This document shows, in pieces, positions 1 to 64,000 of a stretch of DNA of 64,000 bases. The stretch is from NCBI GenBank assembly GCA_002999035.1, contig CP027241.1:2928195-2992194 (forward strand), written 5' to 3'. Under the pieces are notes generated by a model that saw nothing but the letters and a program-made list of their open reading frames with translations, ran no database searches and was not told the origin of the DNA. Within the stretch, counting starts at the first letter, position 1, and each line of letters begins with the position of its first letter. This DNA comes from Lachnospiraceae bacterium oral taxon 500. Lineage in GTDB: Bacteria > Bacillota > Clostridia > Lachnospirales > Vallitaleaceae. The translations under genes and the position numbers were made by a program.

Positions 1-507
1 TATCTTGTTTGCCGCCTTTTGCACCCGGTTTTTGGTCACCGTTTTCAGCGGTATTTCAAACCGGGGAGCAGTCCTTACATCTATCTTTTTCCCATCGGCC
101 TGCTGCTTACTCATTGCCGCCGCGTAAACTTTTTCCGTATACTCGGCAAAAACTTCCTCATTCTTTAACCCAAAAATACTGCTGGGCTTCGCCACAAAAT
201 CAAATGCGCCGTACTCCAGTGCCTGAATGGTCTCTTTGGCGCCTTCCTTGGTCAGGGAACTGACAACCACAATCGGAATACTCTTCTTACTCATCAGCTC
301 TTTAATCATGGTTAAGCCATTCATAACCGGCATTTCCACATCAACGGAAACAACGTCCGGATTTAAGGCCAGTGCCATCTCCAGTCCTTCTTTTCCGTCC
401 TTGGCGGTGCCGACAATCTCCAGCCGACCGTCTTCTTCTATTATAGAGGAAAGTACTTTCCTTGTAAATGCCGAATCATCAATTATAAGGATTTTCCTTT
501 TGGCCAT
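1..507 (-). CDS. cheB: CheB, chemotaxis protein-glutamate methylesterase (3' end beyond window)
   Basis: The first 169 residues are visible; the gene runs off the left edge. Residues 1-125 form a response-regulator receiver domain with the acidic pair D10-D11, the phospho-acceptor D56 in SVDVEMP, and K107 in DFVAKP. The start of the linker follows. In CheB the receiver gates a C-terminal methylesterase/deamidase that removes methyl groups from chemoreceptors; that domain is not in the window, so the call rests on the receiver sequence and on position. The gene follows the PilZ gene by 7 bp at the end of the flagellar operon, where cheB, cheA and cheW follow flhF-flhG in Bacillus and Clostridia. 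The ATG at 507-505 is the first start in frame. Confidence 0.88.
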   Translation of the reverse strand, partial: MAKRKILIIDDSAFTRKVLSSIIEEDGRLEIVGTAKDGKEGLEMALALNPDVVSVDVEMPVMNGLTMIKELMSKKSIPIVVVSSLTKEGAKETIQALEYGAFDFVAKPSSIFGLKNEEVFAEYTEKVYAAAMSKQQADGKKIDVRTAPRFEIPLKTVTKNRVQKAANKI

Positions 508-514
508 CTTCTGC

Positions 515-1171
515 TTACCTGCCTTCTTTTTTCAACCTTTTTCTCTGTTCGTCATAGATGTATTTAATGATAATATCTTGTTTCGGCATCGGAATATCAA
601 TAAAAGCCAGCCGGGTTTCAAACCGCCGCTCAACCGGATCAGCCGCTCCCGTATCAATCACCTCAGCTAAATTGGTCACGGTATAAACCTTCTTTTCAAT
701 CTCTAATTTTAACTCGCATGTTACCCGTGTTCCTTTGGACAACTCTTCATGAGTAATACATTTAATCCCGTTGCCGCTGATATTTTGTGTGGTTGCTTCC
801 TGCCATTGATTGGTCAAGTTATTGTAATAGCGAAAATCAGCAATCGCATCCATTCGGAAAAAGCCTCTTCTCTGGTGTTTGGCAATCGCTGTCAGCACCT
901 TAAACCTTAAGAAATGCAAATCACCTTCGACATAACGGCTTTCCAGCCGTACCTTACAACGAAACAGGCCGTAAATCGTAATAAAAAAGCATTCATACTC
1001 CCGACCGATTTCCAGCGCTACGACAATGCCTTTTTCCAGCGGCGCCTGCGCGTCAAAAGTAGATTCGTCCAAAATATATGTCATCACGCTGTAATAGGTA
1101 TGTTTATTCCCATTGGCACGATGATCGATAATTTCCATTTTACTGCCTTCTTGCAGGGTTTTTTCTTCCAT
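515..1171 (-). CDS. PilZ-domain flagellar brake protein (YcgR/YpfA type)
   Basis: This 218-residue protein has an N-terminal beta-rich region (about residues 15-95, like the YcgR N-terminal domain) and a C-terminal PilZ domain. The two c-di-GMP-binding motifs are intact: RRGFFR at 101-106 (RxxxR) and NISGNG at 130-135 (D/NxSxxG). Such proteins bind c-di-GMP and slow the motor by contacting MotA or the switch; B. subtilis YpfA/MotI is the closest functional model. It sits between flhG and cheB in the late flagellar operon, which fits a motility role. A GGAGG lies 8-9 bases before the ATG. The family is confident; that it is a brake is inferred. Confidence 0.88.
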   Translation of the reverse strand: MEEKTLQEGSKMEIIDHRANGNKHTYYSVMTYILDESTFDAQAPLEKGIVVALEIGREYECFFITIYGLFRCKVRLESRYVEGDLHFLRFKVLTAIAKHQRRGFFRMDAIADFRYYNNLTNQWQEATTQNISGNGIKCITHEELSKGTRVTCELKLEIEKKVYTVTNLAEVIDTGAADPVERRFETRLAFIDIPMPKQDIIIKYIYDEQRKRLKKEGR

Positions 1172-1188
1172 TTTAGCCTGTGGCCTCC

Positions 1189-2091
1189 TTATTTACGATG
1201 AAATATCTTACTGAAGATCGAACTCAGTCCCTTGGACTGGGGTTCCTGCCGGATATCAGCCTGCTCCCCGGCCAAAACTCTTTTGGCAATTTCCTCAATC
1301 GCCCTGGTAACCGCCGCCTTGGGGTAAATGATGGAAAACGGTTTTCTTTCAATCACCGCATCAACCAATGCCCGGTCATCCGGTAAGTGACCTAATTTCT
1401 CCAAAGAAATCTCCAAAAAGCGCATAGTCACCTTATTTAACTTTTCAAATACCTCATCGCCTTCCCGAGCACTTCGGCTTTTATTGACGATCAGCTTCAT
1501 TTTAGGCCGCTGCGCGGTAAACTGCGGACTGCTGCAAATCGATTTAATCAGCGCGTAAGCGTCTGTAATTGCTGTCGGCTCCGGTGTCGTCACGATCAGG
1601 ATTTCATTGGAAACGAAAGCAAACGCCAAAACCGCTTCATTAATACCGGCGCCGGTATCTATTATAATTATATCGGCATGTTGATCCAAAATTTCCAGTT
1701 GTTTGACTAAATATTCTATTTGTTCGGCCGTCAGGTTCATCAGTTGACCGATCCCCGACCCGCCGGATAAAAAGCGAATCCCCATCGGACCCTCTGTCAA
1801 AACGTCAAAAACCGACATTTTCTGGGTTATCAAATCCAAAATATTATACTTGGGCAAAATTCCGAAAATGACTTCCACATTGGCCAGACCAAAATCGGCA
1901 TCAAAGATAACCACTCTTTTCCCCTGCTTTTGGAACTGGACCGCCAAATTGACACTGATATTACTTTTGCCGACTCCGCCCTTGCCGCTGGTGACGGTAA
2001 TCACCCTGGCTTTTTCTTTCGGCGGCCGGGTGTTAAACTCTCCCGCCTGTGCCTGCCGGATAATATCTCTTAGCTTCGCTGCCTGATCCAT
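1189..2091 (-). CDS. flhG: FlhG (YlxH), MinD-like ATPase controlling flagellar number
   Basis: This is a 300-residue ParA/MinD-type P-loop ATPase with the deviant Walker A GKGGVGKS at 36-43, a switch region FDADFGLANVE, and IIIDTGAG at the Walker B position. FlhG stimulates the FlhF GTPase and, in Bacillus, binds FliM/FliY to shape C-ring assembly and flagellar spacing. The N-terminal segment before the P-loop (MDQAAKLRDII...) matches the short activator helix that contacts FlhF. Its ATG shares one base with the flhF stop (TAATG), indicating translational coupling. Confidence 0.95.
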   Translation of the reverse strand: MDQAAKLRDIIRQAQAGEFNTRPPKEKARVITVTSGKGGVGKSNISVNLAVQFQKQGKRVVIFDADFGLANVEVIFGILPKYNILDLITQKMSVFDVLTEGPMGIRFLSGGSGIGQLMNLTAEQIEYLVKQLEILDQHADIIIIDTGAGINEAVLAFAFVSNEILIVTTPEPTAITDAYALIKSICSSPQFTAQRPKMKLIVNKSRSAREGDEVFEKLNKVTMRFLEISLEKLGHLPDDRALVDAVIERKPFSIIYPKAAVTRAIEEIAKRVLAGEQADIRQEPQSKGLSSIFSKIFHRK

Positions 2092-3314
2092 TAAGAACTC
2101 ACCCCTCCTAATATCTGATTGGCGGTTTCATACGGATCGAGCTCCGCAATATCCTCCGGCACATTCTGGCCGGTGGTGACATAGGCTAAGGGCCTGCCGG
2201 TTGCCTGTTTCAGATTCAAAATACTGCCGTAAGCCAGCGTTTCATCCAGTTTGGTAAAAATCAGCGAAAAATCCGTAAAATCGTATGCGGTCACCGTTTT
2301 TTTCAAATCGCTGTTTTTGGTCGACAGACTTAAGACCAAATAAACCTGTTTATCTTCGACCCTCTCCAGCAGCTCTTTCAACTCCTGCAAATGTTTCGTA
2401 TCCTGATAGGAGCGCCCGGCCGTATCAATCAAAATCAGATCATAATCGGCAAATTCCTCAATGCAGCCGGCAATCTCCTCTTCCTTGTAGATAACCTTAA
2501 TCGGAATATTCAAAATATTGGCATACGTCCTGAGCTGTTCGACTGCCGCAATCCGGTAAGTATCGGCGGTAATCAGCGCCACCTTGCATTTTTTCTCCAA
2601 AGTAAAGAGCGAAGCTAATTTAGCAATGGTCGTCGTCTTACCGACCCCGGTCGAGCCGATGAAAAACACGGGTCTGGGCCGTCCGTTTTCCAGCCGAATC
2701 GGCCGGATATCGGATAATTCTTTAACTAATCTGCGATAGACCTGATTTAAGCCTTCTTCCAAACTAAAGTCCCGACCGCTCTCTAAAAGCTCGGCCACCA
2801 GTTGATTCGCCAGCCGCTCGTCAACTTCATTTTCCGTCAACTGCTCATATATGACCTGACCAATCAGCACCTGCGGCTCAGCCGCTTCGGTTGCTTCCGT
2901 CAGTTCCGGTTTTTTAACTGCTCCGGCCTGCCCCAAAGCTTTCTCCGGCTCCGCTTTAACCGGTCGAACGGCCACCGGCAAACTCCCGGCTGTGTTCAGC
3001 GGTTTTTCCGCCTTTGCGCTTTCTTCCGTTTTTTCAGCTTTTTCGGCAGCATCCAGTTCTCTTTGCTTTTGCGATAACCCGCTTAAAAAGCTTTTAAACT
3101 CCGCCAGTTCCTTATCTTCCGGTAAAACCGGCCGCTGCTCTTTATTCTCATCCAGCGCAGCCGTCACTTCCACATAGGGTCGGCGAAACCAGCGCCAAAA
3201 TCCCTTGGGCTTGACTGATTTAATCGACAAGATCAGGGCATCACTCCCCATCTCATCCTTAGCCAGAAGCATTGCCTGCCGCTCCGTTGCCGCCCGGTAT
3301 TTCATTATCTTCAT
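2091..3314 (-). CDS. flhF: FlhF, SRP-type GTPase for flagellar placement
   Basis: A 407-residue protein of three parts. The N-terminal B domain starts MKIMKYRAATERQAM. A charged Ala/Glu/Lys-rich linker covers about 60-150. The NG GTPase domain has the P-loop GSTGVGKT at 220-227, DTAGRSYQD in the middle and TKLDE near the end. FlhF recruits early flagellar components to the membrane site of assembly; its GTPase is activated by the neighbouring FlhG. It overlaps flhA by 4 bases (ATGA) and flhG by one base, as in a coupled operon. Confidence 0.95.
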   Translation of the reverse strand: MKIMKYRAATERQAMLLAKDEMGSDALILSIKSVKPKGFWRWFRRPYVEVTAALDENKEQRPVLPEDKELAEFKSFLSGLSQKQRELDAAEKAEKTEESAKAEKPLNTAGSLPVAVRPVKAEPEKALGQAGAVKKPELTEATEAAEPQVLIGQVIYEQLTENEVDERLANQLVAELLESGRDFSLEEGLNQVYRRLVKELSDIRPIRLENGRPRPVFFIGSTGVGKTTTIAKLASLFTLEKKCKVALITADTYRIAAVEQLRTYANILNIPIKVIYKEEEIAGCIEEFADYDLILIDTAGRSYQDTKHLQELKELLERVEDKQVYLVLSLSTKNSDLKKTVTAYDFTDFSLIFTKLDETLAYGSILNLKQATGRPLAYVTTGQNVPEDIAELDPYETANQILGGVSS

Positions 3315-5350
3315 GATAAGCTCACCATCCCTACCGACTGTAATTCTGTAGACGCATCAATTTCATTGTAGGAAATCACCACTACCTCCGGGAGCTGCTC
3401 CTGGATGATCCTCTTATAATAAATCCGCAGGATCGGCGAAGTGATGATAATCGGCATCCGGCCGATATCGGTTAACTTCCGCACCGCTTTATCCGTTACC
3501 GCCACAATCTCGGAAATTACCTCCGGGTCAAGGGTCAGATACGTTCCTTGCTCGGAATGCTTAACCGACTCCATAATCATGCTTTCCACCGCCGGATCAA
3601 GCGTCAGCACCTGCTGATTCTGCTCTTCCAAAAACTTATTGCTGATGCTCCGCTTTTGCGATTGTCTGGCATATTCCGTCAGGACATCCACATCCTTGGT
3701 CACCAGCGCCTGATCGGCCAAAGTTTCAAATATAGTCACCAAATCCCGGATGGAAACACCTTCGGCCAGCAAATTGGTCAATACCTTTTGAATTTCGCCG
3801 ACGGTCAGGAGTTTGGGGACGAGTTCATCAATTAGTGTCTGATTATCCTCAGCCACTTTATTGATAAGGTTCTTGACTTCCTGACGGGTAATCAGCTCAT
3901 CTAAGTGGCTCTTGATTACTTCCGTCAAATGAGTGGCAATAATAGATGGCGGGTCAACCACCGTGTAGCCGACCGCTTCCGCCCGCTCCCGCTGGTTTTC
4001 AGTGATCCACAGCGCCGGCAGATGAAAGGCCGGCTCGACTGTTTCAATCCCGTCAATCTGTTCCTCGACATACCCCGGATCCATGGCCAGATAATGATCA
4101 AACAAAATCTCGCCCTCAGCAATGACATTGCCTTTAATCTTAATCACATATTGATTGGGGCTAAGCTGAATATTATCACGCAGCCGGATAATCGGCACAA
4201 TTGCCCCCAACTCCAGCGCAATCTGCCGCCGAATCATAACGACCCGGTCAAGCAAATCACCGCCCTGCGAAGAATCGGCCAGCGGAATGATACCATAGCC
4301 GAACTCCAATTCAATCGGATCAACCTGCAAAAGATTGATAACATTTTCGGGCTTGCGAATTTCTTCGGCCGCTTCTTCTTCCATGCTAATCTCATCCTGC
4401 GTTTCAAAGACCTTCAGGTTATCAGCCATTTTCTTACCGGCAAAGACCGTCAGAACACCGATTCCGCTGACGATAACCGCACTCAGCGGTGTAACAATAC
4501 CCAGAAAGACCAGCACACCGCCGGCCATATACATGACCTTAGGCAGAGTAAAGAGCTGCCTGCCGACCGTATCACTGATCTCGGTTTCTTTGGATACTTT
4601 GGTGACCAAAATACCGGTCGCCAGCGAAATCAACAACGCCGGAATCTGGCTGACCAGACCGTCACCAATCGTCACAATCGTATACTGCTGCATTGCTTCC
4701 TGCGTTGTCATCCCCAGCTGGACAACACCAATAACAATACCGCCTAAAATGTTAACAAAGGTAATAATCAAACCGGCAATGGCATCCCCCTTGACAAACT
4801 TGGCAGCACCATCCATTGAACCGAAGAAGCTGGCTTCATCCTGAATTTTCTCCCGACGTTTACGGGCCTGCGTTTCATCAATCATGCCGGAGTTTAAGTC
4901 AGCGTCAATCGCCATCTGCTTACCGGGCATGGCATCCAAAGTAAAACGGGCGGATACTTCCGCTACCCGCTCCGAACCCTTGGTAATAACCAAAAAGTTA
5001 ATTAATACCAAAATAAAAAAGACAATAATACCCACCACCAGATTATTACCGCCGACAAACCGGCCGAATGTCAAGATGACATTACCGGCCGCTTCCGGCC
5101 CACTAGTTAAAATCGCTCTGGTTGAGGACACGTTCAGGGACAGCCGAAACATGGTAGTAAACAGCAAAATAGTCGGAAAAGCCGACATATCAAGTGCTTC
5201 CCTGGCAAAAAGCGAATTAAACAAAATGATTAAAGACAGCAGCAAATTGACCGTAATCAAAATACTGATCGCTACCCCGCTGAGCGGCAGGATCATCAGG
5301 ATTACCGTCATCACAATAAAAAGACCTAAAATCAAATCTCCGGCTTTCAT
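3311..5350 (-). CDS. flhA: FlhA, flagellar type III export gate protein
   Basis: At 679 residues it has the usual FlhA length. The first ~310 residues hold eight predicted membrane segments, including the FHIPEP-type cytoplasmic loop around residues 140-200 (RFTLDAMPGKQMAIDADLN). The rest is the cytosolic FlhA-C domain that docks substrate-chaperone complexes. FlhA forms a nonameric ring in the export gate and couples proton flow to export. Its ATG directly follows the flhB stop. Several long open frames on the other strand of this gene are shadows. Confidence 0.97.
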   Translation of the reverse strand: MKAGDLILGLFIVMTVILMILPLSGVAISILITVNLLLSLIILFNSLFAREALDMSAFPTILLFTTMFRLSLNVSSTRAILTSGPEAAGNVILTFGRFVGGNNLVVGIIVFFILVLINFLVITKGSERVAEVSARFTLDAMPGKQMAIDADLNSGMIDETQARKRREKIQDEASFFGSMDGAAKFVKGDAIAGLIITFVNILGGIVIGVVQLGMTTQEAMQQYTIVTIGDGLVSQIPALLISLATGILVTKVSKETEISDTVGRQLFTLPKVMYMAGGVLVFLGIVTPLSAVIVSGIGVLTVFAGKKMADNLKVFETQDEISMEEEAAEEIRKPENVINLLQVDPIELEFGYGIIPLADSSQGGDLLDRVVMIRRQIALELGAIVPIIRLRDNIQLSPNQYVIKIKGNVIAEGEILFDHYLAMDPGYVEEQIDGIETVEPAFHLPALWITENQRERAEAVGYTVVDPPSIIATHLTEVIKSHLDELITRQEVKNLINKVAEDNQTLIDELVPKLLTVGEIQKVLTNLLAEGVSIRDLVTIFETLADQALVTKDVDVLTEYARQSQKRSISNKFLEEQNQQVLTLDPAVESMIMESVKHSEQGTYLTLDPEVISEIVAVTDKAVRKLTDIGRMPIIITSPILRIYYKRIIQEQLPEVVVISYNEIDASTELQSVGMVSLS

Positions 5351-6466
5351 TTAAATAGCTACTCCCTCATTCTTCAGCGAATATACAAAGGCTAATATTT
5401 CCGCCACTGCCTGATACAATTCCGGCGGAATCTCGTCGCCAATCTCCACCGTATAAAACAGGGTCCGGGCTAACGATTTGTTTTCCAAAATTTTGATACC
5501 GTATTCCTTGCCCTTTTCCCGGATATTTTTAGCCACCAGATCGGCCCCCTTGGCAATCACAATCGGTGCGGCATCCGCCGTATCATCATATTTTAAAGCA
5601 ACCGCAAAATGCGTCGGATTGGTGATGATGACATCCGCCTTCGGCAAATCCTGCATCATCCGGCGCATAGCCGCTTCCCGCATTTTTTGCCGAATTTTAC
5701 CTTTAATCTCAGGATTTCCCTCGGACTGCTTATATTCGTCCTTGACCTCCTGCTTGGTCATTTTAATATCTTTCTCAAATTTAAAGCGGGTATAGGCATA
5801 GTCGACAGCTGCCACGATGATGAAGAACCAACCAATCCGAATGCACAGATCCAATATGATGTTAAAAACGACCCGATAGGCAAGCAGCGGCTCCATTTGA
5901 TAAAGATTGACCGCCAGATTATCATAATCCTTGATTGTATTATACACAAGAATTGAAATTAATGCAATCTTAAAGATTGCTTTGAGCAGTTCAATCACCG
6001 TCCGCATCGAAAAAATCCGTTTCAGACCCTTAAGCGGGTCAATATTACTTAATTTGGGCTGCAAAGGCTTAGTACTTACCACCCAGCCGACCTGAACGAT
6101 ATTAGACACCAGCCCGACCGCCACCGCCGTCAACAAAAAAGGCCAACTCATCAGCAGCATATCCTTGGCAATTTCCCACATCAGGGCATTGGCCACCTGG
6201 CCGCTGATCTCTTTCAAATAAAACAAACGAACACATTTGGCAAAAACCTCTAAAAACCTGGCTTTGGCCTCCGGGGCAAACAGTCGAATCATTAAAAACA
6301 TTAAAATTAAAAGAAAAGCTGTGGTAACTTCATTGCTTCTGGCCACCTGCCCGTCTTTTCTGACTTTTTCCCTTTTTTTCGAAGTCGGCTGCTCGGTTTT
6401 TTCTTCCGAAGCAAACAGCTGTAAATCAAGCCGCAAAAAATATTTTATTTCCTTTTCCGGCATCAC
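5351..6466 (-). CDS. flhB: FlhB, flagellar export switch protein
   Basis: A 371-residue protein with four membrane segments in the first ~225 residues and a cytosolic domain. The autocleavage motif NPTH lies at 283-286, where FlhB proteins cut between Asn and Pro. The cut lets FlhB switch export from rod/hook to filament substrates, together with FliK encoded about 11 kb upstream in this cluster. The start overlaps fliR by 4 bases. The N-terminus contains the typical EKTEQPTSKKREKVRKDGQ-like basic segment. Confidence 0.97.
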   Translation of the reverse strand: MMPEKEIKYFLRLDLQLFASEEKTEQPTSKKREKVRKDGQVARSNEVTTAFLLILMFLMIRLFAPEAKARFLEVFAKCVRLFYLKEISGQVANALMWEIAKDMLLMSWPFLLTAVAVGLVSNIVQVGWVVSTKPLQPKLSNIDPLKGLKRIFSMRTVIELLKAIFKIALISILVYNTIKDYDNLAVNLYQMEPLLAYRVVFNIILDLCIRIGWFFIIVAAVDYAYTRFKFEKDIKMTKQEVKDEYKQSEGNPEIKGKIRQKMREAAMRRMMQDLPKADVIITNPTHFAVALKYDDTADAAPIVIAKGADLVAKNIREKGKEYGIKILENKSLARTLFYTVEIGDEIPPELYQAVAEILAFVYSLKNEGVAI

Positions 6467-7245
6467 TGTCCGCTCATCCCCCTAATAAAGTCATACATGG
6501 TTTCGGTCCCCCGGTCAATCACCATTGCGCTTAAGCCTTCAAATACAAAAAAAGTGACATACAGCGTCGCTAAGCCGAGCAGCAGCTTAATCGGAAAGCC
6601 CACCACAAACATATTCAACTGCGGTGCCGTTCGGGCCAAAATCCCCAAAACCGCATTGCTGATCATCATCACAAAAAATACCAGCAGCGCAATCTGTAAG
6701 GCCATCAGAAAGTAATCCCTGAGAAAGTAAAACATCGAGTCATACAAATCATAACTCAGATTCGCTCCGCCTAAAGGAATCAGCCGAAAGCTGCGCTTTA
6801 AGCCTTCTAAAAAGTAATAATATGTCCGGGTCATTAAAATGATGAAAATCATAATAAAATAATATAAGTTTCCAGTCACCGTAAACTGCATCTGGCTGGA
6901 CGGGTCAATCATGCTGACCATCGACAGACCGATCTGAGCATCAATAAACTGTCCGGCCATAGTCAGCACCGAATACACTAAATATACGGCAAAGCCCATC
7001 AGCCAGCCGGTAAAAAACTCTCTGGCTGCCGCCAAAGCATAAGCAACCGGAAGATCGGCGCTGACCGGACTTTGCAGCGGCATGATTTGAATCATAATTA
7101 CCGTCAGAGCAAAAGCCAGCAAAGCCTTCAGCCGCCTGGGTGTATTTTGGCTGCCGAAGAAAGGAAGCATGATAAACATGCTCACAATTCTGGTAAAAAT
7201 AAGCAGAAAAGTTTCAATATAACCGTGCGCCAGCAATGACGTCAT
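6463..7245 (-). CDS. fliR: FliR, flagellar export gate protein
   Basis: A 260-residue integral membrane protein with about six hydrophobic segments. FliR joins FliP and FliQ in the helical export-gate core of the flagellar type III apparatus. The start is well placed, with GGAGG a few bases before the ATG. A 97-bp gap separates it from fliQ, unusually wide for this cluster; the gap carries a small hairpin with a GAAA loop (CAGCCT...AGGCTG, about 7302-7317). Confidence 0.95.
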   Translation of the reverse strand: MTSLLAHGYIETFLLIFTRIVSMFIMLPFFGSQNTPRRLKALLAFALTVIMIQIMPLQSPVSADLPVAYALAAAREFFTGWLMGFAVYLVYSVLTMAGQFIDAQIGLSMVSMIDPSSQMQFTVTGNLYYFIMIFIILMTRTYYYFLEGLKRSFRLIPLGGANLSYDLYDSMFYFLRDYFLMALQIALLVFFVMMISNAVLGILARTAPQLNMFVVGFPIKLLLGLATLYVTFFVFEGLSAMVIDRGTETMYDFIRGMSGQ

Positions 7246-7342
7246 TTTCCTTTTCCTCCCGTGCTGCTTTTGATTTCACCTTTGCACAGTGCATAACCCG
7301 CAGCCAGCCTGAAAAGGCTGATCTGCATGGGAAAGCCGGCTC

Positions 7343-7615
7343 TTACTTGACAATAAATTGGCCGAAACTCATTACCGCTTTTTTAAAAAATGTCAGCAGC
7401 TGCGTTCCGATAAACGGCCCGAAAATCAGAACCCCTGCAAAAATTGCCAGAATCTTCGGAACAAATGCCAGCGTCTGTTCCTGAATTGAAGTAATCGTTT
7501 GAAAAACACTGACCGCCAGTCCCACCACCAGTGCCACCAAAAGCAGCGGGCCGGATGCCATGATGACCGTATAGATTGCCTCACGGGCAAAATCCAAGAC
7601 CAAATCCGTATTCAT
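7343..7615 (-). CDS. fliQ: FliQ, flagellar export gate protein
   Basis: A 90-residue protein with two membrane helices (about 15-40 and 50-75) and the short connecting segment QTITSIQEQTLAFVPK typical of FliQ. Four copies wrap the FliP5-FliR1 core of the export gate. It sits between fliP and fliR in the conserved order. AGGAG precedes the ATG at a normal distance. Confidence 0.95.
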   Translation of the reverse strand: MNTDLVLDFAREAIYTVIMASGPLLLVALVVGLAVSVFQTITSIQEQTLAFVPKILAIFAGVLIFGPFIGTQLLTFFKKAVMSFGQFIVK

Positions 7616-7629
7616 CTACCCACTCCTTT

Positions 7630-8439
7630 TCAGCGATAAAAAGTCTGCACCAACTGCCCAATGATCAGATTCCAGCCATCGGCCACAATAAACAGCAGCA
7701 GCTTAAACGGCATGGAAATCATAACCGGCGGCAGCATCATCATTCCCATTGACATCAGGGTACTGGACACCACCATATCAATCACAATAAACGGGATATA
7801 AATCAAAAATCCCATAATAAACGCCGCCCGCAGCTCAGAAATAATAAATGCCGGAATAATCGCCGTAATCGGAACCTCTTCGACCGATTGAACCGTACCG
7901 ACCTCAGCAATTTCCATAAACAGCTTTAAATCCTTATCATTTGTCTGCTTGAGCATAAACTCCCACAAAGGAGCAACCCCCTTTTCAATCGCCGCCTGTT
8001 GGCTGATTTCCCCTCTGGCATACGGCTGCAGGGCCTGGTCATTAATTCTGACACCGACCGGCGCCATAATAAACAGCGTAATAAATAAAGCCAAGCCAAT
8101 TAAAACCTGATTCGGCGGCGCCTGCTGCGTGCCCAGCGCCGTCCGGGTGAAATGCAGTACCACCAGCACCCGGGTGAAAGAAGTCAGCATCAAAAAGAGC
8201 GACGGCGCCATTGCAATCAAGGTTAAAATAAAAAGTATCTGCAGGCTATTTACAACATCGGCGCCGTTTTCCGCTGCTTTTATGCCAAAGTCAAAGGAAA
8301 ACGGAATTGGAACGGCATCACCGGCTGCCCATATGATTTGCGATCCGCCTAAACTAAAAATAGCTACAAATACTCCTAAAAAACTCAAGATTTTTCGCCT
8401 ATGAAATTGTACATCCTGCTTTTGAATTTTATTCCTCAT
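7630..8439 (-). CDS. fliP: FliP, flagellar export gate protein
   Basis: A 269-residue protein. An N-terminal hydrophobic, probably cleaved signal segment (about 17-38) is followed by the FliP membrane domain. Recognisable blocks are the SFTRVLVVLHFTR region near 85-97, and VSSTLMSMGMMMLPP followed by FKLLLFIVADGW near the end. Five FliP subunits form the pore of the gate. It overlaps fliO by 11 bases, consistent with coupling. Confidence 0.96.
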   Translation of the reverse strand: MRNKIQKQDVQFHRRKILSFLGVFVAIFSLGGSQIIWAAGDAVPIPFSFDFGIKAAENGADVVNSLQILFILTLIAMAPSLFLMLTSFTRVLVVLHFTRTALGTQQAPPNQVLIGLALFITLFIMAPVGVRINDQALQPYARGEISQQAAIEKGVAPLWEFMLKQTNDKDLKLFMEIAEVGTVQSVEEVPITAIIPAFIISELRAAFIMGFLIYIPFIVIDMVVSSTLMSMGMMMLPPVMISMPFKLLLFIVADGWNLIIGQLVQTFYR

Positions 8440-8785
8440 CCTTGTGGCCTGCCTTTTCTTTTAATTTACTCAAATAATCAGCAAAAGGGCTTTTTCCGGC
8501 AGGTAAAGGTATCTCCTCTTTGGGGGCAGCATCTTCCGTGTTTAATTCTGTCAGAAAAGTAATTCCCTCCTTATACACCGCAATCAAAAAAAACCTCTCT
8601 CCCACTTGAATGATTTGCAGCATTTTCCCGGGCGAAACGTACATTGCTTCGATGAGCTGCATGGACTTTCCCTTTTGTTTGCCTAATTGGATTCCGGCAA
8701 TTTTTTTGCTGGCAAACTGCGCTGCCCAAATGATCGCAATGAATACCGCTAATAGTAATACGATCTCAAAAACTTGCCTGGGCAT
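8429..8785 (-). CDS. fliO: FliO-like (FliZ) flagellar biosynthesis protein
   Basis: A 118-residue protein with one N-terminal membrane helix (about 6-24) and a small cytosolic domain containing the FliO-type core MQLIEAMYVSPGKMLQIIQVGERFFLIAV. FliO is a scaffold that helps assemble the FliP ring. The sequence is divergent, as is usual, so position between cheY and fliP is important support. The C-terminal tail is short and charged. Confidence 0.88.
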   Translation of the reverse strand: MPRQVFEIVLLLAVFIAIIWAAQFASKKIAGIQLGKQKGKSMQLIEAMYVSPGKMLQIIQVGERFFLIAVYKEGITFLTELNTEDAAPKEEIPLPAGKSPFADYLSKLKEKAGHKDEE

Positions 8786-8792
8786 GGCAGCT

Positions 8793-9158
8793 TTATCCTA
8801 TTACCTTGCTGACCGCTTCAATAACCCGATCCCGGTCAAACGGCTTTACGATGAAATCCTTAGCTCCCGCCTGAATCGACTCAATAACCATTGCCTGCTG
8901 GCCCATGGCCGAACACATAATAATATTTGCTTTCGGATCGGCAGCTTTAATTGCCTTGACCGCTTCAATCCCATCCATCTCCGGCATGGTAATATCCATT
9001 ACCACCAAAGCCGGCTTTAATTCATTGTATTTTTCAACTGCTTTGGCACCGTTCTCGGCCTCTCCGACTACCTCATACCCGTTTTTGGTCAGGATATCCT
9101 TAATCATCATTCTCATAAATGCAGCATCATCCACAATTAAAATTCTTTTGTCCGCCAT
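8793..9158 (-). CDS. cheY: CheY, chemotaxis response regulator
   Basis: A single receiver domain of 121 residues with D10-D11, phospho-acceptor D55 (VVMDITMPEMDG) and K105 (FIVKPFDR). There is no output domain, so it is a diffusible regulator that binds FliM at the switch when phosphorylated by CheA. It lies between fliY and fliO exactly as cheY does in Bacillus; the adjacent FliY encodes its presumed phosphatase. A 120-bp gap to fliY shows no clear promoter. Confidence 0.95.
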   Translation of the reverse strand: MADKRILIVDDAAFMRMMIKDILTKNGYEVVGEAENGAKAVEKYNELKPALVVMDITMPEMDGIEAVKAIKAADPKANIIMCSAMGQQAMVIESIQAGAKDFIVKPFDRDRVIEAVSKVIG

Positions 9159-9278
9159 TTTTATCTCCTTTTAGATTTCTTATTTCTGTTACGTCTTCCG
9201 TCGGTGCTTCCGGCTCCGGTTTTCCGCCTGCCCGCTGCTTCGCTTGCACCCTTAAGCCCTCACCGGCCCGCAGACCTT

Positions 9279-10421
9279 TTATTTTAAAATCTCTGTTACT
9301 CTGATACTGAAGTTCTCTTCAATAACTACCACTTCCCCTTTGGCGACGGTCTTACCGTTAACCAAAATATCAATCGGCTCACCCGAAAGTTTATTTAATT
9401 CAATAATGCTGCCCGGAGCCAGCTCCAAAATCTCTTTAATGCTTCTCTTGGTTCGGCCCAGTTCAACCGTTACCTCCAACTGAACGTCCATGATCAGTTC
9501 AATATTTTCTTTCTGCTGCATAAAAGAAGCCATTTCAAAGTTTTGGAATTGTGCCGGCTGAACCTCAACCGGATTCGCATAAATAGCTGCTGACGGCTGA
9601 TGCGCCGGAGCCGCGCTGTAATTCATCTGCGGCGCTGCCGGAGTCGGTGTTGGAGCCGGTGCCGGCTGCGGAGCTGCCGGTTTAGGCGCAGGTGCCGGTG
9701 CGGCCGGAGCCGATTTTGCTTCCAACTGCTTTTTACTTTCCTTAAAGATGCCGATTACTTCTTTGGCAAACTCCAACGGATAGATTTGCGACAGCGTATT
9801 ATCCACCAAATCGCCAATCTTAATCCGAAAATCAACTTCAATAAAGCGATCCTCGCCGCCGGCATTTTCCAGTTTGGCCTCAATTAAATCAATTTTAGAG
9901 GCAACCGGCGGTAAAATATCCACTTTTTTCTTGAGCATCGAGGAAAGCGCCGTGGCAGAACCGCCGATCATTTGATTCATCGCCTCACTGATGGCACTTA
10001 AATGCAGCTCGGACAACTCCTCTGATTTATTAGTCCCGTCACCGCCCATCATCAAATCAGTGATAACCTTGGCATCTTCTTCTAAAAGCACCAAAATATT
10101 GTTGCCTTCCAGACCTTCTTTATATTTGAGCTGAACCGTAACATAGGGAGCCGTATGTTTTTTTACAAAACTGTCCCAGTCAACAATCATTACTTCCGGT
10201 GTGGTAATGGTCACCTTTTGATTAACCAAAGTTGACAGGGAAGTTGCAGCCGCGCCCATGCTGATATTGGAAACCTCACCAATCGCATCTTTCTCATCCG
10301 GCCCCAGTTCTATCTCGTCCCCTGCCGTTTCAGCTCCCGCCGAAACTGCCCCGAAATCCGCTTCCTCTTCTTTGCCTTGAAGCAAAGCATTGATTTCTTC
10401 TTGTGACAATAAATCGCTCAT
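9279..10421 (-). CDS. fliY: FliY, flagellar motor switch phosphatase/FliN-type protein
   Basis: A 380-residue protein in four parts. An N-terminal peptide, LLSQEEINALL, is related to the CheY-P-binding tail of FliM. A CheC-like phosphatase region (about 35-230) has two ExxN-type helices (DAIGEVSNISMG and SAISEAMNQMIGG). A Pro/Ala-rich linker covers roughly 240-290. A C-terminal SpoA/FliN domain covers about 305-380. FliY completes the C-ring and dephosphorylates CheY-P. The two-motif phosphatase region suggests an active enzyme. Its ATG shares one base with the fliM stop. Confidence 0.95.
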   Translation of the reverse strand: MSDLLSQEEINALLQGKEEEADFGAVSAGAETAGDEIELGPDEKDAIGEVSNISMGAAATSLSTLVNQKVTITTPEVMIVDWDSFVKKHTAPYVTVQLKYKEGLEGNNILVLLEEDAKVITDLMMGGDGTNKSEELSELHLSAISEAMNQMIGGSATALSSMLKKKVDILPPVASKIDLIEAKLENAGGEDRFIEVDFRIKIGDLVDNTLSQIYPLEFAKEVIGIFKESKKQLEAKSAPAAPAPAPKPAAPQPAPAPTPTPAAPQMNYSAAPAHQPSAAIYANPVEVQPAQFQNFEMASFMQQKENIELIMDVQLEVTVELGRTKRSIKEILELAPGSIIELNKLSGEPIDILVNGKTVAKGEVVVIEENFSIRVTEILK

Positions 10422-11407
10422 TATTCATCCTCCCTATTCATGACACTGGTAATCATAACTGCATTTTTCCCAGACGATAGTCCGGCCTTCGCATAGAACT
10501 TCGGCAAGTTTCCGACCAACACTTCCACTTCTTCCGTGATCTTGCGATCCAGGCGAATAATATCGCCGGGCTGCAGATGAATAAAGTCGTCAATCAAAAT
10601 ACTTGTCTTGCCCAGTATGACTTTCATCGGGATCTCTGACAATTCGATCTGCTTTTCAATATACTGGCCGTAAAGTTCCACATTCGTTTCTTTGGCGGCG
10701 CTAAACCAGTATCTTGTATTCAATTTATCAATAATCGGCTCAATCGTGATATAGGGCACACATATATTCATCAGTCCCTCTACTCCGCCTATTTTCAAGT
10801 TTAATGTAATCAGCGCCACGATTTCCGTAGGCGAGATAAACTGCGCAAATTGAGGATTGGTTTCGATCTGCGTCAGCCGCGGCATAATATTAACCACATT
10901 TTTCCAGGCCTCGACCATTTCATCAATCATAATCGACATAACCTTTTGGATTACCGTCTGCTCAATCTCGGTAAAGTCCCGGCCGGATACAACTCCCGTG
11001 CCGTTCCCCCCCAGCAGGCGGTCAACAATGGCAAAGCCGATACTGGACGACATCTCAATTACAAAATTACCCTTCAGCGGCCGGACCTCTAAAATACCCA
11101 GCAATACAGGGTTGGATAAAGAGTTGGCAAACTCAGAATAAGAAATTGCTTCCGAACTGATTACTTCCAGTTGACAGGGTGTTCTCATTCTCCCCGAAAG
11201 CAGTGTGGCCAACAGTCTGGCATAATGCTCATGAATAATCTCCAGTGTCCTCAAATGGTCCTTAGCAAACTTAGCGGGTCTGGCAAAATCATATTCCTTG
11301 ATTTGTTTTTCGGCCTTATCCGCCTGATATTCATCAACGTCCAGTTCACCGGCGCTTAAAGCATTCAGCAACTGATCTATTTCGCTTTGGCTTAGAATAT
11401 CGCTCAC
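10421..11407 (-). CDS. fliM: FliM, flagellar motor switch protein
   Basis: A 328-residue protein with the N-terminal CheY-P-binding motif LSQSEIDQLLNAL, a CheC-like middle domain (about 45-235) and a C-terminal SpoA domain (about 250-320). It forms the C-ring with FliG and FliY and sets rotation direction. The N-terminal motif closely resembles that of the neighbouring FliY, so either protein could contact CheY-P. Confidence 0.96.
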   Translation of the reverse strand: MSDILSQSEIDQLLNALSAGELDVDEYQADKAEKQIKEYDFARPAKFAKDHLRTLEIIHEHYARLLATLLSGRMRTPCQLEVISSEAISYSEFANSLSNPVLLGILEVRPLKGNFVIEMSSSIGFAIVDRLLGGNGTGVVSGRDFTEIEQTVIQKVMSIMIDEMVEAWKNVVNIMPRLTQIETNPQFAQFISPTEIVALITLNLKIGGVEGLMNICVPYITIEPIIDKLNTRYWFSAAKETNVELYGQYIEKQIELSEIPMKVILGKTSILIDDFIHLQPGDIIRLDRKITEEVEVLVGNLPKFYAKAGLSSGKNAVMITSVMNREDE

Positions 11408-11446
11408 GACCTCACCTCCTTACAGCACAGCATGAATGTTTCATCC

Positions 11447-11944
11447 CTATTTTTGACTTGATAAAACATCGGTAAATACCACATCAATAATCGAATTCGT
11501 TTCAAACAATTTCCGAACCAGTGTCAGTATTTCCCCTTTTAATTCACGCTGTAATTCAACGCTGGCAAATGGATTATCCGACCTTTCCTTGACCATCGTT
11601 TGAATCCGGTCCCTGACAAGTCCCTGCTTTTCAGCAAACTGAGCCAGCACATCAGCCGCGTCCTTTTCTTCATTATTCAAAATAAAGCCGATATTGACAA
11701 CAACGCTGGTTGTCTTTTTTTCTCCTTCCCGCGGCGGATAAGTAAAAATAAATTGTTTTTCCATATTATATAAAGTCTGCTGTGTCAAAGGGATGTCGCC
11801 GGAAACCTGACTGTCGCCCTGCGATGCGGTCGCCAGATTGGCCAATTCCCCTTTGATTCCGTTGACCGACAGCAAAGTTATGACGCACACCACGATTGCC
11901 ACCACTGTTAAAACCAGATTGATAATGGGTAATAATTTTTCCAC
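11447..11944 (-). CDS. fliL: FliL, flagellar basal body-associated protein
   Basis: A 165-residue protein with one N-terminal membrane helix (about 5-27) and an extracytoplasmic domain containing the FliL-like strand QFIFTYPP and the C-terminal ELKGEILTLVRKLFETNSIIDVVFTDVLSSQ. FliL surrounds the stator and supports torque. The gene lies between motB and fliM. The N-terminal half of the outer domain is weakly conserved, so identification relies mostly on the C-terminal block and context. Confidence 0.9.
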   Translation of the reverse strand: MEKLLPIINLVLTVVAIVVCVITLLSVNGIKGELANLATASQGDSQVSGDIPLTQQTLYNMEKQFIFTYPPREGEKKTTSVVVNIGFILNNEEKDAADVLAQFAEKQGLVRDRIQTMVKERSDNPFASVELQRELKGEILTLVRKLFETNSIIDVVFTDVLSSQK

Positions 11945-11996
11945 AAATAAATCCTCCTTGATCCTTAAATCATTTACTTAATGCCTTGCGGCATCC

Positions 11997-12911
11997 TTAT
12001 TCGTTTGGTGTACTCTCATGCTGCGTCTGCCCTTCCGGCTCCGAGGTCAAATCCTTCTCCTCCAATACCTTTTCTTCTGTCTTTAAGAGCAGTTTAATCT
12101 CCACCCGGCGGTTATGCGCCTGACCTTCCGGTGTCGCATTGGTATCAATCGGATGAAACTCGCCGTATCCGGTACTGGATACTTTCTGCGGGTCAAAACC
12201 GTGAATATTGACCAATTCCTCTTCAACGGCAATTGCTCTGGCCGCCGAAAGATACCGGTTGCTTTTGTAAAAGCCGGTGTTAATCGGACGATTGTCCGTA
12301 TGACCTTCGACCTGAATATCATAATTGTTATATTTGGATTCCTTCAACACTTTGGAAATTGTCTTAATCGCCTCAATCGCATCAGGCTTAAGCTCCGCCC
12401 GGCCGCTGTCAAACAAATACTCGCCGCGCAAAGTCAACTTAACATAGTTGGGCGTATAGGAAACTTCAATCTCTGAGTTCAATGCATCCCGACCGACTTC
12501 CGACTGAATCTTAGTGGCAATTTTTTTGGCCGTTTCCAGCCTTTGCTTTTCTTCTCTCTCCTGCTCATTCATTTCTTCTTCATTTTCTTCATCCTCGTCT
12601 GAATCTGCTCGAGAGTTTAAATACTGACTGCCACCGCTGACGACCACATCAATATTTTCCAGCTGTACCGTACCGTTGATTAACAGCTCACCGCCGACCA
12701 GCGCTTCACCGCCCGGCATAAAATCAGCCATATAGTCACCAGAACCGGTAAAATATTCCATTACCTTCTGAAACTTTTCCTGATTAATGCTTGACATGGA
12801 AAACAGCAGAACAAAAAAGCACAAGAGCAGGGTTACCATATCGCCGTAGGTATTCATCCAAGCCGGAGCACCACCGCCCCCGCCGTCACCGCCTGACTTT
12901 TTTTTCGCCAT
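11997..12911 (-). CDS. motB: MotB, stator subunit with peptidoglycan-binding domain
   Basis: A 304-residue protein. After a Gly-rich start it has one membrane helix with the proton-carrying Asp in NTYGDMVTLLLCFFVLL, a plug/linker rich in Asp and Glu (about 100-125), and an OmpA-like peptidoglycan-binding domain. That domain shows VEGHTDNRP and the NRRVEI signature near the end. MotB anchors MotA to the wall. It starts 2 bases after the motA stop. Confidence 0.96.
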   Translation of the reverse strand: MAKKKSGGDGGGGGAPAWMNTYGDMVTLLLCFFVLLFSMSSINQEKFQKVMEYFTGSGDYMADFMPGGEALVGGELLINGTVQLENIDVVVSGGSQYLNSRADSDEDEENEEEMNEQEREEKQRLETAKKIATKIQSEVGRDALNSEIEVSYTPNYVKLTLRGEYLFDSGRAELKPDAIEAIKTISKVLKESKYNNYDIQVEGHTDNRPINTGFYKSNRYLSAARAIAVEEELVNIHGFDPQKVSSTGYGEFHPIDTNATPEGQAHNRRVEIKLLLKTEEKVLEEKDLTSEPEGQTQHESTPNE

Positions 12912-12913
12912 AC

Positions 12914-13708
12914 TTATTCACCCGCTTCCGTAGCTTCTGTCATCTGGGACTGCATCTTCGGCGACAGGAACGCTTTCAGCTTTTCTTCAATAACTCTCGG
13001 GTTTTCACCGGCTTGAATCGAAAGCAGACCTTCGACCATGACTTCCTTGACCATCATTTCTTCGGTCGAACGAATCTTCAGCTTGGAAGAAAAAGGAATT
13101 GCAATAAAGTTAGCCAGCAAAGAACCATATAAGGTGGTAATCAGCGCTACGGCCATAGCCGGGCCGATTGCCGAAGAGTCACCGCCGACGGCCTTTAACA
13201 TGTTAATCAAACCGATCAGCGTACCAATCATACCCCAGGCCGGGCCGAGCTCGCCGACCTTTGCCCAGAAAGCCTGGACCGAACCGTGCCGTTCTTCGAT
13301 ATAAATAATTTCCGTTTCCAGAATATTCCGAACCAGCTCCGGATCAGTACCATCCACGATTAATAAGATACCCTTCTTTAAAAATGCGTCATTCACATTA
13401 TTCGCCGCTTCTTCCAACGCCAAAAGTCCCTCTTTCCGGGCGATATTGGAAAGCTGAATAATGTCTTGGATCATTTTTCCTTCATTGTTTTTGATATCTT
13501 TAAATACCAGTCCCGCTCCCTTTAAACCGTTGATAAACTTCGTCATCGGAAAGGTAATCATGACCGAAGCCAAAGTACCGCCGAGAACGATCATAATGGA
13601 TGCCGGGTCAAAGAAGTTTCCCAAAGAACCTACGCCGGCATTTATAATAATGGAAGCTAAAAAAAAGAATATTCCCAATATCAACCCAATAATTGATGCT
13701 AAATCCAC
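12914..13708 (-). CDS. motA: MotA, stator ion-channel subunit
   Basis: A 264-residue protein with four membrane segments and a cytoplasmic loop. The conserved block ELGPAWGMIGTLIGLINML marks the third membrane helix. MotA and MotB form the stator that converts ion flow to torque. Whether protons or sodium are used cannot be decided from these residues alone. The gene follows flbD by 29 bp, so both probably share the promoter at 14023-14051. Confidence 0.96.
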   Translation of the reverse strand: MDLASIIGLILGIFFFLASIIINAGVGSLGNFFDPASIMIVLGGTLASVMITFPMTKFINGLKGAGLVFKDIKNNEGKMIQDIIQLSNIARKEGLLALEEAANNVNDAFLKKGILLIVDGTDPELVRNILETEIIYIEERHGSVQAFWAKVGELGPAWGMIGTLIGLINMLKAVGGDSSAIGPAMAVALITTLYGSLLANFIAIPFSSKLKIRSTEEMMVKEVMVEGLLSIQAGENPRVIEEKLKAFLSPKMQSQMTEATEAGE

Positions 13709-13737
13709 AATTCCACCTCATCTATTCCAATTCTTAC

Positions 13738-13920
13738 TTAATGATAAATTGCATTTTTATATTCATATACCTTTTGATACAGTTCTTCTTTGGTTTCCTT
13801 AACAATCAGCTTTTTGCCTGTCGTCAGGGTAACAATCGTATCCGGTGTTTCTTCGACTACTTCAATCAAGTCTTCATTGAGCAAAATCTCCACATTGTTT
13901 AACTTGGTAACATATATCAT
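13738..13920 (-). CDS. flbD: FlbD-family flagellar protein (60 aa)
   Basis: A short protein starting MIYVTKLNNVEILLN. The core KLNN...LNEDLIEVVEETPDTIVTLTTGKKLIV is the FlbD (YlzI) family pattern. It is found before motA in many Firmicute flagellar operons; its biochemical role is unclear. The start was moved to the internal ATG at 13920 because AGAGGAG lies just upstream, while the longer frame would read through a GC-rich hairpin (13953-13973) in the leader. Confidence 0.88.
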   Translation of the reverse strand: MIYVTKLNNVEILLNEDLIEVVEETPDTIVTLTTGKKLIVKETKEELYQKVYEYKNAIYH

Positions 13921-13952
13921 CTGCTCTCCTCTTTTCCTGCCTTCAGCTGTAT

Positions 13953-13973
13953 CCGGCCGCATGAGGCGGCCGG
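13953..13973. promoter_or_regulatory. GC-rich hairpin in the flbD-motA-motB leader
   Basis: A perfect 8-bp stem, CCGGCCGC with GCGGCCGG, has a 5-nt loop. In the leftward transcript it sits about 30 nt before the flbD ribosome-binding site and has no U-tract, so it is not a simple terminator. A flanking pair TTCAGCT/AGCTGAA (about 14003-14009 and 13942-13948) can close a small multi-branch fold around it. This could protect or regulate the 5' end; no known riboswitch motif was recognised. Confidence 0.45.
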
Positions 13974-14022
13974 TCATCCCGCGATTTGCCTGACAAGCGC
14001 AAACAAGCTGAATTTTGAATTT

Positions 14023-14051
14023 ATTATAACAATATTATTACAAAAAGTAAA
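14023..14051 (-). promoter_or_regulatory. SigA-type promoter for flbD-motAB and downstream flagellar genes
   Basis: On the minus strand: -35 TTTACT (14051-14046), 17-bp spacer, -10 TATAAT (14028-14023). The -10 is perfect and the -35 weak. It lies in the only long gap inside the flagellar cluster, just after the hairpin behind flgE, and would restart transcription for flbD to cheB. No SigD-type promoter was noticed here. Confidence 0.55.
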
Positions 14052-14075
14052 GCCTTTGCAAAGTATTTATTCAGC

Positions 14076-14124
14076 AAAAGGAAAGCTTGACAAAGATTCG
14101 AATTCTCTTTCAGGCTTTCCTTTT
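14076..14124 (-). terminator. Hairpin terminator after flgE
   Basis: AAAAGGAAAGC (14076-14086) pairs with GCTTTCCTTTT (14114-14124), extended by a TGA/TCA step, directly after the flgE stop. The run of T is short and inside the stem, so it may act as a partial terminator or an mRNA 3' stabiliser, separating rod/hook genes from motor genes. Confidence 0.6.
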
Positions 14125-14134
14125 ACTTAAACTG

Positions 14135-15451
14135 TTATCTCTTTAGATTGACTAATTCCTGCAAGATTTCATCCGAGGTTGTAATTACTCTTGAATTAGC
14201 TTGAAAGCCTCTTTGGGTTGTAATCATTTCCGTAAACTCAAGCGAAAGGTCGACATTACTCATTTCCAGTACGCCGGAGTTGATCTTGGAACCAATGGAC
14301 GTTACATCCTTACCGATACCGTTGAACTCGCCCGAGTTCATTGTCGTGCCGAACAGGTTCTCACCTTCCTTCTGCAAACCGGCCGGGTTGTCAAAATCCG
14401 CTACCGCAATCTGACCCAACAGCTTAGAATCGCCGTTGGAGTACTTTGCCATAATCCGGCCATCGCCGCCGATCTGATAACTGGTCATCTTACCGGCCGC
14501 ATTGCCGGCTCCGACCTTATCCTTATCGCCGCGCACACCTTCAATGGTGGTATTGCCGGAAAACTGAGTAATTTGAGAAAAATCAATCTCAATATCCGAA
14601 ATCTTGGATTTAAAATCCGTTTCCGCAGCAGCAATCTTAAACTTGGCTGCCGTCGGATTGGCGATATTACCGGCCGCATCAAAGGTCAGTGCTACCGGAT
14701 TCGGATCAATTGCCATATTCGGGTTCGTCGTAGTCGTAATATCTTTGCCGTTTTGATCCGTTACCTTTTCCAGTGTCAACTGGTAGGATGCCGGGTTGCC
14801 CGGGTCTTTCTTCACCCGGAACTGCGCCGTATAGGGATAGCCCTGACTGTCATAAAAGTTCATGGTCACCGGTGCGCCCAAAGCCGTGCTTTGTACCTGT
14901 GAATCATTTTGGTTGATATTACCGCTGATCATACCCTTGGTCGTGCCGACCGGCGAACTGTACATATTTTCCGCGCTCATAATCTTAAGCGGTGTTACCT
15001 CTGCCTTTTGAATCTCATTCGGCCTGTCCGGATCCGGTTTCCAGCCCATCACATACATACCGGCCGGATTGACCAGATTACCGGCTACATCGACCCGAAA
15101 TGCACCCGCTCTGGTAAACTTGGTGCCCTCCGCATTTCTAACGATAAAAAAGCCGTTGCCTTCAATCTTTAAGTCCGTGACAATATCCGTCCGCTGCGAC
15201 GCGCCTTCGTTCATATTGATGTCAATCGTATTGACATTGGCACCCAGACCAATCTGCATCGGGTTGCGGCCGCCCAGATTCGGCGTCGGGCCGGAAGCTC
15301 CCTGCAGGTTCTGACTGAACACTTCGTTAAACAGTGTCCGGCTGGCTTTAAAACCAGTTGTATTTACGTTAGAAATATTATTGCCGATAACGTCCATCTT
15401 GGTCTGATGGACTCTGAGTCCGGATACACCGGAATACATTGAACGCATCAT
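14135..15451 (-). CDS. flgE: FlgE, flagellar hook protein
   Basis: A 438-residue protein. The N-terminal rod/hook motif (SMYSGVSGLRVHQTKMDVIGNNISNVNTTGFKASR region) and the C-terminal motif ending in SNVDLSLEFTEMITTQRGFQANSRVITTSDEILQELVNLKR are both complete, with a variable surface domain between. FlgE polymerises into the hook outside the cell. The surface domain is moderately long. Start at MMRSMYSG, with AGGAGG upstream; the second Met is equally possible. Confidence 0.96.
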   Translation of the reverse strand: MMRSMYSGVSGLRVHQTKMDVIGNNISNVNTTGFKASRTLFNEVFSQNLQGASGPTPNLGGRNPMQIGLGANVNTIDINMNEGASQRTDIVTDLKIEGNGFFIVRNAEGTKFTRAGAFRVDVAGNLVNPAGMYVMGWKPDPDRPNEIQKAEVTPLKIMSAENMYSSPVGTTKGMISGNINQNDSQVQSTALGAPVTMNFYDSQGYPYTAQFRVKKDPGNPASYQLTLEKVTDQNGKDITTTTNPNMAIDPNPVALTFDAAGNIANPTAAKFKIAAAETDFKSKISDIEIDFSQITQFSGNTTIEGVRGDKDKVGAGNAAGKMTSYQIGGDGRIMAKYSNGDSKLLGQIAVADFDNPAGLQKEGENLFGTTMNSGEFNGIGKDVTSIGSKINSGVLEMSNVDLSLEFTEMITTQRGFQANSRVITTSDEILQELVNLKR

Positions 15452-15532
15452 AATGCGTAACCTCCTTTAATTTCTGGCTGTGGAACTTTCTTCATTCTGT
15501 CCGAAAAGTTTTGCCCCCTTACCAAGGTCCGG

Positions 15533-15913
15533 CTACAAAACCACAGCCCCGTCAATATTAGTAAAAACATGATTCTTTGTTTCCTCCGCTTCTAATGCGG
15601 TAATCACTGTCGCGTTTTTAATGCTGACCACATACGCTACGTTATCCATCAGCATCAGGGATTCGCGAATCCCTTTTTCCCGGGCACTATGCACACCCTC
15701 ATTCAGTTTTTTGATCCCGGCTTCATCCAGCCTGATTTCCCGGTGTCGAATCTGCTCCAAAGCGTGCTTGGAAAAAGTCAGCTCCGGAGAGGACAGCTTA
15801 TTTTGCAGTGTCTGCTGGAAGCTGCTTCCTTCTGCTTTTTTTTCTATCTTAGAGCCTTGCAGCCTGACTTCGTTTTGCACCTGCGTAATGCTTTTAAATT
15901 GATTGATATTCAT
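15533..15913 (-). CDS. Flagellar operon protein, TIGR02530 type
   Basis: A 126-residue protein with conserved core ELTFSKHALEQIRHREI and LMLMDNVAYVVSIKNATVITA. Members of this family (TIGR02530) occur between flgD and flgE in Firmicute flagellar operons; the molecular role is not well defined, probably hook assembly. The ATG at 15913 was chosen because GGAGGG sits just before it; a GTG four codons upstream would overlap that site. Confidence 0.85.
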   Translation of the reverse strand: MNINQFKSITQVQNEVRLQGSKIEKKAEGSSFQQTLQNKLSSPELTFSKHALEQIRHREIRLDEAGIKKLNEGVHSAREKGIRESLMLMDNVAYVVSIKNATVITALEAEETKNHVFTNIDGAVVL

Positions 15914-15973
15914 CCTACCCTCCACCGTCGAAACGCTTTACCGGCCGCTGATCGGATGGAGATTTCTCCATTC

Positions 15974-16765
15974 TTACGGTCTTTTCAGCGTTTGAACCAA
16001 CTGTTCCAGTTCAGCAACTTTTTTCGTCAATTCCGTGATTTTATTGGCTAAAAATTCCGCGTCTTTGGTCGTGCCGTCATTTACCAGCTTAATCTTCGCA
16101 AGTTCGACTTCCTTCTCTTTGCCGTCCTGCGTCCGAACAATTGCATTTTGCTTGCCGCGTTCAAAGTTAAAGCCGATCACCTTACCCGCAATCTGCGTAG
16201 TCTTGGTTTCCTTGCCTGCTTTCTCGGTAATTTCGGCCGTTACTTGCTTATTAAGCAGCATATTCATCTGCATAACCTGCAGTCTTTCCAGTTGCTTGGA
16301 TAAAACTTCCGCATCCAGCGTCGTGCCGTCGTTAATGGTCTTAACGCTTCCCAGCTCCACTTCCTTCTGACTGCCGTCTAAGGTCTGAACAATCAGGTAC
16401 GGTTTGTTTTCCTTAACATTAACGGCAATGACCTTGCCCTCTACTTTGGTAATCTCGCCGCTTTCCTCGTTTTTAATCTCAGCTTCCACGTTCTTATTGA
16501 TCATGGCACTGGCCTGATTGAGCTGAAAAGCGGAATTCAGATTGTTCATTTGCTCCAAAGCTGTAAACTGAGCCATTTGCGCTAAAAACTCTTTATCGTT
16601 GGTCGGCTCCAACGGGTTCTGATAACGAAGCTGCGTTGTTAAGAGCCGCAAAAACGCGTCCTTGCTTAAATCACTGCCGCCGGTCCGCTTCTTGGGAAAC
16701 GTGTTCGTTCCGACCTTATTCAGGATTTCTTTTTGGGTTGCTTCTATCACACTGTTACTTGCCAT
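15974..16765 (-). CDS. flgD: FlgD, hook-cap scaffold protein with duplicated C-terminal domain
   Basis: A 263-residue protein. Residues 28-90 are the conserved FlgD cap segment (SKDAFLRLLTTQLRYQNP and EFLAQMAQFTALEQM). The rest holds two clearly related repeats, about 89-161 and 171-246, each with (I/L)NK.V.AEI, then GKVI, then Q(T/D)LDG or TQDG, KEVEL and NDGTT.DAE. The cap places FlgE subunits at the growing hook tip. A tandem duplication of this region is unusual among the FlgD proteins I know. A C-terminal heptad region (240-260) may be coiled coil. Confidence 0.93.
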   Translation of the reverse strand: MASNSVIEATQKEILNKVGTNTFPKKRTGGSDLSKDAFLRLLTTQLRYQNPLEPTNDKEFLAQMAQFTALEQMNNLNSAFQLNQASAMINKNVEAEIKNEESGEITKVEGKVIAVNVKENKPYLIVQTLDGSQKEVELGSVKTINDGTTLDAEVLSKQLERLQVMQMNMLLNKQVTAEITEKAGKETKTTQIAGKVIGFNFERGKQNAIVRTQDGKEKEVELAKIKLVNDGTTKDAEFLANKITELTKKVAELEQLVQTLKRP

Positions 16766-16774
16766 ACTTTCCTC

Positions 16775-18088
16775 CTATGCCGTAAAATCAACCGTTCCGG
16801 TGACAAGATCAATCTCGCTGGCAGCCGGTGCTTCTTCCGGTTCCGCCGGAGCGACTGCTTCCGAAAATCTTCTGTTTTTCTTCTTAGCGGCTTCCTGATT
16901 TTGCTCCTTCGGCTTATCCCCGGCAAAATAATTAACCGTATCGCCGACGACAACCTTAACATCCGCTACCCGAATGCCTTGTTCCGCCAAATGGGTCTTC
17001 AGCTGGCTGACCTGTGCTTCCAGTGCTGCCTTAACCGCCTCGGATTCAGCTACGAACTGACCGGTCAACTGTCCTTGACGGCTAATCACCTGAAATGCCA
17101 GCTTGCCCAAATGTTCGGGATTCAGCTGAACCGTCAGCTTAGCCGCGTCGCCCATATTCTCAGCCGTAAACTTGGTCACTACCTGCTGAAAAACATCCTT
17201 GGCCGACACCGTTGTCGTTACCCGTTCTAGGCCCTCGGCCGTAACAATCACCCGTTCTTCGGTCATAACTACCTTGGAAAAGACTTCCGGCAGTGCCTGC
17301 CTTGGCTCGGCATTTTCTTCTTTCAAAAAGCTCTTATTTTCCTGCTTCGGCGCTTCACTCGCCTGCTTTGGTCCGATGGTTTCTTCCGGTCCAACCGCCT
17401 GATTGCTTTCGGCATTCGTTTCACCCGCCGGTTTGGCTTGTTCTTGTTCCTCAACCGGTAAAACTCCCTGCAAAAACCGGGCAAACTCTTCCTTCTGGGT
17501 TTCGTTTTCGGCTAATTTTGCCATTTCCGGCTGCAGCTTACCTGCCTCCGCCAGCAGTCCCTTCAGCCCGGCCGCCGCCTCCGGCTCCGTCAACAGCTGA
17601 CTGACATCAATTCCCTTCACCTGCATAAAAAAGTTCTGCAAAACTGCGGGATTGAGTAAGTCCATAATCCCCAGCCCTAAAGTATTCAACCAGTGCTGCA
17701 GATCCTCCTCCGACAAGCCCAAAGTTTCCCGGACTTCCTCGGTAAATGCCTTTAGCTTTTGACCCGCTGCCTCCGCCTTATCGGCCGGCACTTGCCCTTC
17801 CTTGGCTGCTCCCTTACCGGCTGCCGGTTTTTCTTCGGTTTTTCCTTCCGATTTCACTTCCGTTTTTTTCGGTTGAGCCTGCACATTTCCCTCTTTATTA
17901 GAGACTTCCACCTGCTGGCTCTTACCGTTTTTGACGGCTGCCGGTTTTTCGGCCTGGGCTGACTTCTGCAAAAAGCCCTGAAAGGCACTTGCCCCGTCAT
18001 AACCGGAAGGTTTAGCCGCCGGATACACCGCCGCCAATAAACCGCCGGTTGCAGAGCTGCGCGCCGCATTAATTGTCGGTGTTGCCAT
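16775..18088 (-). CDS. fliK: FliK, hook-length control protein
   Basis: A 437-residue protein. The first ~270 residues are low-complexity (Ala, Glu, Lys, Gln, Pro), as expected for the molecular ruler. A C-terminal Flg_hook domain (about 285-400) shows LTVQLNPEHLGKLAFQVISRQGQLTGQFVAESEAVK-like spacing, ending LAEQGIRVADVKVVVG. FliK is exported during hook growth and triggers the FlhB specificity switch. It starts 2 bases after the MotE-like gene. Confidence 0.92.
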   Translation of the reverse strand: MATPTINAARSSATGGLLAAVYPAAKPSGYDGASAFQGFLQKSAQAEKPAAVKNGKSQQVEVSNKEGNVQAQPKKTEVKSEGKTEEKPAAGKGAAKEGQVPADKAEAAGQKLKAFTEEVRETLGLSEEDLQHWLNTLGLGIMDLLNPAVLQNFFMQVKGIDVSQLLTEPEAAAGLKGLLAEAGKLQPEMAKLAENETQKEEFARFLQGVLPVEEQEQAKPAGETNAESNQAVGPEETIGPKQASEAPKQENKSFLKEENAEPRQALPEVFSKVVMTEERVIVTAEGLERVTTTVSAKDVFQQVVTKFTAENMGDAAKLTVQLNPEHLGKLAFQVISRQGQLTGQFVAESEAVKAALEAQVSQLKTHLAEQGIRVADVKVVVGDTVNYFAGDKPKEQNQEAAKKKNRRFSEAVAPAEPEEAPAASEIDLVTGTVDFTA

Positions 18089-18090
18089 TG

Positions 18091-18885
18091 TTACCTCCTT
18101 TCCTGTTGTTCCGGATACAGATAAGCCGTAATTCTGGCGGCCACCTTCGGCTCAAGCTCATTCATAATCTTTCCCGCCTGAGCTGTATCCAAGTTCTTTA
18201 TAATCATTGCTACCATTTCCAACCTGGTCGTACTCATGCTCTCCAGTACCTTAGCCGCAGGCTTGGGCTTCATCTCCGAATAAACCTTGGTCAGTTTATC
18301 CAGTTCTTCCTTAACCGCCAGATCAGTCATCGTCTGCTGATAAAGCCGGGCCGCGTTGTCCGGATTCATTTTCTGATACCAGTCGGCAAACGCCGCTTGA
18401 TCACCGGAGTGAACAATCAGGTCATCCAACTCCCGCTTGTCCTGTTCATACGCCAGCTGATTTTTCTCGAACACAGCCAGCCTTTCATTTTCCGCTTTCA
18501 AGCTTTGCACTTGCTTCAATAAAATATCGACTTCTTCTGTCTTTTTCTTCAGTTCAGATTCATTTAATTTTATAATTTCTTTTAGTTCTTCCATCGTTTC
18601 CTCCGGCTCAACCACAATCGGCTCACCGGTTTCCGGATCGATTTCCGTTTCAAATACCTCCGGCGGCAAATAAACATGTGCCAGCGGCCAGTTCTTCAGC
18701 GATTGCCCGAGTGCCGTACCAAGCCCAAAAACATTCAGCCGGAGCAGCAGCAAAAATACCAGCAATAAAAACAGGAGCGATAACACCGCAATTAAAATAA
18801 TTTTAAGCGGCGATCCCTTTGCCCCTTTTTCTTTCTGATCCTCTGCGGTTTGTAAATCCGTTGCCTTTTCTTTTTCTTTTGCCAT
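18091..18885 (-). CDS. MotE/YlxF-like flagellar protein with MgtE_N-like domain
   Basis: A 264-residue protein with a cytosolic N-terminus, one membrane helix (about 28-50), a long coiled-coil region (95-170) and a C-terminal MgtE-N/FliG-like helical domain. Motifs in the last domain are YQKMNPDNAARLYQQ, MKPKPAAKVLESM and LDTAQAGKIMNELEPKVAARI. Homologues lie between fliJ and fliK; MotE proteins have been proposed to chaperone or scaffold stator assembly. Function here is inferred from architecture and place. Confidence 0.85.
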   Translation of the reverse strand: MAKEKEKATDLQTAEDQKEKGAKGSPLKIILIAVLSLLFLLLVFLLLLRLNVFGLGTALGQSLKNWPLAHVYLPPEVFETEIDPETGEPIVVEPEETMEELKEIIKLNESELKKKTEEVDILLKQVQSLKAENERLAVFEKNQLAYEQDKRELDDLIVHSGDQAAFADWYQKMNPDNAARLYQQTMTDLAVKEELDKLTKVYSEMKPKPAAKVLESMSTTRLEMVAMIIKNLDTAQAGKIMNELEPKVAARITAYLYPEQQERR

Positions 18886-18897
18886 GGTTTGACCTCT

Positions 18898-19338
18898 TTA
18901 TTCCCTGCTATATTTAAAGCTTACCTGTTCATCTATCAACTTCATCGCTTCCTGCTTTTCTTCCTCATAATAAGCTTCCAGCGCCTTTTCTCTCAGGATT
19001 TCATACGTTTTCCGCTCCTGCATTGCCTTAGACAGCCGGTCTCTTTTGCGCACCACCTGATCTTCCAATTCATAGAGTCTGGCGGCCGCTTCTTTTTCCT
19101 TTGCTTTTAAATAAGCAATTTTATTTTGTACTGCTGTCAAATCCCGAATCCGAAAAGCAACCGATTGTTTCTCAAAAAAAACCTGATTTTCCTCCCGAAT
19201 CAGGCCGCCGATCCGGTTAAGCTCCTGCTGCTGCCGGTCTCTTTGCTGTACTGCCACGCCGTATTCCATTTGATATTGAGTTTCCAGCTTTTCTTTAATA
19301 TGCAATAAACTTTGCAGCGGAAATTGAAACTTTGCCAA
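18898..19338 (-). CDS. fliJ: FliJ, flagellar export chaperone/stalk
   Basis: A 146-residue protein, almost entirely predicted antiparallel coiled coil, starting MAKFQFPLQSLLHIKEKLE as FliJ usually does. FliJ sits in the centre of the FliI hexamer like the gamma stalk of ATP synthase and links it to FlhA. Sequence identity is low in this family, so position between fliI and the MotE-like gene matters. Confidence 0.9.
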   Translation of the reverse strand: MAKFQFPLQSLLHIKEKLETQYQMEYGVAVQQRDRQQQELNRIGGLIREENQVFFEKQSVAFRIRDLTAVQNKIAYLKAKEKEAAARLYELEDQVVRKRDRLSKAMQERKTYEILREKALEAYYEEEKQEAMKLIDEQVSFKYSRE

Positions 19339-19382
19339 AATAAAACCCCTTCCGCCGGCCGGAAAGCTGCCCGTTTCCGCCC

Positions 19383-20696
19383 TTATTCTTCATCGTAAAC
19401 AATGTCCTTGAGCATTTGAATCTCCTCATCGAAGGAATAATAATCCCCGACCTCCTGCTGTAAATATTGATTGATGGCGTCAATCTTACGAATCGCCTTA
19501 TCAATCCTCTCATTAGAACCTTCGACATAGGCTCCGATGTTGATTAAATCTTCCGCTCCTTGGTAAGTAGCCAGCAGCGCCCGCATTTCCGAAGCCGCTT
19601 TTTTATGCTCGGTATCGGCCACTTCCGACATAACACGCGAAACGGACTGCAAGACATCAATCGCCGGATAATGATTCTTATTGGCAATTTTCCGGTTCAA
19701 CACAATATGACCATCCAAAATACCTCTGGCTGCGTCGGTAATCGGCTCGTTCATATCATCGCCGTCTACCAGCACGGTATAAAGCGCTGTAATCGAACCC
19801 TTATCGGAATTTCCCGCTCTTTCCAAAAGCAGCGGCATCGCCGCCAAAACGGAGGGCGTATAGCCCCGGCTAACCGGCGGCTCCCCGATCGCCAATCCGA
19901 TTTCCCTCTGTGCCATGGAAAAACGGGTCAGACTGTCCATCATCAGCATGACATTTTTGCCTTTATCTCTAAAGTACTCGGCAATGGCCGTCGCCGTCTT
20001 CGCCGCTTTTTGCCGCTCCATAGCCGGCCGGTCGGAGGTAGCTACCACCACTACGCTTTTTCTCAGCCCTTCTTCTCCTAAATCCTTTTCCACAAACTCC
20101 CGGACTTCCCTGCCCCGCTCACCGATCAGCGCAATCACATTGACGTCCGCCAAGGCGTTGCGGGCAATCATGCCCAGCAAGGTACTTTTGCCCACGCCGC
20201 TGCCGGCAAAAATACCGACCCGCTGCCCCCTGCCGATGGTTAAGAGTCCGTCCAGAGCTTTGATTCCCATGGGTAAATAATCTTTAATCCGCGCCCGCTG
20301 CAGTGGATCCGGCGCATTATTTTCAATATTATAGAGTTCGCTGGTATAAAAAGGTGCTTTGTCATCAATCGGCTTGCCCAGCCCGTCCAACACCCGGCCC
20401 AAGAGGCCGTCCGTGACCGAAACCTGAAGCGGATGACCGATTGATTTCACATGACTGCCCGGGCCGATTCCTTCCATATCGTCCAGCGGCATCAGTAAAA
20501 TGCTGTTCTCCCGAAAACCGACCACCTCGGCCAGCACCGTCCGGCTTAAATCCTGTGAAGTAATCAGGCAGGCATCGCCGACATTCACATTCGGTCCCAA
20601 GGACTCAATCGTCAGGCCAATAACCTTATTGACCCGGCCCAAATGCTCAATATAGCTTTTATGAAGCATTTTTTCATATTTTTCAAACTCAATCAT
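19383..20696 (-). CDS. fliI: FliI, flagellar export ATPase
   Basis: A 437-residue F1-beta-like ATPase with Walker A GSGVGKST at 165-172, the LIGERGREVREF block, and a Walker B region VMLMMDSLTRF. It hydrolyses ATP to unfold and load export substrates with FliH and FliJ. The start was set at the ATG at 20696 (MIEFEKYEKMLHK), where FliI homologues begin and AAGGGG lies upstream. The frame stays open for 66 more codons, but those residues (20894-20697) look unlike any FliI N-terminus. Confidence 0.95.
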   Translation of the reverse strand: MIEFEKYEKMLHKSYIEHLGRVNKVIGLTIESLGPNVNVGDACLITSQDLSRTVLAEVVGFRENSILLMPLDDMEGIGPGSHVKSIGHPLQVSVTDGLLGRVLDGLGKPIDDKAPFYTSELYNIENNAPDPLQRARIKDYLPMGIKALDGLLTIGRGQRVGIFAGSGVGKSTLLGMIARNALADVNVIALIGERGREVREFVEKDLGEEGLRKSVVVVATSDRPAMERQKAAKTATAIAEYFRDKGKNVMLMMDSLTRFSMAQREIGLAIGEPPVSRGYTPSVLAAMPLLLERAGNSDKGSITALYTVLVDGDDMNEPITDAARGILDGHIVLNRKIANKNHYPAIDVLQSVSRVMSEVADTEHKKAASEMRALLATYQGAEDLINIGAYVEGSNERIDKAIRKIDAINQYLQQEVGDYYSFDEEIQMLKDIVYDEE

Positions 20697-20905
20697 GCTC
20701 CTGCCCCTTACTTTTCCGATTCTGATTTTTTGAGCTAACTTTTCTCTTTTGGCACTACCGCATCCAAGAGCCGATAACAGCAAAGTTGGCCTTAACTTTA
20801 GGGATAAAATATTTTGAGATAAACTTAGATGTAAGATAGAAATAATCGGCAGCTTCCACCGCCAAACCGGTATTATGTATCCGCCTCCGGCCATACCGGC
20901 TGCGG
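20697..20905 (-). other. 209-bp gap between fliH and fliI
   Basis: This is the widest gap inside the flgB-flgE part of the operon. It stays open in the fliI frame, giving a 66-residue extension with no recognisable domain, and holds a short inverted repeat AAAGTT/AACTTT (about 20783-20800). No convincing promoter was seen. It may be a relic of a lost coding segment or an untranslated element. Confidence 0.4.
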
Positions 20906-21706
20906 CTAATTTCTGTTTTCGTTTTTCATAATGCTTTCATAGATAAGCCGAAGTTCGTCAACAATCCCCTTAAGCTGAACATCTAAACTGCATTCAATAT
21001 TACCCATAACCGTTTCGATAATGCATTGATTTTTTTTCAAAGCTTTATCCTTGAGGACTTCAATTGTCAACTTTTCGCTTAATTCTTCCGTCAACTCAGC
21101 CTTATGCTCCAAAACATAATTCAAGTCCTCACCCGATACCCGGATAATCAAATCGCCCTGCAGAGAAATCTCCTGCAAACCCATCCGCACCAGATGAATC
21201 AAGGTTTCCTCTTTTTGGCTGGCCTCTCCGACTAACTTTTCCAGCATCCCTTTCAGCCACAGAATCATATCGCCTTCCAACCGGCGCAGCTGCTCTGCAT
21301 ATTTGGACTGATACTGCCGACGCAATTCCTTTTCTACGCTGTCTTTCTTATCCGCGTATTCCTGCTCTAAAATCGCCCGCCGCCGCTCCAGTTCCTCTTT
21401 GGCCTTGGCCATGCCAGTGTTGTAAGCATCCTCGTAAATCTTAGCCTTCGCTGCATTGGCATCTTCTAAAATCCGCTCTGCTTCGGCCTGCCGGGCCTCT
21501 ATTTCCGCCGTCCATTCTGCCTCCGAACGAATCGCCGCTTCTTCCATGTCCTGATTCCGGTTTTCTGCCGCATCCAGCGCCACCCTGATCAGGGCATTAT
21601 CCTCTTTCGGTTGTTTCGGTACCGCCGGCCGCAATTCCCCGATATTTTGAATCACTTTTTTTTCCGGAGAAAGTGTCGCGTAGTTTTGCTTAATTATCCT
21701 AGACAA
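20906..21706 (-). CDS. fliH: FliH, negative regulator/stator of FliI
   Basis: A 267-residue protein with a long central coiled coil (about 55-150, rich in Glu, Ala, Lys) and a C-terminal domain with ILWLKGMLEKLV, VRMGLQEI and IIETVMGNIECSLDVQLKGI, as in V-/F-type E or b/delta subunits. It tethers FliI to the C-ring and export gate. I place the start at TTG 21706, giving (M)SRIIKQNYATL, which matches clostridial FliH N-termini and lies 10 nt after GGAGGT. The longer ATG form at 21757 would overlap fliG by 59 bases. Confidence 0.9.
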   Translation of the reverse strand: MSRIIKQNYATLSPEKKVIQNIGELRPAVPKQPKEDNALIRVALDAAENRNQDMEEAAIRSEAEWTAEIEARQAEAERILEDANAAKAKIYEDAYNTGMAKAKEELERRRAILEQEYADKKDSVEKELRRQYQSKYAEQLRRLEGDMILWLKGMLEKLVGEASQKEETLIHLVRMGLQEISLQGDLIIRVSGEDLNYVLEHKAELTEELSEKLTIEVLKDKALKKNQCIIETVMGNIECSLDVQLKGIVDELRLIYESIMKNENRN

Positions 21707-22697
21707 CGATCTCGTCACCTCCACCTCTGGAAATAACGATCTCCTGCGCGTCCTCAAGTTTTCTGATTACTCCGACAATCGTCTGCTGCGATTCTTCAAT
21801 ATCCTTGAGCCGGACCGGTCCCATGAATTCCATTTCTTCCTTAATCATAGCTGCCAGACGTTTGGACAGGTTCTTAAAGATCAGGCTTTGAATTTCTTCA
21901 CTTTGTCCCTTCAGAGCAATGGCCAGAACATTGTTGTCAACATCACGCAGCACTCTCTGCACCGAACGGTCGTCCAGAGTCAGAATATCCTCGAACACAA
22001 ACATCTTCTTGTGGATTTCCTCAGCCAGTTCCGCATCCTCGAGTTCCAAAGTTTCCATGATATGTTTTTCCGTTGCCCGGTCGGCCGAGTTTAAGATATC
22101 GACCACCGCTTCGATGCCGCCGACAATAGTAAAATCCTGCGTCACCAAAGAGGACAGCTTTCTTTCTAAAATGTCTTCCACATCCTTGATCACATCGGGA
22201 CTGGTTCTATCCATTTTAGCAATTCGGCGGGCCACATCCGCCTGCTTCTCCAGCGGCAGAGCCGCTAAGACCATCGATGCCTGTCCGGCATTTAAATAGG
22301 ATAAAATCAAGGCAATTGTTTGATTATGCTCATCCTGAATAAAGTTAAGCAACTGTGCCGGTTCGGTCTTGCGAACGAATTCAAACGGTCTGACCTGCAA
22401 AGAAGAGGTCAGACGGCCAATGACTTCCAGCGCTTTATCTGTACCCAGCGCCTTTTCCAAAACATCCTTGGCATAATTGATGCCGCCCTCGCTGATATAT
22501 TGCTGCGCCAGACAAATCTCATAAAACTCATTCAGCAGCGCTTCTTTTTGATCGCCGCTGATTGCCCGGGTATTAGCAATCTCCAGGGTCAATTGTTCAA
22601 TCTCGTCCTCTTTTAAATACTTAAAGATTTCCGAAGAACGCTCCGGCCCCAAAGCAATCAACAAAGCTGCTGCTTTTTGAATTCCTCTTAATTCCAT
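21699..22697 (-). CDS. fliG: FliG, motor switch protein
   Basis: A 332-residue protein starting MELRGIQKAAALLIALG, with the three FliG domains: N-terminal (FliF binding), middle with the FliG_M pattern near EFVRKTEPAQLL.FIQDEHNQTIALIL, and C-terminal torque helix with charged residues (LEDAELAEEIHKKMFVFEDI.TLDDRSVQRVLRDVD). It transmits stator force to the MS ring. Start set at 22697, 8 nt after GGGGAGG, instead of an earlier in-frame ATG inside fliF. Confidence 0.96.
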   Translation of the reverse strand: MELRGIQKAAALLIALGPERSSEIFKYLKEDEIEQLTLEIANTRAISGDQKEALLNEFYEICLAQQYISEGGINYAKDVLEKALGTDKALEVIGRLTSSLQVRPFEFVRKTEPAQLLNFIQDEHNQTIALILSYLNAGQASMVLAALPLEKQADVARRIAKMDRTSPDVIKDVEDILERKLSSLVTQDFTIVGGIEAVVDILNSADRATEKHIMETLELEDAELAEEIHKKMFVFEDILTLDDRSVQRVLRDVDNNVLAIALKGQSEEIQSLIFKNLSKRLAAMIKEEMEFMGPVRLKDIEESQQTIVGVIRKLEDAQEIVISRGGGDEIVV

Positions 22698-22701
22698 TTT
22701 A

Positions 22702-24303
22702 TCAGCCTCCCCATTGATCATTCAACCAGTTACGCAACAAAGTCGCCGCCGCTTCCGGATTTTCATCCACAAACTTCTCAACCTGTTTTCTGACTTCCGA
22801 TTTAAACTCGGTAATCGGCTCCTTCGGCTCCTCGGTTCTGGTACTGGTCAAAAGCTGTTCAACCGAAAGCTCCGGCTCGGTCTTAACCACTTCAACCGGC
22901 TTGGTGCCTAAGAAAATGGCAACCGCCAGCAAGATGACCATTAACAGAATAATACCCAGTAAAATATAATCCTGAATCACATTATGCGAACTCGGCTTGT
23001 CAATGAACTTCGGCACCTCATAAGCCAGCACGGCGGGATTGGGAATATTATTGGTCGCCCGGCTGATCAGATTAATGATATCCGGATCGACTTCCAATTT
23101 ACGGCGGACATTGTTTTGCTCCTTAAAATCTTCCCAGCTCAGGTCGCCCAGGGCTTTTTGGCTTTCCAGCAGAACCTGGTCATACACTTTAAACTTATTT
23201 AAAACCACCGCCACGCTCGATCCCTGATAATCAATCGCACCGTTTGGCCGATAAGTCGTTGATTTTTCGGTATCCACTTTATAGGCGATCTTGCTCTCCT
23301 CGGTGGTTGAATTGGAATTGCCGGCCTGCGTCAAATAGGTTGACGTCGTTTCCTGATTGGCATCCGTTCCCACCGGATTGGCATTTTCAGTGTTGCTGGT
23401 TTCGACATTGCGCCGTTCTTCCTCAGAGGTCACACCTTTGGTGGTGCCGTCCAGCGGCCGGTACTTTTCGGAAACAACCGTCGACTCGCTGAAATCAATT
23501 TTTAAATCCACCGTTACAAACGCATCATCATACTCTCCGCGCGAAAGCAAAATAGAACGCACTTTCTGCTGAATCAAAAGCTCCTGCTGTACTTTATAAT
23601 CCATATTGCCGCTTATACCATTCAGGCTTCCGGCTGCGTCACCGTCATACAGAAGCCGGCCGGTCGTATCCAAAATCGAAATATGGTTTTTATCCAGATT
23701 CTTAACATATTTGGAAACCAAGGAAACAATACCCAGTACCTGCTTCTCGGTAATCTCATCTCTCAGCTTGAGTGTAATTGCCGCCGAGGCGGGAGTTTGA
23801 TCATCCAGCACCGTCCGTTCCTGATCGGCCATCACAATGGCCACATCGGCATCGGCTACCACATCCAAAAGCTCAATGCTTTTTTCCAATTCACTCTGCA
23901 AAAATAATTTTTGTTTTAATCTTTTTTCCTCTTGGGTCATAGTTAAACTGTTCTCAAACAGTTTATCATAATCGATTTGATCTGCCGTTAAAATGCCCGC
24001 CCGTTGTAATGCCAGTGTTGCGTTTTGTCGTTGGCTTCGCTCGATGTAAATGGCAGTCGCATTGTTTTCGATCGTGTATTTAATTTTCTCGGCATCGAAA
24101 ACTTCTTTCATCGAATTTACTCGCGCCGGATCCATATTGCGTTCAAACAAAACATACTGCGGCTGATTCAGGTAAATAACCAAAATAGTAATCGCCACGA
24201 CCGCAATCGCTAAAATCGCGATAAACTGTATCTTTTGCTTGCGCTCAAACTGATTCCAGGTCTTTGTTATTTGTTCCGATATACGGGTTATAAAAGCTGG
24301 CAT
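22702..24303 (-). CDS. fliF: FliF, flagellar MS-ring protein
   Basis: A 533-residue protein with membrane helices near 24-45 and near 440-460, periplasmic ring-building motifs between (including RVNSMKEVFDAEKIKY and DADVAIVMADQERTVLDDQTPASAAITLKL), and a C-terminal FliG-binding tail ending LRNWLNDQW. FliF forms the base on which the switch and export gate assemble. ATG at 24303 follows GAGGTG; a GTG two codons earlier is the alternative. Confidence 0.96.
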   Translation of the reverse strand: MPAFITRISEQITKTWNQFERKQKIQFIAILAIAVVAITILVIYLNQPQYVLFERNMDPARVNSMKEVFDAEKIKYTIENNATAIYIERSQRQNATLALQRAGILTADQIDYDKLFENSLTMTQEEKRLKQKLFLQSELEKSIELLDVVADADVAIVMADQERTVLDDQTPASAAITLKLRDEITEKQVLGIVSLVSKYVKNLDKNHISILDTTGRLLYDGDAAGSLNGISGNMDYKVQQELLIQQKVRSILLSRGEYDDAFVTVDLKIDFSESTVVSEKYRPLDGTTKGVTSEEERRNVETSNTENANPVGTDANQETTSTYLTQAGNSNSTTEESKIAYKVDTEKSTTYRPNGAIDYQGSSVAVVLNKFKVYDQVLLESQKALGDLSWEDFKEQNNVRRKLEVDPDIINLISRATNNIPNPAVLAYEVPKFIDKPSSHNVIQDYILLGIILLMVILLAVAIFLGTKPVEVVKTEPELSVEQLLTSTRTEEPKEPITEFKSEVRKQVEKFVDENPEAAATLLRNWLNDQWGG

Positions 24304-24362
24304 TTTCACACCTCAAAAATACTAACAATAGTTGCCGGTAACCTTAAAAATAAAAAGTTCTT

Positions 24363-24671
24363 CTATACCTGCAAACGCATAATTTCATTATACGCCTCCA
24401 AAAAAGAATTGCGCAGCTGCACCGTAAACTGAAGTGAAGCACTGGCTATTTCCTGCGCCGCCATCACTTCGGCGATATCATCAGTCTTGCCCAGCGCAAA
24501 GTCTATTCCTTTTTGATCAGCTCCCCGAATCAATTCATTCGTAGCAGACAATTGATCTGCGACCGCTTTTTGAAAAATCTCACCAAACGATGCGGCACCG
24601 GAAGCTTTCTTTACTCCCAGAGTTTCCAGCATCTTGGCTTCCAGTCCTGCCGGACCAATTCGATATATCAT
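24363..24671 (-). CDS. fliE: FliE, hook-basal body junction protein
   Basis: A 102-residue protein with the C-terminal FliE block ASLQFTVQLRNSFLEAYNEIMRLQV and an upstream DQLSATNELIRGADQKGIDFALGKTDDIAEVMAAQEIA-type region. FliE connects the MS ring to the rod and is the first export substrate. It lies between flgC and fliF in the usual order. Confidence 0.94.
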   Translation of the reverse strand: MIYRIGPAGLEAKMLETLGVKKASGAASFGEIFQKAVADQLSATNELIRGADQKGIDFALGKTDDIAEVMAAQEIASASLQFTVQLRNSFLEAYNEIMRLQV

Positions 24672-24682
24672 CCTCTATCCCC

Positions 24683-25123
24683 CTATCTGCCGATCTCCAG
24701 CGCCTTACTGATCATCGCCTTAGTCGCATTAAAGGCAGTCACATTTGCTTCGTAGGAACGATGCGCCGAAATCAAATCCGTCATTTCCTGAACCACATTG
24801 ACATTCGGATAACTGACATAACCGTTTTCATCGGCATCCGGGTGATTCGGCTCATAAACCGTTGTCAGCGGAGAACGATCCTGCACAATCCGAGCCGCCT
24901 TGACACCGCCGTTCGTCTGCTTACCCATAAAATTGGTCAAAATATCTTTAAATTCCTGTCGGCGCTGCAAAGTTTCAAACAGCACCGTCTGCCGCCGGTA
25001 AGGCTTGCCGTCGGCCGCCCGGGTTGTTTTGACGTTCGCCAGATTCTGGGCGATGATATCGGCCCGCAGCCTTTGAGCAGTCATACCCGAAGCACTGATT
25101 TTCATGGAATCAAAATAAGCCAT
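24683..25123 (-). CDS. flgC: FlgC, proximal rod protein
   Basis: A 146-residue protein with the N-terminal rod motif SMKISASGMTAQRLRADIIAQNLANV and the C-terminal block VVQEMTDLISAHRSYEANVTAFNATKAMISKALEIG. It polymerises in the proximal rod with FlgB and FlgF/G. It lies 17 bp after flgB. Confidence 0.96.
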   Translation of the reverse strand: MAYFDSMKISASGMTAQRLRADIIAQNLANVKTTRAADGKPYRRQTVLFETLQRRQEFKDILTNFMGKQTNGGVKAARIVQDRSPLTTVYEPNHPDADENGYVSYPNVNVVQEMTDLISAHRSYEANVTAFNATKAMISKALEIGR

Positions 25124-25140
25124 CTTTTCTCCTTTCCCCG

Positions 25141-25518
25141 CTATTTAGTCATTACCATTTTCAAACGGGCAAAATTATAATTCATTTGCGTGATCAGTGC
25201 CTGATAGCGCTGCGTATTTTCCGCCAGGTATGCCGCTTCCGTATCCATATCCACATTATTGCCGTCCCAGCGATAACTCAAATTCGATTTGTCGGTAAAA
25301 ACCTCCGGCCTGACTTTTTGCAGCTTCGCCAAATCGATCCGGCGACGGCTGTCCACCGCATTCCTTAACTGATCCTCAAACTTAACATCCAGACGCTTAT
25401 ACCCCGCCACGTCATTATTCGCCATATTATGCGAAATTACTCGGTTTCTTTCCCAAGCCGCGCTTATTGCTTTGCGGTACAGGGCCACTTCCGAACCGGC
25501 AATCAATCCGTTTGTCAT
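25141..25518 (-). CDS. flgB: FlgB, proximal rod protein
   Basis: A 125-residue protein with rod motifs AWERNRVISHNMANNDVAGYK at the N-terminus (the Asn-rich signature) and a C-terminal helix YQALITQMNYNFARLKMVM. It is the first gene of the flagellar operon, starting only 46 bp after codY, so codY read-through is likely. Start set at the ATG at 25518 behind GGGGGAG; the longer frame begins inside the codY-flgB gap. Confidence 0.94.
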   Translation of the reverse strand: MTNGLIAGSEVALYRKAISAAWERNRVISHNMANNDVAGYKRLDVKFEDQLRNAVDSRRRIDLAKLQKVRPEVFTDKSNLSYRWDGNNVDMDTEAAYLAENTQRYQALITQMNYNFARLKMVMTK

Positions 25519-25564
25519 TTTCTCCCCCTTTCCGAGAGCTTTCCATTTTTGCAACATCCTAAAC

Positions 25565-26341
25565 TCATGCCTGTTCTAAGCCATTTAATTCCTTTAATAA
25601 ATTATCATTGACCACACTGATATAGGTCCCCTTCATCCCCAGCGAACGGGTCTCAATCACACCGGCCGATTCCAGCTTGCGCAGACCGTTGACAATTACC
25701 GACCGGGTAATTCCGGCCCGATCAGCCACCTTGGATGCAATCAGTACGCCTTCGTTGCCTTCCAGTTCGCGGAAAATATGGCGAACCGCCTCCTGCTCGG
25801 AAAAAGACAAGGTAGAGATAGCCGAGCGCACCATGTTTTGCTTTCTGGTTTCTTCCGATTCTTCCTGGTTAATCGAACGGGTAATCTCCAGCCCCACCAC
25901 CGTAGCCGAATATTCCGCCAAAATCAAATCATCAATCATATACTCCTGACGCAGGCGGTATAAAAAGATGGTGCCCAGCCGCTCGCCGGCAATATCCACC
26001 GGAATCGCCAGTCCCAAATATCCCTGCTCGGTGATATCATCACTAAAACCAAGGGTAACTAAATTAATGTTCTCCTTGGTTGATAAAATATTCAGCAGTC
26101 GCTCATTCAATTTTTCGTTAATATATTCGCCGGACTTGGTTGTTAAAAATTGTTCAATAATCGGAATATTATGTCTTTCATAAGAAGCCAGCAGTTTGCC
26201 CTTGCGGCTGATAATCAGCACGGTCGAGTCCATAACTTCGCCCATTACCTCGGAAATATCGGAAAAATCAATTCTCTCATCCCCTGTTCTTTGGAGCAAA
26301 CGATTGATTTTTCTGGTTTTATCCAATAACTGTACGCTCAT
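25565..26341 (-). CDS. codY: CodY, GTP- and branched-chain-amino-acid-sensing repressor
   Basis: A 258-residue protein, the family length. It has an N-terminal GAF-type sensor domain (about 1-155) and a C-terminal winged helix whose recognition region is ASKVADRAGITRSVIVNGLRKLESAGVIETRSLGMKGTYI-like. CodY represses nutrient-limitation genes, including motility in several Firmicutes, when GTP and Ile/Leu/Val are plentiful. ATG at 26341 chosen (AGGAGG, 6-nt spacing); an ATG two codons earlier is less well placed. It lies directly upstream of flgB, as in Bacillus. Confidence 0.97.
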   Translation of the reverse strand: MSVQLLDKTRKINRLLQRTGDERIDFSDISEVMGEVMDSTVLIISRKGKLLASYERHNIPIIEQFLTTKSGEYINEKLNERLLNILSTKENINLVTLGFSDDITEQGYLGLAIPVDIAGERLGTIFLYRLRQEYMIDDLILAEYSATVVGLEITRSINQEESEETRKQNMVRSAISTLSFSEQEAVRHIFRELEGNEGVLIASKVADRAGITRSVIVNGLRKLESAGVIETRSLGMKGTYISVVNDNLLKELNGLEQA

Positions 26342-26597
26342 CTTCATCCTCCTGATCCATAAATAATCTTTATGCCGTACCGTTGCTTTTGGCTCACGCC
26401 AACTAAAAAAATGAAAAACGCCAATTAAAACCGGCACAGGAAAGCCGATTTCATTTTTATTTATATTTTATTATAACTTATTTTTAATCATAATCATCAT
26501 TTTTTGTAACACAATCTTAATCATCGCATCACTCATTATAACTCAATTTTCATTTCTTTTCAACCTAATCTGTCAAATAATTTTAAGAATTTTGTCT
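26342..26597. promoter_or_regulatory. codY upstream region with SigA promoter
   Basis: An AT-rich leader of about 190 nt. On the minus strand: -35 TTGAAA (26563-26558), 17-bp spacer, -10 TATAAT (26540-26535). A second TATAAT lies at 26475-26470 without a good -35. A half-match to the CodY box (AATTTTCA) overlaps the first promoter, but the other half is absent, so autoregulation is only a possibility. Confidence 0.55.
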
Positions 26598-26738
26598 ACA
26601 GTTCAGGCAAGCAGACCATTAGAGTTGATATTCCGGCAAGCTTGCTTGCAAGGAATATCAATTCTAATGGGCTATTTGCGGAACGCATACACTGATAATT
26701 CGCTGAAAGCGAATTATCAGTGGGCTTGCCTGAACTGT
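26598..26738. repeat. Structured repeat, unit 1: three-way-junction element
   Basis: A closing stem of 15 perfect pairs, ACAGTTCAGGCAAGC (26598-26612) with GCTTGCCTGAACTGT (26724-26738), encloses two hairpins. Hairpin 1 (26616-26670) has a 19-bp stem, CCATTAGAGTTGATATTCC with its complement and one G-T wobble, topped by GCAAGC/GCTTGC. Hairpin 2 (26690-26722) has a perfect 15-bp stem, CACTGATAATTCGCT, and a GAA loop. The linker GGCTATTTGCGGAACGCA joins them. There is no coding frame of note. Confidence 0.85.
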
Positions 26739-26747
26739 ATTATAATA

Positions 26748-26925
26748 GCAGACTGTTATGCTTGATATGACAATGGAGAGCTTGCTCTCCAGGGGCATAT
26801 CAAGTATGACGGGCTATTTGCGGAACGCACACATGAGTAATTCGGCGAAACTCATTTCCCATCAAAATACAGTTATTCCCCTTTTCGCCGAATTACGAAT
26901 GGCTTGCCTGAACTGTATTATAATA
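26748..26925. repeat. Structured repeat, unit 2: divergent sequence, same architecture
   Basis: It begins at GCAGAC after the linker TATTATAATA. Hairpin 1 is CTTGATATG...CATATCAAG with an apical TGGAGAG/CTCTCCA; hairpin 2 is GTAATTCGGCGAAA...TTTCGCCGAATTAC with a roughly 30-nt loop. Hairpin sequences differ from units 1 and 3 yet remain fully paired, while GGGCTATTTGCGGAACGCA and the end GGCTTGCCTGAACTGT are unchanged. The period is 178 bp against 137 bp for the others. Confidence 0.8.
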
Positions 26926-27062
26926 GCAGACCGTTGAGGTTGATATTCCGGCAAGCTTGCTTGCAAGGAATATCAATTCTAATGGGCTATTTGCGGAACG
27001 CATGCACTGATAATTCGCTGAAAGCGAATTATCAGTGGGCTTGCCTGAACTTTATTATAATA
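26926..27062. repeat. Structured repeat, unit 3: near copy of unit 1
   Basis: A 137-bp unit differing from unit 1 at only about six positions. Most changes at the base of hairpin 1 (GTTGAGG for ATTAGAG) keep pairing through G-T wobbles. Both hairpins, the linker and the GCTTGCCTGAACT end are retained. The closing-stem left arm is supplied only by unit 1. Confidence 0.85.
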
Positions 27063-27109
27063 GCAGACCGTTGATAGTTGATATTCCGGCAAGCTTGCGC
27101 ACACCGCCT
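27063..27109. repeat. Structured repeat, unit 4: truncated at the topA stop
   Basis: GCAGACCGTTGATAGTTGATATTCC and the following GGCAAGCTTGC are present, then the unit is cut off in the loop of hairpin 1. The topA stop codon follows at once. This suggests insertion or recombination against the 3' end of topA. Confidence 0.75.
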
Positions 27110-29191
27110 TTACTCGTCGGCATCCTCAATATGTTTGCATGCTTCATTGGAGCAAAGAATTTTCTTACCCTTGCGCAGCATCATTGAACCGCAGCGTTCA
27201 CATTTCTTGGCCACCGGTTCATTCCACACCATAAAATCGCACTCCGGATTATTTTCGCAGCCAAAATAGCGCCGGCCTTTTTTGGTCTTCTTAATCTGCA
27301 CCGCACCGCCGCATTTCGGACAAAGCACCCCGGGAAGCACCTCAAAATAAGGCTTGGTATGGCTGCACTCGGGAAAGCCCGGACAAGCCAAGAATTTACC
27401 GTAGCGCCCCAGCTTAATTACCATATTGCGGCCGCATTTTTCACAGAGGATATCGGTTTCTTCGTCCTTGATTTCTACTTTTTCCAATTCCTGCTCCGCC
27501 CGCTCCACATCGGCCGCCAGTTCCGGGTAAAACTCCCGCAGCGGTGTCCGCCAGTCGCAGTTGCCGTCCTCGATCCGATCCAGCTTTTCTTCCATTTCGG
27601 CTGTAAAATCAATATTGACAATATCGTCAAAATATTTGGTAATAATCGCATCCACAATTTCCCCGAGCTCTGTCGGGAAAAAGGATTTTTGCTCCTTGGC
27701 CACATAACCCCTGGCCAGAATCGTACTGATTGTCGGCGCGTAGGTGCTGGGCCGGCCGACTCCGTTTTCCTCCAAAAGTTTAACCAAAGAGGCTTCGGTG
27801 TAGCGAGCCGGCGGCTGGGTAAAATGCTGCTGCTTCTGGCTGTCCTTTATTTTCAAAGCTGCGCCCTGCTTTAGACCCGCAAAATCACTGATGGACGCTT
27901 CCGTTCCGCTTTCTTCTTCCTCAAACTCCTGATACAATTTTAAATAACCATCAAACTCCAGGCTTTGACCGGAAGCGCGCAGTTCATACTCTCCGGCCCG
28001 AATGGTCAGTCTTTCGCTTTTATATTCGGCCGCTGCCATCCGGCTGGCCATAAACCGCCGCCAAATCAGCTGATACAGACGGAACAAATCCCGCCCGAGG
28101 GCTTCCTTGACCTCGGCCGGAGAAAGCTCCGGCACAGATGGCCGGATGGCTTCATGCGCGTCCTGGCTTCGGCCCTTTTTTGTCTCCTTCGGCGCGTCTG
28201 TCCGCAAATATTTTTCACCGTATGCACTGCGGATTTGCTCGTCGGCTGCTGCCGCCGCTTCTTCGGCAACCCGAACCGAATCGGTTCTTAAATAGGTGAT
28301 CAGACCCAAAGTCCCCCGCCCCGGAATGTCCACGCCTTCATACAGCTGCTGAGCCAGCCGCATGGTCTTGGCAGTGGTAAAGTTCAGCGCCTTAGCCGCT
28401 TCCTGCTGCAAGGTGCTGGTCTTAAACGGCAGCGGTGCGCTCCGCCGACGGGTGCTTTCTTTCTTCTCAGTCAGCACCGGCTTTTCCCGGGACAACTCCA
28501 CCAAAACCTTTTCCGTTTCCGCTTCACTGCCTAATTCTATTTTTTTGCCGTCTGCGCCGTAAAAGTCCGCCCGAAACTTATTTTTCCCTTTGGCATCCGT
28601 CAAATCCAGCTGTAAAGTCCAATATTCCTGCGGCAAAAAAGCCTCAATCTCCTTTTCCCTTTCGCAGATTAAATGCAGCGCCACCGACTGTACCCGACCG
28701 GCCGACAGCCCTTTCTTGACCTTGGCCCACAACAGCGGACTGATTTTATAGCCGACAATCCGATCCAGCACCCGTCTGGCCTGCTGAGCGTCCACCAAAT
28801 CCATATCAATCGGCCTGGCTTTTTTGATCGAAGAGGATACTGCCTGTTTGGTAATCTCATTAAAAGTAATCCGGTAAATCGGCGCTTTAATACTTTCCAA
28901 AATCGTCTGCAAATGCCAGGATATTGCTTCGCCCTCCCGGTCAGGGTCAGTGGCCAGATAAATCTTATCCGCTTTTTTAGCCTCTTTCTTCAGGTTTGCA
29001 ATCAGCGGCCCTTTCCCGCGAATCGTAATATATTTCGGCTCAAAATCATTTTCCGGAGAAACCCCCAAACTGCTTTTCGGCAAATCCCGAACATGTCCCA
29101 TCGACGCTTCCACCGTATAATTTTTGCCCAAAAACTTTTTGATTGTTTTGGCCTTGGCCGGAGATTCTACAATTACCAAATTTTTTGCCAT
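27110..29191 (-). CDS. topA: TopA, DNA topoisomerase I
   Basis: A 693-residue type IA topoisomerase. The Toprim domain is at the N-terminus (VESPAKAKTI; metal motif TDPDREGEA at 81-89). The catalytic Tyr300 is in LITYLRTDS. Three C-terminal four-Cys zinc ribbons follow (CEKCGRNM..., CPKCGGAV..., CERCGSMM...). It relaxes negative supercoils. Gene order dprA-topA-codY-flgB matches Bacillus, except that trmFO, xerC/codV and hslVU (clpQY), which stand between topA and codY in B. subtilis, are absent. AGGAGG precedes the ATG. Confidence 0.97.
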   Translation of the reverse strand: MAKNLVIVESPAKAKTIKKFLGKNYTVEASMGHVRDLPKSSLGVSPENDFEPKYITIRGKGPLIANLKKEAKKADKIYLATDPDREGEAISWHLQTILESIKAPIYRITFNEITKQAVSSSIKKARPIDMDLVDAQQARRVLDRIVGYKISPLLWAKVKKGLSAGRVQSVALHLICEREKEIEAFLPQEYWTLQLDLTDAKGKNKFRADFYGADGKKIELGSEAETEKVLVELSREKPVLTEKKESTRRRSAPLPFKTSTLQQEAAKALNFTTAKTMRLAQQLYEGVDIPGRGTLGLITYLRTDSVRVAEEAAAAADEQIRSAYGEKYLRTDAPKETKKGRSQDAHEAIRPSVPELSPAEVKEALGRDLFRLYQLIWRRFMASRMAAAEYKSERLTIRAGEYELRASGQSLEFDGYLKLYQEFEEEESGTEASISDFAGLKQGAALKIKDSQKQQHFTQPPARYTEASLVKLLEENGVGRPSTYAPTISTILARGYVAKEQKSFFPTELGEIVDAIITKYFDDIVNIDFTAEMEEKLDRIEDGNCDWRTPLREFYPELAADVERAEQELEKVEIKDEETDILCEKCGRNMVIKLGRYGKFLACPGFPECSHTKPYFEVLPGVLCPKCGGAVQIKKTKKGRRYFGCENNPECDFMVWNEPVAKKCERCGSMMLRKGKKILCSNEACKHIEDADE

Positions 29192-29408
29192 GTTTCCTCC
29201 TAGTAATTCTGATAATTTCCGAAAGAAAAAGAGCTTTGCCTAAATAAAGCTCCCGTCTTATCCCATTGCTGCAATTATCTTTTAATTCTTTTACAGGTAA
29301 ACCCCGCTCAGATTTCTATTTTTTGGATTCTGATATCATCAAATCAACTGGTATAAGGATATACTATTTCGATGTTTTATACAAGAGTTTTTTTAAAATT
29401 TTATGATT
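29192..29408. promoter_or_regulatory. topA leader with candidate promoter
   Basis: Minus strand: -35 TTGTAT (29384-29379), 17 bp, -10 TATCCT (29361-29356), giving a leader of about 160 nt that ends in a terminator hairpin shortly before the topA start. No known riboswitch or T-box sequence was recognised in the leader. Confidence 0.4.
29231..29252 (-). terminator. Terminator or attenuator just upstream of topA
   Basis: GAGCTTT (29231-29237) pairs with AAAGCTC (29246-29252), followed on the minus strand by TTTTTCTTT. It ends only about 30 nt before the topA ATG. It may stop read-through from dprA, or act as an attenuator if transcription starts at the promoter proposed upstream. Confidence 0.7.
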
Positions 29409-29518
29409 TTTTATAAACTCGACTTTCCCATATTCGTTAGAACAGTCTTTTTTAGGCAGGACGCCCGCCCGGGCAGAAGTGCGCAGCACTTCGATCAGGG
29501 GAAAGTTGAGTTATAAAA
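29409..29518. repeat. Structured inverted-repeat element between topA and dprA
   Basis: Imperfect 20-21-nt outer arms (29409-29429 and 29499-29518; core ACTCGACTTTCCC against GGGAAAGTTGAGT, one G-T pair and one bulged A) enclose two hairpins: GCCCG/CGGGC (about 29463-29474) and GAAGTGC-gca-GCACTTC (29476-29492). The second hairpin and its flank CGATCAGGGGAAAGT recur near 55.1 kb with paired base changes. The overall layout resembles the 26.6-kb units. Confidence 0.7.
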
Positions 29519-29594
29519 TGACGGCTCTTGTCAAAAAAGGATGGCACCTCTTGCCGAGGAGTCACGCCTAAATTTTCATACTTCCGACACGTTA

Positions 29595-30722
29595 TCATAA
29601 AATAAAATTGGCCAAGCCGTAATAACCGGCTGAAATCTGCTGAATATAGCCCTTCCACTCCAGCTGCAGCAAGCAAAGCTGCAATTCGCCCGGCTCTAAA
29701 CCGCTTTTTTCCTGCAAACGCCCGATGTAAACCGGATCTGCACCGATATTTTGATAAACCAGCTTTTCATTTTCCGCCAAATCCTTTTTCCACTCCGGCA
29801 CTGCCGGCGGCTGAATATCGGATTTTATCCGGCCGGCAAACTCCGCCATAAAGCGTTCCACATTTTCCAGAAGATAGGCGCCCTGGGCAATCAACCGGTT
29901 GCAGCCGCTGCTGGCCGGATCATTTAAGCGCCCTGGCACGGCGTAAACATCCCTGCCCTGCTCCAAAGCATAGTCGGCCGTAATCAAAGAGCCGCTTTTT
30001 TCTGCTGCCTCCACTACTACCACCGCTTCGGCTAAACCACTGATAATCCGATTCCGCTTGGGAAAAAGCGCAGCCTGCGGCGGTGTTTGATACCATTCTT
30101 CGCTGATTAATGCGCCTCTTTGTTCCATTTCCAAATACAAATCCCGGTTGCCGGCCGGAAACTGATAACCTAAACCGGAACCGAGCACACCGATGCTGTA
30201 TCCGCCATGCTTCAGGCATTCTCTTTGGGCAATACCATCAATCCCGGCCGCCATCCCGCTGACCAAAATCACTCCATATTCGGCACAGGCTCTGCCCAAA
30301 GCTACTGCTGCCTCCCGGCCGTAAAGACTGGCTCGTCTGGTGCCGACTACCGCCAGTACCGGTGTATTCCCGCCTTGCTCCAATCGCCAATCCCCTTTGA
30401 CAAAAAGCAGCGGCGGCGCACCCGGAATCATTTTCAGCCGCTCCGGGTAGTCCGGCTGATCAACAGAAATAACCCGCACCCCTTCCCGGTTCAACCTGTC
30501 CCACTCCCGGCGGCAGCGCTCGATCTGTCTTTTGGCGGCGCAAAGCTCCAAAAAATCCTCCTCCCGAAAGCGCTCCTGCTTTTTCATAAACTCTAAAATC
30601 CGTTCTTCCCCTTCATAATAAATCGCTTCGGCATCCGGCCACTCCCGAAGCAGCCGGCTTAGCTTAACCGCTCCCATGCCGCGAATGGACGACAGCCACA
30701 GCCAATAAATTTCTCTTTCCAT
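29595..30722 (-). CDS. dprA: DprA (Smf), DNA-processing protein A
   Basis: A 375-residue protein with an N-terminal helical (SAM-like) region. The Rossmann-fold DprA core has VVGTRRASLYG, SGMAAGIDGIAQ, GSGLGYQFPAGNR and KRNRIISGLAEAVVVVEA. A C-terminal winged-helix (DML1-like) segment covers about 305-375. DprA loads RecA on incoming single-stranded DNA during transformation. The ATG at 30722 lacks a close Shine-Dalgarno; the nearest AGGAG is 37 nt upstream, with a hairpin (TCATAA/TTATGA) between that could shorten the gap. Confidence 0.95.
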   Translation of the reverse strand: MEREIYWLWLSSIRGMGAVKLSRLLREWPDAEAIYYEGEERILEFMKKQERFREEDFLELCAAKRQIERCRREWDRLNREGVRVISVDQPDYPERLKMIPGAPPLLFVKGDWRLEQGGNTPVLAVVGTRRASLYGREAAVALGRACAEYGVILVSGMAAGIDGIAQRECLKHGGYSIGVLGSGLGYQFPAGNRDLYLEMEQRGALISEEWYQTPPQAALFPKRNRIISGLAEAVVVVEAAEKSGSLITADYALEQGRDVYAVPGRLNDPASSGCNRLIAQGAYLLENVERFMAEFAGRIKSDIQPPAVPEWKKDLAENEKLVYQNIGADPVYIGRLQEKSGLEPGELQLCLLQLEWKGYIQQISAGYYGLANFIL

Positions 30723-30903
30723 TTTTTTACTTCATAATCCCGATAAAGGTTATGATTTTCTCCTTTCTAAGTTCGGCTGATCATTCCGCGCTTTCATCCC
30801 CGCGTTTGAGCGAACCATCTTCCTAAATTGCCGTTAGCTGCCGCCGCAAAAATGTAAAGCGTTTCCCTTATTTGCAAAAAAGTCTATGCCAAAGAAAACT
30901 GTA

Positions 30904-30946
30904 TTTTTCATCATTTTGTGAGCCTTTCGGAATTTATGATGAAAAA
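30904..30946 (-). terminator. Hairpin overlapping the end of comM
   Basis: TTTTTCATCAT (30904-30914) pairs with ATGATGAAAAA (30936-30946), 11 bp. The right arm includes the last codons of comM. On the minus strand no long U-tract follows, so it may be a weak terminator or a 3'-end stabiliser. The rest of the 211-bp comM-dprA gap shows no clear promoter. Confidence 0.45.
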
Positions 30947-32556
30947 TATTTATGATATGCCACCCGGTAACTGAACGCTTCCGCCATATGCTTGGCCTCA
31001 ATCTTTTCTTTCCCCTCCATATCGGCAATCGTCCGGCTGAGCCGAATCAGCCGGTGATAACTGCGGAGTGAAAGTTTTTGACGCCGATATGCTCCCTCTA
31101 AAATCTCGGTCGCCGCCTGATCCATCGGGCAGTAAGCTTCAATCCGGGCCGGGCTAATCTGCGAGTTATATAAAATATTGTCCTTTCTTAGTCTCTCTCT
31201 TTGCAGCTGCTGTGCCGCCTTAATCTGTTCGCCGTACTGGCTGCTGCTTTTACCCGAAACCGCAGGCGAAAGCGCTGCCAACATCGGCCGGTCAACCTCG
31301 GCAAAGATATCCAATCGGTCTAAAATCGGCCCCGATATTTTCTTGTGATAGCGCTTGATGTCATATTCGCTGCAGCGACAGCGCTCCATATCAGGATAAT
31401 AGCCGCAAGGGCAGGGATTCATGGAGGCGATCAAGAGAAAATCGGTGGGAAAATCCGCCTGCTCGTTCATCCTGGACAGCATAATATGCTTATCCTCCAA
31501 AGGTTGGCGCAGCGTATCTAAGAGCGGTTTCGGGAACTCGGCAAACTCATCCAGAAACAAAACGCCTTTATGTGCCAGCGATACCTCGCCCGGCAGCAGC
31601 GGGCGGCCGCCGCCCAAGAGCCCGGCTTCGGTAATCGTGTGGTGCGGCGCCCGGTACATCCGGCGGCTGATAACCGGCGTTTTGCCGAGGAGCTTTCCGG
31701 CCGCACTGTAAACCCGGGTCACTTCAATCATTTCTTCCCGGCTAAGAGCCGGCAGCAGTCCCGGCACTGCTTTGGCCAGCATTGATTTCCCGGTACCGGG
31801 CGGGCCGACCAGCAGCAGATGATGCATACCGGCAACCGCAATGCTGACTGCCCGTTTGGCCACATTTTGCCCGCAAATATCGTTAAAGTCAATCTGATGT
31901 GAAACTTCCTCCGCTTCTGTCGGCAGTTCCTCAATCCTCTCCCCCATTCGGGCAATCGCCAGCGCTTGCCCCTGATTTTCAGCCGCTCCGGCAGCAGAAA
32001 GCGCTGCCAGTTCCGTCATTCTGCGGCTGATTTCGGCCGGCAGTTTATTTTCACGCAAATACACAATTACCTCTTGTAAGCTCCCCAGCGGCACAATCCG
32101 AATATCCTGATAAAAGCAAACCTCCGGCCAATTTTTAAGCGGCAGCAGCACTTCCTGAACCCCCTGCCGCCGGGCGGCCTCAACCATAGCCAGCGCTCCC
32201 CTTACTCCAATCAGCTCGCCGTTTAATGATAATTCACCCAGCATCAGTTTATCGTTTAATTCTCCCAGCTCCATCTGCCCCGAAGCTGAGAGAATCCCCA
32301 GTGCAATCGGCAAATCATAATGCGAACCGTATTTTTTGATCTGAGCCGGCGCCAAGTTAATCGTAACCCGCTTATAGGGAAAAAGATAACCGGTGTTTTT
32401 TAGCGCTGTCCGTACCCGTTCAATGCTTTCCCTGACTGAATTATGCGCCAGACCAACCAGTTCCAGCTTGGGAAAACCCTCAGCCACGTCAATCTCGGCA
32501 TTGACAATATACCCCTGAACCCCGCACAAACCCGCTGTTTTAATCGAATGATACAT
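30934..32556 (-). CDS. comM: ComM/YifB, Mg-chelatase-like AAA+ ATPase
   Basis: A 540-residue protein with an N-terminal ChlI-like Lon-protease-fold domain (1-170), an AAA+ module with Walker A GPPGTGKS at 251-258 and Walker B VLFLDEFAEF, a Cys-containing insertion (MNPCPCGYYPDMERCRCS), and a C-terminal Mg_chelatase_C domain. ComM is a helicase that promotes branch migration of transforming DNA; adjacency to dprA supports that role. Confidence 0.93.
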   Translation of the reverse strand: MYHSIKTAGLCGVQGYIVNAEIDVAEGFPKLELVGLAHNSVRESIERVRTALKNTGYLFPYKRVTINLAPAQIKKYGSHYDLPIALGILSASGQMELGELNDKLMLGELSLNGELIGVRGALAMVEAARRQGVQEVLLPLKNWPEVCFYQDIRIVPLGSLQEVIVYLRENKLPAEISRRMTELAALSAAGAAENQGQALAIARMGERIEELPTEAEEVSHQIDFNDICGQNVAKRAVSIAVAGMHHLLLVGPPGTGKSMLAKAVPGLLPALSREEMIEVTRVYSAAGKLLGKTPVISRRMYRAPHHTITEAGLLGGGRPLLPGEVSLAHKGVLFLDEFAEFPKPLLDTLRQPLEDKHIMLSRMNEQADFPTDFLLIASMNPCPCGYYPDMERCRCSEYDIKRYHKKISGPILDRLDIFAEVDRPMLAALSPAVSGKSSSQYGEQIKAAQQLQRERLRKDNILYNSQISPARIEAYCPMDQAATEILEGAYRRQKLSLRSYHRLIRLSRTIADMEGKEKIEAKHMAEAFSYRVAYHKYFSS

Positions 32557-32598
32557 ATCCTCCTCCTTGCTGAATCCTGTCTTTCCGCTCTTATTTCT

Positions 32599-32663
32599 AT
32601 TATATTCATTTCAGCTATAAAAGTCGTCCGCAATTTGTGGAATTTAGAGATTTTTTCAAAATA
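32599..32663 (-). promoter_or_regulatory. comM upstream region with shared 25-nt motif
   Basis: A TATAAT lies at 32604-32599 on the minus strand, with only a weak -35. Upstream, at 32622-32646, is a 25-nt sequence that matches 24 of 25 bases upstream of the Rpn gene (56288-56312), containing GTCCGCAA and TTGTGGAATTTA. Its role is unknown. Confidence 0.4.
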
Positions 32664-32715
32664 AAAAATCACGGCCGGGCAAAGCATTTGTCCGCTTCAC
32701 CCGTCCGTGATTTTT
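32664..32715 (-). terminator. Rho-independent terminator after the zinc-ribbon gene
   Basis: AAAAATCACGG (32664-32674) pairs with CCGTGATTTTT (32705-32715), with an inner CGGG/CCCG extension. It is A-rich on one side and T-rich on the other, so it could work in both directions. Confidence 0.8.
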
Positions 32716-32725
32716 AGAATATGAC

Positions 32726-33166
32726 TTACTCCCGCTCCGCCATATACTTTTCGATTTCGGCCGCCGTTAGCCGCCGCACCTGCGTGCCAGGATATTCCCG
32801 GTATGCTTCGGCCTGAAACAGCGGCGCCATGCTGTCGCAGCGCTTATCCTTGTTCTTGGCCAGATAAGCTCTCAGCTCCGCCTGACCGGCAAAAATCTTA
32901 TAGGACAGCCGGCCGTTCTCACCTTTGATTTCATAAATACCGCAGGGCTTTTTCATGGTATAGTCCGCTGTCCTTAAATACAATTTAGCAATTTCGGCTG
33001 TTTTATAAGGGAAGTTCCAGCGCTGCAAACCGCGCTGCGGATCATGCTCAATACAAATACAGCGGCCGCATCTCCCGCAGATATACTGGGTGTGCTTTTC
33101 CAGACAATCTCTTGGCTTTAGCAGCGGCGTAATCCGGCTCTTATCGCTATAACATTCTTCACACAT
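32726..33166 (-). CDS. Uncharacterised small zinc-ribbon protein (146 aa)
   Basis: I do not recognise a named family. The N-terminal half has paired cysteines (MCEEC at the start and YICGRCGRCICIEHDP near 28-43), suggesting one or two zinc sites. The C-terminal half is basic and helical, ending LTAAEIEKYMAERE. It stands alone between ftsY and comM with its own promoter (-35 TTGATG, 16 bp, -10 TATAAT at 33259-33232) and terminator, so it is a single-gene unit. A nucleic-acid-binding role is possible but not shown. Confidence 0.7.
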   Translation of the reverse strand: MCEECYSDKSRITPLLKPRDCLEKHTQYICGRCGRCICIEHDPQRGLQRWNFPYKTAEIAKLYLRTADYTMKKPCGIYEIKGENGRLSYKIFAGQAELRAYLAKNKDKRCDSMAPLFQAEAYREYPGTQVRRLTAAEIEKYMAERE

Positions 33167-33231
33167 CTTATTCTCCCGCCTTTCTCTTTCATAATGTTTT
33201 AAAGGATTAAACTTTTTACGCCCTTATCACC

Positions 33232-33259
33232 ATTATACCAGTAGTTGAGAGAACATCAA
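33232..33259 (-). promoter_or_regulatory. SigA promoter of the zinc-ribbon gene
   Basis: Minus strand: -35 TTGATG (33259-33254), 16-bp spacer, -10 TATAAT (33237-33232), about 65 nt before the start codon. Confidence 0.6.
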
Positions 33260-33370
33260 GCCCGAACGGCAGCAACTGTTTTGTGGCGGTTTCTATTTCA
33301 ATCCTCTTGCTCTTCCTCCATTTGCTCGGCCATATCTTTAATATAGCGGTTATCGCCAAAGTTGGTTTTT

Positions 33371-34801
33371 TTATTCCTCAAACAGCGCTTCAATAAAGCT
33401 GTCCGCATCAAAGGGCCGCAAATCTTCAATTCCCTCGCCAACACCGATATATTTGACCGGCAGAGCCAAATCCGCCGCAATTGCTACCGCAATGCCGCCC
33501 TTAGATGTGCCGTCCAATTTCGTCAGAACAATCCCGGTAATATCCGCCATCTCCTTAAATTCCTTGGCCTGCGCCAATGCATTTTGCCCGGTTGTACTGT
33601 CCAGCACCAAAAACACCTCCAAATGTGCCTCTGGATATTCCCGGCCGATAATCCGGTAAATCTTGCCCAGTTCAGCCATCAGATTTTTCTTATTATGAAG
33701 CCGGCCGGCCGTATCGCAAATCAGGATATCAACCCCCTTGCTTTTTGCCGAAGCAATTGCGTCAAAAATGACCGCCCCCGGATCGGAGTTTTCCGCCTGC
33801 GCCACAATCGGCACGGCCGAGCGATTCGCCCATTCCTTTAACTGGTCGATTGCTGCCGCCCGAAAGGTATCGGCCGCCGCCAGCATAACCTGCTTGCCGT
33901 CCTTTTTATATTGTGCGGCCAGCTTGCCAATGGTTGTAGTTTTGCCCACGCCGTTGACCCCGATGACTAAAATGACCGATTTTTGGTTAATAAAATCATA
34001 GGCCGACTCCGCCGTCCGCATCTGCTCTTTTAATTCTTCCTTGAGCAGGCTTTTCACCTGCTGCGGGTCTTTGATTTTTCTTTCTTTGACCTTGGTTTTC
34101 AGCCCGGCAACGATTTTAATGGCGGTATTTACGCCTAAATCCCCCATAATCAGTGCTTCTTCCAATTCCTCATAAAACTCTTCATCAATCGAGGTAAAGC
34201 TGCTCAATACATCATTGACCCCCTGCATCACATGTTGCCGGGTCTTGGACAATCCCTCGACCAGCTTCCGGAAAAAGCCCTTTTTCTGCGGTACTTCTTC
34301 TACCGGCTCTGATTCTGAAACGGCCGACTCCTGCGCCGCTTCCGCCGCCGGTTCAATCAATGATTCATCGGCTTCCTTGCTTTCAGCCGCCACATCTTCT
34401 GCTGTAGCCATCTCACTTGATAGTTTAGCGGCCTCCTCATTTTCAGCCACCGCAAAGCATTCTTCCGCCTCCCGCTTTACCGCTGCCTCTCCGCTCCCAG
34501 CCGCTGCGTCCATCTCAGCACTTTGACGGTCTGCCGAATTTACTAACCTTTCTCCGGCTTCTGCTTCCACCCAATTTGCCTGATCACCGGCTTGAGCACC
34601 AGACCTGTCCGCCGTTTCTTCTCCGGCAGTCGCCGCTGCTTGAGTCTGACTTGGCTCGGCTGGCGCTTGATCCGACACAACCACTTCGCCAACGGTCATT
34701 TCCGCTTCAACCGCATCCCTTTTCTCCTCGGCCATATTCTCCGACTCGGCAGGGATTTGCGCTTCACCTGTTTTCTTTTTAAAAAAATCAAAAATTCCCA
34801 T
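33371..34801 (-). CDS. ftsY: FtsY, signal recognition particle receptor
   Basis: A 476-residue protein. The first ~170 residues form a strongly acidic, Ala/Glu-rich A domain. It is followed by the N domain and the G domain with P-loop GVNGVGKT at 281-288, DTAGRLHNK and TKLDGTSKGG. It receives SRP-ribosome complexes at the membrane. The acidic region is long for a Gram-positive FtsY. It overlaps the smc stop by one base and is the last gene of plsX-acpP-rnc-smc-ftsY. Confidence 0.96.
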   Translation of the reverse strand: MGIFDFFKKKTGEAQIPAESENMAEEKRDAVEAEMTVGEVVVSDQAPAEPSQTQAAATAGEETADRSGAQAGDQANWVEAEAGERLVNSADRQSAEMDAAAGSGEAAVKREAEECFAVAENEEAAKLSSEMATAEDVAAESKEADESLIEPAAEAAQESAVSESEPVEEVPQKKGFFRKLVEGLSKTRQHVMQGVNDVLSSFTSIDEEFYEELEEALIMGDLGVNTAIKIVAGLKTKVKERKIKDPQQVKSLLKEELKEQMRTAESAYDFINQKSVILVIGVNGVGKTTTIGKLAAQYKKDGKQVMLAAADTFRAAAIDQLKEWANRSAVPIVAQAENSDPGAVIFDAIASAKSKGVDILICDTAGRLHNKKNLMAELGKIYRIIGREYPEAHLEVFLVLDSTTGQNALAQAKEFKEMADITGIVLTKLDGTSKGGIAVAIAADLALPVKYIGVGEGIEDLRPFDADSFIEALFEE

Positions 34802-37800
34802 TATTCCTCTTTTTCCTCCAAATCGTTTTCAATCATCTTCACTGACACCTGCGTCGATACGCCTTTTTCCTGCATGGTAATGCCGTAAAGGGCATCGGCC
34901 GATTCCATCGTTCCTTTCCGATGGGTAATGACAATAAACTGCGTGTCTTTTGTCAATTTATGCAAATAAGTAGCAAACTTATAGACATTGGCATCATCAA
35001 GCGCCGCTTCAATCTCGTCCAAAATACAAAATGGCGACGGGCGCAGGCTTTGAATGGCAAAAAGCAGTGCAATCGCGGTAAAAGCCCGCTCCCCGCCGGA
35101 CAGAAGCATCATATTTTTCAGTTTCTTGCCCGGTGGCTGAACATGAATGGAAATGCCGCTTTCAAGGATATTTTCCTTTTCCGTCAGCGCCAAATAACCC
35201 TGCCCGCCGCCAAACAACTCCTGAAAGACCCGGGAAAATCTCTGATTGATTTCCTCAAACTCTCTGGCAAAGCGGTCCTGCATTTGCTGCTCCAAATCGG
35301 CAATCATCGCTTTCAGCTTGCCCTCAGCTTCCAAAATATCCGCTCGCTGACCGACATTAAAATCAAGCCGCTCCCTAACCTCCTGATATTCGGTAATAGC
35401 GGCAACATTAACATCTCCCAGCGCTTTCATCTCTTCCTTCAGCCGCTTCATATTGGATCTCAGCGCCGCATCGCTCCCCAAATCTGGTTGCTCCCACGGC
35501 TTGGCGGTCGAGTAAGTCAGCTCGTATTCCGTCCACATATAGTCAGCCTGCGCTTCTTTCTGCTCCTCGTATTTATCAATCTGCATGCCCAGCCGGATCT
35601 GCTCTTTTTCCAAAAGGCTGACCTCTTTGTAGTAATTCTCCTTATTGGCCTGCAGATTTTCTTTTTTGGCCTGAATCAGTGCCTTTTCATTTTTGAGCAG
35701 AACCCGCTTTTCCTCCGCATCTTTCTGGCCGCTTAAAAACTCAGCCAGCAAAAGCTTCTGCTCCTCTAAGGTCTGTTCTTTTTTCAACTTTTCCAAATCA
35801 ATCGCCGTCAGTTCCGCCGCCAGCTCCGCCCGCTTGATATCCGCTTCGCTGATGGTCTGCCGGATTGCCTGAACCCGTTCTTCACTGTGCGACAAACGCT
35901 CTTCCATCGCCGTGATTTGCAGCTTCACTTCCATGATATCTTCATTGACACAGTCTAAATCACTTTGCAGCATTTGCAGCGTTTCTTCCAGTTTTTCCTC
36001 GGCGGCAGTTTGCTCCTCGGCAGAAAGCACCTCCCCATTCTCGGCCTGCGCCCGCTTTGCTTCCGATAACTTTTGCAGCCGGGCTTTCAACTCGTCCGCT
36101 TCCTGCTGTAAACTATTCCGTTCCTCTGTTTGCTGATCCCGTTCCTTCTTTTTTTGCTCCAGCACCAAAATCAGCCGGTTCATTTCCAGATTAGCCGCCT
36201 GTTCTCGGGCGGTGATCGCCTCGCTCTCCTGCCGGCCGGCCTGCACTTTTTGCCGGCATCCTGCCAAAGCTGCCGCTGCCTGCGCCAGCTCCGTGTTTAG
36301 CTCGGCCAATTCCGCCTCCAACTTTAAAATATCATTTTTTCTGGAAAAAATCATACTTTTGGCATTTTTAAACTCACCGCCGCTGATACTGCCGCCCGGG
36401 CTTAAAATATCGCCCTCCAGAGTAATGATGCGCAGCCTTTGCTGATGTCTGGCCGCTAATTTTCTGGCATTTGGCAGTGTATCGGTCACAAATAGATTGC
36501 CCAGCAAGGACAATACAATGTTTTCATACCGCCGGTCGTATTTAACCAAATCGGCGGCAATGCCCAAATAGCCCGGCGCCGCTTCAATATCTTTCGCTCT
36601 GGCTCCGGTTACGGTGTTTAACGGCAGGAAGGTCGCCCGGCCAAACTTATTTTGCTTTAAAAATGCAATCGCATCTTCGGCATCCTGATCGGTTTGGGTG
36701 ATAATATTCTGCAAGCGATTTCCCAGAGCGGTTTCAATCGCCTTTTGGTATTTTTCTTCAACTTCAAGAATATCGGCAACCACCCCGATGGTTCCCGCTT
36801 CCTTGCGGTCAAGCACCTTTTTAACCGCCAGAAAATATCCCTCGTAATTGCTTTCCAAATCCATCAAAGCATTTTTACGCGATTCTTTTTCCCGGTAAGC
36901 CGTTTGCAGCTGCCGCTCTTTCTTCTCCAGTTCAGCCAGTTCCAGCTCCTGCTTCGCCGTCGTCTTGGCGGCAACGGTCTTAGCCTGCAAAAGTTCGTCC
37001 TGACGGCGGAGCAATTCTTCTTCCTGCTGCCGGCAGGCGGCAATCTCCCGCTCCAGCACGGCCGCTGTTCGATCTATCATCGTCTGCCGGGCCGCGACCG
37101 CCTCCTGCTGCTTACGGCTGCTCTCGCTTTCCGCTTCCAGCTGACGCAAGGCCGCTTCCCGCTCGGCTGTCTGCCGCACCCGGTTTAACTTCTGCTCCTG
37201 ATAAGCCAGCTTTTTCTGATTTTCCTGTTCCAGCTGCTCCTCTAATTCATTTTTAGTGACAGCAAAAGCAGCCGCTTCCTGCTGCCTTTCCTGTAAGGCC
37301 TGCCGCTCTTTTTCGTCCTGCCGCGCCAGCAGCACCAATTCTTTCTCCTGCTGGAGTTGGCGCTCGTAAAGCTCCTCCGTCCGGCTCTTTAAAGCGGTGT
37401 GATTGCTGGTCAAATAAGTCAGCCGCTCCTGATCAAGCCGAATCGCCGCACTCGCTCTTTCTGCATTCAGCTTTTGGTCATGCGCCAGTTCGCTGACTTC
37501 CTCATAGGCTCTTTCTTTCTCCCGAAGCTGCTCTGCAATTTCCTCATATTCCTTTTCCCGGCGCTCATAAACAGTTTTTCGTTCCTGTAAATCGGCCGAA
37601 ACAATTGCGTTTTTCTCGGTTAAAGCCTTTAAATTATCGGCAAAGCTGTCCATCAGCCGCAAAAAGCTGTTAATTTCATATTTTTTTAAATCATCGCGCA
37701 GGCGCAAATACTCCTTAGCTGTTACTGCCTGCTCACCCAAAGTTTTCTCCTGCTTTTCCAATTCCTCGATTAAATCGGACAGCCTGGCTAGGTCAAGCGT

Positions 37801-38352
37801 TTCTTCCTCTAATTTTTGCAGCGCCGCCGCTTTTCTTTCCTTAAACTTAACAATTCCGGCCGCTTCATCAAACAGCAGCCGCCGGTCTTCCGGTCTGGCC
37901 GATAAAATCCGTTCAATCTGCCCCTGCCCAATGATGGAATATCCTTCTTTGCCCACGCCGGTATCCAAAAAAAGGGCGTGAATATCCTTCAGCCGGCAGG
38001 AACTGCCGTTAATCATATAATCGCTGTCACCGGAACGATAGACCCGGCGGCTGACCTTAACCTCGCTGTAATCCACCGGTAAAACCTTGTCGCTGTTGTC
38101 AATCGTCAAATCCACCTGACAATAGCCCAGCGGTTTGCGTGTTTCCGTCCCGGCAAAGATGACATCCTGCATACTGCTGCCCCGCAGCTGCTTGGCGGAC
38201 TGCTCGCCCAGCACCCAGCGCACGGCATCGGCAATATTGCTTTTGCCGCTGCCGTTTGGCCCGACAATCGCGGTAATGCCATGTTCAAATTGAAAATGAA
38301 TCTTATTGGGAAACGACTTAAAGCCGTACAATTCCACTGATTTTAAATACAT
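34801..38352 (-). CDS. smc: SMC, chromosome condensation ATPase
   Basis: An 1183-residue protein of standard SMC layout: Walker [10 protein letters not shown] at 31-39, a long coiled coil, a hinge around 500-650 ([12 protein letters not shown] to [11 protein letters not shown]), a second coiled coil, and a C-terminal signature [15 protein letters not shown] with Walker [15 protein letters not shown]. It works with ScpAB to organise and segregate the chromosome. Its start overlaps the end of rnc by 10 bases. Confidence 0.98.
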
Positions 38353-39023
38353 CCGAGTTCCTCCATTGCTGCTTTGGCCGCCTGCTGCTGAGCGGCTTTC
38401 TTACTGCCTCCCGCTCCCCGGCCGAGCCGCTGACCATCATGCCAGACTTCCATCACAAACTCTTTCTTATGATCCGGCCCCTGCTCGCCGATAAGTTGAT
38501 AGCTTAACGGAATATCACTGGTCTTTTGAATTTTTTCCTGAAGCAGCGTTTTAAAATCAATAAAACTTTGTTCTCTTTTGCCTAAAAAATGCTTCTGCAA
38601 AAACTCCCTGGCAATTTCCAGTCCGCCGTCCAGATAAATCGCCCCCAGCAGCGCCTCCACCGCATCTGCCAGTACCGAGTTCCGCTCCCGGCCGCCGGTT
38701 GCTTCTTCGCCTTTGCCCAAGACCAAAAAATCTCCCAGCGCAATCGTCCGGGCAAAGTCAGCCAGCGAACTTTCACACACCATCGCAGCCCGCATCCGGG
38801 TCAGCTCCCCCTCGGGCAGGGCAGCGTACCTGTGGTACAAATAATCCGAAACAATAATCTCCAGCACCGCATCACCCAAAAACTCCAGCCGTTCATTGCT
38901 TTCCGTCTTTAAGAGCCGGCTTTCGTTGATATGTGAGCTGTGTGTTAAAGCTTGAATTAATAATTCCGGATAATGAAACTTATACGCAATTATTAATTCA
39001 AGCTTTTCTTTTGACTCAAACAT
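38343..39023 (-). CDS. rnc: RNase III
   Basis: A 226-residue protein with the RNase III signature NERLEFLGDAVLE at 43-55 (catalytic acidic residues in this block and near 120) and a C-terminal double-stranded-RNA-binding domain ending [19 protein letters not shown]. It cuts double-stranded RNA in rRNA and mRNA processing. The start was set at the ATG at 39023 behind AAAGGAG; the longer frame adds 35 residues that do not belong to the family. Confidence 0.96.
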   Translation of the reverse strand: MFESKEKLELIIAYKFHYPELLIQALTHSSHINESRLLKTESNERLEFLGDAVLEIIVSDYLYHRYAALPEGELTRMRAAMVCESSLADFARTIALGDFLVLGKGEEATGGRERNSVLADAVEALLGAIYLDGGLEIAREFLQKHFLGKREQSFIDFKTLLQEKIQKTSDIPLSYQLIGEQGPDHKKEFVMEVWHDGQRLGRGAGGSKKAAQQQAAKAAMEELGCI

Positions 39024-39143
39024 ATGCTCTCCTTTCTGCCTCCTGCGCCGGTCAAAATATCCGGCGCCGCAACCGCTTCTCTGCCGTAAAGTTCCCCGAA
39101 AGAGAAGGAAGGCAAGGGATCCTCTCATCTCTTGCCTTTTCGC

Positions 39144-39383
39144 TTATTCCTGTTCTTCTAATTTTGCTTTTAAAAGCTCAATTGCATCGCCGACCGTTTC
39201 AATCCCGTCTGCCACTTCTTCTTCCAGTTCAACATCGAACTCCGATTCGGCACTGAGAATGATTTGCGCCAAGTCCAGCGAATCAATCCCCAAATCATCC
39301 ACAAAGTGCATATCCGGTTCCAGCTGGTCAGCATCATAATTGGTAAACTCAGCAATAATCTCCAGTAACTTCCGTTCGTCCAT
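39144..39383 (-). CDS. acpP: Acyl carrier protein
   Basis: A 79-residue acidic protein with the 4'-phosphopantetheine site Ser35 in LGIDSLDLAQ. It carries acyl chains in fatty-acid synthesis. ATG at 39383 follows AAAGGAGG. It overlaps the 3' end of plsX by 35 bases, so the two are translationally linked. A longer frame seen upstream is plsX sequence read out of frame. Confidence 0.96.
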   Translation of the reverse strand: MDERKLLEIIAEFTNYDADQLEPDMHFVDDLGIDSLDLAQIILSAESEFDVELEEEVADGIETVGDAIELLKAKLEEQE

Positions 39384-40407
39384 CTTGTCCTCCTTTAACG
39401 TCCTTTTCTTCCTGCAATAATCTTTTAATCCGGCCGGTAATATCCGCTTCCCAGAAACGGCTGCACTGGTCAATCGCGCTTTTAAACGCAACCGCGTCCG
39501 AACTGCCGTGTGCCTTGACAACCAAAGCTTCTAAACCTAAGAGCGGCGCTCCGCCGTATTTTTTATAATCAAAATCCGCCGCCATTTTTTTTAACGGCTT
39601 CTTAATCAATAAACCGCCCAGCTTACTGAGTACACCACTCATCACTGCCGCTTTCATTCCCGAAAAAATCATACCGGACAGTCCCTCGGCGTATTTTAAA
39701 ATCATATTTCCGACAAAACCGTCGCAAACCGCCACGTCATAATCGCCGGAATGAATCTCCCTCGCTTCAATATTGCCGACAAAGCCCAATGTTTTATCGG
39801 CCGCCAGAAGCTGATAAGCTTCTTTGGTCAGCTGCGAACCTTTATGCTCCTCCGCGCCGTTATTGATCAGACCCACCCGCACATTGGCTTTGGAAAAAGT
39901 CCCCTGATAATAAGCCTTGCCCAAGATAGCAAACTGATGCAGATATTCCGGCTTGGAATCCACATTGGCACCGATATCCAAAAGCAAAATCGGGTCTTTT
40001 TTGGTAGGAAAAAAGATAGCCAGTGCTGGTCTTTTAATCCCTTTGATTCGACCGATAATCAGCGTGCCGCCGGTTAGAACCGCGCCGGTACTGCCCGCCG
40101 AAATCAAGGCATCGGCTTTGCCCTCTTTGACAAAATAAAGCGCCTTAACCAGCGAGGATTCCTTTTTGCTGCGAATGGCTGCCGTCGGTGATTCATTATT
40201 GGAGATAACTTCAGCCGCCGCCACGATATGCAGTCGCCCGGCATCATAACTTTTACCGGCCAGAGCCGCCTGAATCTCGTTCTCCCGGCCAAAGACCGTC
40301 AGTTCCAAATCCGCCCTTTCCTGCAGCGCTGCTGTCGCCGCTGCCATTACCGCCTGCGGCCCTAAGTCGCCGCCCATGGCATCAATCGCAATCCTTATTT
40401 TACTCAT
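39349..40407 (-). CDS. plsX: PlsX, acyl-ACP:phosphate acyltransferase
   Basis: A 352-residue protein with the PlsX N-terminus KIRIAIDAMGGDLGP, STGAVLTGG, and IGANVDSKPEYLHQFA. It makes acyl-phosphate for phospholipid synthesis. Start set at the ATG at 40407 behind GGGGGTG. The C-terminus carries about 15 extra residues overlapping acpP. In relatives rpmF lies directly upstream; here rpmF is about 7.7 kb away and another block intervenes. Confidence 0.96.
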   Translation of the reverse strand: MSKIRIAIDAMGGDLGPQAVMAAATAALQERADLELTVFGRENEIQAALAGKSYDAGRLHIVAAAEVISNNESPTAAIRSKKESSLVKALYFVKEGKADALISAGSTGAVLTGGTLIIGRIKGIKRPALAIFFPTKKDPILLLDIGANVDSKPEYLHQFAILGKAYYQGTFSKANVRVGLINNGAEEHKGSQLTKEAYQLLAADKTLGFVGNIEAREIHSGDYDVAVCDGFVGNMILKYAEGLSGMIFSGMKAAVMSGVLSKLGGLLIKKPLKKMAADFDYKKYGGAPLLGLEALVVKAHGSSDAVAFKSAIDQCSRFWEADITGRIKRLLQEEKDVKGGQDGRTEVTGDYC

Positions 40408-40780
40408 TTTCACCCCCTGCAAACGCTGCTTTTGGGATACGGCAATCCAGCGCCGTTTTCCTGATATCATCGGTCATCTTTCTCTCTCAAAGCACTCTCT
40501 GCTCCTGCCACGCACGTGGTTTTTCTGCGCACTGCCAATCAAATATATTACAGTTCAAGCAAATCACCCGTTCTTCCCAGCGTAGGAAAGTTGACCCATT
40601 TACTATACAATCTTTTTTTCAAAAAAGCAATACTTTTTTTGTTTTTATTGATAGACTATAAATGGTAAAATGTGGAATTTTATTTTCAAAAAGTGCGAAA
40701 AAATGTGTAAAATGCCTCTCGAAAATGCGGAAAAATGTGTAAATTCAATTTTGTTTTTTAGGAAAAACGTGAAAACAACC
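40408..40780. other. Intergenic region between plsX and the DUF4143 gene
   Basis: No gene. It contains a short inverted repeat (CCACG/CGTGG near 40508-40519), repeat-family words ACAGTTCA (40550-40557) and TTCCCAGCG (40574-40582), then an AT-rich stretch (40610-40780) with repeated AAAATGTG(G/T) words near 40666, 40703 and 40733. No clear plsX promoter was found on the minus strand. Confidence 0.5.
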
Positions 40781-40809
40781 TTGTAATAAGGATTGAATTG
40801 TGATATGAT
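40781..40809 (+). promoter_or_regulatory. Promoter of the DUF4143 ATPase gene
   Basis: -35 TTGTAA (40781-40786), 17-bp spacer, -10 TATGAT (40804-40809), about 45 nt before the TTG start. Confidence 0.5.
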
Positions 40810-40854
40810 AAAATCGTTCTTTACCACTCCACCGCTAGCTAAAGGAGGTTAATT

Positions 40855-42162
40855 TTGGAACGAAATATTTTTCAGGATTTAATCCGCTGGAAACAAGACC
40901 CACACCGCAAACCACTCATTCTTAAAGGCGCACGCCAAACCGGAAAAACATGGCTGATGTTGGAATTTGGAAAACGGTATTACCGGGATTTTGCCTATTT
41001 CAATTTTGACGAAGGCCCCGGTCTTTTTTCTATTTTTGAAACAAACAAAGACCCCTTTCGTTTGATTGAACTGCTCGGCCTTTTGACCGGAAAAAAAGTT
41101 CGGCCGCAGGAAACTTTGATTATTTTTGATGAAATTCAAGAATGTTCTTCTGCCTTAAACGCTCTGAAATATTTCAAAGAAAGAGCACCGGAATACCATA
41201 TTATTTCCGCCGGAAGTTTGCTTGGCGCCCTGTTGGCACAGCCAAAGTCTTATCCTGTCGGCATGGTCAACTTATTGGAACTGTACCCTATGTATTTTGA
41301 TGAATTTTTAGCAGCTGCCAATCCTGTGCTTTTTCAATACTACGCCGGAATCGAAAAAGACACCGTCATTGAGCAGGTTTTTCATCAAAAATTATTGGAA
41401 GCATATCAATATTATTTAATTATTGGCGGTATGCCGGAAGCTATCAATACTTGGCTGACCACTAAAGATTATCAAAAAGTCAGTCAGGTTCAAAAAGATT
41501 TGCTGGCTGTTTATGAAAACGATTTTGCCAAACATAACGGTAAAATTAACAGCGGACGCTTGCTGCTTGTTTTCCGGAGTATTGTTTCGCAATTAGCCAA
41601 GCCAAACGAAAAATTTATTTATGGCAGTCTGCGCCCAGGTGCCAGAGCCAGAGAATTTGAAGAAGCTATCGAATGGCTGGTTTCTGCCGGTATGGTCAAT
41701 CGAATTTGCAATGTTTCCAAACCGGAACATCCTCTGGCCGCCTTTGAACAGCTTGAGCATTTTAAGCTTTTTCTGTTTGATACCGCTTTGCTCAAGCAAA
41801 TGGCCGGACTAAACAATTCTTTTCTTTTGCTGAACTCTGCTTATCAGTTTAAAGGACAATTAACCGAAAACTATGTGCTGCAGCAATTAACCGGACAATT
41901 CCCAGTCCGCCCTCGTTATTTTCACACCAAACAAGGAGAGATTGATTTTCTCTTGCAGCATAATGAGCTTATTATTCCGCTCGAAGTAAAAGCCGGCGAG
42001 CAAAAATCTGCCGCCAGCTTTAAAAACTATGTCAAACACCGCCAACCGCCGGTTGCCGTCCGCTTATCGCAAATGGGCTATCAACGCAGCGGCCAAATTT
42101 GGAATATTCCCCTTTATCTGGTGCCGAAGCTGCACCGGCTTTTACCGGCTGCCGACTCCTAA
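40855..42162 (+). CDS. AAA_14/DUF4143 ATPase
   Basis: A 435-residue protein: AAA module with Walker A GARQTGKT at 25-32 and Walker B LIIFDEIQE, then the DUF4143 domain with a PD-(D/E)XK-like end (GEIDFLLQHN...LEVKAGE). Such ATPases are common accessory genes; their substrate is unknown, and some act as antitoxin-like or DNA-directed proteins. The start is TTG at 40855, placed by a strong GGAGG. It is the first plus-strand gene of the window and its end overlaps the convergent amylase gene by 21 bp. Confidence 0.9.
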   Translation: MERNIFQDLIRWKQDPHRKPLILKGARQTGKTWLMLEFGKRYYRDFAYFNFDEGPGLFSIFETNKDPFRLIELLGLLTGKKVRPQETLIIFDEIQECSSALNALKYFKERAPEYHIISAGSLLGALLAQPKSYPVGMVNLLELYPMYFDEFLAAANPVLFQYYAGIEKDTVIEQVFHQKLLEAYQYYLIIGGMPEAINTWLTTKDYQKVSQVQKDLLAVYENDFAKHNGKINSGRLLLVFRSIVSQLAKPNEKFIYGSLRPGARAREFEEAIEWLVSAGMVNRICNVSKPEHPLAAFEQLEHFKLFLFDTALLKQMAGLNNSFLLLNSAYQFKGQLTENYVLQQLTGQFPVRPRYFHTKQGEIDFLLQHNELIIPLEVKAGEQKSAASFKNYVKHRQPPVAVRLSQMGYQRSGQIWNIPLYLVPKLHRLLPAADS

Positions 42163-43872
42163 AACCGCAATGCCGTAGGCCGGCAGCATCAGCTTTTGCT
42201 CCTGCCAAACTGGCATTTCCTCCGCTTTCACCGTTAAAAAGCCAAGCAGCGTTTTGTCCTGCCAATTTTCCGCTGAAAAATCAATGGTTTTGGCTTCGGC
42301 CGAAAGATTATACACCAGTATCAGCGTCTGCTCCTGCCATGTTTTTTCCACGCAGGCAACGTCCTGATCCGAATAGGCCGCCAGCACTTTGACTTTGCCG
42401 CGGGCAATCGCCGGCAGTTCTTGCCTTAAATGCAGGGCTTTTTGATAATAGCGAAGAAGCGACTCGCCATCCTGCTCCTGTACGCTAACCGGTGCTGCCG
42501 TCTGCTCAAAGCTGTCGGCGTCCGCCGGATTTCGCGTCAGGCCGCGGCCGGTTTCATCCCAGAGCATGGCCGTCCGCTTATTTTCATCCTTGGTTCCTTG
42601 GCTAATCAGTCCAATCTCCTCGCCATAGTAGGTAAAACTGACGCCGGTCATGGTCAGGTACATTCCAGCCGCCGCTTTCATTTTGGCGACATCACCCTTA
42701 AAATAATTGGCCGCCCGAACATTATCATGATTGGCAATAAATAAAGCATCCCGATAGTTCGGATTTTTCGGAGCAAAACTCTGTTCCAGCTTTGCCATCG
42801 CCTCCGCAAAAGATTTGGCAGTATGCCGATCGGCCTTAGCCTTGCGGTTTAGCACCTGCGCAATTTTCCCCTCACCGGTCGCCAGAGCAAAGTTGAAAAA
42901 CGACGGCAAACCGCTGGCGTAGTATTCAGCAATCTCCGACAAATCCGACCAAGCCTCACCAACCAGATACACATCCGCCTTTTTGCTCTGCGCGGTTTGT
43001 TCCAGCCAGGTTAAAAACTCAATATTTTTTTGCGTCCGGCCGCTGAAATATTCTTTCACCGCATCCAGTCGAAATCCGGAAACACCTTTTTCCAGCCAAA
43101 AATCCATGATTTTTTCAATCTCGGCCCTGACTTCCGGCTGATCCAGCGCTAAATCCGGCATTTCTCCCCAAAACACCCCCTCGTAATACCAGTCCGAGCC
43201 GGAAAGAGGGTGATAGGATTTTCCCCTGGCAGCATCTTTCGTAAAAGTATAATAATTCACATAGGGACAATCCGCCGGATTCGGCTCCGCCTCAGGCGAG
43301 AGCCCTCGCAAATATTCCGCTGCCGCCGTAAACCAAGGGTGATCATCCGCCGTGTGATTGACAACCAGATCCAGAATCAAGGCAATATTCCGTTCCTGAC
43401 AGGCAGCGAGCAGAGCTTCCATATCAGCCATACTGCCGTAAGCCGGATCAATCCCGTAATAATCCTTGACGTCATATTTATGATAAGTATCCGACGGATG
43501 CACCGGCATCAGCCAAATTCCGGTAAATCCCATATCGGCGATATAGTCGAGTTTTTCCCGCACACCGTTTAAATCACCGCTTCCGTCGCCGTCACTGTCA
43601 TAAAAAGAAGCAACAAAAACTTCATAATAATTCCGATAGTCGTCCTCCACTTCTTGAATCGACATGGTTTTTTCCGCACCAATCACGGGGAGTTTAGTTT
43701 TGGCCTCTTTCCCTGACGGTACTTCCGTTTTCGCAGTTTCCGTTTTCTCTAAATTTTCCGCATTTTCTGTGCCGCTCTTTTCCCCGTTTACAGCATCAGC
43801 CTGCGGATTCGCAGGCTGACAGGCAGTAAGCAGTATTAAGAGCAAGCCAATTATCACTTGCTTTTTCATCAT
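42142..43872 (-). CDS. Secreted alpha-amylase-family (GH13) lipoprotein
   Basis: A 576-residue protein with a lipoprotein signal (LLILLTAC, Cys18), a disordered Glu/Lys/Thr-rich linker to about residue 70, and a GH13 barrel: DLVVNHT at 168-174, nucleophile Asp270 in GFRLDAVKE, acid/base Glu306 in LVGEAW, and His382-Asp383 in ANHDN. It should cut starch or maltodextrin at the cell surface. It is the last gene after the binding protein, malF and malG, and overlaps malG by 4 bases. Confidence 0.92.
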   Translation of the reverse strand: MMKKQVIIGLLLILLTACQPANPQADAVNGEKSGTENAENLEKTETAKTEVPSGKEAKTKLPVIGAEKTMSIQEVEDDYRNYYEVFVASFYDSDGDGSGDLNGVREKLDYIADMGFTGIWLMPVHPSDTYHKYDVKDYYGIDPAYGSMADMEALLAACQERNIALILDLVVNHTADDHPWFTAAAEYLRGLSPEAEPNPADCPYVNYYTFTKDAARGKSYHPLSGSDWYYEGVFWGEMPDLALDQPEVRAEIEKIMDFWLEKGVSGFRLDAVKEYFSGRTQKNIEFLTWLEQTAQSKKADVYLVGEAWSDLSEIAEYYASGLPSFFNFALATGEGKIAQVLNRKAKADRHTAKSFAEAMAKLEQSFAPKNPNYRDALFIANHDNVRAANYFKGDVAKMKAAAGMYLTMTGVSFTYYGEEIGLISQGTKDENKRTAMLWDETGRGLTRNPADADSFEQTAAPVSVQEQDGESLLRYYQKALHLRQELPAIARGKVKVLAAYSDQDVACVEKTWQEQTLILVYNLSAEAKTIDFSAENWQDKTLLGFLTVKAEEMPVWQEQKLMLPAYGIAVLGVGSR

Positions 43873-44738
43873 CCCTTAACCGCCCCCGACATGCCTTCGG
43901 CATAAAAGCTTTGCAGATAAAGGAACAAGGCGGCAATCGGAATGGAGATACAAACCGCACCAGCCGCAAAGGGCGCATACCAGTTGATGATATTTTCCTT
44001 GGTCAGCATGGTATAAAGTCCAACCGCTACCGTGTAGTAGTCCTGACTCGGCCCGATAATGACCTTGGCAAAAACGAAATCCAGCCACGGCGCCATAAAA
44101 GCACTGAGCAGTGTATACACCACAATCGGTTTAGACAGCGGAATCGTCACTTTGGTAAAGATTTGCCATTTGGTGGCACCGTCAATCATCGCCGCTTCAT
44201 CCAGCGCTTTGGGAATCGTATCAAAAAATCCCTTGGAAATGTAAAAGCCCAAGCCGGCCGTTCCGGAATATGCCATCACCAAGGCCAAGTAAATCCGCGG
44301 CCCTTCCGTCAGTCCAAGCGCTTTTAAAATATAGTAAACCGCTATCATCGAGAAAAATCCCGGGAACATTCCCAGTACCAGTGCGATGTTCAAAAACGGC
44401 CGCCGCAGCTTAAAGCGCAGGCGCGACATACCGTAGGACACCGCCAGCACAAAAAAGGTTGATACCAGACAGGAAAACACCGACACAATCAGCGTGTTGA
44501 CAAACCATCTGGGAAAATTGAAAACATCGGTTTCAAAAAACAGCTTTTGGTAATTGGCCAAGGTATAGGCGCTTGGCCAAAACGAGTCGATATACTGTCC
44601 CTTTTGCACCCGGAAGGACAAAAGCACAATCCAGAACACCGGAAAAAGCCAAACAATCGACAATAATGTTAAAAAGATATGCACCACCGCATCGGTAATT
44701 CTCTGTTTGGTTTTGGCAGAGCCTTGCTTTTCTCTCAT
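43869..44738 (-). CDS. MalG-type sugar ABC permease
   Basis: A 289-residue membrane protein with six predicted helices and the EAA loop EAAMIDGATKWQIFTKVTIPL, where the ATPase docks. It pairs with the MalF-like protein in a maltose/maltodextrin importer. No ATPase gene is nearby, so a shared MsmK/MalK-type subunit encoded elsewhere is likely. It overlaps both neighbours by 4 bases. Confidence 0.93.
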   Translation of the reverse strand: MREKQGSAKTKQRITDAVVHIFLTLLSIVWLFPVFWIVLLSFRVQKGQYIDSFWPSAYTLANYQKLFFETDVFNFPRWFVNTLIVSVFSCLVSTFFVLAVSYGMSRLRFKLRRPFLNIALVLGMFPGFFSMIAVYYILKALGLTEGPRIYLALVMAYSGTAGLGFYISKGFFDTIPKALDEAAMIDGATKWQIFTKVTIPLSKPIVVYTLLSAFMAPWLDFVFAKVIIGPSQDYYTVAVGLYTMLTKENIINWYAPFAAGAVCISIPIAALFLYLQSFYAEGMSGAVKG

Positions 44739-46114
44739 AGAAATTCCTCCTCATTCTTATACGAACCGGTACTGCGATATGCCAGTAACGACGTGCTGGC
44801 CATGATGATAAAGACCAAGATACCGATGACCGAACCGATATTGTAATCCTTGTTGTCAATTGTCAGCTTATATAACCAGGTAATCAACAGATCCGTCTTG
44901 CCGGCCGTCCCCTTATAGTAGGTTGCCGCCGCCGGTAATCCGCCGGTCAGGAGGAAAATAACGTTAAAGTTATTGATATTGCCGATAAAGGTTTGAATCA
45001 AATAGGGCGTTGTCACAAACAGCATGTAGGGCAGCGTAATCTGAAAGAAAGTAACCGCCGGACCTGCTCCGTCAATTTTTGCGGCTTCATAAAGCTCAGC
45101 CGGAATATTTTGTAAAATACCGGTAATCTGAATAATGGTAAAGGGAATTCCGACCCACAGATTGATGACAATAACTGTAATCCGGGCAATTGTCACATTG
45201 GTTAAAAACGGCACCGGCCCCGCCCCGAACAGTTCTCTCAGCATCAGGTTAAAGACACCGTGTTCCTGAATCATGGTATTGACCACCAGAAGCGAAACAA
45301 ACTGGGGAATCGCAATCGTCAGCGCAAAGATAAAACGCCACATTTTTTTCAGCTTGGTGCCTTTGCGGTTGATAATCAGCGCCAGCATCATTCCGAGCAA
45401 ATAATTTAAGAAAGTGGCAAAAACCGCCCAGACTACCGTCCAGCCCAGAATCGGCCAAAAGGTACTGGCCAAATCACCGCCGGCATTTAAAATCCGGCCG
45501 AAATTAACAAAGCCGACCCAGGTAAACAAATTCCCCGGCGGCAAATGATCCCGGTCATAGTTAGTAAAGGCCATCAGAATCATAAACACCAAGGGCAGCA
45601 GCATAAAAACAACAATGCCCATAATTGGGAAAAAGAGCAGCCCTTTATGCAAATTCTGATCAAACAGTCCCCGCACCGTCGCTTCAAAAGCAGCCGGCTG
45701 CTTGCCGTCCTGGACTCTTTCCTGCCCCATATAAGCCGAACGCAGCGCCGCTTTCCAGACGATGACAAAACCCGCAATCACAAAGAAGGTAGCCACTCCA
45801 TAGAGCAGAAAGAGCAGGGAGTTATCACCGGCCTGATACTCAAATAATTGTGTTGCTTCATTAAATACCTTGGTCTGCGTCTGTGTTCCCAAAGTAGTAA
45901 AATTAACCAGCGACTGCACACCAAACGTCGCCATATAGCCGATAAAAGCAATCTCCGCCGCCAGAAACAAAAGTCCCTGCAGCCATTGCTTTCTGGCAAA
46001 ATTGCCCAAGCCCATGATCAGAGCGGTCAATTTTGTAAAAATATCCCCCTCTGTCAGCGCGAGCCGGATCGGTACCACTCCCCATGTCAGTTTGTAATCC
46101 TTTTTGCCCTGCAT
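44735..46114 (-). CDS. MalF-type sugar ABC permease
   Basis: A 459-residue membrane protein. The C-terminal ~300 residues form the permease core with EAA loop YEAAKIDGAGPAVTFFQITLP; the N-terminal part has two more hydrophobic segments (about 45-65 and 105-130), as in longer MalF proteins. It takes maltodextrins from the upstream binding lipoprotein. Confidence 0.92.
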   Translation of the reverse strand: MQGKKDYKLTWGVVPIRLALTEGDIFTKLTALIMGLGNFARKQWLQGLLFLAAEIAFIGYMATFGVQSLVNFTTLGTQTQTKVFNEATQLFEYQAGDNSLLFLLYGVATFFVIAGFVIVWKAALRSAYMGQERVQDGKQPAAFEATVRGLFDQNLHKGLLFFPIMGIVVFMLLPLVFMILMAFTNYDRDHLPPGNLFTWVGFVNFGRILNAGGDLASTFWPILGWTVVWAVFATFLNYLLGMMLALIINRKGTKLKKMWRFIFALTIAIPQFVSLLVVNTMIQEHGVFNLMLRELFGAGPVPFLTNVTIARITVIVINLWVGIPFTIIQITGILQNIPAELYEAAKIDGAGPAVTFFQITLPYMLFVTTPYLIQTFIGNINNFNVIFLLTGGLPAAATYYKGTAGKTDLLITWLYKLTIDNKDYNIGSVIGILVFIIMASTSLLAYRSTGSYKNEEEFL

Positions 46115-46267
46115 GCAAATACCTCCTCATAATGCAAACCGCGTTTACGCCCTCAACTTTTTTATCCTATGATGCAGCCGGGCAAAAGCTGATACATCCT
46201 TTGACCAAAAAGCTCTGCATCGGAATTTCACGCTTTCCACACTGCTGTCATCATACATGCTGTTAAG

Positions 46268-46301
46268 AAAAACTTCACCAGCTTACACCAGTGAAGTTTT
46301 T
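46268..46301 (-). terminator. Hairpin between the binding-protein gene and malF
   Basis: AAAAACTTCAC (46268-46278) pairs with GTGAAGTTTTT (46291-46301), 11 bp, with T-rich ends on both strands. It probably cuts transcription after the binding-protein gene partially, so the lipoprotein is made in excess over the permeases. Confidence 0.7.
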
Positions 46302-46323
46302 CCATTTATACTCCTTATTCAAT

Positions 46324-46382
46324 TACAATTCAGGCCAGCAAAGCATACCACCTTATTCCGGCTGCTTCCCTGAATTATAATT
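46324..46382. repeat. Small inverted-repeat element, likely relative of the 26.6-kb family
   Basis: ACAATTCAGG on the left and CCTGAATTAT on the right form an outer stem with a short interior containing CAGC/GCTG words. Compared with the 26.6-kb closing stem (CAGTTCAGG/CCTGAACTG), the differing position changes on both sides of the stem, keeping the pair. Confidence 0.55.
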
Positions 46383-46412
46383 TGGGGTCTAATCCCTTTG
46401 GACTTTTAAGGA

Positions 46413-47732
46413 TTATAAACCTGAGCCACTGTTCACATTGTTAATAAAGCTGTTCAATCTTTCCTTGGCGTTGTCTTTATTGACTTCACCGGAAACAATC
46501 GCTGTGCCGAAACTCTCTGCCGGTGTCCACCAGTTGCTCATTTCCGTTACCAGCGGCTGGGCAACGGAAGTATTGTTGACGGTATCGGTAATTGCTTTCA
46601 GCATTACATCGTCAATACCGGTCGAATCCAACGGTACCACGCCGCGGGTTTGATAGCGAAGCGCCTGAGCTTCCTGACTGCCCAAATAAATAGCCAATGC
46701 TACGGCTACATCCATATTTTTGCTGGTCGAATTAACACCCACTACCTTAGAACCGGCAAAGGATTTCATCGTTCCCTTGTGGTCGCCGGCTTTAAAATCC
46801 GGGCACTGCGCCGCAGCAAAGTTTTCACCCAAGGCCTTTTCAATGTTTTCTCTATCCCACGAACCGGTAAAGAAAGCGCCGAGTTTACCGGCTTCAAAAG
46901 CAGAAATAGCTTTGCCCTGCTCCTGGTTGCTCTGATTAGCAAACTTCGGATTATTAACTAAATCAATCAGATAATTGGTAACTGCCAAACCTTTTTCATC
47001 ATTAAAGTCACAGCCTGCCGTTCCGTCGGTTCCGTTGGGGCCGAACATGGTTCCGCCTACGCCATAGTAAAAGGCCGGCAGATACCAGCTGTTGCCCAGC
47101 TGGAATATAACATTGGTCGTACCCTCGCCCAAATCCTTGGCTAACATCACATCCAAATCTTTCACTTCGTCTTCGGTGAACTTGCTCTTGTCGTAGAACA
47201 TGAACCAGCCGTTGTAAGAATACGGTACGCCGTAAACCCCGTCCTTATAGGTAACGCTGTTTATCATCGACTCGGAGTTCATGGATTTCACTTTTTCTAA
47301 ATTGGCGCCGCCCAGTTCTGCCAGCGCACCGCTGTCTACCAGGAAAGGAAGCTGGTCGTTGGCATACATAAATACATCTGCTGCCTTCTCCAAGTCCTTG
47401 GTTACTTCGTCCTTGGCCACATCCTCGCCGCAAACACCGTACTCAAAGGTAATGTTCCATTCCGGATGCTCCTCATTAAACTTCTCGCACAGATATACCA
47501 GCAGTCCTTTGTCATAGCCTTCTCTCTTGGCCTGATCTTCCTGCGGAGCCCAGACCTTTAAGGCTACGTCCTTCGTTCCGGAACCGGTATTCTCTTTTCC
47601 GGCCTCGGTATTTTGATTGGTTTCGTTCTTAGTGTTGTCGGCCTTCTTCTCCTCTTGTGCCGTTTGGCCGCCGCAGGCTGCCAGTGACACCACCATCAGC
47701 AATGCCAGTACAAACGAAAGTACTTTCTTCAT
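46413..47732 (-). CDS. Maltose/maltodextrin-binding lipoprotein (MalE type)
   Basis: A 439-residue protein with lipoprotein signal (LLMVVSLAAC, Cys20), a Thr/Asn/Glu-rich spacer to about 58, then a family-1 solute-binding domain with LKVWAPQED, GVPYSYNGWFMFYDK, and a C-terminal WWTPAESFGTAIVSGE. It presents sugar to the MalFG-like permeases. AAGGAG precedes the ATG. Confidence 0.93.
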   Translation of the reverse strand: MKKVLSFVLALLMVVSLAACGGQTAQEEKKADNTKNETNQNTEAGKENTGSGTKDVALKVWAPQEDQAKREGYDKGLLVYLCEKFNEEHPEWNITFEYGVCGEDVAKDEVTKDLEKAADVFMYANDQLPFLVDSGALAELGGANLEKVKSMNSESMINSVTYKDGVYGVPYSYNGWFMFYDKSKFTEDEVKDLDVMLAKDLGEGTTNVIFQLGNSWYLPAFYYGVGGTMFGPNGTDGTAGCDFNDEKGLAVTNYLIDLVNNPKFANQSNQEQGKAISAFEAGKLGAFFTGSWDRENIEKALGENFAAAQCPDFKAGDHKGTMKSFAGSKVVGVNSTSKNMDVAVALAIYLGSQEAQALRYQTRGVVPLDSTGIDDVMLKAITDTVNNTSVAQPLVTEMSNWWTPAESFGTAIVSGEVNKDNAKERLNSFINNVNSGSGL

Positions 47733-47821
47733 GTTTTTTATTATCTCCTTTTCTTTTGATATGCTTTTCTCTTGAAAAAGCCGGACTCTTTTACCAGAGT
47801 CTGTTTCTATAGTACCTCCTT
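47733..47821 (-). promoter_or_regulatory. Leader of the maltodextrin operon with hairpin
   Basis: The leader contains GACTCT/AGAGTC, a perfect 6-bp hairpin (47785-47802), followed on the minus strand by CGGCTTTTTC. It might act as an attenuator between promoter and binding-protein gene; the U-tract is 4 nt away from the stem, so strength is doubtful. Confidence 0.4.
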
Positions 47822-47850
47822 AGTATACACTTTTGCCAAAAGAATGTCAA
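47822..47850 (-). promoter_or_regulatory. Promoter of the maltodextrin operon
   Basis: Minus strand: -35 TTGACA (47850-47845), 17-bp spacer, -10 TATACT (47827-47822). A near-consensus SigA promoter about 90 nt upstream of the ATG. The remaining sequence up to the rpmF terminator (47851-48081) holds no gene and only short inverted repeats (TTCGGC/GCCGAA near 48018-48045). Confidence 0.75.
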
Positions 47851-48081
47851 TATCTTATGCCAATTTTGTCACATAATTTTTATGGTTTTTTATACTTTTC
47901 TTAGGAAAATTTATATTTATATCTGCTATATGCATAAAATTACATCGCTGCAGTAGTGCATTTATGATATTTTTGCCCGGCCTCCATTTTTCATAAAAAA
48001 GCTACTCTTTCACCATTCGGCAAAGCCAAGAGGGAATCGCACTTGAGCCGAAGCACTCCTGCGGACGTTAAGCAAACAAAA

Positions 48082-48113
48082 AAATACCCTAAAGTTTAAA
48101 ACTCAGGGTATTT
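48082..48113 (-). terminator. Rho-independent terminator after rpmF
   Basis: AAATACCCT (48082-48090) pairs with AGGGTATTT (48105-48113); a run of T follows on the minus strand. It closes the DUF177-rpmF unit, which now ends here and does not run on into plsX. Confidence 0.85.
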
Positions 48114-48143
48114 CCTTCTCTTGATTTTGGTGATTTTTTCACC

Positions 48144-48320
48144 TTATTTCACTTCAACTACCGCTTTATTTTTGTAAGTGCCGCAGTTTTTGCAGGCTCT
48201 GTGCGCCAGAACTGGCTCGCCGCATTTACTGCAAACCGACAAATTCGGCACTGCCAGCTTCCAGTTTGCCCGTCTTTTATCTCTTCTTGCACTCGATACT
48301 TTTCCCTTTGGTACTGCCAT
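48144..48320 (-). CDS. rpmF: Ribosomal protein L32
   Basis: A 58-residue basic protein starting MAVPKGKVSSARRDKRRANW, with a four-Cys zinc site CSKCG...CKNCG. It is too short for an ordinary open-frame cut-off but unmistakable. It starts 2 bases after the DUF177 gene, with AAGGAGGTG as ribosome-binding site inside that gene's end. It is a structural component of the 50S subunit. Confidence 0.97.
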   Translation of the reverse strand: MAVPKGKVSSARRDKRRANWKLAVPNLSVCSKCGEPVLAHRACKNCGTYKNKAVVEVK

Positions 48321-48322
48321 GA

Positions 48323-48808
48323 CTACACCTCCTTAAAATTATTCTCAAATAGTTCTTTCAGTCCGGCGAAACGAATATCGGCCGCCTCCGTGCGTTGACA
48401 TTCGCAGGCATTCTCATTTTTATTTTTCCCGCAAATCTCACAGATGCCGAGACAATCCTCCCGACACAGTACCTTCTGCGGAAAGTTCAAAATTGCTTCT
48501 TCCCGAATCAATTCATCCAAATCCAAGCTATGACCGTCGGCCAATAAAATCTCCCGGTCAAAGCTCAAATCCATCCGTTTATCCACGTCCGCCATACAGC
48601 GGTCGCAAATCAGTTTCCACCCGAACCCGAGCTTTCCCTGTAAAAATATTTCCTGCTCGTTTACCTTGTGAAAATCAAGCTCTGCCCGCACCGGCTCCGG
48701 CGTCATCTGATAAAAAGTTCCGGCCACTTCAATGCTTCTGGGGGCAAACTCTTCCTCCAAACGGACATCATCCTGCTCGCAAAACAATTCATTCAAATCA
48801 ATCTTCAT
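48323..48808 (-). CDS. DUF177/YceD-family protein
   Basis: A 161-residue protein with the DUF177 pattern: a beta-rich N-terminal half, then CDRCMADVDKRMDLSFDREI, a conserved acidic stretch LDLDELIREEAILNFPQKVLC, and CLGICEICGKNKN with zinc-type Cys pairs. YceD proteins sit before rpmF in most bacteria and have been linked to 23S rRNA maturation. A near-consensus promoter lies 39 nt upstream. Confidence 0.93.
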   Translation of the reverse strand: MKIDLNELFCEQDDVRLEEEFAPRSIEVAGTFYQMTPEPVRAELDFHKVNEQEIFLQGKLGFGWKLICDRCMADVDKRMDLSFDREILLADGHSLDLDELIREEAILNFPQKVLCREDCLGICEICGKNKNENACECQRTEAADIRFAGLKELFENNFKEV

Positions 48809-48846
48809 TGAATCGTCTCCTTAGCTGACTGAATACATCACAAGCT

Positions 48847-48875
48847 ATTATACTCACTCCGGCTTTCTTTGTCAA
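48847..48875 (-). promoter_or_regulatory. Consensus promoter of DUF177-rpmF
   Basis: Minus strand: -35 TTGACA (48875-48870), 17-bp spacer, -10 TATAAT (48852-48847); both hexamers are perfect, as expected for a ribosomal protein unit. Confidence 0.85.
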
Positions 48876-48902
48876 GCAAAACTTCATGCGGGAATTTCGG
48901 GG

Positions 48903-49679
48903 CTAAACCATCCGGCAATAAAGCGCATAAGAAACCGTATCGGTCTTGTCTATGATCATCCCATCCACTGCAACCTCGGTTAAATACTCGGTCATTTGCT
49001 GTTTTTGGCTGTCCGTCAAGCTGCCCTCGCTATTTTCAATAAACAGAGAATAGTATTTTATTGCTTCGGCCAAGGTTCGCTCATTTTCCCAGTTATCCTT
49101 TTCACATCTCATTTGCGGGTTTTTCCCCATTTGCCACAAAAAGTCAAATGCCAGCTTGATTTGCCGGTCGGAATTGACAAAACTGTTTTTCAAATTCAGG
49201 CGTTTTAACAATTCGTCCTGTATGGAATTGGTGCGGCGGCAGGGCTTGGTAATCATAAGCCATCCCTTACAGGCGGCGATTGCTTTCTGAAGACTGTCTT
49301 CATCTCGAATGGCCGGCGTCATATTGCACAGCACCAAATCAAATTGATTTTCCCAGCCTTTCTCCCGAATATCCACGTGCAGCCAATCATCGCAGGAAAA
49401 AGTAATGTTTTTTGTCTGATGGGCGGCTGCACAGTTTTTCGCCGCTGCCATCATCTCCTCGGAAAAATCGGTTGCTGTTACCTGCATGCCCAGCTTATCC
49501 AGTGCAATCGCATACCGGCCGGCGCCGCAGCCTACGTCCAGCACCCGCTGTCCCGGCCTGCACATCTCATTTTCGGTAATTATTTTCATAGTAAAATCAT
49601 CAGCCGCCGTCGGAATCTCCATTTCAGAAAATCTGGCTGCCATTGACTGCCATAATTTTTTTGCTGCTTCTGTGTTCAT
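48903..49679 (-). CDS. Class I SAM-dependent methyltransferase
   Basis: A 258-residue protein. Motif I is RVLDVGCGAGRYA (45-57), motif II region VTATDFSEEM, and motif IV FDLVLCNMTPAI. The C-terminal 120 residues form a separate helical part without a match that I know. Substrate unknown; similar proteins are often annotated as UbiE-like. It is a stand-alone gene, upstream of which lies a strong terminator (49778-49823). Confidence 0.82.
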   Translation of the reverse strand: MNTEAAKKLWQSMAARFSEMEIPTAADDFTMKIITENEMCRPGQRVLDVGCGAGRYAIALDKLGMQVTATDFSEEMMAAAKNCAAAHQTKNITFSCDDWLHVDIREKGWENQFDLVLCNMTPAIRDEDSLQKAIAACKGWLMITKPCRRTNSIQDELLKRLNLKNSFVNSDRQIKLAFDFLWQMGKNPQMRCEKDNWENERTLAEAIKYYSLFIENSEGSLTDSQKQQMTEYLTEVAVDGMIIDKTDTVSYALYCRMV

Positions 49680-49777
49680 ATGCTCATTTCCTTTCTGCTG
49701 CCCTATCTATCTCGGCCTAATCATTTGCTAATTTTCCGGTTCATCCGCTGACAGCGCCGATACAAAGCCGCAAAAAA

Positions 49778-49823
49778 AGACCATAAAATACAAAATTCGT
49801 TCTGAACTTTGTTTTTATGATCT
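49778..49823 (-). terminator. Strong terminator downstream of the tct operon remnant region
   Basis: AGACCATAAAATACAAAATTC (49778-49798) pairs with GAACTTTGTTTTTATGATCT (49804-49823) with one bulge and two wobble or mismatch positions; a 7-T run follows on the minus strand. It lies 536 bp beyond tctA, so it may end the tct transcript, or a transcript whose gene has since been lost. Confidence 0.7.
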
Positions 49824-49932
49824 TCTTGACCTTTTTTACCTGACTCTTATTTTCAGCGTTTCTTTGTCATTCCTTCATGAAATGAATTATATGGTTATAG
49901 TAACACCTCTTAAAAGTTTTGTCTAGACCTAA
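49824..49932. other. AT-rich gap before the repressor remnant
   Basis: No gene and no recognisable HTH coding sequence, although the missing N-terminal half of the following remnant should lie here. It ends in ATTGCACAA (49932-49940), whose reverse complement recurs at 50317-50325. Confidence 0.4.
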
Positions 49933-50148
49933 TTGCACAATGTTTCCCCTGCTTATCTCATGGGGTGGGAAAAAGAAAGCCAAAGCAAAGATGACGACCG
50001 TTATTACATCAATCCAGAAACCCGACACTTGGCGCAGGAACTACATCAAAATCCGGACTTAAAAGTTTTACTTGATACATGCCGAAACCTTGAGCCGGAC
50101 GACATTCAGGCTATAGTTAACATAATAAAGCGTTTCAAGGGGAAGTGA
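49933..50148 (+). pseudogene. C-terminal remnant of an XRE-family repressor
   Basis: The frame reads (L)HNVSPAYLMGWEK, then a linker, then YYINPETRHLAQELHQNPDLKVLL, LEPDDIQAIVNIIKRFKGK. This is the end of a Cro/cI-type HTH regulator: the SPAYLMGWE block directly follows the HTH in intact members, and the tail is typical. A stop codon lies just before, and no HTH is encoded upstream. Only about half of the usual length remains. A terminator follows at 50231-50265. It is best read as a relic of a lost mobile element or regulator. Confidence 0.8.
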
Positions 50149-50230
50149 GAGCTAAAAACGGAAGAAGTATTTATGTTTCAAACTCGAAGCGAGTAAAAAG
50201 CGATATCACAAAAGGATACAAGCCGTCAAA

Positions 50231-50265
50231 GGGAAGAATAACTTTAAGTTATCCTTCCCTTTTTA
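50231..50265 (+). terminator. Terminator after the repressor remnant
   Basis: GGGAAG(A)ATAAC-tttaa-GTTAT(C)CTTCCC followed by TTTTTA. The same terminator sequence with some changes stands at 63167-63200 ahead of rqcH, suggesting a common origin or recombination. Confidence 0.8.
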
Positions 50266-50359
50266 CTTTGGAAGTTCGATTAGCGACTAAAAAAGAAATC
50301 AGAAGTAGTCCGCTGGTTGTGCAATCCGCTTAGAAATAAATTAAAAGTCATCCCCATAC

Positions 50360-51868
50360 TTAATATCGTAGCAGCTTCTCTTCCATTTTTCTTTGCTTCG
50401 CTTCTCCCTTCTTCAACAAAACAATCAACACAATTGTCAAAATAATAAATGCCAAACAAATCGGTCTCCGGATAAAAATGAACCAGCTTCCTCCGGACAT
50501 AACCAAGGCATTTCGGAGATTTGACTCTGCAATCGGCCCCAATACCATGCCCAGCACAATCGGTACCGGCGGGAAATCAACTTTCTGCATCAAGTAGGCA
50601 ATTCCTCCAAATAACAACATAATGTAAACATCCATTTCCGATCCACTAATGGCAAATGCTCCGGCACAACAAATTACTACCAAAACAGCCGTTAAAAGAT
50701 CTTGTGGAACATGCGTTATTTTTACAAACAGCTTCAGCAAATATTTCCCCTGCAAAAACATAATCACTTGGGAAATTACACAGCCAATCAAAACCGCATA
50801 TACTACCGGCCCCGAATCCACAAACAGCTTTGGACCCACGACCAACCCATGCATAGTAAACGCTCCCAGTAACGTAGCTGCCACTACATCTCCCGGGATC
50901 CCCAAAGTCAGCAACGGGATTAAAGTCGCCGCGGTTGCTCCGTTATTTGCTGATTCTGGTGCCGCTATGCCCTTAATCTCTCCTTGACCAAACCGATCCC
51001 CCGCTTTTTTACACCGAGCTGCCTCATTATAGGCAATAAAAGAAGCAATTGCTCCGCCGGTTCCCGGCACCGCACCAATGAAAGCACCAATCAAAGAAGA
51101 TTTAAGCATTGTCGGCAATGTTTTTTTCACATCTTCCACTGTAATTCGATCTTCTTTATTTTTTTCTTGCATCGTAGAGGCAACTGCCACTTCTGTTTGA
51201 TTAATCCGGCCAATCATTTGGGCAATCGCATATACACCAAGCAATACCGACAACATTTTTACTCCATTGTACAGCCGCAAGTTACCAAAGCTAAAGCGAA
51301 CCAGACCACTAACACTATCAAGTCCGATCGTTGATAAAAGAATTCCCATACCGCCACTGATCAAACCTTTAATAATGCTTTTCCCACTAACCGAAGCGAT
51401 AACTGATAATCCGAAGATTGCCAACGCAAAATACTCAGGCGAACCAAACCGAATCGCCACTTTACTAATCTGCGGAGAAAAAAACAACAAGCACAAAGCA
51501 CTGATTAAACCACCAACAGTAGACGCTATCAGCGCCATGTCTAACGCCTTTTGCGGTTGCCCGTTCCGGCACATCGGATATCCGTCAATTAAAGTTGCCG
51601 CCGCCGCATTTGTTCCCGGCGTATTAATCAGAATAGAACTAATTGAACCGCCAAAGTTTGCTCCAAAAAATATGGCTGTCAACAGCAGCAGCGCCGGTAT
51701 TGTATCCATTTGAAAAGTAAAGGGAAGTAGTACTGTAATCGCTAAATTCCCATTCAAGCCGGGTATTGAGCCAAAAATAATACCGATAAAAATTCCAATA
51801 TTTGCAAATATTAAATTTTGTATCGTAAAAAGCTGCCCTAACGCGCTTATGATCGTATCTGACATCAT
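50360..51868 (-). CDS. tctA: TctA, large membrane subunit of a tripartite tricarboxylate transporter
   Basis: A 502-residue protein with about 11-12 hydrophobic segments and TctA hallmarks: GSIPGLNGNLAITVLLPFT, GTNAAAATLIDGYPMCRNGQ, and GAVPGTGGAIASFIAYNEA. It imports organic acids by ion symport together with TctB and the periplasmic-type TctC. It is the last gene of the tctCBA set and lies 189 bp after tctB, an unusually long gap. Confidence 0.95.
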   Translation of the reverse strand: MMSDTIISALGQLFTIQNLIFANIGIFIGIIFGSIPGLNGNLAITVLLPFTFQMDTIPALLLLTAIFFGANFGGSISSILINTPGTNAAAATLIDGYPMCRNGQPQKALDMALIASTVGGLISALCLLFFSPQISKVAIRFGSPEYFALAIFGLSVIASVSGKSIIKGLISGGMGILLSTIGLDSVSGLVRFSFGNLRLYNGVKMLSVLLGVYAIAQMIGRINQTEVAVASTMQEKNKEDRITVEDVKKTLPTMLKSSLIGAFIGAVPGTGGAIASFIAYNEAARCKKAGDRFGQGEIKGIAAPESANNGATAATLIPLLTLGIPGDVVAATLLGAFTMHGLVVGPKLFVDSGPVVYAVLIGCVISQVIMFLQGKYLLKLFVKITHVPQDLLTAVLVVICCAGAFAISGSEMDVYIMLLFGGIAYLMQKVDFPPVPIVLGMVLGPIAESNLRNALVMSGGSWFIFIRRPICLAFIILTIVLIVLLKKGEAKQRKMEEKLLRY

Positions 51869-52057
51869 TTTTCTCCCTTTTTCTTATCTTTAATTTCTGA
51901 CAGTTTTACACCTGCTCCGAAAAAATATCTATCCACTGCTCTTCTCATATCAGGTTTTCTGGCAAAAGATTACACCTTTCCGGTCAAGCTAGCGAGAAAG
52001 CCTGATCGTGTAAACATATTGTCGTCCCAGCGAAAACATCAAAAATCAATTTTGCCT
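51869..52057. other. 189-bp tctB-tctA gap with repeat words
   Basis: Contains TTACAC/GTGTAA (51970-51975, 52008-52013) around CTTTC/GAAAG, and the family words CCTGATCG (52001-52008) and TCCCAGCG (52025-52032) seen in the 29-, 40- and 55-kb elements. It is probably a degenerate copy inserted inside the operon. Confidence 0.45.
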
Positions 52058-52501
52058 TCAAGGCATAGAAATATGCAGCACATATTTAAACAACAAATAT
52101 ATGACTATTGACACAAGTATAAGAATCACATAATACAGCTTTTTTCTGCTTCCGGTAAAAACCAAGGTAATAGTTCCTAAAAAAATGGAAGAAAGCAAAA
52201 AATTGATTCGAAACAAAAAGGCATAAAAAACTAAAACCGCAATATAGGCTCCTGCCTTTAATTCTTTTTTTATTTGCAGCGTTTTTATTTCCTCTCGTTT
52301 AAAAATCAAACTTTGAATTAACAATATCACACCGCATATAATCCATAAAATCGAAACTGCGTACGGTATTGTCCTGGAAGTAATCCCATAAGTCAACGCA
52401 TAATCTTCGCCTATTTGGTAAGGAATTATAAGCCAACACACTACTCCTAAGCCTATACTGACTATGCCGGCCGTTAAGTTCGATCGGTATTTTATTTCCA
52501 T
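52058..52501 (-). CDS. tctB: TctB, small membrane subunit
   Basis: A 147-residue protein with four hydrophobic segments, the TctB layout; sequence is poorly conserved in this family, so the call leans on size and position between tctC and tctA. It starts 36 bp after tctC. Confidence 0.82.
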   Translation of the reverse strand: MEIKYRSNLTAGIVSIGLGVVCWLIIPYQIGEDYALTYGITSRTIPYAVSILWIICGVILLIQSLIFKREEIKTLQIKKELKAGAYIAVLVFYAFLFRINFLLSSIFLGTITLVFTGSRKKLYYVILILVSIVIYLLFKYVLHISMP

Positions 52502-52537
52502 TTCCTGCCCCCATTCTCAGCGCAGTGCCTTGTTGCT

Positions 52538-53548
52538 TTATTTTGCATAATATTTTTCATAAGCCTGTTTACACATATCTGCCGCTCCCTGAATTAATTT
52601 TTTAACCTTTTCCCCGTTATCAATTACCGGCACATAATTAGCATTCTTGGCTAATTCTTTAAATTCCTCTGTCGAACTGTAATCCAATATTGCCTGATAA
52701 ATTGCTTGGGCATCGGTAGTGTTTACATCCGCTTTGGTCATAATAAAATTGCAGGTTTTAAAGACAATATCATAACCCAGTGACTTAGCTGTTGGCACTG
52801 TAATCCCATCATATCCAGTATAAGGCTCTTCCGAAAAAACAACAATCGGCACAAGTCCTCCTTCTCCGATATATTGTGCACCTAAAGACGAAGTAGCCAA
52901 AGCGCAGACAACATTACCACCGGCCAATGCCAAAAGATCTTTCGCGCTGCCGTCAGAAGTAACTGCTTCTGCCTGAATTCCCGCTTCTCCAAACAGCATT
53001 GTGCCTAAAAGATGTGTTGTACCTCCTGGAGCGTTAGAGCCAAAAACAATCCTCTCCTTTTCTGCATATTTTTTTAGTTCTTCCCAATCCTTAATCCCCG
53101 TTTTTTGCGGATTAACAAAAAGCATAATATCTTCCGATACTAAGGACGCAATAAATTGAAAATCTTCAATCTTAAGCTGCACTTCTTTATTAAACAGCGG
53201 CGCTAATGTAAACATACCAATTCCGCCCACCATCAACTCCGTCGCATCCGTCTTGGCATTTAATAAATCCGTCGCCGCAATCGCGCCATTAGCGCCAGTA
53301 AGATTATTTACGACTGCTGATTTTTCAAAAGTTTTTTGCAGCCCTTGGGCAAAGATTCTGGCGATCGTGTCAGCCGCTCCGCCTGCCGCAAAAGGAACTC
53401 TAATATTAAAGTTCTGGCTTGGTTTAAAAACTGCCGCACTTTCCTTATCCGGAGTCTTGCTTTCATTTGTTGGTTGTTTACCGCTTGTACACGCCGTCAC
53501 CATCACTAACAAAATAACTGCCATCATAAGTGCTGTAAATCGTTTCAT
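52538..53548 (-). CDS. tctC: TctC-type solute-binding lipoprotein
   Basis: A 336-residue protein with a lipoprotein signal (VILLVMVTAC) and the TctC/Bug fold: FNIRVPFAAGGAADTIARIFAQGLQK, VVNNLTGANGAIAATDLL, and GGIGMFTLAP. It captures an organic acid (citrate-like or another carboxylate; not decidable). Start set at the ATG at 53548 behind AAGGAGG. Confidence 0.92.
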   Translation of the reverse strand: MKRFTALMMAVILLVMVTACTSGKQPTNESKTPDKESAAVFKPSQNFNIRVPFAAGGAADTIARIFAQGLQKTFEKSAVVNNLTGANGAIAATDLLNAKTDATELMVGGIGMFTLAPLFNKEVQLKIEDFQFIASLVSEDIMLFVNPQKTGIKDWEELKKYAEKERIVFGSNAPGGTTHLLGTMLFGEAGIQAEAVTSDGSAKDLLALAGGNVVCALATSSLGAQYIGEGGLVPIVVFSEEPYTGYDGITVPTAKSLGYDIVFKTCNFIMTKADVNTTDAQAIYQAILDYSSTEEFKELAKNANYVPVIDNGEKVKKLIQGAADMCKQAYEKYYAK

Positions 53549-53561
53549 TTTTTGCCTCCTT

Positions 53562-53628
53562 AAAAACGTTTTCAGTGATTGTTTCCCATCTATTTTCAAA
53601 TTTTAGCAAGTCTTTTAAGAATTGTCAA
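53562..53628 (-). promoter_or_regulatory. tct promoter with LacI-type operator in the leader
   Basis: Minus strand: -35 TTGACA (53628-53623), 17 bp, -10 TAAAAT (53605-53600). A palindrome AAAACGTTTT at 53563-53572 lies about 20-30 nt into the transcript, a typical site for LacI-family repression, and the regulator gene is next door. Confidence 0.7.
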
Positions 53629-53710
53629 TGTTTTTTCGTCTTTTTGTCGGTTTTCTATGACTTTTTTCCTTTTTATTATCTATTTTAAATAAAAAAAGTT
53701 TCTGTCATTG

Positions 53711-53724
53711 TGATAACGTTTTCA
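53711..53724. promoter_or_regulatory. Second LacI/CRE-like operator
   Basis: TGATAACGTTTTCA fits the TGWNANCGNTNWCA pattern of LacI/CcpA sites and shares the AACGTT core with the operator at 53563-53572, about 150 bp away. It could be the far site of a repression loop or a carbon-catabolite site. Confidence 0.6.
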
Positions 53725-53819
53725 TCTTTAGTAACACTTTCCCTTCTTTATCTTTAATGCAGATGACAAAAATATTCAATGCCCATAATACGGCTTTCCA
53801 TATTTTTGACACTTATACC

Positions 53820-54815
53820 TTAAAATTGATAATTGACTTTTATTTCATATTTTTTAAAAGTTGCCGCCTTATCCTCGATAATCTTATGATACAGCAATTC
53901 AGAAGCGGTAATCGCTACCTCCTCTGGGTTTTTTATTACCAATGAACAAGGAATCCCTAATTTCTCCGCTGTTCCAGCTTGAGCGAAGCCAGCGATATCC
54001 ACATTCTTCATCCACTCTTGATATTTTCCATGTAATACCATGACAACATATTCTAAAATATCCGTACCAAAAGCAACAATTAAAGCTCTTTCCCCCGGCC
54101 TGCTATCCGCTTTCAGCCGATCAATAGCCACTGCTACCGCCTCGGCCTCGCGTGCAGTCTGTACTTTACGAACCCGCTCCTCTGTCACGCTATTTTCTTT
54201 TAATGCCTGATCTGAACCAGCCATGCACATCTTGGTATTAAAGCTATCCTGCCAGCCAAACAAAAGCAAAATTTGACTTGCCATTTTATTTTTCAGCAGC
54301 CAGTCTATTAGCCGATAAGAATTAAGCCAATGATTTTCCGAAACAATATCACAACCGATTTCCTCTATCCGGTCAATCGCCACAATACTTTTATAATCTG
54401 CCGTAATACTTTGCAAATAAGAAGTATTTTGTCCGCTGGGAGCAATAATGATCCCAGCGGCTTTTTGACTAAGCAATTCCCGTATATAAGCCTTTTCTTT
54501 TTCTCCATCATTATTACTTTCGCAAATGAAAGTAATAAACTTCCTTTCAAAAAAGTAATCACTTGTCACCCGGCAAACTCTAGCAAAAAAATACTCCATA
54601 TGCGGAACAACCATACCAATGATTTTTGTTTTTCCTCTCCTCAAATTTTGTGCAAATATATTTGGCTCGTATCGCAGTTCTTTAATTGCATTTTTTATAT
54701 TGTATGCCGCCAATGGCTGTACACTTTTAGAATCCGCCAGATAACGCGATACCGAACTAATTGATACACCAGCCAAAGCAGCTACCTCTCGAATCGTAAC
54801 TTTTTTCTGTTGCAT
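53820..54815 (-). CDS. LacI-family transcriptional regulator
   Basis: A 331-residue protein: N-terminal HTH (VTIREVAALAGVSISSVSRYL) and hinge helix (PNIFAQNLRRGKT), then a periplasmic-binding-type sensor domain with IIGMVVPHMEYFFAR. It lies just upstream of tctCBA on the same strand; the operators between them make it the probable repressor, with a carboxylate as likely inducer. No strong promoter was seen for it. Confidence 0.92.
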   Translation of the reverse strand: MQQKKVTIREVAALAGVSISSVSRYLADSKSVQPLAAYNIKNAIKELRYEPNIFAQNLRRGKTKIIGMVVPHMEYFFARVCRVTSDYFFERKFITFICESNNDGEKEKAYIRELLSQKAAGIIIAPSGQNTSYLQSITADYKSIVAIDRIEEIGCDIVSENHWLNSYRLIDWLLKNKMASQILLLFGWQDSFNTKMCMAGSDQALKENSVTEERVRKVQTAREAEAVAVAIDRLKADSRPGERALIVAFGTDILEYVVMVLHGKYQEWMKNVDIAGFAQAGTAEKLGIPCSLVIKNPEEVAITASELLYHKIIEDKAATFKKYEIKVNYQF

Positions 54816-55025
54816 TTTCCCACCAGCCTTTCATTTTACTATACCCACCATGAAAATTGCTAAACCTCTTCGCCGGTTCTCCCGTTTAAATACCCCTTAT
54901 GGCCAAACAACCTCGCAACTCCCGATGCTCCAATGGCAAAACGGATTATCAATTGCTATTTTCATGGTTTCCGGCCATTTTTGAAACTTTTCATCACTTC
55001 ATCTTTTTTCCTCTTCTCCGTATCT
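54816..55025. other. Intergenic region upstream of the LacI gene
   Basis: No convincing gene; only a weak TATAGT-type -10 near the LacI start. A 69-residue plus-strand frame here has no recognisable features. Confidence 0.4.
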
Positions 55026-55131
55026 ACAGTTCAGACCAGTATAGTTATCTTAATGCCCACATAAGTAATTTGTTGAATTACATTTTTCCCAGCGCGACTT
55101 TCCCCTGATCGAAATGCTGCGCATTTCTGCC
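55026..55131. repeat. Mosaic relative of the structured intergenic elements
   Basis: It begins ACAGTTCAG (55026-55034), has a GTAATTtgttgAATTAC hairpin, then TTTCCCAGCG (55086-55094), then the reverse complement of the 29.4-kb element end: CTTTCCCCTGATCG followed by GAAATGC-tgc-GCATTTC (55111-55127). Compared with GAAGTGC/GCACTTC at 29.5 kb, one G-C pair has become A-T on both sides. Confidence 0.65.
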
Positions 55132-55159
55132 TAGGTGGAATAGTTAATCGAATGCGAAA

Positions 55160-55179
55160 GCTCCGGCAAAAGCCGGAGC
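55160..55179 (-). terminator. Hairpin downstream of the Rpn gene
   Basis: GCTCCGGC-aaaa-GCCGGAGC, 8 perfect pairs, about 85 nt beyond the Rpn stop. No clear U-tract follows on the minus strand, so terminator strength is uncertain. Confidence 0.5.
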
Positions 55180-55263
55180 CTTAACGAATCTTTTTAGATC
55201 AATTATTTGTGTGCACTCCCGCTACCAATACGCCGATATGGATCGGTTAAGTGAAAGCCTAAA

Positions 55264-56217
55264 CTACAACTCGGCAATCTGCCCGGCAGTCAGGCCGGTA
55301 TATTTCATAATGTCAGAAACCGGCATACCGTCCGCCTTCATATTGCGGGCGGTTTGAAGCATACGCTGCTCTCCACGTTGTTCGCCGATTTTTTCTCCTT
55401 CTTCCCGCATCCACGCCATCATGGAATAATAATCCCGCTCATACTTTAATGCTGCCTTGTAGTTGATCCGCTCTTGTCCATCCATATAAAATTCTTCCAT
55501 AACTCTATTCGCCTTTTCCAAAGTTGCCGATCCCTTCGCCATTGCTGCCCGCACCTCCTTGTTACTCGTCTGAATAAAAATCAACCAGCGCTCCAATAAT
55601 CCCAGTTCTTCTGCTCTTACCTCCGTCATTGCTTTTAACCCGGACGGAAAAATCTTGGTCAAATCCAGAAAGTGAATTTCCAACAGTTCATCTAATTCCG
55701 TATATTCTTCTATTTCCAGCAATTTATAAACGGAATGACATTTATCCGTAAACGGAAAGCTTTCATTAAGTAAGTTAATTGTGATGCATTTTTCCAGTCG
55801 GTCGTATTTGTCCCCTTTTTCCAAATCGCCCGCATACATATCCGCCCAATAGTATAGACTGCGTCGAGGGAAAAAATCCGTCCAGTAGTTTTGGATCTCA
55901 ACATTGATTTTTCTGCCGTCTGCTAAACGCAGCTTTAAGTCCAAAATACCGGCTTTTTTATCCAGCACCTGCGGCAAGAGCAAAGGGTCTTCTATTCGGA
56001 TTTCCTCAAAATCTTTCTGCGCCATACCAGTTACCAGCGATAAAAACTCCGCTAAAATATCCCTATTCTCCGACCGCCCGAACAGTTTCTTAAACGCATA
56101 ATCATTGCGGACGGTAAAGCCCATATTGTCAATGTTTTTCCGTCTTTCAATCTCTTTCCAAGTTTCAAACTTTCGGGCAGCTGTTTTGGTGCCATATTTT
56201 TTATTCTTATGTCCCAC
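55264..56217 (-). CDS. Rpn-family recombination-promoting nuclease / PD-(D/E)XK transposase-like protein
   Basis: A 317-residue protein with the Rpn pattern NDYAFKKLFGR, then a PD-(D/E)XK core GILDLKLRLADGRKINVEIQ (Asp and ExQ), then a helical C-terminus with REEGEKIGEQRGEQRML. Rpn proteins are RecA-independent nucleases that spread horizontally. I place the start at GTG 56217 (7 nt after AGGAGGG); a longer frame to 56262 would begin upstream of the promoter -10 (TATAAT at 56239-56234). Confidence 0.88.
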   Translation of the reverse strand: MGHKNKKYGTKTAARKFETWKEIERRKNIDNMGFTVRNDYAFKKLFGRSENRDILAEFLSLVTGMAQKDFEEIRIEDPLLLPQVLDKKAGILDLKLRLADGRKINVEIQNYWTDFFPRRSLYYWADMYAGDLEKGDKYDRLEKCITINLLNESFPFTDKCHSVYKLLEIEEYTELDELLEIHFLDLTKIFPSGLKAMTEVRAEELGLLERWLIFIQTSNKEVRAAMAKGSATLEKANRVMEEFYMDGQERINYKAALKYERDYYSMMAWMREEGEKIGEQRGEQRMLQTARNMKADGMPVSDIMKYTGLTAGQIAEL

Positions 56218-56233
56218 CACACTCCCTCCTTTC

Positions 56234-56262
56234 ATTATACTAAAATATTCTGTTCGATACAA
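56234..56262 (-). promoter_or_regulatory. Promoter of the Rpn gene
   Basis: Minus strand: -35 TTGTAT (56262-56257), 17 bp, -10 TATAAT (56239-56234). The 25-nt motif shared with the comM upstream region lies further up at 56288-56312. Confidence 0.65.
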
Positions 56263-56312
56263 CTATCTTAGCAAAAAAGAAAGTAGAAGTCGTCCGCAAA
56301 TTGTGGAATTTA

Positions 56313-56662
56313 AAAGAAAATTTTTCAAAAAACTATCCGTAGCATGTGCTCAATTCAGCATATATTTAGATATTCCAAAAACATGTGCGGAGTTCGCTTC
56401 AGTGAACAACCAGTCTGTATCAAGAAGTCGAACTCACACACAATCCCCATTTCTTGCCAATAAAGTAGCAGTGTGTGCGGGACTCGGTCTCAGCGAGCAA
56501 TCCGTCTATACCGAAGGACAATAAATTTCGTCCAACATTTCTTGTCGACAGCAACATTAGTAGTCCAAAACTGTCGATAACTTTCCGATGACCGAGCAGT
56601 ACGAATACGAAGCATTTACATTCACCAGCAATGCGAAAGAGCAATATATAGAGAAAGAAAAC
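56313..56662. repeat. Intergenic region with two degenerate tandem units
   Basis: No credible gene. TGTGCGG at about 56385 and 56474 starts two units of about 88 bp that stay alignable to CATTTCTTG(C/T)C some 61 bp later. Each has a short stem: GTTC...GAAC in the first and CTCG...CGAG in the second. A third partial match may follow near 56590. Confidence 0.5.
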
Positions 56663-56693
56663 CCTCGGGATTCACTGACAGCAAATCCCGAGG
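56663..56693 (-). terminator. Terminator after the ROK gene
   Basis: CCTCGGGATT (56663-56672) pairs perfectly with AATCCCGAGG (56684-56693); TTTTCTTTC follows on the minus strand. It ends the lpl-type operon. Confidence 0.85.
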
Positions 56694-56726
56694 ACGAGTA
56701 GTTTAGAACTTTTCACTGCTCAGCAG

Positions 56727-57890
56727 CTACAAAATCCGGTTATTTAAATTAAACACGCTTTCCAGCGGCAGCATAGCCGCCCCCAAGAGCGAAGCCTCCT
56801 GTTTCAGACCGGATATCCGCAAAATATGACGCAGCGGGTGAATCGGCCGCAGCGATTCCTGCAAGACCGACGACAGCTTGTCCTGAAACAAATGCGCATA
56901 TAAACTCATTTCGCCGCCGATAATAATATAATCCGGGTCTAAAATCAGCATGATATTGCGAATCCCCAGCCCCAAAAAGTGAATATACTCATCCACATGA
57001 CGCACAGCCGCCGCTTCTCCGCGCTCATAACTCTCAAAAATCTCCGCCGCCGGCCGCCGGCCGCCCGGATAACTTTCTTCCAAAGCCGGCACCGAAACAT
57101 ATGCCTCCCAACAGCCGAGCATCCCGCACCGACAGCGCCGCCCCTGATTTTGAACCACCGTATGCCCAAACTCACCGGCACCGCTGCTTCGCCCCTTATA
57201 TAAATGATCACTGATGACCACGCCGGCACCGACTCCCTGATTGATTGATAAAAACACAATGTCATGCGCTTCTCTGGCAGCAAGCCCAATCTCCAGTTCC
57301 GCCTTGGCTCCCAGATTGGCTTCATTTTCCAGAAAAACCGGCCATTTTAAGCGGTTTTTATATCGGGAAAAATCAAACCAGCGGTCGGCAAAGGGAAACT
57401 TGATGCACAGACTTTCTTCATCGACAATGCCATGCAGCGAAAAGCCAACTCCCAAAATCTTCTCCGCCGGCAGCTGCAAAGCGGCAATGCTCCGCTCCAG
57501 CCAGTCTTCCATCGCCTGAATTACACTGCCCATCCCCGCCTTTAAGCCAACCGCCAATTCCTGACGGGCAACGCAGCAGTAATTCAAATCCGTAATGATA
57601 ATGTCTGTACTTTCCCATTTGATTTCCGTCCCCACCGAATAATACGAATCGCCCAAAAACTCAATTACCGCCGGTGGCCGGCCGCCGGTGGAGTCCGCTC
57701 CCTCCGACTGCCTTAAAAATCCCGCTTCTTCCAGCAGTGTAATATTGCTCGTCACCGTCGGAATACTCAGCTTCAGGCATTTGGCAATCTCGGCCTTAGT
57801 GGTTTTCTTTGCCTGCCGGACGAGGCTGAGAATACGGCGCTGATTGCTGTTTTTAATCAGCTTTTGGCTTAAATCCTGTAATACTATCAT
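56727..57890 (-). CDS. ROK-family transcriptional regulator
   Basis: A 387-residue protein with an N-terminal winged helix (NQRRILSLVRQAKKTTKAEI, SIPTVTSNITLLEEAGFL) and a ROK kinase-like domain with GAGEFGH at 237-243 and the zinc motif CRCGMLGCWE at 253-262. It is most likely the sugar-responsive repressor (NagC/XylR type) of the operon it ends. It overlaps the enolase-like gene by 38 bases, so the two are co-translated. Confidence 0.92.
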   Translation of the reverse strand: MIVLQDLSQKLIKNSNQRRILSLVRQAKKTTKAEIAKCLKLSIPTVTSNITLLEEAGFLRQSEGADSTGGRPPAVIEFLGDSYYSVGTEIKWESTDIIITDLNYCCVARQELAVGLKAGMGSVIQAMEDWLERSIAALQLPAEKILGVGFSLHGIVDEESLCIKFPFADRWFDFSRYKNRLKWPVFLENEANLGAKAELEIGLAAREAHDIVFLSINQGVGAGVVISDHLYKGRSSGAGEFGHTVVQNQGRRCRCGMLGCWEAYVSVPALEESYPGGRRPAAEIFESYERGEAAAVRHVDEYIHFLGLGIRNIMLILDPDYIIIGGEMSLYAHLFQDKLSSVLQESLRPIHPLRHILRISGLKQEASLLGAAMLPLESVFNLNNRIL

Positions 57891-59034
57891 GGTCTGTTTC
57901 TTCCTTTAAGATAGACTCTTTTATCTCAATGCCAAATCCCGGTTTTTCGCTGTACGCAATCGGAAAGCACCGGCTATCGGTCGCCAGATCCCCCGCTGCC
58001 CGGTAATAAAAATCGGAATCTCTCTCTTTTTCCACCGCTTCCACCCAAACCGCTCCCAGTCCCATCGCCAACTGCTGCCAAACCGTGGCGGCAGGGCCAA
58101 CTAAACTGTCATCGCCAATCATCACCTTAGCGCCGATGTCTTGGATTCTTTCGGCTAACAGCACCGCATCCAGAAGCGAGCCCATGACCGCCGGATGAAT
58201 ATTATAAATTCCGCCCATCCCCGGCAGCAGCGTATGCACTGCTTCTCTGGCCGGCCGCAGCGGATAATCCGGAATCAGGCATAGCCCGGCGCAGAGCTCT
58301 TGCAGGCGTACCCAGTCCTGATTGCTGATATAGGCCGGGTCTTCGCAGGCGTCCAAACCGGCCGCGTACAGCCGGTTCAGAGAGGCGGCAATTTCCTCAA
58401 GGCTTACTTCCTGCTCCGGCTCCCGGTAGCCGCCGTTGACATCGCCGATTAAGTAGCATTCCTCCCGCGGACAAACCTGACGTGCCGTCCGAATCAGCTC
58501 CAAATCCAAATCTTCTTCACCAAATAGTTTCAGCTTCAAAAAGCGTGTCCGGCCGTTGGCCTTGGCAGCCTGCGCTTTTTGCCGGACTTCCTCCGGCTGC
58601 CGGCTTAAAATCACCGAAACACCGTAAACCGGCTGCCGATGAGGCAGAGCCAACAATTTAACCGTTGCTGTCCGCGCGCATTTTCCCGCCAAATCAAGCA
58701 AAGCCATTTCCAGCAGTTCCGTCAGCTTCTCCGGCCACCGGCCTCTTTGCGCCCGCACCGCCTCAATGGCTGCAAACACACCGCAGCCTATTAGCTCCGC
58801 CAACTGACTGTGATAAATATGCACATCTATCTCCGGCTGATTGGTAGCGATAATGCTTTCCCCAAAACCGGTTTCCGTCCCGGCTTCTATCGCCAGAATC
58901 ATATGCTGGCGGCTGTTCCATGTACCAAAGCTGAACTGACTGACGGTTTGAATATTTTTTAAATAAGGCGTTATCCTTGTTATTTTGTTATCAATATGCT
59001 GAAAAGGCTCCAGCAGCTGCTTTTCTGTTCTCAT
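57853..59034 (-). CDS. Enolase-superfamily enzyme (muconate lactonizing/epimerase group) with atypical active site
   Basis: A 393-residue protein with an N-terminal capping domain and a C-terminal barrel. Base motif KxK at K167-K169 (FLKLKLFG); metal ligands D198 (IGDVNGG), E231 (CEDPAY) and D256 (IPDYPL). Where MLE-group enzymes have the second Lys (NxK), this protein reads YNIHPAVMG with H280. The reaction is thus uncertain: an acid-sugar dehydratase, epimerase or cycloisomerase. It is encoded inside a sugar uptake operon, so it probably acts on the imported compound. Confidence 0.8.
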   Translation of the reverse strand: MRTEKQLLEPFQHIDNKITRITPYLKNIQTVSQFSFGTWNSRQHMILAIEAGTETGFGESIIATNQPEIDVHIYHSQLAELIGCGVFAAIEAVRAQRGRWPEKLTELLEMALLDLAGKCARTATVKLLALPHRQPVYGVSVILSRQPEEVRQKAQAAKANGRTRFLKLKLFGEEDLDLELIRTARQVCPREECYLIGDVNGGYREPEQEVSLEEIAASLNRLYAAGLDACEDPAYISNQDWVRLQELCAGLCLIPDYPLRPAREAVHTLLPGMGGIYNIHPAVMGSLLDAVLLAERIQDIGAKVMIGDDSLVGPAATVWQQLAMGLGAVWVEAVEKERDSDFYYRAAGDLATDSRCFPIAYSEKPGFGIEIKESILKEETDHDSITGFKPKAD

Positions 59035-59047
59035 TTTAATTTTTCTC

Positions 59048-59935
59048 CTACGATTTGACTGAACCGATCATCACACCCTTGACGAAATGCTTTTGCACCA
59101 GCGGATAAAGCATCAGCACCGGCAGCGAAGATACGATGATGACACCGTATTTGATGGTTCGGGAAATTTGTTCCAGACGCTTAATCATTTCCAAATCGGT
59201 AATGGAAGTATCAATGGTTTGACCGGAAATCAAAATATCGCGCAAAATCAGTTGTAAAGGATAAAGCTTAACATTATTGATATAAATCAAGCCGTTAAAA
59301 AAGGAATTCCAGTGATTAACCGCGTAATATAGGCCAATGACCGCAATAATCGACTTGGACAGCGGCAGGACAACATAGAAAAAATACTGAAAAATATTGC
59401 AGCCGTCGACCTCAGCCGCTTCCTGCAATTCCCGCGGCATGGTATTTAAGTAGAAGGAGCGGGTAATGATCAGATTAAACACCGAAAACGAGCCTAAAAC
59501 AATCAGCACCGCCCGCGTATCAATCAGCCCCAATTGCTTGACCACCAAATACATCGGAATCAAACCGCCGCCGAAATACATGGTAAAGACAAAAAACAGC
59601 ATAATCAATTTAGAGCCTTTCAAATCCTTCCGCGACAGCGCATATCCGGCCGGAATCGTCAGCACCAGCGCCAGCAGCGTACCGCCGCCGGTATATATAA
59701 TCGTATTTAAATAACCGCGCAGAATCCGAACGTCTTTTAAAATAAACTCATACCCCTCAAAACTAAGTCCTTTCGGCCAAAACCAGACTTTTCCCGCCGA
59801 CACTAAGTCAGGATTACTGATGGAAGCAATCACCACAAAGTACAGCGGATAAAAAATAGAAATTAGAATCAGCACCACCAAAATAGTAACCAGACGGTCA
59901 AACGTCTTGTCATTATGTAGCCAGCCTCTTTTCAT
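59048..59935 (-). CDS. LplC-type carbohydrate ABC permease
   Basis: A 295-residue membrane protein with six helices and EAA loop EAAEVDGCNIFQYFFYVVLPL. It pairs with the LplB-like permease; the set resembles LplABC/YtcP-type importers for complex or acidic sugars. No ATPase is encoded here. Confidence 0.93.
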   Translation of the reverse strand: MKRGWLHNDKTFDRLVTILVVLILISIFYPLYFVVIASISNPDLVSAGKVWFWPKGLSFEGYEFILKDVRILRGYLNTIIYTGGGTLLALVLTIPAGYALSRKDLKGSKLIMLFFVFTMYFGGGLIPMYLVVKQLGLIDTRAVLIVLGSFSVFNLIITRSFYLNTMPRELQEAAEVDGCNIFQYFFYVVLPLSKSIIAVIGLYYAVNHWNSFFNGLIYINNVKLYPLQLILRDILISGQTIDTSITDLEMIKRLEQISRTIKYGVIIVSSLPVLMLYPLVQKHFVKGVMIGSVKS

Positions 59936-59969
59936 TTTGTTTCTTCCTTTCTTTTCATAAACCGTACTT

Positions 59970-60902
59970 TTACATAACCCCTACTTTGGTCATTTTCTTG
60001 GAAAACTGATTGACCACTAACAGCAGGATAAAGTTAATGATATTATTAAACAGGCCGATTGCCGCCGACAGGCTTAGCTGACTGCTCAAAATACCGATTT
60101 TGTAAACATAGGTAGCAATGATTTCCGAATAGTCCAAGTTTAAGTTATTCTGCAATAAAAACGCCTTTTCAAAGCCCAAAGTCATAATCCGGCCGGCACT
60201 TAAAATCAAAAGCATAACTGCGGTCGGCATAATCGACGGCCAGTCAATATGAATAATCCGGTCCAGCTTACTGGCGCCGTCAACAATCGCCGCCTCATGA
60301 ATTTCCGGACTGACCGAGGTCAGCGCCGCAATATAAATAATGGAATTCCAGCCCATTTGCTGAATGATGCCTGACCAGACATAGACATGGCGGAAGTTTT
60401 CGGCCTTGGTCATAAAACCAATCGGCTTGATGCCGAACACGCCCAAAATCTGATTATAAATTCCGTCCGTTCCCAGCAAAACAAAAAGCATACCGCAAAA
60501 AACCACCGTTGAAATAAAGTGCGGCGCATAGGTCACCATTTGCGTCAATTTTTTCAGCTTCAGGTTTTTAATATAGTTTAATAAAAACGCCAGAATAATC
60601 GGAATGGGAAATCCGGCCACCAGTGCATAAAGGCTTAATATCAAGGTGTTTTTAATCAGGCTCTCAAACTGATAGGATTCAAAAAACATCTTAAAGTATT
60701 TAAATCCCGCCCATGCACTGGCCTGAATCCCCAAATCCGGCTTAAAATCCTTAAACGCAATTTGAATGCCATACATCGGCATATAGTCAAATAGAATCGT
60801 ATAAATAACTGCCGGCAGTAAAAAAAGATAAAGCATATAACTCTTTTTAATATAACGAATTATTCTGTTTCCGGCGCTTTCTTTCCGCTTTTGCTTTTCC
60901 AT
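59970..60902 (-). CDS. LplB-type carbohydrate ABC permease
   Basis: A 310-residue membrane protein with six helices. The N-terminal pattern LFLLPAVIYTILFDYMPMYG is typical of LplB, and the EAA loop is EAAIVDGASKLDRIIHIDWPS. Start set at the ATG at 60902 behind AAAGGA; 12 more codons upstream are possible but poorly supported. Confidence 0.93.
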   Translation of the reverse strand: MEKQKRKESAGNRIIRYIKKSYMLYLFLLPAVIYTILFDYMPMYGIQIAFKDFKPDLGIQASAWAGFKYFKMFFESYQFESLIKNTLILSLYALVAGFPIPIILAFLLNYIKNLKLKKLTQMVTYAPHFISTVVFCGMLFVLLGTDGIYNQILGVFGIKPIGFMTKAENFRHVYVWSGIIQQMGWNSIIYIAALTSVSPEIHEAAIVDGASKLDRIIHIDWPSIMPTAVMLLILSAGRIMTLGFEKAFLLQNNLNLDYSEIIATYVYKIGILSSQLSLSAAIGLFNNIINFILLLVVNQFSKKMTKVGVM

Positions 60903-61055
60903 AACTGTCCTTTCCCGATTTTGTGCTCTCAAGTCCATGTCCTTCTGTCATCGTTTCCGCTTCTTACGCCCACCGGCCGCCGCTCTTTCACTTGCTGAAA
61001 AGCCGACGCTGGCGGGCTCAGCCGAAGTATAAATATTTCCTTTTCCGAAAAAACA

Positions 61056-61078
61056 AGGCCGCCCACAGCAGGCGGCCT
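61056..61078 (-). terminator. Hairpin between the binding-protein gene and the permeases
   Basis: AGGCCGCC (61056-61063) pairs with GGCGGCCT (61071-61078); TTGTTTTTTC follows on the minus strand. It is well formed as an intrinsic terminator and probably lets only part of the transcripts reach the permease genes. Confidence 0.8.
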
Positions 61079-61092
61079 GATCATAGAAAAGC

Positions 61093-62763
61093 TTATTTCT
61101 TACGACTATCAACAAATTCCTGACAAAGCTTAACATATTCGTCCACCTTCAACTTTTCCAAAGTTTTCAGGTGTGCTTCCCAGCCTTTTTCATCAATTCC
61201 GTCAACGATGGAGGTGGCAACAAACTTATTCAGATAATTGTCAATATCCGTCAGCAAAAGTCCCCGCCGCTCCGAGTTTTCCTTGGAAGAAAAGCCGGCC
61301 GGTAAAGATTTTACGCCATAGCCTTTTTCAATTACCATTTGATTTAACTGCGGCTTTAATTTTTTCGGCTGATTGGAGTAAATGATATCCTGATAAGACA
61401 AGTCCATATAGGACGGCGATTTACCCGAGAAAGACTGCATTCTCCGCAGTTCTTCGCGGTTGTTGGCGCCTTTGGCTTTTTGAATTTCCGGATCATTTAA
61501 CAACTCAATCATACCTTCATGTCCTTCGGCATCTTTCCACATTTCGCCTTTGACACCGCGGTTCCAGTTCAAGACCGTTTCCACATCCTTGTTGCAGTAG
61601 TCATACCATCTGACCAGTGCACCCGGATTTTTACAGGTCTTACAGATACTGAAGCCGTCCACATGCTCGATATTATTCAGGCCAACGGTGATATTGCCAG
61701 TTTTATCGGCCAACAGCAGCGGCAGCCAGTTTCTGGTCTTATCCTGCTTATCATAAGTAATAACAACACCGTATTTATCTACTTCCTCAGCCAGTTTGGC
61801 TTTGTACTGATCCGAGCTTTGGGTAAAGCATTCGGAATCAATCAAGCCCTCTTCGTACAGCTCATGGAAAAACTTCAGTGCTTCAAAATATTCATCCTGT
61901 TTAGCGGCAAACTTAACTTCGCCGTCTTTGGTCATAACATGCGAACCGCTTTCAAATACGCCAAAGGCTGCCAAAGCGTTCTCCATACCGTCGCCCCAAC
62001 CCCAGATTCCGCGGAAAGTCATCGGCACTTCATCCGTCGTATCGCCGTTGCCGTTCGGGTCGCCGTTTTTAAACGCTTCCAATACTTCCTTTAATTCGGC
62101 TGCGTTTTTCGGCGCTTCCTTACCAACGGCTTTCAGCCAGTTCTCATTGATAAACATCTGCGAGTCAATCGCATTCCAATAGGTTTCGTCACCGGTCGGC
62201 AAGCTGTAGATATGTCCGTCCGGAGCCTTTAAGATTTCCCAGTATTCCGGCCGGGAATTAAAGAACTTGACAATATTCGGAGCAATTTCTTCGGTTAAAA
62301 ACTCATCCAACGGATACAGTTGGGTATATTTTTCCTCAACGGAAATATCGCCCAAAATCGCATCCGGCAGCGCATTCGTGCTGAACAGGATATTGATTTT
62401 TTCTTTCCAGCTGGAACCGGCTACTTCAATAAAGTTGGTATTAACATTGGTGTCTTCAATTCCTTTTTTAACCACTTCTTTATCATTGGCTGCTACCACC
62501 GGCGACAGCTGCTCAACATAAATATCAAAGGTTTCCTTTTCATTTAAAATCGGATAACCGCTGTGATTAAACTTGGCCATCACATCGTCACCGGCCGGCG
62601 TTTCCGCTTTTTCCTCGGTTTTACCTTCCGGCTTTGTTTCTTCCTGTTTGTTTGTCTGCTCTTGCGATTTTTCTTCTTTACCGGTCGGTTTTTGCTCTCC
62701 GCATCCGGTCAAAGCGCTGCCTGCTAAAATCAAGGCAATCAGTACACTGAGTATCTTTTTCAT
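61093..62763 (-). CDS. LplA-type solute-binding lipoprotein
   Basis: A 556-residue protein with lipoprotein signal (LILAGSALTGC, Cys21), a Lys/Glu/Thr-rich spacer to about 60, then a large family-1 binding domain (INILFSTNALPDAILGD, YSLPTGDETYWNAI, DGFSICKTCKNPGALVRWYDY). The size and EF-hand-like GDPNGNGDTTDE loop are usual for LplA/YtcQ proteins. Ligand unknown. Confidence 0.92.
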   Translation of the reverse strand: MKKILSVLIALILAGSALTGCGEQKPTGKEEKSQEQTNKQEETKPEGKTEEKAETPAGDDVMAKFNHSGYPILNEKETFDIYVEQLSPVVAANDKEVVKKGIEDTNVNTNFIEVAGSSWKEKINILFSTNALPDAILGDISVEEKYTQLYPLDEFLTEEIAPNIVKFFNSRPEYWEILKAPDGHIYSLPTGDETYWNAIDSQMFINENWLKAVGKEAPKNAAELKEVLEAFKNGDPNGNGDTTDEVPMTFRGIWGWGDGMENALAAFGVFESGSHVMTKDGEVKFAAKQDEYFEALKFFHELYEEGLIDSECFTQSSDQYKAKLAEEVDKYGVVITYDKQDKTRNWLPLLLADKTGNITVGLNNIEHVDGFSICKTCKNPGALVRWYDYCNKDVETVLNWNRGVKGEMWKDAEGHEGMIELLNDPEIQKAKGANNREELRRMQSFSGKSPSYMDLSYQDIIYSNQPKKLKPQLNQMVIEKGYGVKSLPAGFSSKENSERRGLLLTDIDNYLNKFVATSIVDGIDEKGWEAHLKTLEKLKVDEYVKLCQEFVDSRKK

Positions 62764-62859
62764 GTTTATCCTCCCATTATGATTAGTTGCTGTTTTTTTA
62801 TACTAAATTCTGCATTTCTACCAAACATCACCCCTCTTTTTTGATGATTTTGACTATAA

Positions 62860-62920
62860 ACTTTTTAAAGTCATTTTAATAACTTGGCCTTATTATACAT
62901 TCAAATTTTACAGTTGTCAA
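62860..62920 (-). promoter_or_regulatory. Promoter of the lpl-type operon with candidate ROK operator
   Basis: Minus strand: -35 TTGACA (62920-62915), 17 bp, -10 TATAAT (62897-62892), both perfect. A palindrome ACTTTTTAAAGT (62860-62871) lies about 14-25 nt into the transcript, the place expected for an operator of the ROK repressor encoded at the operon end. Confidence 0.7.
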
Positions 62921-63034
62921 TATCTGAAATATCAACCTCACAGAAAATCCGTTTTAAAGGGAACAGCCATTATACCTCATTTTCTTTGTCAATCCTTTTT
63001 CCTGTTTTCGGATATCCGCAAAAATTATAGCCCC
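62921..63034. other. Divergent promoter spacer between the lpl-type operon and the RNA/rqcH unit
   Basis: A 114-bp stretch without a gene or repeat. It separates two back-to-back near-consensus promoters. Nothing else was recognised in it. Confidence 0.4.
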
Positions 63035-63062
63035 TTGACAATTTGGGAAACCACTGTATAAT
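63035..63062 (+). promoter_or_regulatory. Consensus promoter of the candidate RNA ahead of rqcH
   Basis: -35 TTGACA (63035-63040), 16-bp spacer, -10 TATAAT (63057-63062). Both hexamers are perfect. Expected transcript start is near 63069. Confidence 0.8.
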
Positions 63063-63068
63063 AAAAAT

Positions 63069-63200
63069 TGCAAGAATGAAATATGAGGACGGAACGGGCA
63101 GCCGTCGCCCTTGCTGGAGATGTAGGAGTGCCACCTACCATATTTTATTCACCTACAAACTGTTAAGGGGAAGATAGCTTTAAGTTATTCTTCTCTTTTT
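63069..63200 (+). ncRNA. Candidate structured leader or small RNA upstream of rqcH
   Basis: About 130 nt from a consensus promoter to an intrinsic terminator. GAATGAAATATG (63074-63085) pairs with CATATTTTATTC (63139-63150), 12 bp with one wobble, closing a domain. Inside are GACGG/CCGTC (63088-63092, 63102-63106) or, alternatively, GGGC/GCCC (63096-63099, 63107-63110), and hairpin GTAGG/CCTAC (63122-63126, 63134-63138). A second CACCTACA at 63150-63157 could capture TGTAGGAGTG instead. No known riboswitch, SRP or 6S pattern was recognised. It may be an attenuator of rqcH or a free RNA. Confidence 0.6.
63167..63200 (+). terminator. Intrinsic terminator ahead of rqcH
   Basis: GGGGAAGATAGCTT pairs with AAGTTATTCTTCTC (wobbles and one mismatch), followed by TTTTT. 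It lies about 100 nt before the rqcH start, so rqcH needs read-through or another promoter; none was clear in 63201-63297. Confidence 0.75.
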
Positions 63201-63297
63201 CGTTTTTTGCTGCAATAGGATACCATTGCTGCCAGCAAGTGGCTCTATATAAATAAGGCAAAAAAAGCCTGCAAAAGAAACCCGGAAAGGAATTATC

Positions 63298-64000
63298 ATG
63301 GCATTAGACGGAATTGTACTTAACTATCTGACTCACGAATTAAAAGAAACATTGACCGGCAGTCAAATTTTAAAAATAAATCAACCGGAAAAAGATGAAC
63401 TGAACCTGATTTTACGGCAAGACCGCCGGCAGTACCGGCTGCTGCTCAGTGCCGATGCCGGTATGCCCAGACTTTATCTGACGGCGGAAGCCAAGGAAAA
63501 TCCGACTGCGCCCTCGGCCTTTGTCATGCTGCTGCGCAAATATCTGCAAAACGGCAAAATCATCGACATCAGCCAAGCCGGCAGCGAGCGTATCCTGACC
63601 TTTCATATCAGCCATTACAACGAAATGGGCGATTTGTCGGAAAAGCGTCTGCTGATTGAAATTATGGGCCGGCACAGCAATATCATTTTAATTGATGAAA
63701 ATGACAAGGTGCTGGACAGTATCAAGCGTATCGGCGCTCATATCAGCTCGGTGCGGGAAGTTTATCCCGGCAGGCTTTATGTTCTGCCGCCGGCTCAAAA
63801 TAAAGTCAGCCCCCAAAGCGTCGGCTCACTTTCTGATTTTACTGCACTTTTACAGGCAGCGAATGGCCACGCCCTGCAAGATAAAATCATGCACAGCTTC
63901 ACCGGTTTCAGCCCGCTGCTGGCTGATTGGCTTTGCCGCGCCGGCGAGTGCGAGGGCAGCGCACTGTTTGACAGTCTGACGTCGGCTGATTTATCCAAAC
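63298..64000 (+). CDS. rqcH: RqcH (NFACT/FbpA family), ribosome quality-control protein, 3' end beyond window
   Basis: The first 234 residues are visible, starting MALDGIVLNYLTHELKETL. They form the NFACT-N domain with DAGMPRLYLT, FVMLLRKYLQNGKI, RLLIEIMGRHSNIILID and SIKRIGAHISSVREVYPG. Bacterial RqcH binds stalled 50S-peptidyl-tRNA complexes and adds C-terminal Ala tails; older names are fibronectin-binding protein A and YloA. AAAGG stands 8 nt before the ATG. The C-terminal domains lie outside. Confidence 0.93.
   Translation, partial: MALDGIVLNYLTHELKETLTGSQILKINQPEKDELNLILRQDRRQYRLLLSADAGMPRLYLTAEAKENPTAPSAFVMLLRKYLQNGKIIDISQAGSERILTFHISHYNEMGDLSEKRLLIEIMGRHSNIILIDENDKVLDSIKRIGAHISSVREVYPGRLYVLPPAQNKVSPQSVGSLSDFTALLQAANGHALQDKIMHSFTGFSPLLADWLCRAGECEGSALFDSLTSADLSK

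What the first reader, a model, noticed from the sequence alone, without database searches (positions are those of the whole stretch)
26598..27109. Tandem array of three-way-junction repeats with structure kept despite sequence change
Three and a half units stand between codY and topA. Units 1 and 3 (137 bp) are nearly identical. Unit 2 has different sequence in both hairpins, yet these remain fully paired (TTGATATTCC/GGAATATCAA versus CTTGATATG/CATATCAAG; CACTGATAATTCGCT versus GTAATTCGGCGAAA stems). The unpaired linker GGGCTATTTGCGGAACGCA and the closing arm GGCTTGCCTGAACTGT are unchanged. Constant linkers plus changed but paired stems argue for selection on a folded RNA or on hairpin DNA (as in REP or MITE mobility), not for chance. 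I know of no described family with this layout.
Basis: partly seen in the sequence, partly recalled or inferred. Interest (0 to 1): 0.78.

Follow-up and report, generated by a model that had tools for sequence, protein, structure and literature searches.

The report
Mobile cloverleaf-shaped DNA repeat family
The repeats between codY and topA belong to a family of about 140-letter, self-folding DNA elements found at roughly 70 places in this one bacterial genome, often just after the letters TTTG; they look like small DNA parasites moved by an enzyme not yet found.

Summary
The array is real: three units plus a fragment at window 26599-27099. It belongs to a dispersed family: 70 sites at E up to 1 (67 at E up to 0.0023), about 80 units. 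Nothing convincing appears in 245 other genomes of the order or 21 of the family; three weak outside hits were unrelated on reading.
A unit is an outer stem, a long hairpin, a linker (a mini hairpin in 27 of 38 better-scoring units) and a second hairpin. Pairing survives sequence change: 34 of 55 pairs changed on both sides, 0 of 500 shuffles. Few G-U pairs and species restriction favour hairpin DNA over functional RNA.
TTTG lies at the left end in 33 of 59 ends, mirrored on the right in 2 of 59, in control windows 11 of 295. No target duplication was detected. One copy clearly sits inside another, two more inside apparent remnants, all at TTTG.
Best reading: a non-autonomous mobile hairpin element resembling BOX elements and REPINs, without REPIN-defining features. 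No intact helper was found; single-strand (HUH-like) mobilisation is inference.

The parts
26590..26594 (+). TTTTG target motif left of the array (4 bases before CAG of the arm)
   Evidence: TTTG in left flanks of 33 of 59 outer ends (profile)
26599..26612 (+). 5' outer arm (CAGTTCAGGCAAGC), present once in this array
26613..26673 (+). unit 1 hairpin H1
   Evidence: fold; covariation
26674..26688 (+). unit 1 linker ATTTGCGGAACGCA with mini hairpin 26677-26687
26690..26722 (+). unit 1 hairpin H2
26724..26738 (+). unit 1 3' outer arm (GCTTGCCTGAACTGT)
26750..26916 (+). unit 2 (H1 - linker - H2 with long loop - 3' arm), no 5' arm
   Evidence: 81.3 bits
26928..27052 (+). unit 3 (H1 - linker - H2 - 3' arm), no 5' arm; near copy of unit 1
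   Evidence: 92.3 bits
27062..27099 (+). truncated unit 4 (5' strand of H1 only)
   Evidence: BLAST match (G000:C1:2955256-2955292)

Best explanation
A species-specific, non-autonomous mobile DNA element. The unit that spreads is 5' arm - H1 - linker - H2 - 3' arm, or a composite of one 5' arm and several core-plus-3'-arm units. SHOWN by sequence: dispersal to about 70 sites; paired ends; a TTTG motif on the left only; a copy inside another copy at TTTG, and two more in apparent remnants; no detectable target duplication; no convincing relative in the genomes searched. INFERRED: that it is or was mobile; that it is recognised as a folded single strand (hairpins or cloverleaf) and joined 3' of TTTG by a trans-acting enzyme, most like the HUH/Y1 transposases of IS200/IS605 and REP elements, now lost from or not recognised in this genome; that arrays grow by local duplication and by movement of composites; and that the fold persists because only foldable copies are propagated, helped by template-switch repair of stems.
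For: 70 sites, about 80 units. One-sided target: TTTG 33/59 left, 2/59 right mirror, 11/295 control; strongest columns -7 and -6. Nested copy L093 inside H2 of another; relatives without it (L077, L097, L150, L076) read AATTTG or AATTCG, then ACG or GCG, then AAA. L102 and L117 follow ATTTG in linker-like sequence of older remnants, read by eye. No TSD: best z 2.8 against 2.25-4.28 for the maxima of 15 shuffled sets, 24 sites. Arm pairing continues into the flanks when the first unit's own right end is used (108 against 78.8, p 0.0005, 31 units). Covariation. In ten hand-picked pairs of related units stem sites differ less than unpaired ones (8.3% against 20%) and doubly changed pairs exceed expectation (19 against 3.6). 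The codY-topA region of both same-genus genomes is syntenic and lacks the array. G-U and A-C nearly balanced.
Against: No intact Y1 transposase: two partial matches. DDE_3 absent; one IS110-type gene exists without a known link; other transposase families were not searched. Orientation bias expected for Y1 elements is weak: 36 against 23, my hand count (about p 0.12, hand estimate). L093 implies three host bases replaced, which IS200/IS605 insertion does not predict. The closest pair at different sites is 95% identical, so current mobility is not shown. With a cruder choice of right ends (48 ends) flank complementarity was not significant except at one position (p 0.03), and the best direct-repeat score was z 3.4 among 288 combinations. 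The three within-array pairs show no compensated change (missing 5' arms add one-sided changes there). Loss of pairing in weaker copies rests on model-score tiers, which is partly circular; an independent divergence measure gives rho -0.19, p 0.09.
Confidence: 0.75

Rival explanations
1. MITE moved by a cut-and-paste (DDE) transposase that recognises the inverted outer arms; for example ends TTA-CAG...CTG-TAA with a TA duplication as in IS630/Tc1 elements.
For: Near-perfect inverted outer arms (98.4% of cells paired); TA directly outside the ends in 20 of 48 left and 24 of 48 right ends, both in 14 of 48; direct-repeat score z 3.4.
Against: TA on both sides in only 14 of 48; no TSD above shuffled sets; DDE_3 absent; TTTG on one side only; constraint reaches H1 and H2, which a TIR-only mechanism does not need.
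Confidence: 0.2
2. A functional structured RNA or mRNA element (attenuator, stability or processing element) copied to many operons and kept for host use.
For: Strong covariation; small G-U excess (226 against 181, p 0.03); 52 of 59 ends intergenic by a mechanical ORF caller; the window array lies between co-oriented genes.
Against: No convincing match in other species examined; of the 52 intergenic ends 9 are between divergent and 7 between convergent genes; few G-U pairs; deletion remnants; no excess of terminator-like sites at the window array. Transcription was not tested.
Confidence: 0.12
3. Pairing is kept mainly by a mutational process: template switching during replication copies one arm onto the other, without selection on the fold.
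For: Some hairpin tips are reverse complements of those in other copies (H2: L070 versus L098/L121, L072 versus L084; H1: L122 versus common form, L103 versus L083, L137 versus L098; further 'reverse' rows there are opposite-strand duplicates); pairing extends into site-specific flanks. PMC8794818 (abstract and start of introduction seen) describes the process for RNA hairpins.
Against: Tips are 2-7 nt, so chance reversals are possible and were not tested; does not explain dispersal or the TTTG target. Compatible with the best explanation as a contributing process.
Confidence: 0.3

Closest known systems
BOX elements (boxA-boxBn-boxC) of Streptococcus
   Same: One 5' module, variable number of tandem core modules, one 3' module; folded; thought parasitic; repeats inserted into one another; helper uncertain (PMC3049150, passages seen)
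   Different: Here every repeat carries its own 3' arm and the outer arms are an inverted repeat; TTTG one-sided target; BOX sequences were not compared directly
REP / REPIN elements with RAYT (TnpA-REP)
   Same: Extragenic inverted repeats forming hairpins, tandem clusters, remnants, and a proposed 'clover' fold recognised IS200-like (PMC3116915, passages)
   Different: About 140 nt; no GTAG/GT[AG]G foot motif in the consensus; no intact RAYT/Y1 gene
IS200/IS605 insertion ends
   Same: Subterminal hairpins and a short conserved target flanking the left end (PMC6006769, passages); absence of TSD is recalled
   Different: No transposase; inverted outer arms; possible loss of 3 host bases at the nested site
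Bacterial MITEs (RUP, Correia, Nezha, bcr1)
   Same: Small, palindromic, dispersed (RUP, Correia, Nezha in PMC3049150 passages; bcr1 in PMC2267715 passages)
   Different: No target duplication detected; internal hairpins kept as well as the ends

Membership tests
MITE (DDE-mobilised) | terminal inverted repeats | tested here: met
   10 model pairs, 98.4% of cells paired
MITE (DDE-mobilised) | target site duplication | tested here: not met
   24 of the 70 sites, not above shuffled sets; (48 ends) best z 3.4 among 288 combinations, without a null for the maximum
MITE (DDE-mobilised) | related autonomous IS with the same ends in the genome | tested here: inconclusive
   none seen by eye around 20 solo-arm loci; DDE_3 absent; other DDE families not searched
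REP/REPIN | GT[AG]G (or CGTC) motif at hairpin foot | tested here: not met
   left-end consensus TTTTGYTTACAG, by inspection
REP/REPIN | RAYT / Y1 transposase gene in the genome | tested here: not met
   only two partial PF01797 matches, one with an internal stop
BOX | one 5' module, n tandem core modules, one 3' module | tested here: met
   layout only: the 12 tandem arrays recognised by eye among the 21 loci have one 5' arm each
BOX | sequence homology to boxA/boxB/boxC | not tested
   no BOX sequence was compared
IS200/IS605-type insertion | conserved target on left flank only, no duplication | tested here: met
IS200/IS605-type insertion | cognate TnpA | tested here: not met
IS200/IS605-type insertion | lagging-strand orientation bias | tested here: inconclusive
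   36 against 23, hand count using local GC skew
Rfam structured RNA | match to a known family at gathering score | tested here: not met
   only skipping-rope RNA elsewhere in the window
functional RNA | conservation in related species | tested here: not met
functional RNA | transcript | not testable with these tools
   no expression data held

The most novel reading that the evidence does not exclude
A new type of single-strand mobile element whose whole cloverleaf is the recognised substrate and whose exposed linker (ATTTG-CTT-AAC in older copies) is a built-in copy of its own target site (TTTG-NNN-AA), so that copies home into one another and grow nested and tandem arrays; the responsible enzyme is of an unrecognised kind or has been lost.
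Probability: 0.2. Interest if true: 0.65.

Novelty: new variant of a known kind. Interest (0 to 1): 0.45.

Why it matters
Structured interspersed repeats are common in bacteria, but for several (BOX, CGTC REPs) the mover is unclear. This family has definable ends, a one-sided target, a nested insertion with unoccupied relatives and strong stem covariation, so the target rule and the need for the fold can be tested directly. It also warns that covarying stems may mark mobile hairpin DNA rather than a functional RNA.

Tried and rejected
Outside hits: the two genome-contig hits (L065, L066), the one viral hit (L067) and the CM hits in G013, G038 and G194 were read and judged chance matches or unrelated hairpins. 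Plasmids and phages: no match. IS630-type TA duplication: considered because ends read TA-CAG...CTG-TA, not supported. Autonomous parent element: around 20 solo-arm loci I saw decayed or deleted copies or lone arms; their proteins were not scanned. Terminator function: some left flanks look like T-tails of terminators (L071, L084, L098, L147 by eye), read as target preference; not counted. G-U excess as RNA evidence: significant in best copies (p 0.006) and overall (p 0.03), but the aligning model prefers G-U and the excess is absent in weak copies. Decay with age: weak on an independent measure. Arm 12-mers in relatives: 1-20 per genome; by my hand estimate about 15 are expected by chance in 3.5 Mb with one mismatch, so the 20 in same-genus G001 (reversed control 6) are not taken as remnants. 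Organism name: not obtained; the one named-genome scan went to the repeat pattern. No structure prediction of proteins was run. Literature: eight library searches were answered; in their listings I saw no paper describing this family, but the library lacks most subscription journals.

Full report
Observation. The region 26599-27099 holds one 5' arm, three units and a truncated fourth. Unit 1 folds as an outer stem, H1, a mini hairpin in the linker, and H2. Units 2 and 3 lack the 5' arm. Rfam has no match there at gathering scores.

Family. BLASTN found 55 matches in the genome. I aligned 19 units with 5' arms. RNAalifold gave 51 pairs, 33 with double changes. With the mini hairpin added, 34 of 55 pairs have double changes, 95.4% of cells pair, and 0 of 500 shuffles reach any of the five measures; the mini hairpin itself has one such pair and 88% of cells paired. 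A covariance model found 134 matches at E up to 1, counting both strands of the palindrome, which collapse to 70 sites, three of them only at E above 0.01. Non-overlapping matches in 69 of the 70 fetched loci number 85, three being short opposite-strand duplicates, so about 80 units. Arm 12-mers with up to one mismatch number 184 against 4 for the reversed control.

Distribution. BLASTN finds none in 40 relatives. The model finds one weak match among 21 family relatives (G013) and two among 245 other order genomes (G038, G194, stricter filters); on reading, these are unrelated hairpins. An exact pattern scan of 84,980 species gave two hits without the element's context, about the number I expected by chance; the one viral hit was likewise chance. 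An exact pattern misses diverged copies. Plasmids and phages gave none. About 0.48 Mb of same-genus G001 holds no element. Between aligned blocks around codY and topA both same-genus genomes have about 150-230 nt where this genome has about 770, and lack the array.

Ends and target. Outer left flanks read TTTTGYTTACA-GTTCAGG; right flanks read CCTGAAC-TGTAAY and then lose consensus. TTTG occurs at the expected left position in 33 of 59 ends, at the mirrored right position in 2 of 59, and in 11 of 295 control windows of the same flanks. Complementarity between left and right flank continues just outside the arms when each first unit's own right end is used (108 observed, 78.8 expected, p 0.0005, 31 units; positions 2-4 outside GTTC/GAAC each p 0.04 or less); with a cruder choice of ends only one position reached p 0.03. 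Direct repeats: best z 3.4 among 288 combinations, but not above shuffled sets.

Nested copies. In L093 one element lies inside H2 of another. Relatives without it (L077, L097, L150, L076) read CAATTTG or CAATTCG, then ACG or GCG, then AAA; the occupied site reads CAATTTG-[CTTATAG..element]-AAA, so the insertion follows TTTG and three bases are missing. In L102 and L117 an element follows ATTTG in what looks, by eye, like the linker of an older remnant, and its right end is followed by AAC. The older linker is ATTTGCTTAACG, resembling the joined left and right target flanks; that it is a built-in target is inference.

Arrays. In the 12 tandem arrays that I recognised among the 21 loci only the first unit has a 5' arm. 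Second- or third-position units from L134, L074, L090 and L071 group with the first unit of L070 and single-unit L108 (98/97 support, bootstrap not settled), so composites may have moved as wholes; L127, L118 and L071 also show local duplication.

DNA or RNA. In the 27 best copies 92.2% of cells are Watson-Crick, 38 are G-U and 17 A-C (p 0.006); in middle copies 79 and 63; in weak copies 109 and 101; overall 226 and 181, p 0.03. An RNA read from one strand should favour G-U over A-C; the small excess lies in an alignment made by a model that prefers G-U. In ten hand-picked pairs of related units stems differ at 8.3% of sites and unpaired columns at 20%; pairs with both sides changed number 19 against 3.6 expected, none of the compensated ones in the three within-array pairs. 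Hairpin tips that are reverse complements of each other in different copies fit template switching, so covariation is not by itself proof of selection. An independent divergence measure shows only a weak fall in pairing with age.

Helper. PF01797 gives two partial matches; the L032 one is a broken IS200-type gene whose surroundings, by eye, do not resemble the element's ends. DDE_3 is absent; reverse transcriptases and one IS110-type gene exist without a known link. Orientation to the G-poor strand is 36 against 23 (hand count), not decisive. Of 59 ends, 52 are intergenic by a mechanical caller.

Comparison. Layout resembles BOX elements (PMC3049150, passages) and the REPIN 'clover' fold (PMC3116915, passages); target logic resembles IS200/IS605 (PMC6006769, passages). 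Most REP families carry GTAG or CGTC tags (PMC3733652, abstract), not seen here. I call it a new variant of a known kind, structured non-autonomous mobile repeats, and not a member of the REP or DDE-MITE families as defined. That it is or was mobile is well supported; how is inferred.

Noticed in passing
window 63078-63146 (+): skipping-rope RNA (RF02924), 54 bits against a gathering score of 36.7.
   Followed up: no
L033, about 1797-3073 (G000:C1 near 672 kb): ORFs that look like Cas2 and a Csn2-type protein beside a repeat-rich ORF (VLHHSKLTKLSN repeated), i.e. a probable type II CRISPR locus (names from my reading, not from a search).
   Followed up: no
L032 1391-1722: Broken IS200-type transposase: 73-aa N-terminal part ending at a stop, about 2-5 kb from repeat sites L130 and L131.
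   Followed up: partly
L130 and L131 (G000:C1:2999347 and 3002251): Two repeat copies with nearly identical 40-nt left flanks about 2.9 kb apart, suggesting a segmental duplication that included the element.
   Followed up: no
L147 1499-1537; L145; L150; L155: Remnants with both outer arms but H1 and/or H2 deleted or shortened, as expected for slippage across hairpins.
   Followed up: partly
L070/L098 versus L072/L084 and H1 tips of L122, L103, L137: Hairpin tips that are reverse complements of those in other copies, a possible template-switch footprint.
   Followed up: partly
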